Shown one piece after another: positions 1 to 64,000 of a stretch of DNA of 64,000 nucleotides. The first letter of the stretch is position 1, and each line of letters starts with the position of its first letter. The stretch comes from Neoarius graeffei. Lineage: Eukaryota; Chordata; Actinopteri; Siluriformes; Ariidae. Below the pieces are notes generated by a model that saw nothing but the letters and a program-made list of their open reading frames with translations, was not told where the DNA came from and did not search any database. The position numbers were made by a program, and so were the translations under genes. The stretch spans positions 73,625,649 to 73,689,648 of the forward strand of contig NC_083569.1 of the NCBI RefSeq assembly GCF_027579695.1, written 5' to 3'.

Positions 1-332
1 CGAGAAGGTCTGGGTTCGAGCCCCGTGGCTGGCGAGGGCCTTTCTGTGTGGAGTTTGCATGTTCTCCCCGTGTCCGCATGGGTTTCCTCTGGGTGTTCCA
101 GTTTCCCCCACAGTCCAAAGACATGCAGGTTAGGTTAACTGGTGACTCTAAATTGACCGTAGGTGTGAATGGTTGTCTGTGTCTATGTGTCAGCCCTGTG
201 ATGATCTGGCGACTTGTCCAGGGTGTACCCCGCCTTTCGCCTGTAGTCAGCTGGGATAGGCTCCAGCTTGCCTGTGACCCTGTAGAACAGGATAAAATGG
301 CTAGAGATAATGAGATGAGATAATGAGATGAA
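1..332 (+). mobile_element. tRNA-derived SINE, cut by the window edge
   Basis: This is the reference SINE family of the window, about 375 bp when whole. It keeps the pol III B-box-like GGTTCGAGCCC at the left, the long conserved body (heading for the 'ttaggttaactggtgactct' segment) and the 3' tail of repeated gatgagat/taatgagatgaga. The first 40 or so bases, with the A box, lie outside the window. Open frames inside it are repeat shadows and not genes. Confidence 0.93.
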
Positions 333-419
333 GAATGTCCCTTTATACACTCATCCAGAAGGGTAATTTTGCACAAGGCCATCTGTCTACAGCAGAAAAA
401 AATAAAATAACAAAACGCG

Positions 420-680
420 TCTGGAAAAATCCCAAGGGAGTCTGGAGCCAGATTCGTGATGTTACCTGCGGAAGCACCAGCAGGCTGCGAGAGCTTTGCA
501 CAGTTTCAGTACACAGCCTGTGTACACCAAGTGCTCCCATTTCTCTCTCATTGTCCGGTCTTTTGGAAAACGATGAGCACTAATCCCATCAAGATTGGTG
601 TTGCTACACCCTCCTACAATACATCTGTTAACCATTTTAATAATTACGTGATAACGTTGAAGAAATTTGCAGAAAACCAC
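420..680 (-). pseudogene. THAP-domain exon remnant
   Basis: Read on the minus strand from an ATG near 635, the frame gives MVNRCIVGGCSNT, then HRFPKDRTMREKWEHLV. This is the start of a THAP zinc finger: a C-x4-C pair followed by the F-P and W positions of the family. The closing C-x2-H pair of the C2CH finger is not recognisable, so the domain is incomplete. Such exons in fish repeats usually belong to DNA transposons that carry THAP DNA-binding domains (P-like, Kolobok or ISL2EU types). No terminal repeats could be assigned. A decayed host THAP gene is less likely but not excluded. Confidence 0.5.
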
Positions 681-1057
681 CAGGTCGTTTTCTCATAAAC
701 AAACCAGCGTAGGATTCAGAGGGAGGCACGAAAATCACGAAAATCAATGTTTGTCGGGAAATCCAAATGCCAAGTTTTTTCAGAGGCGGCGGACCAATTC
801 GCCTCAAATGGCTTGATTTCAACTGAATTTCTCTGGTATTGCGCAAGATAAAAAAAATTGCACAAAATGCAAAATGTGGCAGATATTTGACCAAAGTTTA
901 ATATAAAATAGGAGAATTACATTGATCTTGCTCCTGAATTTACCCGTGATAGCAAAATATGCACTTTAACTCCTTGCTCATACCAATGATCCTCTCTGGC
1001 TAAAATGCGTACGTTGCAATCCTGAAATGAGTGTCTTTTGTTGTTAAGACGAAGGTA

Positions 1058-1132
1058 ATCAACCTCATCAGCCGTTGGGTTCGAACCCAAGCCCTTCTCG
1101 CTGTGAGGTAACAGTGTTAACCACTACACCAC
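1058..1132 (-). mobile_element. SINE head fragment
   Basis: The minus strand of 'gggttcgaacccaagcccttctc' to 'accactacacc' matches the A-box/B-box head of the tRNA-derived SINEs in this window. Only the head survives and it is diverged, so it is an old copy. Confidence 0.6.
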
Positions 1133-1449
1133 TCTTTCTTCTGAGGGCATGTCATGTAATTTGACTAATCCTTCTCCAATCCTCTAGATGGCGCTGTGGC
1201 GCTTTAGTCTTAAACCCGTTTATCATTGCAGTGTCTTCATCCAGGATCAATACAAACAACAGTGTCACTGTGGAACAGCTGCGAAATAATATTTTCTCAA
1301 CTGATTTGGCTGATTATAAACAGGTAAAAGGCATGCAATTTAGCGCAGTAAAGGCAGCTTTGATATGCGTAGTGAGTTGTTTAAGGCTCTATTTCTTAGT
1401 TTTTTTGTTTGTTTTTAAAGCTGCGTAACCAGTTAAATGAACTCGTGAA

Positions 1450-1831
1450 TGTGATCTACAGCAGTGTGGATGGTTCTGTGGATCTACAGCACTGTGGGTG
1501 GTTCTGTGGATCTACAGCACTGTGGATGGTTCTGTGGATCTACAGCACTGTGGGTGGTTCTGTGGATCTACAGCACTGTGGATGGTTCTGTGGATCTACA
1601 GCACTGTGGATGGTTCTGTGGATTTACAGCACTGGGTGGTTCTGTGGATCTACAGCACTGTGGGTGGTTCTGTGGATCTACAGCACTGTGGGTGGTTCTG
1701 TGGATCTACAGCACTGTGGATGGTTCTGTGGATCTACAGCACTGGGTGGTTCTGTTGGTGGTTCTGTGGATCTACAGCACTGTGGGTGGTTCTGTGGATG
1801 GTTCTGTGGATCTACAGCACTGTGGATGGTT
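1450..1831 (+). repeat. 28-bp minisatellite
   Basis: About thirteen head-to-tail copies of a unit close to 'ggttctgtggatctacagca' plus 'ctgtggat', with GGAT/GGGT variants and a few shortened units. Because 28 is not divisible by 3, the array reads without stops in all three forward frames, each giving the same peptide register in rotation (WFCGSTAL, VLWIYSTV, GSVDLQHC). This marks the open frames as a repeat artefact. Confidence 0.95.
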
Positions 1832-3326
1832 TCCATACTGATGTCTGCTCGGTATTGTTAGTGTACAGTGTACTGAGCCCTGTCTAGTATAACACTGTGG
1901 CTAAGGCGGAGCAGGGCAACTTAACACACTCTCTGGGCTTTCAAAAGGAAATTAATCCATAATCTTTTCGCCGAATTAAGAGGCAGTGTTCACAGAAAGT
2001 CAGCTTCTGTTCTCGGGTGTTTGTGTTTTGCCTTTGTTCACGTCACGCCCTGCCTGCTCGCCACTCCTCAGGTTTTGTGCCATTTTTCGGGAGTGCCATA
2101 GAAACACGACTTTCCGTCTGCTGGAATCGCCAACCTGCTCAGTCCTGACAATAAACACACACTGACGCGTTTTGTGATGGAAATCAAATAACATGGTCGT
2201 TTTAGCAACAGAAGGAAAGATGAGAGTGACAGGATGGCAACAAGCTGTCTGTAATAAGGTTGAAATTGTTTGGTTGGCTGGCTGTTTGGTCTCACTGTGC
2301 ACTCAGAAAATAAAGTACATTATTGTTTACGCGGTGCGGTTTCCATCAAATCCTGCGCTCTGATTGGCTGGCGAGCGGCTCTGTATCCTACATTACAGAC
2401 CCCGGTTATGGGTTGTTTTACAATCAGGGTCCGCAAGCTAAAAATCACATTTAACACTTATTATCTTCAATATCAAAAGGCTTGACTAAATAAACTTGGT
2501 TGTTTATTGTAGCCCTGTGATAGCTCTATTTACCATGCAAAAAAAAATGGTGATAAGGTTATTTTTGGTGAATGTATGGCAATATGTCATATTTAGCAAA
2601 ATTACTCGTGTCATTTAGAAAAAGTGCTTTTTTGACCACAGGTAGCTCCAAAAGGGATGCACTTAAATCATTCTTTATACCATAAAACAAATATTTGGTT
2701 CCATATCATTGGAAACATAGTTAAGTTTTAATGTTGAATGCCAGTAAGTTTTCAGACTATTTTGATCAAATTAGTATGTAATTGTGTCAAAAAAATGTCC
2801 TCTCTGAGACAGCTAATTTTTCAATATAAAATAACATATCTAAAATGATTATTTTCATCCTAAAATGTGGTCAAGATAATGGGACATAAATATTAGAGAC
2901 AACTAACACAAAGCTTACAGCCTTGTATTTAAAAGCACTATGGAAGTAGTGGATTCTGAATTGTCAAAAAAAAAAAAATGTCCTCTCCGAGAATCACTTC
3001 ATTTGTTTCTCCCAGCCGTGCTTAAAGCTCCACTTAATCTTGTTATAATACAAACTATTACACATGCCTGTCTGTTCTTTAACTTGTCCTTCACTTAAAA
3101 ACTGGTACAAGAACCAGTTTGAATCAGTTTGAATTTTGGACCCCTGGGACACAAACTTTGTACCCTGATTGTAAAACAACCCTTACGGACCTCTGGCGAC
3201 TCGCTCATTCACAACAATAACAAACATGGTAGCATTTTTTTGTCAACATTTATCTTTTTTATAAGATTTATTTCTAAGATTTTTATAAAAAATCTTGTAA
3301 ATTTTTGCCAGCATTTCTCAGGAAAA
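1832..3326. other. No gene recognised
   Basis: AT-rich non-coding sequence. The short motif 'aaaaaatgtcctctc' occurs twice (near 2790 and 2970), which suggests an old dispersed repeat. A GC-richer stretch at 1880-2420 has a weak reading frame on the minus strand with no recognisable domain. Nothing else is supported. Confidence 0.5.
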
Positions 3327-4235
3327 TAGCATTAATTTTACAGCATGGACAGCGATAACGACAGTGTTCACAGCGAAAGCGAGTTTTACTACCCTGAGGA
3401 AGAAGAAATAAAAGAAAACATTTCAGGAGAAAGCTAAAAACCTCTAACTGAATGACTCAAGTTTGTATAAATAGGGGACTACATAGGTGGCAAAATGTAA
3501 TTTTCTTCCTACCATGGAAGTTCCCTTGTATACCGAGGAGGAAGCAATTTGTATTACAGCCGTGAATGTGGATTCAAAATAGCATTAATTTTATAGCATG
3601 GATAGTGATAACGACAGTGTTCACAGCGAAAGCGAGTTTTACTGCCCTGAGGAAGAAGAAATAAAAGAAAACATTTCAGGAGAAAGCTAAAAACCTGTAA
3701 CTTGCTAACAGTTTGATCTCATTAGTTAATGAGGCCCATTTTGGACCATGTTATCCTAATACATAATACTACGTTTGGTAAAAACTTTAAACCAGTACAA
3801 TCTCTTCTTCAAAGTTTCACCAAATGGCTTTATTTATGCAATATAAAGGTCATAATACTGTATAACTCTGGTCGAGCAAAAACATGGCTGAATCCTGAAT
3901 GACTCCTATTTGTATAAATAGGGGACTATATAGGCGGCAACATGTAGTTTTGTTTTTTTTTTCCTGCCATGGAAGTGCACTTGTATACCGAGGAGGAAGC
4001 AGTTTGTATTACAGCAGTGAATGAGGATTCAAAATGGCGGCTTGGCTCGGTTTTCCCTTTCGGGCGCTCTCGTTTTCTGTTAGAATTTGGTAAAGAAAAA
4101 CATAAATATATTATTTACCAGCTTAAGGTCGGTCCGTATGGTGAAATACCGTGACCTCGGCCTTGTTCAATACTTTCAAGACCTCGGTCACGGTATTTTA
4201 ACGATACGGACCTCCCAGTTGGTAAATAACATGTA
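3327..4235 (+). mobile_element. Old DNA-transposon-like repeat with duplicated leader exon
   Basis: A segment with a TATA-like box ('tataaataggggact') and a short frame beginning MDSDNDSVHSESEFYYPEEE occurs at about 3344 and again at about 3598. The promoter-like part and a second frame (ME, then LYTEEEA) occur at about 3460-3575 and again at 3895-4035. The acidic leader resembles the leader at 44821-44880 of another repeat here, where it precedes a P2X7-C-terminal-like peptide. I read this as a rearranged 5' end of a non-autonomous or decayed element; the superfamily is not assigned. Confidence 0.5.
4111..4230. repeat. Hairpin inverted repeat
   Basis: 'ttatttaccagc' followed by 'ccgtatggtgaaataccgtg' on the left is mirrored on the right by 'cacggtattttaacgatacg' and 'ccagttggtaaataa', separated by a short loop around 4165. 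It probably forms the terminal hairpin of the repeat to its left. Confidence 0.8.
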
Positions 4236-4331
4236 TTTATTGTACCTTTGGGGTACATCAGCTTGTCACTGAGGCAGTACCCTCTAAGGTACTTATTTGT
4301 TACCTTTTACGGGTAGCAACCTTTTACGGGC

Positions 4332-4475
4332 CTAATCTGCATGTCTTTGGACTGTGGGAGGAAACCGGAGTACCTAGAGGAAACCCACGCAGACACAGTG
4401 AAAACATGCAAACTCCACACAAAGACCCCAGTCGAGCACAAGGTTTGAAGCCGGAACTTGCTTGCTGTGAGGCGA
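4332..4475 (-). mobile_element. Diverged SINE fragment
   Basis: The minus strand carries the central SINE body ('catgtctttggactgtggga', 'aaacccacgcagac', 'catgcaaactcc') and the head end 'gctgtgaggcgatag'. It has many differences from the young copies, so it is an old insertion. Confidence 0.75.
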
Positions 4476-4939
4476 TAGTGGGCAATTTTTATTTTTAAAA
4501 TCCTAAAATGCGAGTGTAAATCATGACGAAATGCTTATTATTGTGTAACACCCATTCCAGGGTGTCTGTGCTAATTTCATGAACCTACAATCAACAGATC
4601 TTTGTTGGCTATTAATAAACTGTTAGTCATTTCTGTTAAAACACATTTTGTGGTGATAAGATGTTGGATAGCACTGTATAAACCAAGACTGATATTCTGA
4701 GAGACTTATTTATACGTCACTTGCTGATAATAGATGAGCTGGTTCTGGGTATTCCCCCTCCCCCCCAAATAGTACAATTCTCAGTCTCACACCTAGGGTC
4801 AGTTTTAGTATAGACCCTTTTCACGTGACGTCACGACAAACGCGGCCGCCATTTTGGACATGTACTACCAGTAGTTTACCACAGCCAGCATTGAGGAATG
4901 GCAGCAAAGAAAGTGTTTCTTTTCAGCAAGACTTCCATC

Positions 4940-5103
4940 ATGCCACTATATTGTTGTGCACCTGGATGTAGTAACCATCAACAAACAAGGCAAGGTTTAT
5001 CATTTTATCGGATCCCGACGGAGAAGATGGATAGCGGCCATAAACAGGAAAGATTGGCAGCCCTCTGCATACCAATGCTTGTGTAGTGACCACTTTGTTG
5101 GAG
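4940..5103 (+). pseudogene. THAP zinc-finger exon of the transposon
   Basis: The exon starts MPLYCCAPGCSNHQQ and goes on to GLSFYRIP, the N-terminal half of a THAP domain with its C-x4-C pair. The frame then shifts by one, and the next frame gives RRRRWIAAINRKDW followed by CSDHFVGG, the conserved W and the closing C-x2-H pair. 'ggaggtaaga' at the end is a good splice donor. The domain is thus whole apart from a frame break of one base near 5020. In the family this domain binds the terminal DNA of the element. Confidence 0.7.
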
Positions 5104-5304
5104 GTAAGACGAATAAAATTAGCCAGAAAAGGCATTACATTGCTGTTAACATTCTGTGGCGGCGAGTGTGTAACCAAATAGGCTAAAATAACCCATTGTA
5201 ACCTCTGTTCTTCTGTAGTAGCTATTAGCTAACGACATTAGCTAGCGTTGTGTTCCTTTGCTGTTGGTAGACTGTAGGACAGATCAGAGGCAGTGTCCTA
5301 CAAA

Positions 5305-5672
5305 CAGCGCTTAATTTGAGGGGGAGCAAGCCGGAGCGCGCTCCGGAACCTCGGGCGTTGGCTCCGGCAGCTATTTACACTGGATCCGGTGATCCGACAC
5401 CTCTTTTGACTATGTAACAAAAAAAAAAAACAAATAATTAAATAAAAAAATGCAAGTTTATTTAGTGTTAATGTCTGATTTTGATATCTGTCTTGTTGGT
5501 GATTTCTCTCATGAAACGACATCCACAAAATATCTGCAGATGAACTTAATTTGCAGTGTTATTACAAAACATGCCCAGAAGCGCAGCGCCCCCCTCCCCC
5601 CCTCTTTTTTTCCGCACCGGAGCCGCTCATCCTCTGTGCTCCGGGACCTCCCACTTTACAAATTAAGCATTG
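5305..5672. mobile_element. hAT-type MITE, 368 bp
   Basis: It is flanked by a perfect 8-bp direct repeat, CCTACAAA, at 5297-5304 and 5673-5680. The inverted ends are cagcgcttaatttg on the left and caaattaagcattg on the right. Eight-bp target duplications are the hAT signature. It has no transposase and is inserted in the THAP-bearing element. Confidence 0.88.
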
Positions 5673-6309
5673 CCTACAAATAAGTGTTCAAAACAAGAGG
5701 AACATGTATTTGTCTCTTAAATCCAGGCCGTTCCCTGTAATCTGTCACAACGGTTGGAGAAAGTAATGGCAAATAGTGAGTGCACAAACCGTAGAAGGTA
5801 AACTGTACACAGCGCCAGGGCAGTGTGATGGTATGTCTACTTTTAGATTGTGTTAGCTTATCAGTGAACACACTCGTCACTCGACGAGTTTCACGTCTTT
5901 ACGACGGATACTTAAATGTGTGTTAGGTATTATTGTTGCAGTCTAAGCAGTCATTGTAGCAGCTAGATGAGCGAGAACCGAAAGGGTCTGTGCCATAAAC
6001 CGTTATTTCTGTACGGCGTTGCTACTGTTCTTATTTCTCCCTCTGCTCGCCCTGTAAATGCCCTACGTCGCTGGATAGCGAAGGTATTTTCTGCATCTCG
6101 CTCCTTTTTCTTGTATGTTCTCCGTTTGTCGCCTTCCTCGCATTCAAACTAATTCGAGCCGAAGTCCGCTACATGTCCAAAATGGTGGTCACATTTACGA
6201 AGGTCACGTGACTGAAAAGGGTCTTTGGGCAGTAGGAGAAAACCGGGGAACCTGTAGGAAACGTACATGAACACCCCTAAAGCTGGCACCAAAACTAATA
6301 AAGGTAATA

Positions 6310-6419
6310 GAAGAAGCCTGTATTTGTCACATGTACCCTCAAGCACAGCAAAAATCCTCCTCTACATTTAACCCATCTAAAGTAGTGAACACGCACATAC
6401 CCAGAGCAGTGGGTAGCTA
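6310..6419. repeat. Left half of a dispersed repeat split by a Tc1 copy
   Basis: The segment ending 'cccagagcagtgggtagct' continues directly after the Tc1 insertion at 7998 as 'tgctacagctacaggggagc'. The two halves belong to one older repeat. Confidence 0.6.
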
Positions 6420-7995
6420 CAGTGGTGCTTGAAAGTTTGTGAACCCTTTAGAATTTTCTATATTTCTGCATAAATTTGACCTAAAACATCATCAGATTTC
6501 ACACAAGCCCTAAAAGTAGATAAAGAGAACCCAGTTAAACAAATGAGACAAAAATATTATACTTGGTCATTTATTTATTGAAGAAAATGATCCAATATTA
6601 CATATTTGTGAGTGGCAAAAGTATGTGAACCTCTGATGGAACAATGTTTTCAATCAATGGGATGACAATCAGGTGTGAGTGGGCACCCTGTTTTATTTAA
6701 AGAACAGGGATCTATCAAAGTCTGATCTTCACAACACATGTTTGTGAAAGTGTGTCATAGCATGAACAAAGAAGATTTCTGAGGCCCTCAGGAAAAGCGT
6801 TGTTGATGCTCATCAGGCTGGAAAAGGTTACAAAACCATCTCTAAAGAGTTTGGACTCCACCAATCCACAGTCAGACAGATTGTGTACAAATGGAGGAAA
6901 TTCAAGACCATTGTTACCCTCCCCAGGAGTGGTCAACCAACAAAGATCACTCCAAGAGCAAGGCGTGTAATAGTCGGTGAGGTCACAAAGGACCCCAGGG
7001 TAACTTCTAAGCAACTGAAGGCTTCTCTCACATTGGCTAATGTTCATGAGTCCACCATCAGGAGAACACTGAACAACAATGGTGTGTGTGGCAGGATTGC
7101 AAAGCCACTGTTTTCTAAAAAGAACATTGCTGCTTGTCTGCAGTTTGCTAAAGATCATGAGGACAAGCCAGAACGCTATTGGAAAAATGTTTTATGGACG
7201 GATGAGACCAAAATAGAACTTTTTGGTTTAAATGAGAAATGTTATGTTTGGAGAAAGGAAAACACTGCATTCCAGCATAAGAACCTTATCCCATCTGTGA
7301 AACATGGTGGTGGTAGTAGTATCATGGTTTGGGCCTGTTTTGCTGCATCTTGGCCAGGACGGCTTGCCATCATTGATGGGACAATGAATTCTGAATTATA
7401 CCAGCCAATTCTAAAGGAAAATGTCAGGACATCTGTCCATGAACTGAATCTCAAGAGAAGGCGGGTCATGCAGCAAGACAACGACCCTAAGCACACAAGT
7501 CGTTCTACCAAAGAATGGTTAAAGAAGAATAAAGTTAATGTTTTGGAATGGCCAAGTCAAAGTCCTGACCTTAATCCAATCAAAATGTTGTGGAAGGACC
7601 TGAAGCAAGCAGTTAATGTGAGGAAACCCATCAATGTCTCAGAATTGAAGCTGTTCTGTACAGAGGAATGGGCTAAAATTCCTCCAAGCCGGTGTGCAGG
7701 ACTGATCAACAGTTACTGGAAAAGTTGAGTTGCAGTTATTTCTGCACAAGGGGGTCACACCAGATACTGAAAGCAAAGGTTCACATACTTTTTGCCACTC
7801 ACAGATATGTAATATTGGATCATTTTCCTCAATAAATAAATGACCAAGTATAATATTTTTGTCTCATTTGTTTAACTGGGGGGGTGTTTCTCTTTATCTA
7901 CTTTTAGGACTTGTGTGAAAATCTGATGTTTTAGGTCATATTTATGCAGAAATATAGAAAATTCTAAAGGGTTCACAAACTTTCAAGCACCACTG
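6420..7995 (+). mobile_element. Tc1-like element, family 1 copy a
   Basis: Full-length 1576-bp element. It begins 'cagtggtgcttgaaagtttg' and ends with the reverse complement of that sequence, between TA dinucleotides at 6418-6419 and 7996-7997. It contains a dead transposase gene. Three further copies of the family lie at 36866-37821, 52339-53533 and 60728-63271. Confidence 0.95.
6757..7770 (+). pseudogene. Tc1 transposase, inactivated
   Basis: The frame matches the family-1 transposase (about 340 aa, paired-like helix-turn-helix DNA-binding half then a DD34E catalytic half). Compared with the other copies, the start codon is ATA (6757), the third codon is a stop, a short segment after GRIAKP is missing, and the C-terminal frame has a second stop at 7726. 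The catalytic motifs read WTDETK and QQDNDPKH, but the third acidic residue is lost: SPDLNPIKM instead of SPDLNPIEM. The open part runs from about 6883 to 7728. Confidence 0.9.
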
Positions 7996-7999
7996 TATG

Positions 8000-8210
8000 C
8001 TACAGCTACAGGGGAGCAGTAGGGGGTTAGTTGTCTTGCTCAAGGGCACTTCAGCCATGATATAGAGGGAGGGGTAAGTGCTGTTCATTCACTAAACTCT
8101 CCTCACATTTTTCCTGCTGGTCCCAGGAATCAAAACCGGTGACCCTTTGGGCCCAAGGCTGCCCCTAATAACCTCAGCTCAGGATCAAACTCATGAGCCT
8201 GGAGCTATGA
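8000..8210. repeat. Right half of the dispersed repeat
   Basis: It carries the 'ttgctcaagggcacttcagcc' type of sequence. A related segment, 'cttgagcaaggcaccta', is found in the opposite orientation in a SINE-like repeat at 21483-21662. No gene is present. Confidence 0.6.
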
Positions 8211-8577
8211 GGCAACAATGCTACTCACTGCTGCAATGTGTTACGCACACATTACAATTCTCGACTCGCTACATATGATAAATAGCATTCATGTGGAATT
8301 TTAAACATAATGTCCTCTCCTGAATACAGTTGGTTCACAGGCAGTATCAAATTTTGACTACATGCAGCTTTTGCAACATGAAAAGTACAATTTTTTTTGT
8401 GTTCACTTGGAAGTCAGACCCTCATTTGATTATATTTAGACATGTGGTGAGGTATTTCTGTCTGAGGACAATTGGAGTTTCTGAATGTTGCTATTTCTTG
8501 TGTACAGAGATACAGTGATGTCAGATTTTATGAAGAATATGGGTAAAACATGATAGAAATATTGTGAGGTTAATTTC

Positions 8578-8934
8578 TCATCTCATCTCTCATTCTCATC
8601 TCATTATCTCTAGCCGCTTTATCCTTCTACAGGGTCGCAGGCAAGCTGGAGCCTATCCCAGCTGACTACGGGCGAAAGGCAGGGTACACCCTGGACAAGT
8701 CGCCAGGTCATCACAGGGCTGACACATAGACAACCATTCACACTCACGGTCAATTTAGAGTCACCAGTTAACCTAACCTGCATGTCTTTGGGGGAAACCG
8801 GAGCACCCGGAGGAAACCCATGCGGACAACATGCAAACTCCGCACAGAAAGGCCCTCGCCGACCCCGGGGCTCGAACCCAGGACCTTCTTGCTGTGAGGC
8901 GACAGCGCTAACCACTACACCACCGTGCCACCCC
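8578..8934 (-). mobile_element. tRNA-derived SINE
   Basis: A complete copy in reverse, flanked by a 13-bp duplication TGAGGTTAATTTC at 8565-8577 and 8935-8947. The tail (catctcatctc) is at the left and the pol III head at the right. A 20-base part of the body is missing relative to other copies. Confidence 0.95.
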
Positions 8935-9433
8935 TGAGGTTAATTTCAAACGTATAAATGGAAAATTTCAAAAGTTTTTAAATTATACCTAGGTACATGT
9001 GAATTCTGTTGAGTGTTCCTTAGATTGAGAATAAAAGAAAACTGTAAGTGATTAAGCTTTGACATTTCTTCTTTCATGCACCTTAAAACATTCATAAGCC
9101 CAAAAGAAACCCTGTTTTCATTTTCACCTCAGGAAGGGTGGAAGTTGCAGTCTTTCCTGTGAGAGTACCCATTGACATTTACCACTTGTTTTTATCTCTT
9201 TTTTTTTTTTTTTGCTGAATTTTGGTGGCTCGTGGCAAAGAACATGCTTGAAATATAATGTTTTAGGACTTCATATGCAAATTATCACATGCCTTCTCTT
9301 GACTATTCTCGATTCCTGATGTTTTAGCAATGCTAAAGCCATATACCGACACGTGTTGTTTGCATGCAGGCTGTGTTCAAATCTCACAGATCTTCTCAAT
9401 AACAGTTCATAAAATGTGCTGTATTTTTGTTTT

Positions 9434-11673
9434 GGCAGATTCTACCATAACAGAGGCCAGTTAAGTCCCATCTCCTTAAATTGCTGAATTGATTATTTTG
9501 ATCATTCTATTAAGTTTTTCTAGTAGCATTTGGGGTCTTGGACATTCACAGTAAATTTTAGGACAGTAGTCCTGGTAACTAATTAATAAAAGCCTGACAT
9601 GACAGACATGCTAAATGACAATAGAAACACATCGGTTTCTATCATCAAAATCTGACCGACAAACTAACGTCTACCATCATATTCTGACAGACACTGTAGA
9701 TGACAATAGCAACAAAACTGTTTCTTACATTATTAATCTGACAAATTTAGTAATAATATTAAATACGTCATCACTAGAACCAAATAATAAAATAAAATAT
9801 TGAAATAAAAAAGATTAAATTTATTTTCAAAATTGAAATATCAACAATAATTGTCAGAACAGTGACGATAGACACGACTGTGTCACTTTCGCGGGGAAAT
9901 AACACATTGAAATGGCCTGTCGGCTGAAAGGGTCGCAAGCGGCTCTGATTTATCTCAACTTGCGATAGTTTTCCTCCAGAAAAACTTAAATATGAATGCA
10001 CAAATATATTCTCAGTGTTTCTATTGTCAAAAATTTCTATCGTCAGGATAGCTGACTGAAAATCTTACCTTGATTTATTTGATGAAATCTAGCTGTCAGA
10101 ACTCCAAGTCTTGCCCGGAAGTAAATGTCTGCTGTCACAAAAATCACGCGCAATAGAATTTCCTCTTTGCGTCAGTCAACATGTGCGTGGTGAGGGCTTG
10201 AATTTTGCTATCGTCAGGTGCATTTGACTGACAGACTGATGATAGCATTTTTTTAAAAATAACTGTGGGCTTCTCTCGTGAACGAAATAGTTTTTTCGCT
10301 GTTAATCTATTTCAACTCTATCTGTTGACACTAGGGCTGTAACGATACACCCAACTCACGATTCGATTCGTATCGCGATTTTTGACCCACGATTCGATAC
10401 GCCCACTATTTTTTTTAAATGTTTTTTTAAAGTAGTAAATTTGACTTATTTACTTACTTACATTAACTATTTAATAACAAATAATTCAGACCACTGCAGA
10501 GAATGAGTAATATGTATGCAAAAATGAACAAATGTATATCCAAAGACTGTTTTATTTCTCAAAATAATACTGTTGAGCCGGAAGCTCTGTTTTTTTCGGT
10601 TCTGAAAAAGTCATTTTTCCAAATCGTGTAAATCCGTTAAGATTTTTTTGGGGGGGGGGGTGGCTCTCTCACTGTCTCACTCTCATAGGGCCAATGATTT
10701 TCTGTGATCGCGGAAAACAGATGGAAATTACGGAATTTTTATGGTGAAACATTGCTCGCGTGTCAAAATGTAACTGCCACAGAAGGCTTCCGCCCAAGCA
10801 GACATGCCTTCAGTGTTGCCAGATATTGCTAACGTTTTCCACCCCAAAATATGTTCAAAACCAGCCAAAAAGCACCTAAACCCGCCCAATCTGGCAACAC
10901 TGCATGCCTTTCCGGTCAAGTGATTGTGATTGGCTTGTGGCACACCTAGCCACCCAATGAGCTGCTTGTTTACAGATTCGCTCCCCGCGTCGCAACCAGA
11001 ATGGCGACCGCTTAAAAGAAATGAATGCTCTGCCAGTGGCGAGTGTGGACGTTGCGTGACTCGCAGAATATTGTCGCAGGTCGGCGAAAAAATGACTTAC
11101 TAATAGATATAAAAAAATAAAAGTAATTTAAGTAAGTTTAAAATGTAATTTAAATAAAAAGTAAAGTATTCATAAATTGAAGTTTAGAAGCGCCTCTGTT
11201 TTTGGGCTGAGGAGAAGTTTGAAAGGGTGTACCGCGATTCTGCCTTCTTGTATCGTGATACAGATCGTGGCTCTGCGTATCGCGATTTCGATTTCGATAC
11301 GCATATCGTTACAGCCCTAGTTGACACCCAAAAATTATAAAGCCTGCTTCCACACGATAACTACCAAAGATCCATAATGGCCGAGTCTATCGTCAGGTCA
11401 TCTGACAGAAATTCACTGACGATAGCAACAGGGATAATGAAAGTGATTTTTAAAATGGGAGTTATGTCTGTCAGATATGTCAGAGAAATAGAACTTTATT
11501 CTTTAAAAGTCTTTTATTGATATACTCAGTGTATTTTTAAATGACGTGCTGTTTTAGAAGACCAAATACCATATTTTCAATCTTGAAAATATTACCTCAC
11601 TGAAAAAAGGACAAGAAAAATTTCTTATTTTGTGGGCAAGTGGTTAATGGATCCAGTTACGGTAGAATCTGCC
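9434..11673. mobile_element. Putative non-autonomous DNA element with repeated internal motif
   Basis: GGCAGATTCTACC at 9434 is mirrored by GGTAGAATCTGCC ending at 11673. Between them, outside the nested hAT MITE, the motif CTATCGTCAG or close variants occurs about ten times in both orientations (for example near 9866, 10032, 10211, 11393 and 11415). This resembles the subterminal transposase-binding repeats of some cut-and-paste elements. No transposase frame is seen. The superfamily is unknown and the boundaries are an inference from the inverted ends. Confidence 0.5.
10332..11319. mobile_element. hAT MITE, 988 bp
   Basis: The inverted ends TAGGGCTGTAACGATAC and its complement are flanked by a perfect 8-bp duplication, GTTGACAC, at 10324-10331 and 11320-11327. 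The sequence just inside the ends is rich in 'cgattcg'/'tatcgcgat' motifs. The interior has no transposase. It sits inside the putative element at 9434-11673. Confidence 0.93.
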
Positions 11674-11764
11674 TTTTATCCTGACTGAAGTAAAATAGAA
11701 AATGATCGGTACAGTTTCTTTCTTTCTTTTTTAAATTTTATTTAGACAAGAAAGGTGTTCTGTA

Positions 11765-12136
11765 GGGGCGGCACGGTGGTGTAGTGGTTAGCGCTGTCGC
11801 CTCACAGCAAGAAGGTCCGGGTTCGAGCCCCGTGGCCGGCGAGGGCCTTTCTGTGTGGAGTTTGCATGTTCTCCCCGTGTCCGCGTGGGTTTCCTCCGGG
11901 TGCTCCGGTTTCCCCCACAGTCCAAAGACATGCAGGTTAGGTTAACTGGTGACTCTAAATTGACCGTAGGTGTGAATGTGAGTGTGAATGGTTGTCTGTG
12001 TCTATGTGTCAGCCCTGTGATGACCTGGCGACTTGTCCAGGGTGTACCCCACCTTTCGCCTGTAGTCAGCTGGGATAGGCTCCAGCTCGCCTGCGACCCT
12101 GTAGAACAGGATAAAGCGGCTAGAGATAATGAGATG
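11765..12136 (+). mobile_element. tRNA-derived SINE
   Basis: A full-length young copy with A box (tggtgtagtggttagc), B box (ggttcgagccc), body and gatgag tail. The 12-bp duplication AGGTGTTCTGTA lies at 11753-11764 and 12137-12148. Confidence 0.96.
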
Positions 12137-12606
12137 AGGTGTTCTGTACTTAGGAAGATGAAACTGACACTCCAGCTCTTAAATGCTGAAGCTACATTTT
12201 GATAGATATGTTTGGTTAGTTAAGAGAAATGAAAGAAACTTTCAAAGTTGATTGAAATGCCCCATTCATACTCGCACTGAAAACTATATATTTTCCACTA
12301 TTGTGCTGTAACAGTGTTGTTTGGGAAATGGGAGCAAAAAGGCAAAGTTGAAACGTTTAATCTATCCCCTGGCAACCTAGGACTATTTACAGTAATCTTT
12401 TGCCACAACTGCAGTGGGAATTGGAACCATCGGATTTGTGTGTTTTGACCAGTCATGAAGTTGCTGGTGATGATGTAAATGATGTTGTGATATATTGCAA
12501 TAGAACTAATCATACTGCCTCAATGTGAAGCAATTGGTGGCAAACTCAATATAACAAGCAAAGAAAATGTTATAAATAGATTTTGCTTGAACAAAACAAA
12601 TGTTCA

Positions 12607-13510
12607 CACTGTAAAAAAAAGAATAGTTGAGAATACTTGAAATTTCAAGGCAACAGTCTGCATTAAGAATTTTATGTTTTGCCAACGATGTGCCCATGAT
12701 AATCCAAACTATGATAAAACTGTTATCTTTATTAAGAATTCTTAATTAAGTCAATTTTCAATTCCTCATTCTGCCAACATAGATTTCTCTTTTTGCTGAA
12801 CAGTGGCATTCACAGTAGTGCAAAAAGGCAATTGAGGTTATCACAATTTTTTTTAGATTTTTTGGGGGCTTTTTTCACCTCTATTTGGATAGGACAGCGT
12901 AGAGACAGGAAATGAGCAGAAGAGACGGGGAGGGATCGGGAAATGACCGCCGGTCGGAACCGAACCCGGGTCCCCGGATTTATGGTATGGCACCTTATCC
13001 ACCTGAGCCACGACACCATCACAATTTATCATTAAACTATACATGCCTTTTTTCATTGTTCTACACAATTACAAAACTTCAATATTGAAATAAAGTTTTT
13101 AAAACCCACATCGTGGGTGTGGCTCAGGTGGATAAAGCACCATACCATAAACCCGGGGACCCGGGTTCGATTCCGACCTGAGGTCGTTTCCTGATCTCTC
13201 CCCGTCTCCCACTCATTTCCTGTCTCTACACTGTCCTATCCAAATAAAGGTGAAAAAAGCCCCCCAAAAAAGTCTGATAACCTCAATTGCCTTTTTGTAC
13301 TACTGTGAATGCCACTGTTCAGCAAAAAGAGAAATCTATGTTGGCAGAATGAGGAATTGAAAATTGACTTAATTAAGAATTCTTAATAAAGATAACAGTT
13401 TTATCATAGTTTGGATTATCATGGGCACATCGTTGGCAAAACATAAAATTCTTAATGCAGACTGTTGCCTTGAAATTTCAAGTATTCTCAACTATTCTTT
13501 TTTTACAGTG
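12607..13510. mobile_element. Fold-back element with about 400-bp arms
   Basis: The left arm starts CACTGTAAAAAAA at 12607, and the right arm ends with its complement at 13510. The two arms (about 12607-13018 and 13110-13510) are near-perfect reverse complements around a roughly 90-bp spacer. Each arm contains the same tRNA-like SINE head in mirror orientation, followed by 'ctatccaaataaaggtg' and a run of C and A. The right-arm head has A box tggctcaggtgg and B box ggttcgattcc. No protein is encoded. Confidence 0.9.
13115..13275 (+). mobile_element. Short tRNA-derived SINE in the right arm of the fold-back
   Basis: This is a second SINE family, distinct from the 375-bp one. It has an A box near 13121 (tggctcaggtgg) and a B box near 13162 (gggttcgattcc), then a body of about 100 bp. 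A mirrored partner lies at about 12855-13018 on the minus strand. Confidence 0.7.
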
Positions 13511-13738
13511 CAGAAATAGGAAGAGAACTCTCTCCACAGAGACGCAATGCAACTCGACTCGTGCCATGTTGCTCACTAGCTAATGTCTCAGCTTGGGTTT
13601 TACATTACAATGGACTTGCTGCTTTATGAATGATGCGTCATATCCAGTCTTGCATGTTTTACATCTCGTGGAGGTTCACGCTTCGTGGCATTCCGTTAAC
13701 TAGGCCTTCAGTCACGGGGGAATACACAATATCCCTTA

Positions 13739-14408
13739 GGTGGGGTTTACATTAGACCGTATCAGCGGATCATCAGATTAACGTTTTTAAAACGATTAGC
13801 GTGCACACAGCAACACCAATACACCGATACGCTCGGCTCCGCAGGCATCCTGCGCTCCAAATCACTCCGCCCTGAACAGCGAGTGCCCTCTGGAGGGTGC
13901 GCACTCCGGCCCTGCGCAGCTCACAGAGCGCGCGAGTGAAGCACACGAGCAGTGATTCGGGACTGAGCCGCTGTGTGTGTGATCCCGGTGCATATCACTT
14001 ACCACTTGCAAGTAGAAGGATGGCAAGCCTAAAGACAATCATAACTACACAATGGGCAGTATTTGCATCAGTATTTGCAGTATTTTCATACTTTTATACT
14101 CTTTAATGAAAGGTGATACAAGGCGGAAGTCCGCGCCGTTTTTCAGCAGTCGCGTCACATGACCAATGCCAGCGAATCAGGAAGGTGGATGTCACAGTGA
14201 CGTTGTCCAATGACGACGCCAGCTAGAGCTCAGCACAGCATATCCGCGTATTCTCAATGTTTACACAGCACCGGACCAGACACGATCTGGATTGAATACG
14301 TGGACCCTGGCGGATTCCCGTTTCCCGGCGTTTCCAGGCGTTTTAATGTAAACGGACAGTGCATCCGCGAAGAAAACGAGACAGATACGGTCTAATGTAA
14401 ACTTGGCC
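13739..14408. mobile_element. PIF/Harbinger-like MITE, 670 bp
   Basis: The inverted ends share GTTTACATTAGACCGTATC and start with GG. They are flanked by the trinucleotide TTA at 13736-13738 and 14409-14411, as PIF/Harbinger elements leave. The interior is GC-rich with several CpG sites. It ends about 90 bp upstream of the ankrd46 exon acceptor. Confidence 0.8.
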
Positions 14409-14527
14409 TTAGTTTTCCGTTATGGAAGACTGAGTGGGAAATTGCATGGGCCAGGTTTTTCCACATCACCAAATCATTCTGATTCCATTTTGTAGGGACG
14501 CTGGAATATTCAGAGACCCTCTCGGAC

Positions 14528-17500
14528 ATGTCCTATGTCTTCATCAATGACACATCGCAGACGAGCGTACCATTACTGCAGGCGTGCATTGATGGAGACC
14601 TAGCATTCGCCAGGCGGCTCCTGGAGACAGGCTGTGATCCTAACATCCGTGACAACCGGGGTCGCACCGGCCTCCACCTAGCAGCAGCACGAGGCAATGT
14701 GGAGATCTGTCGCTTCCTGCACAAGTTTGGAGCAGATCTGCTTGCCACCGATTATCAAGGAAACACGGCACTGCATCTGTGTGGACATGTTGACACCATT
14801 CAGTTCCTTGTCTCCAATGGCCTCAAAATCGACATCTGGTGAGTTATTCAATGCGTGTCTCATTTCATTATGAATATACTTAATGTTTAGAGAACTCCAA
14901 ACTATTAACATCTCACCAACAAAGTACTGGTTCTTTACTTAATATTGAATGGATGCCATGTGTTTCCACTACAGAAGACTGGATTCTCAGCCAGCAAAAT
15001 AAGTTCAGCTCCGGCACCAAGTAGTTGCTGGCGTGGAACTAAGGAGCAGGATCTTTTTATCGCCGTGACAGCAAGATTAGAAACTATATATTTAAAAACA
15101 AAAAGTAAAATGAAATACTGCATCAGTGGTCTGAGGTGGAAACAACTGTTTACAGCCATTTGTAGCTAACTAAATAAGAGCTAACTTCTCATGCTAAGAA
15201 AATTTTCTGTGAACAGCACACACAGTATAAATAGCTGAAAAACAAGCTATTTATGTCTCATCTTGTATGTAGTCATTGTGTATAACAATGACTTGCTGTG
15301 TGAAGACTCTGAAAGATTGGACTTTGATTTTAAGACAACATTTTATCATCTAGAGGTTAAACTTTGTGTAAACTCGTGCATATTTATTTTTTTACCCCAC
15401 ATTTTTTTTTTTTTAATAACCGATGCACCATGAATGTAGGCTGTGTGGTGTTTGTGTTTGAGCAGTAATCATAATGGCTCGACTCCTCTGGTGCTGGCCA
15501 AGCGGCGAGGCGTGAATAAAGATGCCATTCGGCTGCTGGAGGGTCTGGAGGAGCAGGAGGTGAAGGGCTTCAACAGAGGCACTCATTCCAAACTAGAAAC
15601 CATGCAGATGGCCGAGAGTGAGAGGTGAGCAGGACGAGACTCCAGCTGGCACCACTTTCAGTTAACATGGAGTGTATTTGGAGCCAGCAGCCTATGTGTG
15701 ATTAAAAATCTCCCCAGACTGATATATTTATGTATTCATAATAGGTTACCAGATAAGAATACATATGTAAAGAACCCAATAAATTATTTTAGAGCTGTGG
15801 GGTTTTTTTTTGTTTTGTTTTTTTATTACATATTTTGAGGTATTTCATTTTGAAGCAAAATGTCACTGAGTGGTCTTGGGATATTTTATTTGGGATGTTT
15901 TTATTTCTTTTTATCTGTTTTTCCCCCCTAATATTAAACTAATAAATGAAAAACATTCAAAAACAAGTGTTGCCAGGCAAAACAAACCTCACCCGGTAGC
16001 ACTTACGATGAATATAAAGGAAGATTTTGTGGGGGAAAAAAATTGGTACCCTATGGATACATGTGGCTACTGCTTATAAATAAAATTGTTTTCTGATTCC
16101 ATGTCCATACAGTAAATATAGCATATATATTTACTCTATGAGGCAGTAGCCACAAAAATGAACCGTAATCCAAAAATGAACAATTTAAAAATCACAGAAG
16201 TAAAATGTACCAAGTGTCTGTACTTTTATATTATTCTACTCTTACCTCTTACAGTTTTCGAAACTGAAACCTCCGAACCGAGACTGACATACACACGCCG
16301 TCGCCATGACCCAAACTCTTATTTCCCACAAATGGCCTGGCGCTAGAGCTCAGTGGAACGCACTTTCCCTCAGTAATAAGCATAAACACGTCTGAAAGCG
16401 ATTTCTTTAGTCCATTTATTTCGAATGATGAACCGAATTGTATACGCTCACCGGCCATTTTAATCAGAACACGTGTATGCGCAGTGCGCGACTGTTACAC
16501 TCTTACATTCTTACAGCCCGATGAGACAGTGGCTAGCGCCTCTATATGAGGCAGTAGCCACAACAAAAACGATTTTGACCTTTTTGGTGACCTTGACTGG
16601 ATGACTCTCAAAATGTTGAAGGTTCTATTTGAGACCAATACCCATCTGTCCTGAAAGTTTCATGAAGATTGATCCAGCCGTTTTCCCGTAAAATTGTTAA
16701 CAAAAAAAAAACAAAGAAACCCGACCGAAAACAATACCTCTCCCCGCTTACTCTGTAGCGGGCGAAGTAACAATTCTCAATTGATTTACAGTATTTTGTA
16801 TTATTAGACATACAGGACACTTTTTGGGGCAGCACGGTGGTGTAGTGGTTGGCGCTGTCGCCTCACAGCAAGAAGGTCCGGGTTCGAGCCCCGTGGCCGG
16901 CGAGGGCCTTTCTGTGTGGAGTTTGCATGTTCTCCCCGTGTCCGCGTGGGTTTCCTCCGGGTGCTCCTGTTTCCCCCACAGTCCAAAGACATGCAGGTTA
17001 GGTTAACTGGTGACTCTAAATTGACCGTAGGTGTGAATGTGAGTGTGAATGGTTGTCTGTGTCTATGTGTCAGCCCTGTGATGACCTGGCGACTTGTCCA
17101 GGGTGTACCCCGCCTTTCGCCCGTAGTCAGCTGGGATAGGCTCCAGCTTGCCTGCGACCCTGTAGAACAGGATAAAGCGGCTAGAGATAATGAGATGAGG
17201 ACACTTTTTGATGGAATAAAAACGTGTTTTATTCCCTTCTAGTGGATTTCATTCATTTGGTTTGATAGCATGCAATATTGTTAGCATATCGCTTATCCTA
17301 CGTGTCTTATGTCACTCTACCTAATGGAGAATGAGTGTTGAATATGGTTTCTGATATTGCATGGTTGTCAAGACAACATGGTGTTACACGTCAGAGCATG
17401 AATATTAATAAGAGAGTTTTCTGCTGCGTATGCACGGAAGCATTTCTTTGTTCGCCGGCGGTGCCTGTAGTAAACTGTCGCAGTGAATTGAAAATGCCCA

Positions 17501-18013
17501 AGATACGTATGACACGTAAAACTTCCACACTAGCGAACGACTGTGACAATTTGCAAACAAACTTTTTGTAAAATCTATCATTGTTCCATTGAATGTGTAT
17601 GTATAATAGTAATAATATTGGCAGGCTTTTTTTCATGGTATATCAGATATATTCCATTCGTCTTTGACTCGTTTGATATCATGCTAGCTGAATGGAATAT
17701 ATCTGATATACCACGAAAAAAGCTAGCCAATATTATTTAATTGTCTAATGCCTTTTACCTGTATTCTCTTGTCATTTATTGTTTGTCGATTTCTAGTGCA
17801 ATGGAGAGCCACTCACTACTTAACCCCAACCTGCAGAACAGTGAGGGTGTACTGTCCAGTTTTCGCTCCACCTGGCAGGAGTTTGTGGAGGATCTGGGTT
17901 TCTGGAGGGTTCTCCTGCTGTTAGTAATCATCGCCCTGCTCTCTCTCGGCATTGCTTACTACGTGAGTGGGGTCCTGCCCTTCTCTGCCAGCCAGCTGGA
18001 GCTGGTCCACTGA
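14528..18013 (+). CDS. ankrd46: ankrd46, ankyrin repeat domain protein 46
   Basis: Coding exons are 14528-14838, 15466-15624 and 17797-18013 (687 nt, 228 residues plus stop). The first starts at ATG after an acceptor at 14494-14495, donors are gtgagt and gtgagc, and acceptors are gagcag and tttctag, with codons split after base 2 at both junctions. The protein MSYVFINDTSQ...SQLELVH closely follows vertebrate ANKRD46. There are ankyrin repeats at about residues 12-40, 44-73 and 77-103, a fourth around 107-133, a linker with KRRGVNKDAIRLLE and FNRGTHSKLE, and a hydrophobic membrane anchor at about 194-216. The family is a small, conserved tail-anchored-type membrane protein of unknown biochemical role. 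Upstream non-coding exons were not located. The reading frame shows no damage. Confidence 0.97.
14839..15465 (+). other. ankrd46 intron 1
   Basis: Unique-looking AT-rich intron sequence with no repeat element recognised. Short frames on both strands at 14935-15169 have no recognisable domain. Confidence 0.7.
16156..16545 (-). mobile_element. Unrecognised 390-bp insertion with 18-bp target duplication
   Basis: ATGAGGCAGTAGCCACAA is present at 16138-16155 and again at 16546-16563, bracketing a 390-bp segment in ankrd46 intron 2. On the minus strand the segment has a GC-rich leader and an open frame of 69 codons (MAGERIQFGSSF to RRFQFRKL, 16249-16458) ending near a good donor-like GTAAGAG. Long duplications of this kind suggest target-primed reverse transcription, as for a retroposed transcript. 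The source gene is not recognised. Confidence 0.45.
16564..16780. repeat. Dispersed repeat
   Basis: The run 'ttggtgaccttgactggatg', 'gtttcatgaagattgatcca' and the ending 'gtagcgggcgaagtaa' have the look of a widespread fish repeat with an A-rich segment. The class is not assigned. Confidence 0.4.
16827..17197 (+). mobile_element. tRNA-derived SINE in ankrd46 intron 2
   Basis: A full-length copy in the sense orientation of the gene. The 13-bp duplication AGGACACTTTTTG lies at 16814-16826 and 17198-17210. Confidence 0.96.
17611..17738. repeat. Inverted repeat, 49-bp arms
   Basis: 'aataatattggc' and 'catggtatatcagatatatt' at 17611-17659 are mirrored at 17690-17738, around a 30-bp loop. It is probably the end of a MITE whose body lies in 17230-17610. 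It stops 58 bp before ankrd46 exon 3. Confidence 0.8.
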
Positions 18014-20024
18014 AAACCGCAAATGCACTCTGGTTTCAAATCTAGTCTTAGATACAGCAAAGCTGTGTTTTATACAATTTTAATAATTTTCTTCATACGA
18101 ATTAGCTCTTAAGTTACTCTTCTCTGGCTAATGCTGTGTGGAACTAAAATTAAGGCACGCATAGCTGAACAGGCTGCTGTTTTTCAGAAAGCCTTAAAAC
18201 ATTACGTATTTAAAGCATGTGGGAGAACGTCTTTGAGCCAGGAATTGTTTTAAATCATGGTGTGTTGTGAGCAGTGTTTAAAAATCTTACAAAATGAAGC
18301 CCTACTTTGAATGAATGTACACTTTGAATTCTTTATATGTGTTCTTCTAAACTCATGACAAGCTTTAGGAGAATACATTTGACTTTGTTTTCTGGAGTAC
18401 AGAAGAAGCCGTTCCTCACCAGAATCAGCCAAGTTATATAACGAGGCAGGAGATGTTGTGTAAATTTAATATTTTAATTCATAGTGTAATTTCTTTCATT
18501 CTCACGCACGCATGTTGTAAAACGATGTTAATTCTCTCTCTAGTTTGTCTTTCAAGTCATGCGTGCTGTATTACTTTATATAATGTTTTGACAGTTGAGA
18601 CAGTACAAATGTTTTTCACTAATAATCTTGTCGTTAGCTTGGACATGATACCTTTAACGGGCTTGGCCACGTTCTGTTTTGTCAGTATGTTGTGATTGTT
18701 ATATGAAACTGTTACCAAAAAGAGTGTAAACTCTTATTCCTTCCTCATTCAGCTTTCTTGCCCAGGTGTAAAATGGGGAACACCAGTGGTCTGTGGAAAA
18801 AAAAAAAAAAAAGGGCAAGGGAAATTCTAATAATTGGTATTTTATGGATTATGGGCACTTAAGATTACAGGTGGCTCTTTTTAAAATGGTTGTAAATTAG
18901 TGCAGCATGTGTTTTAAGAGGCTGTCCTTTCCATTGTGTCTGTGCAAGTGTCTCATTTCCACGTCTCATGTTTGAAACGTCCAGATGGTTGGAAAAGACT
19001 AAGGCTGTGTCAGTTTTCAGCAATGCTTACCACAAAACCTATTATTTTAAGAACACAAAACCAAATGTTGCATCTTTTCAATATAGTGATGATGATTACT
19101 GTATTGCTACAGCAGCAGGTTTAAACTGATCAGTGTTTAAATGAAGGCTCTTTACAGTTATTTTGGAAGTTGCTTATTTACTTATCCTTTGGATATTTTG
19201 TAAATATTTCAAATGTGTTTTAACAGCACTCACTGTTATTTACTGTTGGAAGCTTTTTGTTTCCCTGATGATGAACTATTAAATTACATATAATATGGAT
19301 TCTGTTACTTTTGTTTTCTTGTAACATTAAAAAAACACCAAAAACACTTTAAAACGTCTAAGAAATGTTCTCACATTTTTTTACAGTACATCTGATGAAG
19401 TGATGCATCGTTCTAGAAAGAGTCGGTTCTTTTAGATGAACTTTGAGAGTCGACTCCCATATAGCCATATGAGCCGCATGTGTAAGAATATATGATTTTT
19501 AAAATATAAATGCATCAGGTATATTAGTGAACTTGCTTTTAGGTATAAATTATCTTTTTAATGGAGCATAGACACAGGGAAGGTTACTTTATGTGCATTA
19601 TCTCTGCCTTTCTGGTTTTAAAGTTAGTTAAATTAGACTTTATCAAACGAACATAATGTTTTGTGAATCGGAAGGTTGAGTAAACTTTCACAAAACAATT
19701 TCAGTCATACTTCAGCAAACAAGAACAATTGCTGGTCAAAATTCTGTCAACATTAGCCAGTTTAGAACAAATAAATAACTGAGTCGTTTGGGGAATCGAA
19801 AGAGTCGGTTCTTCCGGGTGAGTCGAGTCAAGTAATAAGAACGAGCTTTTAACTTGTCTGGTTTACCCATAATGCTATTGTACCGGAACAGTAACAATAC
19901 GGAAACGGAAGCAGACGTTCAAAAACAAACCTGCTGGTTAGCAGTTCACAGGAAAAATTAAAACCCTCTTCTTGTATATTGTAAATCATGGTGTCGTAGT
20001 GAAGGCTGGGGATTATTTTTGATC
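18014..20024 (+). other. ankrd46 3' UTR and intergenic spacer to tmem185
   Basis: No transposon was recognised. A possible poly(A) signal ATTAAA lies at 19278-19283. The last 200 bp before the tmem185 start must hold its promoter and 5' UTR; no TATA box is evident. A degenerate repeated motif (agagtcggttctt) occurs at about 19420 and 19800. Confidence 0.5.
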
Positions 20025-35193
<15,169 letters not shown>

Positions 35194-35736
35194 AGGTAAC
35201 TACAATTTTCTTCAAGAACTGTACAGACGTTCCAGGAGGAGGCCGGGAACCAGCACTTGCTTTGTTACATGTTTTTTTTTAAACTATTATAATTCAGGTA
35301 TACTTGATGATATATCAAGGATAAAATGGGAAATTATAAAGAGCTGGTATCAGTATTGGAGCCATCGATCTGAAGATAGCAATTCAACTGTGTAATGTGG
35401 AATTTTAGACTACCTTATAGTCAATTATAATATTCCATAAACACTTTCTTTTGTCGAAAAGAAAATTCAGTCAATTATAAAGTCTAAAACTGCTAAATCC
35501 AGCTCCCAAGTCTACTTTCAGCACAGGTCTGCTGATTGAGAGCCTAAAACTTGTATCATTTTTGTCTGTCTTCATTCAGTGACATTTCTGTGTTCAGCAT
35601 ATATATATTTTTTTTAAGAAATGTTTGAGACTTTATGCACTGAACTTCGTTTCCTTTACAATTACAATGGATGTATTGTGAGATCTGGGATTTACACACC
35701 TACTGCTGTTCCCTGACTAGTGAGAATTTGTTTATA

Positions 35737-36210
35737 CAGTACTGTACAAACGTCTGAGGAACCCTTTTTTTTCTTTATACAAACGAGTCCAAACATTCAT
35801 TTTCCAGCACAAAATTAAATGTTACAGGAAAAAGAAGTTTGTATCTGAGCAGCATATTACATAAGAGACGACTTTTCAGATTAAAAAAGAAAACATAATG
35901 AAGGCTACTGGGTTTTGGTGCAAAATGAAGAAGGGAGTGTGAGAGTCAAAGTGTCCAGAAGAACTGTGGCTGCTTCTGCAAGATGCTCAGTAAAACCTAC
36001 AGCTCATTTCCTTATAAATCTGCACTCATTGTACCGGAGACTTTTTTTTTTAAAGCAAAGGGTCGTCTCACACCAAAATACTGACTTTCATTTATTATGG
36101 CTTACTGCTGTTTTTTTTTTTTTTTTTTTTTTTTTAATATTGAAACATTTTTAATTATTTTTCAGCCATTTTTGATCTACAGCATTTCCCAAGACTTTTG
36201 TACAGTACTG
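35737..36210. mobile_element. Mariner-like MITE in the tmem185 3' UTR
   Basis: The ends CAGTACTGTACAAACGTCT and AGACTTTTGTACAGTACTG are inverted repeats of the kind found in Tc1/mariner MITEs. TA precedes the left end. A long T run is inside at about 36108-36136. If the poly(A) signal at 36745 is used, the MITE is transcribed as part of the tmem185 3' UTR. Confidence 0.75.
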
Positions 36211-36744
36211 GAAAAAAATCAAGTCCCCCCCCCACGTTTTTGAGGTAACCAAAGCTGGCTATGATGTTAAAAGTTTAGTTTGAGACAAACGAGCAGTATT
36301 TCATGAAGCTCTACATTTATAAAAACAATTAATGCAACAGCTATGAAAGAGTCTGATATCTCTGATTGATATGAGTACTTGCTTTCATTTGTCTTGAGCA
36401 TATGTACAGCACCTCCGGGAAGTCTCCCCTTTAGTCAAGCTATTTTTCAGCACTGGTTGATGGGTGAATTTAAAGAAAAAAATCAAACTCCACAAACTAC
36501 AGGAAGTACAAGACGGATGGTCTGAGTCTCGTCCTAACCATGCTACTGTCTTTTGACTGGACCAACGCTGAATCTGTTCTTTTAGGACTAAGAAACATTA
36601 AACATTTTTAATTACCATTCATTATTTAGGTTTTCAGCAGTAAACTAACCAATTAAGAGAGAGATGTTTGTTTGGGTGATGTAAGGAGCTATGCATGTGC
36701 ATTTTAACACTGATATATGTAATTGTACAGTATGTGATTTCTTT

Positions 36745-36750
36745 AATAAA
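36745..36750 (+). terminator. Probable tmem185 poly(A) signal
   Basis: AATAAA about 1.55 kb after the stop codon. A T-rich and GT-containing stretch follows within 40 bases. Earlier weaker sites may also be used. Confidence 0.5.
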
Positions 36751-36865
36751 TATTCTTCTTTTGAGAGTAAGATTTTATTTCTTTACGATTCTTGACTTGT
36801 CTGTGTTCAGAAATGATTGGGCTCTAACTGCAAAAGCAGTTTTGATTTTAAAATGTCTCTGAACA

Positions 36866-37821
36866 GTTCAAAACAGGCCCAAACCCTGATACTACTACAC
36901 CATGTTTCACAGATGGGATCAGGTTCTTATGCTGGAATGCAGTGTTTTCCTTTCTCCAAACATAACGCTTCTCATTTAAACCAAAAAGTTCTATTTTGGT
37001 CCTCCATACATAAAACATTTTTCCAATAGCCTTCTGGCTTGTCCACATGATCTTTAGCAAACTGCAGACGAGCAGCAGTGTTCTTTTTGGAGAGCAGTGG
37101 CTTTCTCCTTGCAACCCTGCCATGCACACCACTGTTGTTCAGTGTTCTCTTGATGATGGATTCATGAACATTAGCCAATGTGAGAGAGGCCTTCAGTTGC
37201 TTAGAGGTTACCCTGAGGTCCTTTTTGACCTCGCTGACTATTACACGCCTTGCTCTTGGAGTGATCTTTGTTGGTTGACCACTCCTGGGGAGGGTAACAA
37301 CGGCCTTGAATTTCATCCATTTGTACACAATCTGTCTGACTGTGGATTGGTGGAGTCCAAACTCTTTAGAGATGGTTTTGTAACCTTTTCCAGCCTGATG
37401 AGCATCAACAACGCTTTTCCTGAGGTCCTCAGAAATCTCCTTTGTTCGTGCCATGATACACTTCCACAAACATGTGTTGTGAAGATCAGACTTTGATAGA
37501 TCCCTGTTCTTTAAATAAAACAGGGTGCCCACTCACACCTGATTGTCATCCCATTGATTGAAAACACCTGACTCTAATTTCACCTTCAAATTAACTGCTA
37601 ATCCTAGAGGTTCACATACTTTTGCCACTCACAGATATGTAATATTGGATCATTTTCCCTAATAAATAAATGACCAAGTGTAATATTTTTGTCTCATTTG
37701 TTTAACTGGGTTCTCTTTATCTACTTTTAGGACTTGTGTGAAAATCTGATGTTGTTTTAGGTCAAATTTATGCAGAAATATAGAAAATTCTAAAAGGTTC
37801 ACAAACTTTCAAGCACCACTG
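36866..37821 (-). mobile_element. Tc1-like element, family 1 copy c, truncated
   Basis: The right end at 37821 is the family terminal sequence followed by TA. The left end stops inside the transposase at about the 'aaaacaggcccaaacc' position, so the 3' half is missing. The transposase frame starts at ATG 37454 (MARTKEISEDLRKS, HTH QSTVRQIVYKW) and runs open to about 36972. There is a break after YWKNVL, before the first catalytic Asp. Confidence 0.92.
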
Positions 37822-38159
37822 TATGTACCAACTGAAAATATAAACAGCAGTCACAATTTACACTCAACACAGCCTGTTTTTGAGGGAAAACGTCACTGTT
37901 TCCTGTGATGTTCATCAAGCTTTCACACCCACACTAAGTTACCCATCTGAATGAAAAATGCTTGTTGATTCTCCACTTGTTCTATCATTTGCAATTCATT
38001 TTAAAAGCAGTGAATGGCTAACCTTACCGAACTACAAGTGTTCACTAAGGTCATATGGTATATTATGATATTGAGTGAGTGTTGGCTGCCTTTTTTTATG
38101 CCATTACTTCATTTACTCACGTTGGTTTGCTTGTTATAGGTTCAGTACAGTGAGCTAGC
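37822..38159. other. No gene recognised
   Basis: AT-rich intergenic sequence between the Tc1 fragment and a LINE fragment. Confidence 0.6.
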
Positions 38160-38700
38160 TTAGACATCATAATGAGCAATATCCCAGGAAAAACTGCAAA
38201 GGATTCCCCATTGGGGGTCTATGACAACAGTTAACAGCAGAACCTTGACATGGCTTTGCTTTCTTAAGATAATATCAGCACCTCTTTTCTGTAGCCGATG
38301 CAGTCTTTCGAGACTAGTAGGATCTGCATTAGTCCACACTACATCACAATACTCGTATAGAGGCTGGACCAAAGATGTATACAACTGTCGACAAGTGTCC
38401 TCGTTCAGATGTTTTCTGATTCTACTCAGCAGACTTAGCCGACATGAAACCTTAGAAGCAACAGTGTCTATATGTGAATGCCAGTTCATAACAGAGTCAA
38501 ATGTCAAACCAAGGTATTTTATGGTGTCAGTGAAGTCCAGTATAGAAGCAACAAACGATAGAACCGGTTGAGTACATCTAGCAAGCCTCTGTCTACTGCC
38601 AAACAGCATTACTTTTGTCTTCTTGCAGTTGACTGTAAGTTCGTTGTCCTTGAACCATTCATTCAGACAATTTGATATGGTAACAGTACTGTACACAGTT
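38160..38700 (-). mobile_element. LINE fragment, reverse transcriptase C-terminal region
   Basis: The minus strand gives an open frame with LNEWFKDNELTVNCKKTKVM, IKYLGLTFDSVMNWHSHI and RQLYTSLVQPLYEYCDVVW. This is the thumb and tail region of a non-LTR reverse transcriptase (jockey/CR1/L2 group; exact clade open). Neither the catalytic YxDD box nor the endonuclease is present. Confidence 0.85.
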
Positions 38701-40045
38701 CTAAATTGTTGTCTAAGATTAATGGGAAAACATCAGTCATTGTGAGGAAGAGTACTCTCTGAATACAGGGTGAAGGAGGCTCTAGCAAAAGTGAAAAAAT
38801 GTGGGTTGACCTCTAATAGCCTACTGAGTAGCACCTGGGACACAATCCACAACTGCTTTGATGTTTATAAGAATCACTGACTGGTTTTGGAATTGGAGTA
38901 GTAGTTGTTGATTTGTTTATTATTTTTCTTAATTATTAGTATTCATGCCTCCATCCTGTACATGGCGGTAATGCACCAAGATTGCAAGCTGCCAGTAAAC
39001 CCAACAGAAGACGCACCTGCACACTCGCTAGACTGTTCCATTCTGTGTCCTCTGAATGATAGGAAGGAGTCTTGCCTAGCTTCTGAACGATCCGTCCTAC
39101 CAAGGTAATATCTTTGACATTGAGAAAAATCCCTTTTTGGACACACTGGATTAAACAGTACACTATTCAAAATGGAAAAATGCATTAAACATGCACACTG
39201 AGAAATGTTGGGTCCATGCTGCTGGGTAAATATTGGACCAACACAACGCTGGCTTATTTTACAACTCTGAAATGTATTCTGCATTTAACCCAGCAGGTTG
39301 GCCTAAAGATTTAACCCAAATGTTGGGTTACTTCAACAAGACCATTAAGTTAAATTTACATAATGGTTGGGGTTCTTATTTCAACCCAATAGTTTGGTTT
39401 ATTTTGACTGCAGTGCTGTGTTAAATTTACCTAATTAATGAGTTATTGGCTCCTTTTTCCCTCCTTAGTCATTAGGCTAATCGTTGTTGATTAATTGTGA
39501 TCAACAATAATTAAATTAATTTTATTATTTGGTCACTATTAAATGAAATGTGTGTAATCTGTATGTGTTCACACCCATACTGGATATTCTGGCCTGTGCC
39601 AAAATGCTCTAATGATCTGACCAAATTGTACAAGACACAAATTAGTGTACCAATTCCCTCTGCAAGTCATGCACTATCGACAACGGAACATTGCGATAAA
39701 ACAGTAACAGTATATTAAACAGAGAGAAAACATCTTGTGTTATACAGTTGATTATCATTGGCTCAAAGGTACCATTATACAAAACATAGATATAAAACAT
39801 CTATTATACAGTTGATTCAGTGGCTAAAAGATGCATTGTAAAAACTTGCTTTGATCAACAATTCTATGAAACGTTTTTAAAATTCAGATAAACTGGAGTG
39901 TTGGCCAAGGTCGTGTGAAAGGCTTTCTGGACACATGTCCTACGCTCACTGTTTACAAATTATTGTTTGATGCTTGGTTTGTACAGGCCTGGAGGGATGC
40001 ATGCAAGAGTTTAACTGCTGGGGAAATGGTTCCCTCCATTTCATA
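38701..40045. other. No gene recognised
   Basis: Mostly AT-rich. Between about 39195 and 39430 there are repeated 'aacccaa', 'ttgggtta' and 'cccagca' motifs in both orientations, which suggests an old MITE. The rest shows nothing supportable. Confidence 0.5.
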
Positions 40046-41649
40046 CAGTGGGGCAAAAAAGTATTTAGTCAGTCACCAATTGTTCAAGTTCTCCCACTTA
40101 AAAAGATGAGAGAGGCCTGTAATTTTCATCATAGGTATACCTCAACTATGAGAGACAGAATGAGAAAAAAAAATCCAGAAAATCACATTGTCTGATTTTT
40201 AAAGAATTTATTTGCAAATTATGGTGGAAAATAAATATTTGGTCAATAACAAAAGTTCATCTCAATACTTTGTTATATACCCTTTGTTGGCAATCACAGA
40301 GGTCAAACGTTTTCTGTAAGTCTTCACAAGGTTTTCACACACTGTTGCTGGTATTTTGGCCCATTCCTCCATGCAGATCTCCTCTAGAGCAGTGATGTTT
40401 TGGGGCTGTCGCTGGGCAACACGGACTTTCAACTCCCTCCAAAGATTTTCTATGGGGTTGAGATCTGGAGACTGGCTAGGCCACTCCAGGACCTTGAAAT
40501 GCTTCTTACGAAGCCACTCCTTCGTTGCCCGGGCGGTGTGTTTGGGATCATTGTCATGCTGAAAGACCCAGCCACATTTCATCTTCAATGCCCTTGCTGA
40601 TGGAAGGAGGTTTTCACTCAAAATCTCACGATACATGGCCCCATTCATTCTTTCCTTTACATGGATCAGTCATCCTGGTCCCTTTGCAGAAAAACAGCCC
40701 CAAAGCATGATGTTTCCACCCCCATGCTTCACAGTAGGTATGGTGTTCTTTGGATGCAACTCAGCATTCTTTCTCCTCCAAACACGACAAGTTGAGTTTT
40801 TACCAAAAAGTTCTATTTTGGTTTCATCTGACCATATGACATTCTCCCAATCCTCTTCTGGATCATCCAAATGCTCTCTAGCAAACTTCAGACGGGCCTG
40901 GACATGTACTGACTTAAGCAGGGGGACACGTCTGGCACTGCAGGATTTGAGTCCCTGGCGGCGTAGTGTGTTACTGATGGTAGCCTTTGTTACTTTGGTC
41001 CCAGCTCTCTGCAGGTCATTCACTTGGTCCCCCAGTGTGGTTCTGGGATTTTTGCTCACCGTTCTTGTGATCATTTTGACCCCACGGGGTGAAATCTTGC
41101 GTGGAGCCCCAGATCGAGGGAGATTATCAGTGGTCTTGTATGTCTTCCATTTTCTAATAATTGCTCCCACAGTTGATTTCTTCACACCAAGCTGCTTATC
41201 TATTGCAGATTCAGTCTTCCCAGCCTGGTGCAGGTCTACAATTTTGTTTCTGGTGTCCTTTGACAGCTCTTTGGTCTTGGCCATAGTGGAGTTTGGAGTG
41301 TGACTGTTTGAGGTTGTGGACAGGTGTCTTTTATACTGATAACGAGTTCAAACAGGTGCCATTAATACAGGTAACGAGTGGAGGACAGAGGAGCCTCTTA
41401 AAGAAGTTGTTACAGGTCTGTGAGAGCCAGAAATCTTGCTTGATTGTAGGTGACCAAATACTTATTTTACCAAGGAATTTACCAATTAATTCATTAAAAA
41501 TCCTACAATGTGATTTCCTGGATTCTTTCCCCCCATTCTGTCTCTCATAGTTGAAGTGTATGTATGATGAAAATTACAGGCCTCTCTCATCTTTTTAAGT
41601 GGGAGAACTTGCACAATTGGTGGCTGACTAAATACTTTTTGCCCCACTG
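40046..41649 (-). mobile_element. Tc1-like element, family 3, full length
   Basis: 1604 bp. The ends cagtggggcaaaaaagtatt and complement are bounded by TA at 40044-40045 and 41650-41651. Inside the inverted repeats a second inner pair (ttctcccacttaaaaagatg and complement) is seen. Confidence 0.95.
40262..41284 (-). pseudogene. Tc1 transposase with one in-frame stop
   Basis: The frame starts [20 protein letters not shown] and ends NKGYITKY, about 340 codons in a single frame, with a TGA between CFSAKGPG and [10 protein letters not shown] near 40667. The stop is probably a CGA to TGA change at a CpG. All catalytic motifs are present: [19 protein letters not shown] and [11 protein letters not shown]. 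This is the best-preserved transposase in the window in terms of catalytic residues. Confidence 0.9.
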
Positions 41650-41849
41650 TATATTGTATACTGCATCAACTCCCAGATGTGAAGACTGTGGGGAAGAAGA
41701 AACTGTAATGCTATACTATACTGTCAGAAATATAAGGCAGAAAGATGTTTGATTCAAAATCTCAAAGATAAAAATACGCTTTGATCTGATGGCTATTGGA
41801 CAAAAGAATAAACGATTAAATCCTATTTCAGTGTCTTAGAATAACGAAT

Positions 41850-42725
41850 TTAATTGCTCCATCCACTCCACACATTGACCCGGTACTGCAGTACTTCCGG
41901 GAATGTTGCACCTCCTTCATACAGTGGAAAAAGAGGAGAGATCTGTGTTTGGATGGTCTTTGAGCAGAACATCTGGATAGTTAATGCTGGATATTGGGAG
42001 TATTTTTAGCTTATCCAGCTGTAGGCCAGGTCGGATGAGCTTATGTGATCATGTGTCATCCGTCCACAATTTACAAAAATTGCAACTCCTCCAACAGGGT
42101 TGATCGGATTGTGATCAAACTCGCAATGTTCCCCGGGTGGGTGTGCATAAAAGTTGTCAAGATGGTGGCACCACCTGTCATGTTTACAATTTTATGGGTG
42201 TCTGAAATTTTTGGGTGACTCGCCACGTTAAGAAGAAGAAGAAACGTTAAACACTAAACGCTACTCTTCGTAAACTGCTGGGACATTTTCACTGACACTC
42301 ACCCAGAAGACTCTAAAAATGTATACCAACAAGAGTTGTTCACCAGGTGGTGCCACTTGCCATGGATGAGGCAACAGAGGGGTCACGTGCAATTTCACGA
42401 AAATTGCTACGCCTCCTACAGGATTGATCGGATTTCAAACTTGTACACAACAGTGACCAGTATATGCTCCAGCCTCATTGAGGCTATTTTTTATATTAAA
42501 GAGCTTATGTTGTTGAGCTGTCATCAGTTTCCTTTGATTTATGTTTGTTGTATGTAGTGATTAAGTAAAACCGCCACCATATTTTACATGAACAAGTGGT
42601 GGGTTTTTATTTCATGTCATTGTTTAATATGTTGTTGAGAGAACCGAGTGAAGGATCAGGCTCTCTGTCCTGTGGAGAAACACTTCCCTTCTCCTGGATT
42701 CACTGTTGAACTTTTAAATTGAAAA
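41850..42725. repeat. Dispersed repeat, further copies at 59920-60290 and 63370-63460
   Basis: 'ctgcagtacttccgggaatg', 'gtagtgattaagtaaaaccg', 'gtggtgggtttttat' and 'ctgtggagaaacacttccct' recur in the same order at 59950-60290, and the last block again near 63420. The middle part (42040-42440) is related to the 'aaaattgcaactcctcc' repeats. The class is unknown. Confidence 0.6.
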
Positions 42726-42740
42726 CCATGAACATGCAAG

Positions 42741-44339
42741 GGCGGCATGGTGGAGTGGTTAGCGCTGTCGCCTCACAGCAAGAAGGTCTGGGTTCGAGCC
42801 CCATGGCTGGCGAGGGCCTTTCTGTGCGGAGTTTGCATGTTCTCCCCGTGTCCGTGTGGGTTTCTGCCGGGTGCTCCGGTTTCCCCCACAGTCCAAAGAC
42901 ATGCAGGTTAGGTTAACTGGTGACTCTAAATTGACCGTAGGTGTGAATGTGAGTGTGAATGGTTGTCTGTGTCTATGTGTCAGCCCTGTGATGACCTGGC
43001 GACTTGTCCAGGGTGTACCCCACTGTAACGGTTCACTAGGCGTGGGTGGAGCACAGAGGATGGCAGGACAGAGATCAGGTTTGCAAAAGGCTTTATTGCC
43101 ACACTTTTCAGTGAACAATTCTATATTGGCTAGACACACACACACACAGCCCGCATCTAGTCCGGAGATGGGCCCCTCTGCTCTTGCTCTCCCTCCTTAA
43201 GTAGGGCGCAGTCACTGGGAAGACACACAAACACAGGTTAATTGCCGTCAGGTGTAGTGATTCTGCCACTTACCTTCCCTGACTCCGCCCTCCTGTCACA
43301 GACCGGCACTTGACCACGCCCCCACTGCCACATACCCCCACCGCCCGACTCAGGCTGGGCGGCCGTCCGGCCTGCAGCCGACTCCCCCCCCCCCCCTTGA
43401 CGGGAGAGGAAGTCCGCCATGACCATCTGCGCCCCCGGCCTGTGGACTACCTTAAAATTGAAGGGTTGGAGTGCCAGATACCAACGGGTGATCCACGTGT
43501 TGGCATCCTTCATGTGGTGGAGCCGCTGGAGGGGCGCGTGGTCCGAACAGAGGGTGAAAGGGCGCCCCAGCAGATAGTAGCGGAGGGCGAGGACCGCCCA
43601 CTTGATCGCCAGACACTCTTTCTCGATAGTACTGTAGCGCCCCTCACGCACTGACAGCTTCCTGCTAATGTACAGGACAGGGCGGTCCTCCCCCTCCACC
43701 TCCTGGGACAAAACCGCCCCCAGCCCTCTGTCCGATGCATCGGTCTGCAACATAAAAGGGAGAGAAAAGTCAGGGGAGTGTAATAGTGGCCCCCCACACA
43801 GTGCAGCCTTTACCTCAGAGAAAGCCCGCTGGCATTGCTCCGTCCACTGGACCGGATCTGGTGCCCCCTTTTTAGTGAGATCAGTCAGCGGGCTGGTGAC
43901 GTCCGAATAATTAGGTATAAACCTACGATAGTAGCCAGCCAGTCCTCCGGCCGCGGGCCCGTCTCCCCTCACCGTTACCAAGATGGGTCCGCAGGACGAC
44001 CCCGAGGCTTTCATCACACTATTCGAACAATTCTATATTGGCTAGACACACACACACAGCCCGCATCTAGTCCGGAGATGGGCCCCTCTGTTCTCGCTCT
44101 CCCTCCTTAAGTAGGGCGCGGTCACTGGGAAGACACACAAACACAGGTTAATTGCCGTCAGGTGTAGTGATTCTGCCACTTACCTTCCCTGACTCCGCCC
44201 TCCTGTCACAGACCGGCGCTTGACCACGCCCCCGCTGCCACACCCGCCTTTCGCCCGTAGTCAGCTGGGATAGGCTCCAGCTTGCCTGCGACCCTGTAGA
44301 ACAGGATAAAGAGGCTAGAGATAATGAGATGAGATGAGA
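42741..44339 (+). mobile_element. tRNA-derived SINE split by an LTR element
   Basis: The head and body (42741-43023) and the tail (44243-44339) are one SINE, interrupted by an LTR retrotransposon fossil. Outer target duplication: GAACATGCAA before and GAACATACAA after. Confidence 0.93.
43024..44242 (-). mobile_element. Ty3/Gypsy LTR retrotransposon fossil
   Basis: A 309-bp left LTR (43024-43332, starting TG and ending CA) and a partial second LTR (about 44025-44242) bracket about 0.7 kb of internal sequence. The minus strand of the internal part matches the reverse transcriptase/RNase H region of Ty3/Gypsy pol. It is a broken fossil with most of the internal region absent. The two LTRs are still very similar, so the insertion is fairly recent. 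The target duplication appears to be 5 bp (CCC[A/G]C). Confidence 0.88.
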
Positions 44340-44689
44340 TGAACATACAAACATGGCACTTATTTCACATAGAAGGCACAAATACAAAGGTTGAGCAAGA
44401 GGGGAGGGGTAAACAGAACAGGGGCTTGGCTCAAGTTAAATTAAAAATAGATAATAAAGAGAATAAATGAAGGGCTCGCTTATCTTTTACATATTGAAGA
44501 GATTTGTACAAGATCTTAAAGGTCATAGGCAATGGTCGGAGGTGAAACATAGAATATCAACTTAATTGTCTAGAAGAACGACCCAAAAAGCGAATTCAAT
44601 CTTCCTGGTGTCTAATTTTCACCCTAAAATTGAATAAAACGGTTAAAATATACTGTTTTGCCCAATTTCCGAAGGTTTGTTTACATCTC

Positions 44690-45730
44690 ACTTATGCACA
44701 CTTTCACCGCCAGGGGACAGTCGTCATGACGTCATTCAAGCCAAACAGACCGGGAGCAGTTCTGTGTTTACCTGCGAACTGAGCACACGTGTACGGACTT
44801 TGGTCGTGAGAGGTTGTGTAAAATGTCTGATAGCGATTTTGAAGCGGAAACTCTCCAAATTGAATATTGAGAGGTGAAACCATATATGTATGAACCTATG
44901 GCCGTTGCGAAGCAATCGGTGAATGTGGCTCACTGGTTTGACCGTGCAACCTCGGAATCGGACAGCGACTTGGCTGACTCTGATCACGATGACCCCAGAC
45001 CTCAGCAAGACTCGTGCCCAAACGATTTATCCTGGTAGTTATGATAAATTCTTACATTCGTCGTAATACTAAATAAGAGCCCTTTTGAAGAATGCTTAAA
45101 CCGCCCTCCCTAGTGGATATAGGTAACGATTACTTGATAGTGCGCCGGTAGGCCACATTAGCCTGCCATCCGCAGCATTATACTATTTATAGCCTACTCT
45201 AAGCGAGGAAATATCCCTTTGTCTCATTTCCACAATGATTGTACAGGATCCCTCAGGATTATTGACTTGTCAATTGCAAGCAAAAGTAAAAATGTTTACC
45301 TCCAAGCTTCTTTTTTTTGCTTGAGCGTTGCTTGTCCGTTTCTTCTTTGACTGCTTGATTTTGTTTCACGTGCACAATCCACTCTCTCCGCCTCATCTCC
45401 TCTTTCAGAAAAAGCCAACCCACTTGCTCTGCCTCTTCTCCTTTTCCGGAAAAAGCCAATCCTCTCGCTCCGCCTCTTCTCCTCTTCTGGAAAAAGCCAA
45501 TCCACTCTCTCTGCCTCTTCTCCTTTCTCAGAAAAAGGTAAAAACTTCTTCCTGAACTGGTCCCTTTGTTACAGTTCACTGCACAACAATAAGGCATGGG
45601 GTTTTTCTTTGGAAATTCCCGAACGCACGTCTGCACTCAAGCCAAACGGCAATGTAAGTAAACGGAAGCGGACTCAACTCAAGTGGTTTGTTTGGCTTAA
45701 ATGACGTCACGCACCGAGTGGTCACGAAAA
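44690..45730. mobile_element. Element with P2X7-C-terminal-like leader and THAP exon
   Basis: On +, 44824 onward gives MSDSDFEAETLQIEY, a stop, then EVKPYMYEP and an acidic stretch ESDSDLADSDHDD. This resembles fish repeat genes annotated as P2X7-like. On -, 45262-45597 is a THAP exon. 'tgacgtcattcaagccaaac' near 44730 is mirrored near 45690, which suggests a symmetric element of about 1 kb. ISL2EU or Kolobok affiliation is possible; the exact ends were not found. Confidence 0.5.
45262..45597 (-). pseudogene. THAP exon carrying an in-frame tandem repeat
   Basis: Begins MPYCCAVNCNKG, then SGRSFYLFLRKEKRQREWI, the THAP N-terminus with a C-x4-C-type pair and W. A unit of about 48 bp, encoding a peptide like EWIGFFQKRRRGGARG, is then repeated about four times (about 45380-45540) before the domain resumes with REWIVHVKQNQAVKEE. 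The expansion keeps the frame (48 = 16 codons) but breaks the fold. The closing C-x2-H is not reached. Confidence 0.7.
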
Positions 45731-45799
45731 TAGCCGAACAGAAATTCGCCGCGATCTGCGCTAACTTATTTTAATTATTACTTGTTAACAATACTTCTT

Positions 45800-45935
45800 G
45801 GGACCATAGCAGCAAAAAGGGCAGTAATGTGCAAACAATGTAACCAGATGTAAACAGTCAAGGAAACGGCAGCAAAAAAGGGCAGTAATATGCAAACAAA
45901 TGTAAACAGGTGTAAACAGTCAAGGACAGTTTACA
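45800..45935 (+). repeat. Tandem duplication of about 65 bp
   Basis: 'gcagcaaaaaagggcagtaa' followed by 'atgcaaacaa' and 'tgtaaacagtcaagga' occurs twice in a row. Confidence 0.85.
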
Positions 45936-45939
45936 GGGA

Positions 45940-46325
45940 GGTAGTCCATGGTTATAGACTCCTGTCAGCTGTTCAGGAGTTTGATGGCGGAGGGAAAGAA
46001 AGAGTTCTTTAGCCTGGCAGTCTTACATTTCACACTTCTGTACCTCCGGCCTGAGGGTAGAAGTGTGAACAGTCTGTGCTGGGGGCGGGTGGGGTCTTTG
46101 CGGATGGAGGCAGCTCTCCTGTGGACTCTGTGATGGAAGATGCTCTGCAGAGAGGGCAGTGGAGTTTTGGTGATCCTCTCGGCAGTCTTCACCACCCTCT
46201 GCAGGCGTTTGCGGTCCATAGCTGTAGCGCTGCCGTACCACACAGTGATGCAGGATGCTCTCAATCACGCAGCTGTAGAAGTTGCTGAAGATCTTGGGTG
46301 ACATACCAAACTTACTAAGGCTCTA
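45940..46325 (-). mobile_element. LINE 3' fragment, L2-like
   Basis: The minus-strand frame has CITVWYGSATAMDRKRLQRV, PSLQSIFHHR and LFTLLPSGRRYRSVKC, then FFPSAIKLLNS. This is the conserved C-terminal tail of L2/Rex-group reverse transcriptases in fish. It is heavily 5'-truncated. Confidence 0.85.
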
Positions 46326-46329
46326 AACA

Positions 46330-48480
46330 ATAAGCATCTTGGATTTTTCCAAAAGAACTGATAATTAGCAGTGAGTCTGTCCATTCCTGGAGATCATTTT
46401 GCAGCCATCTTCATGATAACTGCATCTAATTCCTCAATTTAAATTTCTGCTTCACAAGTCTCTAAATGAGTCCTCAATACATGGAATAACACTCCGGATT
46501 TTATCCAAGAAAATATCCGCTTCTCCTGAGGAATAATCCGAGGAGTATAATTTGGAGTAAAATTTGCACACTTCTTTTTCAATACTCCTTACATCTTTGC
46601 ATTTGACCCCATTTATCGTAAGACTTGTGATTGAGTTCCTCTGCTGTCTGCCTTTCTCAGAGTTACTGAAATATGAGGAATTATTTTCTCCTGCCTCAAT
46701 CCATTTTGCTTGTGATCTTATAAAAGCACCTTGGGCTCTCTGGAGATACAGATCATCTAACTTGGTTTGTAACTCAATTTTTTTTTAAAATCCCCTGACT
46801 GTTTAGTTCAATCTTGCTGCAAGTAATTTTTAGAGCAACTTGTTTTCATATTCTTTTTTTTATTGCTTGTTTGTTTATTGTAAATTCTCTAATTTTGTTT
46901 TGGTAAATTTCCATTTGCGCATATTACCTTCAATTGATTCATTGTTTTCAGTTTCTCTTATTTCTCAAACCTTATTGCAGTAATCTTCCTTATTTAACAA
47001 ATCTACATTAAATTTCCAATAACTTTTTATTTCTAAATTCTTTCTTTACTGATTCTAAAACAAGATCTATAAAGCAGTGATCGGACAAGGGTGCTTTGCA
47101 GATTTTGGATTGTGAAGTATACTTCAGAATATAATCGATCACCAACCAATTATCACTCAATTCTCCGCCATTAGGCTTAAACCACGAATAACTTTAACCC
47201 CTGGGTTAAGCCTTCTCCAAACATCAACTAAATTATGTCATAAAACTATCGACAGTGTCATTACACTGTAACCTTCCTAAGTGAGGAGGCCACCCGTCAA
47301 CCACTCATCTAGTGTCATATTCCAGTCTCCTCCTACTAAAATATAATCTATGGGATACAACATTTTAAGTTCGGCTATCACATTTGTAATGTTTTGCATT
47401 TTTTTTTGTTTTGGCCCTCGTTATTGTAACCATAAACATTTGTGATGATAAAAAAAATAAACTTTTATTTTTCAAAACCACTGTCAGCCAGTGCCCCTCA
47501 TCAGCATCAGCTCTGAGTTTTGATTTCTCCTGGGCATCTGTTAAAACATACAGCCACTCCTCCAGAACAATTCAACCCATGGCTGAAAAGAATCATATCT
47601 CTCCATTGATTGATTAGTCCAAAAAGCGGCATCAGCTTCAGAAGAATGAGTCTCTTGTAGAAACAATGAGATTCCTGCCCCTTACAAAATAAACGAAGAG
47701 CCTTTCTCTTTACAATGTCTTTGAAGCCCTTAACATTTAATGAACCAAATGTGATCAACATTTACCACGAATGGTAAAACAAAGAACTAAACAAAGCTCG
47801 TCAGTCCACTGAGTAACTAAATAATCTGTAATTTTCCATCCCCTTAAATTTTCCACTGTAGCTTATTCCTAAAGATGTGTGAGTTCACCTGATTTCCTCA
47901 ATCTGATTTCCATCAATATATTCATGAGGCCCTCGAAAGTAGGCCTGTTTACCTTCCTGCATAGCTTGCTCAATTTGGGACCAGAGCCTTTCTCTTTCTT
48001 CCCACTCTTCCCATGGAAGCACTTCAGCAAAGTGAAAGCCGGTTTTCTTGCAGACTGTTACATCTTTGTTCCGATGCCAAATCTCTTCTTTCACCCGCCT
48101 TTGGGCAAACAGAATGATGACTTGCCTGTTCTTATTGGCTACCTTTTCACCCAGCCTGTGCACAACGTCCGTGGCGTCCTCCATCTTAGCTTCCATATCT
48201 GGAGCAATCATGCCAAGAATCTGGATGATTTGTTCACTGATATCTTTATCTGGTTTCTCTTTCAACCCCTTGACCCATAGACATCACCTCATTCTGTATC
48301 TCTCTTGCTCTCTCACCCTTTCTTTGAGTTTGCAGTTTTCTTTGCAGAGTTGTTCGTTACATTTTTCCAGTTCTCTAACTTTTCAGTTTGCATTTTTCCA
48401 TCTCTTCCAAATTCAGTTGCACAGCCTTAGCCAAGTTAGCAAGCATGGCGCAGGTTTGTTTTGACTGCATACTTGGGTCG
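46330..48480 (-). mobile_element. L1/Tx1-like LINE fragment, ORF1 and start of ORF2
   Basis: The minus strand at 47885-48265 matches the L1 ORF1 protein (VVHRLGEKVANKNRQVIILF, YFRGPHEYIDG). At 47507-47761 it matches the start of ORF2 (MLITFGSLNVKGFKDIVKRK, ILFSHGLNCSGGVAVCFN), the AP-endonuclease domain. Further endonuclease remnants in broken frames continue to about 46400. The reverse transcriptase is absent. Many frame breaks mark it as old. Confidence 0.8.
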
Positions 48481-48489
48481 GCCAGCTGC

Positions 48490-48900
48490 TCATCTACACT
48501 GCAAATTTGAAAACACAAATTTAACTCCCTCAGAGTTGAAATTAACTCAGCCAGGGTTTATATGGGAACCATTGGTTTAGTGTTAATTTAACACTTTTGA
48601 AAGAGTTAACATTATTAACACTGACAGTGTTACCAAACAAACTCTTATGGTGTAAAAATACTGACACGGTAATGGATGAGTTAACATTAACACTGTGACG
48701 ATGTTAACTAACCAACTCTTAGTGTAAAATATTAACACCACAATGGATGACACTAGCTATCAGGTAACACTTAATGGTGGAAAATGTACACTTAAGTGTT
48801 TACTATACTACTGTTACAGAGTCCGCTGTCCTCTGGATTAACACTACTGGAGTTAAAAATGTAAAATCTGTTAGTGTAACACACCAACGGCCCATGTGCA
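48490..48900. repeat. AT-rich repeat with agtgttaa motifs
   Basis: 'agtgttaa', 'ttaacact' and 'gagttaac' recur in both orientations over about 400 bp, beginning 'cactgcaaatttgaaaacac'. Probably a degenerate MITE; no clear ends. Confidence 0.5.
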
Positions 48901-49439
48901 ATGAACTTCAATGGGAAAAAAATTAATTATTCCTTTAAACAAGGGCTTCATGTTCTATTTGACAAGGTGCAGGGCACTCAAAACCTTGTGCAATGACCTT
49001 GTACAATACTGCCCTAAACCTGAGGTTGTTCGAAAATGCTGCTTACCCTATACAATGCAGCTGTCTGGCACAACATACAACCCCGATTCCAAAAAAGTTG
49101 GGACAAAGTACAAATTGTAAATAAAAACGGAATGCAATAATTTACAAATCTCAAAAACTGATATTGTATTCACAATAGAACATAGACAACATATCAAATG
49201 TCGAAAGTGAGACATTTTGAAATTTCATGCCAAATATTGGCTCATTTGAAATTTCATGACAGCAAAACATCTCAAAAAAGTTGGGACAGGGGCAATAAGA
49301 GGCTGGAAAAGTTAAAGGTACAAAAAAGGAACAGCTGGAGGACCAAATTGCAACTCATTAGGTCAATTGGCAATAGGTCATTAACATGACTGGGTATAAA
49401 AAGAGCATCTTGGAGTGGCAGCGGCTCTCAGAAGTAAAG

Positions 49440-50805
49440 ATGGGAAGAGGCTCACCAATCCCCCTAATTCTGCGCTAACAAATAGTGGAGCAATATCAGA
49501 AAGGAGTTCATCTCATCTCATCTCATTATCTCTAGCCGTTTATCCTGTTCCACAGGGTCGCAGGCAAGCTGGAGCCTATCCCAGCTGACTATGGGCAAAA
49601 GGCGGGGTACACCCTGGACAAGTCGCCAGGTCATCACAGGGCTGACATATAGACACAGACAACCATTCACACTCACATTCACACCTACGGTCAATTTAGA
49701 GTCACCAGTTAACCTAACCTGCATGTCTTTGGACTGTGGGGGAAACCGGAGCACCCAGAGGAAACCCACGCGGACACGGGGAGAACATCCAAACTCCGCA
49801 CAGAAAGGCCCTCACCGGCCGCTGGGCTCGAACCCGGACCTTCTTGCTGTGAGGCGACAGCGCTAACCACTACACCACCGTGCCACCCCCTCTAGAGTGC
49901 ATATCATCATCAAAAGATTCAGAGAATCTGGAAGAATCTCTGTGTGTAAGGGTCAAGGCCGGAAAACCATACTGGGTGCCCGTGATCTTCGGGCCCTTAG
50001 ACGGCACTGCATCACATACAGGCATGCTTCTGTATTGAAAATCACAAAATGGGCTCAGGAATATTTCCAGAGAACATTATCTGTGAGCACAATTCACCGT
50101 GCCATCCGCCGTTGCCAGCTAAAACTCCATAGTTCAAAGAAGAAGCCGTATCTAAACATGATCCAGAAGCACAGACGTCTTCTCTGGGCCAAGGCTCATT
50201 TAAAATGGACTGTGGCAAAGTGGAAAACTGTTCTGTGATCAGACGAATCAAAATTTGAAGTTCTTTATGGAAATCAGGGATGCCATGTCATTCGGACTAA
50301 AGAGGAGAAGGACGACCCAAGTTGTTATCAGCGCTCAGTTCAGAAGCCTGCATCTCTGATGGTATGGGGTTGCATTAGTGTGTGTGGCATGGGCAGCTTA
50401 CACATCTGGAAAGACACCATCAATGCTGAAAGGTATATCCAGGTTCTAGAGCAACATATGCTCCTATCCAGACGACGTCTCTTTCAGAGAAGACCTTGCA
50501 TTTTCCAACATGACAATGCCAAACCACATACTGCATCAATTACAGCATCATGGCTATGTAGAAGAAGGGTCTGGGTACTGAACTGGCCAGCCTGCAGTCC
50601 AGATCTTTCACCCATAGAAAACATTTGGCGCATCATAAAACGGAAGATACGACAAAAAAGACCTAAGACAGTTGAGCAACTAGAATCCTACATTAGACAA
50701 GAATGGGTTAACATTCCTATCCCTAAACTTGAGCAACTTGTCTCCTCAGTCCCCAGACGTTTACAGACTGTTGTAAAGAGAAAAGGGGATGTCTCACAGT
50801 GGTAA
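49440..50805 (+). pseudogene. Tc1 transposase, interrupted
   Basis: The frame starts [10 protein letters not shown] at 49440, is broken by the SINE at 49510, resumes at [13 protein letters not shown] (49897) and ends KGDVSQW at 50805. A TGA replaces the Trp of the first catalytic motif (WSDESKF) near 50238. The second motif keeps its Asp ([10 protein letters not shown]), unlike copy a, and the third is [11 protein letters not shown]. Confidence 0.9.
49510..49890 (-). mobile_element. tRNA-derived SINE inside a Tc1 element
   Basis: A full-length reverse copy. No target duplication is seen. Instead, the flanking Tc1 sequence lacks about 45 bp present in the sister copy, so insertion was accompanied or followed by a deletion. 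Confidence 0.93.
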
Positions 50806-51068
50806 ACATGGCCTTGTCCCAACTTTTTTGAGATGTGTTGTTGTCATGAAATTTAAAATCACCTAATTTTTCTCTTTAAATGATACATTTTCTCCGTTTA
50901 AACATTTGATATGTCATCTATGTTCTATTCTGAATAAAATATGGAATTTTGAAACTTCCACATCATTGCATTCCGTTTTTATTTACAATTTGTACTTTGT
51001 CCCAACTTTTTTGGAATCGGGGTTGTAAAATGAAAGCAGTCCCATATATGTATGTACATACGTACGTA

Positions 51069-52336
51069 CAGTGGATATAGTGTACACACCCCATTAAAAT
51101 GAGAGAAATGTAAAAAAAAAAATTAGACCAAGATAAATAATTTCAAAACTTTTCCTACCTTCAATGTTACCTACAACCTGTACAATTCAATTGAAAAACA
51201 AATCTGTTGGGGGGGGGGCAACATAAAAAATACAAAAAAAGTACAGTAAGCTGGTTGCATAAGTGTGCACATCCTTAAACTAATACTTTGTTGAAGCACC
51301 TTTTGATTTAATTACAGCATTCAGTCTTTTTGGGTCAGAGTGTGTCAGCCTGCCCCATCTAGACTTGGCAATATTTGCTCACTCTTCCTTGCAAAAGCGC
51401 TCCAAATCTGTCAGATTGCGAGGGCATCTCTTGTGCACAGCCCTCTTCAGGTCACCCCACAGATTTTCAGTTGAATTTAGGTCTGGGCTTTGGCTGGGGT
51501 ATTCCAAAACTTTTTTTAAATTTTCTTCTGGTGAAGCCATTCTTTTGTTGATTTTGATGTATGCTTGGGGTCACTGTCATGCTGAAAGATGAAATTCATC
51601 TTCAGCTTTCTAGCAGACATCTGAAGGTCTTGGGCCAAAATTGACTGGTATTCAGAACTGTTCATAATTCCCTCCAGCTTGACTAAAGCCCCTGTTCCAG
51701 CTGAAGAAAAACAACCCCAAAACATGATGCTGCCACCACCATGCTTCACTATGGGTATGATGTTCTTTTGGTGATGTGCAGTGTTTTTGCGCCAAACATA
51801 CCTTTTGGAATTGTAGGCAAAAAGTTCAATCTTGGTTTCATCAGACCATAACACGTTTTCCCCACATGCTTTTGGGAGAGTTGCTGTATTTATTTATTTA
51901 TTTAATTTTTTTTGCAAAATTTAGCCAGGCCTGGATGATCTTTGTAAAAAAAGGCTTCCATCTTGCTACCTTACCCCATAGTCCAGACATATGGAGAATA
52001 CAGGAGATTGTTGTCACATTTAGTACACAACCAGTACTTGCCAGAAATTCCTGCAGCTCCTTCAGTGTTGCTGTAGGCCTCTTGGCAGCCTCCCTAACCA
52101 GATTTCGTCTAGTCTTCATCAATTTTGGAGGGATGTACAGTTCTCGGTAATGTCACTGTTGTCCTATATTTTCTCCACTTCTTGATGACTGTCTTCACTG
52201 TGCTCCATGGTATATCTAATGCCATGGAAAAAATTTTTGTACCCTTCTCCTCACTGATACCTTTCAACAGTGAGATCCCTTTAATGCTTTGTAAGCTTTC
52301 TGCGAACCATGGCTTTTGCTGGGGGATGCAACTAAG
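51069..52336 (-). mobile_element. Tc1-like element, family 4, truncated at right
   Basis: The left end 'cagtggatatagtgtacaca' follows TA. The minus strand has [28 protein letters not shown] and [18 protein letters not shown] (51516-51854), and a helix-turn-helix part in 51898-52122. Frame breaks separate them. The right end is replaced by family-1 copy b, which begins at 52339. Confidence 0.88.
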
Positions 52337-52338
52337 TA

Positions 52339-53533
52339 CAGTGGTGCTTGAAAGTTTGTGAACCTTTTAGAATTTTCTATATTTCTGCAAAAATATGGCC
52401 AAAAACATCATCAGATTTTCACACAAGTCCTAAAAGTAGACAAAGTGAACCCAGTTAAACAAATGAGACAAAAATATTATACTTGGTCATTTATTTATTG
52501 AGGAAAATGATCCAATATTACATATCTGTGAGTGGCAAAAGTATGTGAACCTCTAGGATTAGCAGTTAATTTGAAGGTGAAATTAGAGTCAGGCATTTTC
52601 AATCAATGGGATGACAGTCAGGTGTGAGTGGGCACCCTGTTTTATTTAAAGAACAGGGATCTATCAAAGTCTGATCTTCACAACACATGTTTGTGAAAGT
52701 GTATCATGGCACAAGCAAAGGAGATTTCTGAGGACCTCAGAAAAAGCATTGTTGATGCTCATCAGGCTGGAACAGATTACAAAACCATCTCTAAAGAGTT
52801 TGGACTCCACCAATCCACAGTCAGACAGATTGTGTACAAATGGAGGAAATTCAAGACCATTGTTACCCTTCCCAGGAGTGGTCGACCAACAAAGATCACT
52901 CCAAGAGCAAGGCATGTAATAGTTGACGAGGTCACAAAGGACCCCAGGGTAATTTCTAAGCAACTGAAGGCCTCTCTCACATTGGCTAATGTTAATGTTC
53001 ATGAGTCCACCATCAGGAGAACACTGAACAACAATAGTGTGCATGGCAGGGTTGCAAGGAGAAAGCCACTGCTTTCCAAAAAGAACATTGCTGCTCGTCT
53101 TCAGTTTGCTAAAGATCATGTGGACAAGCCAGAAGGCTATTGGAAAAATGTTTTGTGGACAGATGAGACCAAAATAGAACTTTTTGGTTTAAATGAGAAG
53201 CATTATGTTTGGAGAAAGGAAAACACTGCATTCCAGCATAAGAACCTTATCCCATCTGTGAAACATGGTGGTGGTAGTATCATGGTTTGGGCCTGTTTTG
53301 CTGCATCTGGGCCAGGATGGCTTGCTATCATTGATGAAACAATGAATTCTGAATTATACCAGCGAATTCTAAAGGAAAATGTCAGGACACCTGTCCATGA
53401 ACTGAATCTCAAGAGAAGGTGGGTCATGCAGCAAGACAACGACCCTAAGCACACAAGTCGTTCTACCAAAGAATGGTTAAAGAAGAATAAAGTTAATGTT
53501 TTGGAATGGCCAAGTCAAAGTCCTGACCTTAAT
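52339..53533 (+). mobile_element. Tc1-like element, family 1 copy b, 5' part
   Basis: It starts with 'cagtggtgcttgaaagtttg' after TA at 52337-52338 and is interrupted at 53534 by a hAT element. Only about 16 bp of matching Tc1 sequence (ccttaatccaatcaaa) follow the hAT at 58570, after which the sequence is unrelated. The rest of the Tc1 is therefore missing. Confidence 0.92.
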
Positions 53534-53662
53534 CAAGGCTTTCAAGCCTCACGCATTGAGAGTGAGACACACGCATTTCAACGAGTTCACATGCTCACTC
53601 TGAACTTCTCCAATAATCGCACAGAAATTCCTTCAAGCTATCTACAAACGTCACAGCCGTAG
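52706..53662 (+). pseudogene. Tc1 transposase cut by a hAT insertion
   Basis: An open frame from MAQAKEISEDLRKSIVDAHQ through the DNA-binding half (QSTVRQIVYKWRKF, PTKITPRARHV) and the first two catalytic motifs ([20 protein letters not shown]) up to SPDLNQ. It then reads into the hAT terminal sequence and stops at 53660-53662. The third catalytic residue is lost. Up to the insertion it is the least damaged family-1 frame in the window. Confidence 0.93.
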
Positions 53663-54277
53663 GTCACAGTGCTCCTGGGGCGAGTTCAACCGCTGCAACG
53701 GTTTGCTACGTTTTTCTAATTGTTCCTTATTGATTGGCCGAAACGTGCACCGTTCTGCAACTGTGTTGAAACGTTTCATGTGTCTTGAACCTGCATCAGC
53801 CAATCAGAAAATAGATTGTTCTGTTGTCGGGGAGACGTGAGTTTCAGCTACAAGCACGCGCTGCACCTACAAAATTGTGAGTGAACTAGAGAGCGACCTG
53901 GAGCGCACGAGAGAACTGAAAGAACTGGAGAACTGTCGGGACTCAGGAGGACCATCAGGCAATAACTTAATTTATATCAATATTTACCTAGTTACTTTGT
54001 AGTTTTACTCTATAGACCAATATTTCTGGTCTACACCTTGTTCAGTATCGAAAACCTGTCCATTTCAAGCTATCGTAGATAACTGTCTAACTAGCAAGCT
54101 AGATGTAAACCAACTAAAATAGCATACTGTGCTGACGACGATTTAAATGTTCGTTTAGTCAAAGACTGTTTTTCTGGGGATTATAGAATGAATAACTTTG
54201 GTTAAGTCGCCTAGGAGCTGTCATGAACAGAGAGGCGTTTTTCATTTTTTTAATCGTTTGTGTCATTTATTTTAGCA

Positions 54278-57200
54278 TGTCAGGGAAGAAACAGAAGAGC
54301 CTCCTTTCCTTCTGGGAAGCCAAGGCTCAGAAAACAAAGGCAGGGAGGTCAGTTGATGTGCCAGAGACTGAGAGGGAGACTGTGACATCAGGTGAGATAG
54401 TGAATGTGCAGGAAGTGACAGAAGAGGAGACGGGGAGGTGGACAAAGAGACAGTGGAAGATGAAGAAAGAATGGAGGTGAATGCAGAAGGTGGAGTGCCA
54501 GAAGAGGACAGGGTGACTGAGGAAGACAGTGCAGAGGTCAGGGTAGTGGTGAAAAAAAAGGCCTTAACTGGAGCTGCCACCTACCGATCCACATTCAAAT
54601 GTGAATGGACTGCAAAATGGCCATTTATAACTGTAGGCACCACCAACTCCTACTGCTGGTGCTCAGTATGTAGGCAGGAAAATTCCTGTGGCCATCAAGG
54701 TGTCGCAGATGTGCAGCGACACATTAAGAGTAAAGCACACCAGTCTAAAGAGCAGGCACTTCAGTCCACAAGTAGGATTGGACAGTTTTATCCCCCAGTG
54801 ACTGTTGGTGGCATGACTGCACAAGAATCCAAGGTATTGTCCTGGTCAAAAGGACTACATGAAGCTCAGATTCTTGCATGAAATCTTGTTTTTCATCATT
54901 TCCGAATATATAAAAAAATGACCATATATTTTAAATAATTATGAACAATTACCCGGTAGCTGATTGAGTTGTGTCTGTGTTTACCATAAATTACCTCTAC
55001 AAATAAATTTGTCTTGAATGTCCTTTCTGCTGATAACATGGTTATCATGGTTTTTCTGTTTAAGACAAGGAGAGCTGAGGTGAAAGTGGCTGTGGCCATG
55101 GTGCAGCACAATATGCCATTTGCCACGGCAGAACATTTTAGTCCTTTGTTAAGGAATTGCTTTAGCGACTCCCCCACAGCACAGCAATATAAGTGTGCCA
55201 GCACAAAAACAACTTGCATAATAAATGAAGCTGTGGCACCGCATTTCAGAGAGGAGCTGGTCACCAAAATGAAGACCAGTCCCTTTACTCTCATAACAGA
55301 CGGCTCAAATGATACAGGTGTTGTACTGACAACCAATTAAGACATCCTCATTTTCCAGTACACATTTTTTACACATATCAGTGGTTTAGGCTATGTGTGT
55401 AATGTTTCTAATGTGATGCTTAAACCTTTACCTTGCAGGACGTGAGAAAATGAACCCCCTCACTGTCAGGGTGTTTGATGGCAAGGTTGTTCACCGATTT
55501 CTGGACATGTGCACAACAAGCGGGCAACACTGTGGCACTGCCGAAGCCATTTTCCAGAAGATCAATGATGTCCTCGAAAAACACAACATACTTTGGAGTA
55601 ACTGTGTTGCTTTGTCTATTGACAATGCCCCAGTCAATACAGGGGCAAGAAACTCGATTGCCTCTAGGATACTGGCAGAGAATTCCAGCGTGTACATCCA
55701 TGGGTGCCCATGCCATATTCTGCATAACACAGCAAAACATGCTGGGCAGGGTTTTTTGGAAGTAAGTTTGTACTCTTTCAGTAACCTTTAGATAGCTTGT
55801 TGTGCTGTGGTGTAATGAATTTGTGACCAAATTGTAACATAAGCTAATTTGTAGGTGACTGGATTTGACCCCGAAGATCTGGCAGTAGATGTTGGGCACT
55901 GGTTCAGAGGCAGTACGAACCGTAAAGGTTACCTAACAGGTTTGTGATTTTCAGCAGTACTATAGTGTGTGAATGCAATGCAAAAACTTTCATGACACTG
56001 AAATGTAATATTCACATTGCAGAATTCTGTGACTTGCACGAGTCGGAGTATATGGAGATACTTTCACATATCTCCATCCGTTGGCTGAGCCTGGAACACT
56101 GCTTGAATCGGATTCTGCAGCAATACAAGCCACTCTCCAGCTATTTCAAGTCAGCAAGTAAGTTGCATATTTTACTAACATGAATTTGAGGTTCTTTAAG
56201 AGATTGCCATGTGAATGAATACTATGTATAATTGTGTTTTCTTTCCTTTTCAGATGAGAAACAACCACGCTTCACATGGCTTGCGGATGCATTATCCAAC
56301 CCAATAACAGAAGTCTACCTGCTTTTCTATCAGGCAACGTTGCCAGCCTTCTCCTCCCTTAATCTCCTCCTTCAGAAAGAGAAATCATCTGTCTTCCTTC
56401 TCTATGAAGAGGTAAAATATATGAGGGTTCAGCTCTGTTTATGCCATTGGTTTTTCATCTGCTGTCACTAACATCTTCAGTGAATTTTTCCTTCATAACT
56501 ACTAACCCTACTCATCTTCACTAGCCTTGTTATGCTTGTGTACTCGCTTGGGATAAAACCGTCTCTTCAATGTAATGTAATGAATTGCAACTTTGTAGAT
56601 GACCAAGTTCATTCACAAGTTGTGCGGAAGATTCCTGCAAGTTCAGGCACTGCAGAGCAGAGCGGTGGAGGACATCAATTACACAGATCCATCCAACCAA
56701 CTGTCTGGTAATGCTCCCCAAGTTTCTCCCTATATGCAAATACATAAACTCTCTGTTTACTGACCACAAATGACTTATTCAGTTTTGACAGTGAGGATGT
56801 CACCAATGTGAAAGCAGAGATACTTTATGATACTTTCTGTGAAGATTCTGTTAAAACTGTGGGAGGTGTTTGCCTTTGTGGTTTAAGTGTCTGATGTTTA
56901 CTGTACATGTTTGCAGTCTATGTACAGTACTTAGTAGTTTTATTGAACAGTATATTTATATGTGCACTTTATGGAGCAGCTTTAAATGTTTTTATACTCT
57001 GTATAATGTCAATAAAGGCTTTCTATTCTATCCTATTCTATTCTACCCTATTCTATTCATAACTCTAATAGGACAAAAGCTGAATGTGGGTTTTACAACC
57101 AGGGCAACCCTCAACCGGCCCCTAGAGGCTGGAGATGTCACTCCACAGCAGGTGGAGAGATTCCACCAGGCTGTCTTGCCATTTTTGACAGGGGCAGTTG

Positions 57201-58302
57201 AATATGCCATGGCAAAACTGCCCCTTAAAGAGAGTCTCCTGAAACACGCCAGGTTTGTGGATGTGCAGCAGAGGGCAAACTCATCTCATCTCCTTATCTT
57301 TAGCCGCTTTATCCTTCTACAGGGTCGCAGGCAAGCTGGAGCCTATCCCAACTGACTATGGGCGAAAGGCGGGGCACACCCTGGACGAGTCGCCAGGTCA
57401 TCACAGGGCTGACACATAGACACAGACAACCATTCACACCCACATTCACACCTACGGTCAATTTAGAGTCACCAGTTAACCTAACCTGCATGTCTTTGGA
57501 CTGTGGGGGAAACCGGAGCACCCGGAGGAAACCCACGCGGACACGGGGAGAACATGCAAACTCCACACAGAAAGGCCCTCGCCGGCCACGGGGCTCGAAC
57601 CCGGACCTTCTTGCTGTGAGGCGACAGCGCTAACCACTACACCACCGTGCCGCCTAGAGGGCAAACTGTGAAGTAAATAATGCTGCATACTTTGTGGATC
57701 GGTAAGGGTTTAACATTTCAAATCTATTGCAAAGTTTGATCACATTTGCTGAAAAACTAGCCCTTTGTTTCTCCTGGTTAAGTATACATTGTATTCTTTA
57801 GGTTCACCAAACTGCTTCTATATCATGAACCCCAAGACCAACTTGCAGAGGAGTTTCAGGACTACCACTTAATGGAGGTCCCAATGCCCAAACACCAGAC
57901 GGAATTTGACGGTGAGGCTTTCTGGGAAGGCATGAGTTCACTTAAGAATAGGGTAATAAATATCCAGCACACACACATTGACATGAGCAATTTAATAAGT
58001 GTAAAATATGTAGGGGTGTAATTAGGCTTCCTTGTTCCCCCCCCCAAAGGTGACTGGAATGAGCAGATTTCCCAGGCTGTCTGCAATTGCCAAATGCAGA
58101 TGCTGAGAGGGTTTTTTCCATGGTGGGCTTGAACAAGACCAAAACAAGAAACGCCTTGGCCCTGGACGGAACCCTCTCAGCAATCATGACAGAGAAAATG
58201 GCTGGCATTGAGCCTCATTGCTTTAAATGGGAGCCCCCAGTGTCAGTAATTAAGGCATCTAAATCTGCCACAAACACTTATAACACACAGCATCACTCAT
58301 AA
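54278..58302 (+). pseudogene. hAT transposase gene, split and damaged
   Basis: Starts MSGKKQKSLLSFWEAKAQKT. A one-base frame change lies near 54432, then a BED-like zinc finger follows (WCSVCRQENSCG, VQRHIKSKAH; about 54570-54740). The catalytic exons are at about 55064-55320 (LITDGSNDTG, first Asp) and 55440-55765 (LSIDNAPVNTGARNS, then HGCPCHILHN). Further pieces lie at 55855-55940, 56022-56160, 56254-56412, 56598-56707, 57073-57285 and 57800-57950. The C-terminal dimerisation motif is at about 58087-58302 (LPNADAERVFSMVGLNKTKTRNAL), preceded by a frame break. Candidate GT-AG introns separate the exons. The SINE splits the exon ending FVDVQQRAN. The family cuts and pastes DNA with 8-bp duplications. 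Confidence 0.88.
57282..57655 (-). mobile_element. tRNA-derived SINE inside the hAT transposase gene
   Basis: A full-length reverse copy with a 12-bp duplication AGAGGGCAAACT at 57270-57281 and 57656-57667. It is the youngest layer of a three-element nest (SINE in hAT in Tc1). Confidence 0.96.
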
Positions 58303-58585
58303 ACACACACACACACACACACACACTATCCACCATTGTTCAGTAGGGCCCTTTGGGGCTATATTTGTGTTTTTTGCCTTTATTTAATTTGAAATGCAAA
58401 TGTTTATACCCAATAAAGAACAAAACATATTTTACTGTATTATTATTTGTTATAGAATAAACAAACAGTGTAATTGATCTAATCGAATTTGTTTTTGTTT
58501 TTTAAGTAGCTGGGTTGATGGGACACTAGGAGGGACCCCCCCACCCCACCTCAAAACTTGAGAGCCCTGCCTTAATCCAATCAAA

Positions 58586-59008
58586 TTGAGAGAATTTTGA
58601 TGGTGTTTGGTGTGAATGTGGGGTTAATAAGAAGCAGCGGTTTGACCTTCACCGTTTTTGCTGCGTCAGGCATTAGTTTTTATTTTTTGTGCACTTGAAA
58701 TAGTTTTTTTTAAATAAACACATCCCTTTTGGGGCTTGGATTAGAGTTAAATGCGCTGAAATGCGTTGCAGATGTGTTCACTTGTCATGATTAAAGTTTA
58801 ATGACTATTTATTTATTTTAAAATGAAGGGTGTATAAATGTAAAACGTGGACGGACACACACACACTGAAGGAGAGAGAGAGAGAGAGAGAGAGAGAGAC
58901 CCACAGGCTAAGTAAGGAATGCGGCTTTTAAGTGTGCGCGCGCACATCCTCCTCACATGTAAAATGGCTGCTTCACTCCGACCTGCAATACCACAACTGG
59001 CCACCAAG
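58586..59008. other. No gene recognised
   Basis: Unassigned sequence with a (GA)n microsatellite at about 58869-58900. An (AC)n tract lies just upstream within the hAT, at about 58302-58325. Confidence 0.6.
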
Positions 59009-59020
59009 AGGCAACTTATT

Positions 59021-59400
59021 CATCTCATCTCATCTCATTATCTCTAGCCGCTTTATCCTTCTACAGGGTCGCAGGCAAGCTGGAGCCTATCCCAGCTGAC
59101 TACGGGCGAAAGGCGGGGTACACCCTGGACAAGTCGCCAGGTCATCACAGGGCTCACACATAGACACAGACAACCATTCACACTCACATTCACACCTACG
59201 GTCAATTTAGAGTCACCAGTTAACCTAACCTGCATGTCTTTGGACTGTGGGGGAAACCGGAGCACCCGGAGGAAACCCACGCGGACACGGGGAGAACATG
59301 CAAACTCCGCACAGAAAGGCCCTCGCCGGCCCCGGGGCTCGAACCCAGACCTTCTTGCTGTGAGGCGACAGCGCTAACCACTACACCACCATGCCGCCCC
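59021..59400 (-). mobile_element. tRNA-derived SINE
   Basis: A full-length reverse copy with the 12-bp duplication AGGCAACTTATT at 59009-59020 and 59401-59412. Confidence 0.96.
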
Positions 59401-59412
59401 AGGCAACTTATT

Positions 59413-60727
59413 ATTTATCATTTTAATCTGAGACATTTTGATCTTGTATTAAATGTGTATTGTTTAATACAGCTTTATCCATTTTAAAACATGTTTAAAT
59501 ACATTTTGTTCGTTTATTTAGAAAAGGCTGTAAGATGTTTTGTAGTCCAGATGAGATTGTATCCTTCTGATTGGTCGGTTTGTGAACTCATTCTCATTTC
59601 CTCCTCCTCTTTGTGTGCACAGACTTTTAAAGCTGTTAATTTGTGTGTTTCTGTTGCCTCTGCTTTGTTGTCGTTGAGGTTTGGGGTTGTTTACATGCTA
59701 ATGATGCGGTTTCTATATTTAATTAACTGTTTATGACTAAAGCATATCTTCCGTCCTCGTGTGTTGTGTAGTGAAGGATGTCCCTCCTGGTCATTCCTTC
59801 GCTTAAGTGTCGCTTTTTGGCTAAGATCAAGTGTAATATCTGTTCTTATCAGTTTAATATCTGATACGTTTTCTATCCGGGAGCCATATATTAAATTGAT
59901 TTTTGGAATAGGGAAATGGAATAAAAGCTTGCTTCGTCTACTTCATGCATTGACTCAGTATTGCAGTACTTCTTGGAACAGTGCATCTCTTTTATATCGT
60001 GAAAAAAAAGAAAAGCTCAGTGTTTAAGTAGTCTGTGATTAGAATATATGTAATTATTACTTAATACTGGGTGTTGCTCATTTTTTTGAATGTTAAATAA
60101 CATGTTGAATTGGTAGTTTTCTTTTGTTTAAATGTACTGCATGTAGTGATCAAGTAAAATTGCCACCATAGTTTACACGAGTGGTGGGTTTTTATGTCAT
60201 TGTTTCATGTGTTGGTGAGAAAATCAAGTGAAGGATCAGGGTCTCTATTCTGTGGAGAAATGCTTTCCTTCTCTTGAATTAACTGTTACTTTTTTTTTAT
60301 TTTAGCTTTGTGTTGTTTTTTTTAAACAACACCTGTTATTGAAAGTACAAAACCAACATAGCAAAATTGTTATCCTATTAAATGTAGGAAAGAACAGAGA
60401 AATTATGAAAGTGAACAATCTGATAAAAATCTAGTATAAACAACTTTATAATACAAAATTGAAAATAAATTATGCATGAAATCTTGTAGTCAGAGATGTC
60501 CATGGACAGAGAGGGGAATAAAAGGAAAACAAAGCAAGAAAACTAACAAACATGCATACAAGGGGGAAATTATTTTATCTTGTCAGTTATCTAATTAGTG
60601 GGAAATAGTGGGGAAAATGTTTTAAAATATCAGTCTTTCTGCTTTTGCACCTTTTGCAAATTTTAAGGATCTTAAATATAAATTTGTTAAAGAAAATAAA
60701 CATGAAATCATGTGTGTGTGAGATGTA
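59413..60727. other. No gene recognised; contains a dispersed-repeat copy
   Basis: 59920-60290 matches the repeat at 41850-42725. The rest is AT-rich. The frames at 59491-60027 have no recognisable domain. Confidence 0.55.
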
Positions 60728-61454
60728 CAGTGGTGCTTGAAAGTTCGTGAACCCTTAAGAATGTTCTATATTTCTGCATAAATATGACCTAAAACATCAT
60801 ATTTTCACAGAAGTCCTAAAAGTAGATAAAGAGAACCCAGTTTTGTGAGTGGCAAAAGTATGTGAACCTTTGCTTTCAGTATCTGGTGTGACCCCCTTGT
60901 GCAGCAATAACTGCAACTAAACATTTCCGGTACCTGTTTATCAGTTCTGCACACCGGCTTGGAGGAATTTTAGCCCATTCCTCCATACAGAACAGCTTCA
61001 ACTCTGGGATGTTGGTGGATTTCCTCACACGAACTGCTCGCTTCAGGTCCTTCCACAACATTTCGATTGGATTAAGGTCAGGACTTTGACTTGGCCATTC
61101 CAAAACATTAACTTTATTCTTCTTTAACCATTCTTTGGTAGAACGACTTGTGTGCTTAGGGTTGTTGTCTTGCTGCATGACCCACCTTCTCTTGAGATTC
61201 AGTTCTTGGGCAGATGTCCTGACATTTTCCTTTAGAATTCACTGGTATAATTCAGGATTCATTGTTCCATCAATGATTGCAAACCATCCTGGCCCAGATG
61301 CAGCAAAACAGGCCCAAACCATGATACTACCACCACCATGTTTCACAGATAGGATAAGGTTCTTATACTGGAATGCAGTATATCTGTGAAGATACTCAGT
61401 CGTCCAGGTACATAGTAATCTGTGGTTGGTAGAAGAGAGCAACTGGACTTGCTT

Positions 61455-61519
61455 GAACAGTCTTGAAGACGTTTCGCCTCTCGTCCGAAAGGCATCATCA
61501 GTTCTGTCTGTCTCTGTTC
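61455..61519 (-). ncRNA. Hammerhead ribozyme-like motif, copy 1
   Basis: The same 65-nt sequence and fold as the copy at 61997-62061, on the minus strand. Confidence 0.65.
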
Positions 61520-61721
61520 AGTGATGGTCGTTCCAGACTGACAAAATTGAACGATCCTCTCTGGCTAAGATGTCTGCCAGTTTTCTGGAAGTCCTCTCAT
61601 ACTCCCGCACTAGTCGAAGGGAACTCATCCCAAAGTGTGTAGAAACATATCTGTGAAGATACTCAGTCGTCCAGGTACATAGTAATCTGTGGTTGGTAGA
61701 AGAGAGCAACTGGACTTGCTT

Positions 61722-61786
61722 GAACAGTCTTGAAGACGTTTCGCCTCTCGTCCGAAAGGCATCATCAGTTCTGTCTGTCTCTGTTC
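61722..61786 (-). ncRNA. Hammerhead ribozyme-like motif, copy 2
   Basis: The same fold, on the minus strand, 267 bp from copy 1. Confidence 0.65.
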
Positions 61787-61996
61787 AGTGATGGTCGTTC
61801 CAGACTGACAAAATTGAACGATCCTCTCTGGCTAAGATGTCTGCCAGTTTTCTGGAAGTCCTCTCATACTCCCGCACTAGTCGAAGGGAACTCATCCTCA
61901 GAACTCATCGGGAGTATGAGAGGACTTCCAGAAAACTGGCAGACATCTTAGCCAGAGAGGATCGTTCAATTTTGTCAGTCTGGAACGACCATCACT

Positions 61997-62061
61997 GAAC
62001 AGAGACAGACAGAACTGATGATGCCTTTCGGACGAGAGGCGAAACGTCTTCAAGACTGTTC
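61997..62061 (+). ncRNA. Hammerhead ribozyme-like motif, copy 3
   Basis: Core CUGAUGA at 62015-62021, GAAAC at 62041-62045 and GUC at 62046-62048, with the predicted cut after 62048. Stem II is GCCUUUC/GAGAGGC with loop GGAC (7 bp, one U-G), after a single extra U. Stem I is GAA (62012-62014) with UUC (62049-62051), an internal loop, then GAACAG (61997-62002) with CUGUUC (62056-62061). Stem III is only the A-U and C-G of GAAAC-GUC, as in the minimal type I hammerheads described in Penelope-like elements. Confidence 0.7.
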
Positions 62062-62263
62062 AAGCAAGTCCAGTTGCTCTCTTCTACCAACCACAGATTA
62101 CTATGTACCTGGATGACTGAGTATCTTCACAGATATGTTTCTACACACTTTGGGATGAGTTCCCTTCGACTAGTGCGGGAGTATGAGAGGACTTCCAGAA
62201 AACTGGCAGACATCTTAGCCAGAGAGGATCGTTCAATTTTGTCAGTCTGGAACGACCATCACT

Positions 62264-62328
62264 GAACAGAGACAGACAGAACTGATGATGCCTTTCGGAC
62301 GAGAGGCGAAACGTCTTCAAGACTGTTC
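62264..62328 (+). ncRNA. Hammerhead ribozyme-like motif, copy 4
   Basis: The same fold, on the plus strand, 267 bp from copy 3. Confidence 0.65.
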
Positions 62329-63271
62329 AAGCAAGTCCAGTTGCTCTCTTCTACCAACCACAGATTACTGGAATGCAGTGTTTTCCTTTCTCTAAACATA
62401 ATGCTTCTCAGTTAACCCAAAAAGTTCTACTTTGGTCTCATCCATCCACAAAACATTTTTCCAATAGCCTTCTGGCTTGTCCACGTGATCTTTAGCAAAC
62501 CGCAATGAGCAGCAATGTTCTTTTTGGAGAGCAGTGGCTTTCTCCTTGCAACCCTGCCATGTACACCATTGTTGTTCAGTATTCTGCTGATGGTGGACTC
62601 ATGAACATTTAACATTAGCCAATATGAGAGAGGCCTTCAGTTGCTTAGAAATTATCCTGGGGTCCTTTGTAACCTCACTAACTATTCCACGCCTTGCTCT
62701 TGGAGTGATCTTTGTTGGTCGAACACTCCTGGGGAGAGTAACAATGGTCTTGAATTTCCTTCATTTGTACACAATCTGTCTGACTGTAGATTAGTGGAGC
62801 CTAAACTCTGTAGAAATGGTTTTGTAACCTTTTCCAGCTTTAGAAGCATCAACAATGCTTTTTCTTGAGATCCTCAGAACTCTCCTTTGTTCGTACCATG
62901 ACACACTTCTACAAACATGTATTGTGAAGATCAGACTGTGATAGATCCCTGTTCTTTAAATAAAACAGGGTGCCCACTCACACCTGATTGTCATCCCATT
63001 GATTGAAAACACCTGACTCTAATTTCACCTTCAAATTAACTGCTAATCCTAGAGGTTCACATACTTTTGCCACTCACAGATATGTAATATTGGATCATTT
63101 TCCTCAATAAATAAATAAATGACCAAGTATAATAATTTTGTCTCATTTGTTTAACCGGATTCTCTTTATCTACTTTTAGGACTTGTGTGAAAATCTGATT
63201 ATGTTTTAGGTCATATTTATGGAGAAATATAGAAAATTCTAAAGGGTTCATAAACTTTCAAGCACCACCGT

Positions 63272-63816
63272 GTATAAAACTTAGCCAGAGATAGAATTAC
63301 ATTACTAAAGAGTTTATCATTTTTTATTTTGTAAGATCATACCAAATGTTACATTGTCTCTTTAAATAGAATCTAGAAATGATGAGACTTTGTTTTAACT
63401 GTTGTGAACTGAGCGATTATGTGGAGAAACGCTTCCCTTCGCCTGGATTAATGCTGCGTTCATGTGCTATGGGAAGATGATATTTTCCAGTTGGGAAGTG
63501 GTATTTACCAGTGTGTTGTGTTCACATGCTTTTGTTGTTGTTGACAAATTAAAGATGGTGGACCAGATTCAAGTTAGCAATAGTTAGTTAGCTATCGTTA
63601 GCAATAGCGTCTGCTCTGGATAGGTAAAAACAAACCATAACACATTTTTAAAGGAAACGGATTTCTAACGTATTATATTACACTTGTTAATGACGCAACA
63701 TTGCATAGACACAAAAAACTACCCGCTAGTACTAGTAAAAAAAAAACTTTAGTAGCGTACAATGCTTAACATTCAAGTGTCTTGTACCGCTCGCCGCCAT
63801 GTTCAAAAGGTTAAAG
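63272..63816. other. No gene recognised
   Basis: AT-rich. A short block at about 63415-63455 matches the end of the dispersed repeat at 41850-42725. Confidence 0.55.
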
Positions 63817-64000
63817 TTCATCTCATCTCGGCAACTCATCTCATTATCTCTAGCCGCTTTATCCTGTTCTACAGGGTCGCAGGCAAACTGGAGCCTATCC
63901 CAGCTGACTACGGGCGAAAGGCGGGGTACACCCTGGACAAGTCGCCAGGTCATCACAGGGCTGACACATAGACACAGACAACCATTCACACTCACATTCA
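63817..64000 (-). mobile_element. tRNA-derived SINE, cut by the window edge
   Basis: The tail and half of the body of the 375-bp SINE in reverse; the pol III head lies beyond the window. Confidence 0.94.

Follow-up and report, generated by a model that had tools for sequence, protein, structure and literature searches.

The stretch of DNA analysed here, hereafter the window, spans 64,000 nucleotides of contig NC_083569.1 of the catfish Neoarius graeffei, and carries at 61380-62366 an insertion made of 267-bp units, two antisense and two sense, complete or truncated, which are arranged head to head. Positions within units are designated s when they refer to the sense position in the 267-bp unit, and t when they refer to the position in a related 374-bp unit. 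The features of the insertion and of its immediate surroundings are the following.

61181..61366, no strand: interrupted Tc1-like transposon, left part (stretch compared), 92-95% to the insertion-free copies in the window
61367..61379, no strand: target-site duplication (TSD), left copy, ACTGGAATGCAGT, uninterrupted in other Tc1-like copies
61380..61413, minus strand: antisense-arm 'tail', extending 34 nt past s233 or 38 past s229, with its outer edge at reverse transcription (RT) start site 2 (s267)
61380..61646, minus strand: tailed arm, complete 267-bp unit
61647..61897, minus strand: tailed arm, truncated inner unit, cDNA 3' end at s17
61468..61501, minus strand: minimal hammerhead motif 1 (CUGAUGA...GAAACGUC), from sequence, no Rfam match
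61735..61768, minus strand: minimal hammerhead motif 2, from sequence, no Rfam match
61898..61908, no strand: central filler of 11 nt, 8 nt of which (GAACTCAT) match the neighbouring 60 nt (p=0.007 versus shuffles)
61909..62136, plus strand: tailless arm, truncated inner unit, cDNA 3' end at s40
62015..62048, plus strand: minimal hammerhead motif 3, predicted cut 62048/62049, from sequence, no Rfam match
62137..62366, plus strand: tailless arm, outer unit, its outer limit at RT start site 1 (s229/s230), where primer-template overlap takes in 4 nt of the target
62282..62315, plus strand: minimal hammerhead motif 4, from sequence, no Rfam match
62367..62379, no strand: target-site duplication, right copy
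62380..62566, no strand: interrupted Tc1-like transposon, right part (stretch compared), 87-94% to the insertion-free copies in the window

Comparison of the window with itself returned direct repeats at 61380-61630/61647-61897 and at 61909-62102/62176-62369, both with a spacing of 267 and 100% identity, as well as inverted arms of 461 nt at 61414-61874/61909-62369. Both antisense copies are identical across their overlap and, in the region covered by both arms, the sole difference between them is found at query position 23 (sense s245, a CpG). The hammerhead-bearing array in the order minus, minus, plus, plus, with 267-bp spacing within each orientation, is therefore present as the original prediction had described it (sense cores start at 62015 and 62282, antisense cores end at 61501 and 61768). 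Equally borne out is its clean 13-bp target duplication, ACTGGAATGCAGT being found on both sides at 61367-61379 and 62367-62379, with empty sites elsewhere. The host of the insertion is a Tc1-like transposon, three further copies of which keep the target site unbroken within the window; the unbroken site is also present in L069, L070, L072-L074, L077, L079 and L089, eight overlapping loci that represent about four places, and some of the copies with an unbroken site show a base change in it. These uninterrupted Tc1-like copies at the same point make both the insertion and its target duplication certain.

Elsewhere in the window, matches to Tc1/mariner-type transposases lie in long open frames at 6766-7728, 22413-23495, 50239-50805 and 52697-53662, with DDE_3 in all four and the Sleeping Beauty HTH in two. 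A U2 snRNA-like sequence on the plus strand at 59802-59991 (134 bits, full model length, several broken pairs) is probably a diverged copy or pseudogene, and an RNase H domain of reverse transcriptase on the minus strand at 43238-44032 (RT_RNaseH, E 6e-35) probably derives from an LTR-type element. A short Tmemb_185A match (44 aa, E 1.5e-11) on the plus strand at 21689-22255 indicates a probable exon or retrocopy of a TMEM185-like gene.

All four units display CUGAUGA, a 7-bp stem II, GAAAC and GUC, and thereby the conserved core CUGANGA...GAAA...UH together with stem II; both the length of this stem and the predicted cut at 62048/62049 coincide with those first proposed. One extra nucleotide sits between CUGAUGA and stem II, and stem III is missing, GUC following directly after GAAAC with no loop. 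Rfam hammerhead families gave no match at the gathering score, nor at E<=10, on 61300-62450, in a search that included no positive-control hammerhead; such a miss is expected of covariance models when the motif has no helix III. Sub-threshold Rfam matches such as mir-3167 lie on the palindrome arms and were discarded. Minimal hammerheads of Penelope-like elements (PLEs) without helix III have been described (PMC6155905, PMC7761336; these and the other papers cited are drawn on here in part). The hammerhead identity originally assigned is thus supported by sequence as that of a minimal PLE variant, although the covariance-model test that had been proposed for its refutation failed, and self-cleavage is to be regarded as a prediction only. 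The minimal type I motif of PLEs may act as dimers (PMC7761336, PMC6155905), and in an Anolis element the hammerhead cleaved only when the protein of the element was present (PMC11167929). At the stem III position the motif of the present units shows a self-complementary ACGU, through which two copies could pair.

When searched for across the genome, the motif pattern produced 554 matches in its strict form and 3,405 in a relaxed one, versus 0 in both for a reversed-pattern control; the strict matches indicate that the motif is not due to chance, while core likeness among the matches is no independent proof of constraint, since the search pattern itself fixed most of the core. Two hammerhead lineages are found among the matches listed, the one of the window (CUGAUGA-U-GCC...GGC) and a commoner one (CUGAAGA-A-GCC...GGU); among these matches the lineages differ in the base at position 7, and at the base of the stem G-C and G-U pairs occur, with A-U in some copies. 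In the loci found by similarity the sole common core variant is T/G at s150 (29/120 copies), which we take to be N7, the free position of the hammerhead core.

The window does contain the two-part stem I of the original prediction; the outer part of that stem, however, consists of the junction of a 107-bp deletion and the private base s189G (4/134 unit copies, all four in the window), and consequently it is not ancestral. This base (~62058) pairs with the deletion junction upstream of the core, giving a 6-bp outer stem I for which modelling shows a gain of ~6 kcal/mol over the common form; upstream of the core, the 267-bp and 374-bp forms do not have the same sequence. Either RNA strand could fold on paper, as had been suggested, but in an RNA that reads across the entire insertion the two arms are predicted to pair with each other, taking up 932 of the 990 nt and burying all four cores, which makes ribozyme activity of the window copy appear doubtful.

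The origin of the unit was traced through its longer relatives. The 267-bp unit corresponds to the 374-bp form minus 107 bp, and a 213-bp form lacks a different part of it. A decayed longer element, L118, picked because it holds the hammerhead motif, shows an RVT_1 match (E 2e-11, above cut-off) and a weaker GIY-YIG match (E 7.6e-4, 20.2 bits, under the 22.6 cut-off), broken reading frames and two hammerheads 2,511 bp apart. The 374-bp unit aligns to both of its ends in several pieces at 85-92%: unit 251-374 and 1-75 match the start region of L118 (88.7% and 92%), unit 75-97, 98-174 and 206-371 correspond to stretches close to its end (91%, 85% and 88.6%), and 480-2411 of L118 is absent from the unit. 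In addition, unit 1-75 resembles, in one frame, the start of the L118 reading frame. Since pieces of both ORF ends are retained while 480-2411 of L118 is gone, the unit reads as a PLE without its ORF body, that is, as a non-autonomous, internally deleted derivative. With the ORF body deleted it has no coding capacity of its own, and it is therefore classified here as a PLE derivative only; a frame-2 peptide of the unit gave no Pfam match at E<=1. Two PLE traits are found, a parent with RT and GIY-YIG domains, through L118 and with the GIY-YIG part below threshold, and a pLTR arrangement with a tail of 30-40 bp. The Penelope link initially drawn thus holds by way of L118; on the contrary, the accompanying proposal that terminal repeats were mobilised on their own does not, the unit holding pieces of both ORF ends with the middle deleted.

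This parent-type element is decayed, and no intact autonomous source was identified in this genome. Among the 36 matches of a genome GIY-YIG search, L112, L113 and L114-L117 were examined, and they show neither a meaningful match to the unit nor a hammerhead of this pattern. Right at the beginning of contig C15 (G000, 1035-10970), outside the window, GIY-YIG matches recur with a period of 1,613 bp, and 768-aa frames recur near several contig ends, perhaps reflecting a tandem PLE-like array at chromosome ends.

Sibling copies were gathered by similarity (40 of 1,323 candidates scored, with 144 matches listed that correspond to 39 loci including the window, the other 38 being retrieved) and by pattern (35 further loci from among the listed part of the 554 matches). 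Every two-armed locus examined shows the antisense arm first and the sense arm second, namely head to head. In 66 of 67 two-armed loci one outer end bears a tail of ~35-40 bp and the other is tailless, a rule that holds by set in 30/30 independent loci, 30/30, 5/5 (short loci of the other hammerhead lineage) and 1/1 (a 2.2-kb copy), and across two hammerhead lineages. One of the outer ends is situated at s262-267 and the other at s226-237 (t371-374 and t327-339 in the 374-bp form). If ends were picked independently and equally, the chance of 66/66 would be, by simple arithmetic, ~1e-20. The 67th locus, L103, is a misfit, its left end being tailless, its right arm ending at t250 and no TSD being present.

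In 59 loci, RT initiation clusters at t373 and t335-336, apart from one outlier at 382 and another at 325. The mean primer-template overlap at these two sites is 1.29 nt and 1.56 nt, versus 0.52 and 0.45 with targets swapped between loci, and the TSD is exactly 13 bp in 45/59. Target logos, as judged by eye, reveal no more than a weak tendency, symmetric on the two strands, for the cut to fall before GT, and on the same inspection the target sequence gives no explanation of the side on which the tail lies. Single-armed independent loci amount to 11, nine tailed and two tailless (L040 and L080); their TSDs are clear in L044, L080 and L090, doubtful in L032 (simple repeat) and L067, and none is seen in six. 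L080 has a TSD and only a tailless arm, which suggests that site 1 is able to act without site 2. The window copy is an ordinary member of an abundant non-autonomous PLE-derived family, and the interest of the case lies in the rule shown by its sibling copies rather than in the window copy itself.

These insertions of a non-autonomous, internally deleted PLE probably arose by two-ended target-primed reverse transcription. In such a process, (i) an RNA with at least two tandem units, coming from a tandem array or a circle, would be bound by a PLE-encoded RT-endonuclease, (ii) the endonuclease would cut both target strands 13 nt apart, a distance given by the observed 13-bp duplication, presumably leaving 3' overhangs, (iii) cDNA synthesis on the sense RNA would be primed by each 3' end, with site 2 (s267, tail) used by one of them and site 1 (~s229) by the other, as the end positions at each resolved locus show one of each and as position and microhomology suggest for the priming itself, (iv) each cDNA would extend upstream over successive units, to the variable lengths observed, and (v) the facing cDNA 3' ends would be joined by short microhomology or templated filler, a signature seen at the centres that points to a Pol-theta-type enzyme. 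The outcome would be a head-to-head array flanked by target duplications. Two-ended priming takes the place of the processed or template-switched RNA to which the inversion had initially been attributed, since both outer ends are RT start sites and the two like ends expected from copy-back appear in 0/66 resolved loci.

A template switch of another kind would also yield exactly one tail per insertion. In it, a sense-templated cDNA would move onto an antisense RNA starting near s229, so that the tailless end would represent an RNA 5' end instead of a priming site, and both antisense templates and oppositely oriented promoters have been proposed for PLEs (PMC3846280). Nonetheless, this route appears unlikely, considering that (i) tailless ends share microhomology with the target well above that obtained with swapped targets (mean 1.56 versus 0.45), (ii) L080 is, if only as one case, a tailless single-armed insertion with a TSD, (iii) the tailless position resembles one of the two adjacent internal RT starts of the Anolis PLE (PMC11167929), and (iv) the same antisense start would be needed in both hammerhead lineages.

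The centres, where the arms join, bear on the last step of two-ended priming. Out of 58 centre junctions, 25 contain an insert and 33 do not. Microhomology of at least 2 bp is present in 26/33 insert-free joins, while random joins of the unit give 0.16 per join (p ~5e-14 using 0.18), and 6/12 inserts of 5-60 nt, that of the window included, resemble the adjacent 60 nt more closely than shuffled sequences do (p<=0.01). In 46/58 centres the arms end more than 3 nt apart in the unit; near-symmetric centres, with arms within 3 nt, account for 12/58 versus 1.3 expected, and 7 of these 12 are located at RT start sites. Both arms end at the same RT start site in L035, L037, L039, L054, L059, L100 and L111 (and in L085, outside the 58), which fits two polymerases meeting on one small template. 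For the near-symmetric minority as a whole, such RT collision, or stalling at the start-site hairpin, is a possible cause. Hammerhead-cut RNA was also considered as the RT template and rejected, because inner ends at t284-289 are enriched (7 versus 1.9 expected) but t219-224 and t365-370 are equally rich.

The excess of near-symmetric centres indicates that some foldback or collision step also occurs, and together with L049, joined via a 20-nt overlap at the hammerhead, it would be in line with one cDNA folding back and copying itself into a palindrome, self-priming on an antisense template having been offered for head-to-head PLE copies (PMC3846280). As the general origin of the arrays, however, such snap-back is improbable: copying back to the start would give two tailed or two tailless ends, while 66/66 resolved loci have one of each, the arms end more than 3 nt apart in most centres, and where the second end joins the target, a precise RT start and primer-template overlap are seen. 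Single-ended target-primed reverse transcription into an existing copy, or later rearrangement, inversion or assembly error, is a very remote prospect even though PLE copies are known as tandem and variable (PMC3846280) and the L077 flank has a 23-nt repeat including tail sequence, and as a general cause it is refuted by the visibly different 13-bp duplications directly at RT start sites across insertions and by the intact empty site of the window insertion in three other copies within the window. What counts against two-ended priming is the near-symmetric centres, L103, the single-armed loci and the failure to identify an intact autonomous source in this genome.

Variants within and between loci inform on the template that two-ended priming would have used. 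Outside CpGs, units of one arm diverge by 0.37%, arms of one locus by 0.26% and loci by 1.25%, with subfamilies pooled. In the window, s110T and s189G are present in 4/4 units, which points to one source for both arms. Across 55 loci, most shared non-CpG variants occur in every unit covering them, a pattern expected if a single unit had been multiplied, for instance from a circle, or if the source array had been homogenised. Three of the 55 loci, L043, L052 and L095, show a non-CpG variant in some units only, yet in units of both arms; there the template contained two or more distinct units, with a single source for both arms, which disfavours a single-unit circle as template at least in them. 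In L043 and L052 the outermost tailed-arm unit agrees with the second unit in the tailless arm, whereas in L095 two variants tie it to the first unit and a third does not, so that no fixed register is apparent. The tailed arm of L036 starts 8 nt inside the next unit, and hence its template had a unit-unit junction. This start and the unit-wide variants would fit either a circle or a tandem RNA, the signs of circular RNA being only indirect.

Several known systems share part of these traits. The Pen families of Adineta vaga are PLEs with inverted pLTRs, a tail being present on one of them (PMC3846280). In comparison with that account, the catfish unit, shortened to 267 bp by internal deletion, lacks an ORF body and recurs inside each arm, only one of the two ends of each resolved locus bears a tail, the TSD is fixed at 13 and centres mostly exhibit end-joining signatures instead of palindromes. 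The PAc/Poseidon element of Anolis carolinensis (PMC11167929) resembles the present case in having a hammerhead where the ORF begins, a pair of adjacent internal RT starts that define the tail, and an endonuclease that cuts and extends both strands; it differs in that the data were obtained in vitro with full-length protein. The parts of that study drawn on here find no start-site difference between strands and report neither one start site per end in a single insertion nor cDNA joining, so that its start-site result alone does not predict the one-of-each rule. Animal retrozymes (PMC7229834, PMC7761336) are similarly non-autonomous tandem hammerhead units, of ~170-400 bp, with PLE/Terminon enzymes proposed as movers, and unit-wide variants would fit single-unit multiplication, as from a circle. 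The insertions here share with them short tandem hammerhead units without ORF and TSDs. Unlike canonical retrozymes, however, which have complete type I hammerheads in tandem arrays, the catfish unit is a direct PLE deletion derivative with a minimal motif that has no stem III, arranged in head-to-head arrays with non-identical template units in 3/55 loci.

The two-ended account would unite the enzyme data from Anolis (PMC11167929) with the description of inverted pLTRs (PMC3846280). To these the present analysis adds three elements, namely the one-of-each rule, a fixed stagger and a joining signature, none of which is stated in the titles and abstract openings surveyed, with subscription literature mostly outside that survey. 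In the parts of these two papers drawn on, PLE insertion and the frequent head-to-head copies with an optional tail are treated as open (PMC3846280, PMC11167929). Dozens of cleanly bounded copies in one genome reduce them to a simple rule, a tailed and a tailless end, a 13-bp duplication and an end-joined centre, which turns loose observations into one testable model with specific biochemical and genetic predictions. We lean slightly towards a further step, in which PLE integration would be obligately two-ended: a single enzyme-RNA complex would hold both 3' ends of the 13-nt staggered cut and assign them, one each, to the two adjacent start sites of a tandem or circular hammerhead RNA, which would account for the single tail of every insertion, and joining of the two cDNAs would be left to Pol-theta-type repair. 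If this is true, the one-tail rule would be a genome-readable fingerprint of a mechanism unlike both the target-primed reverse transcription of LINEs and LTR integration.
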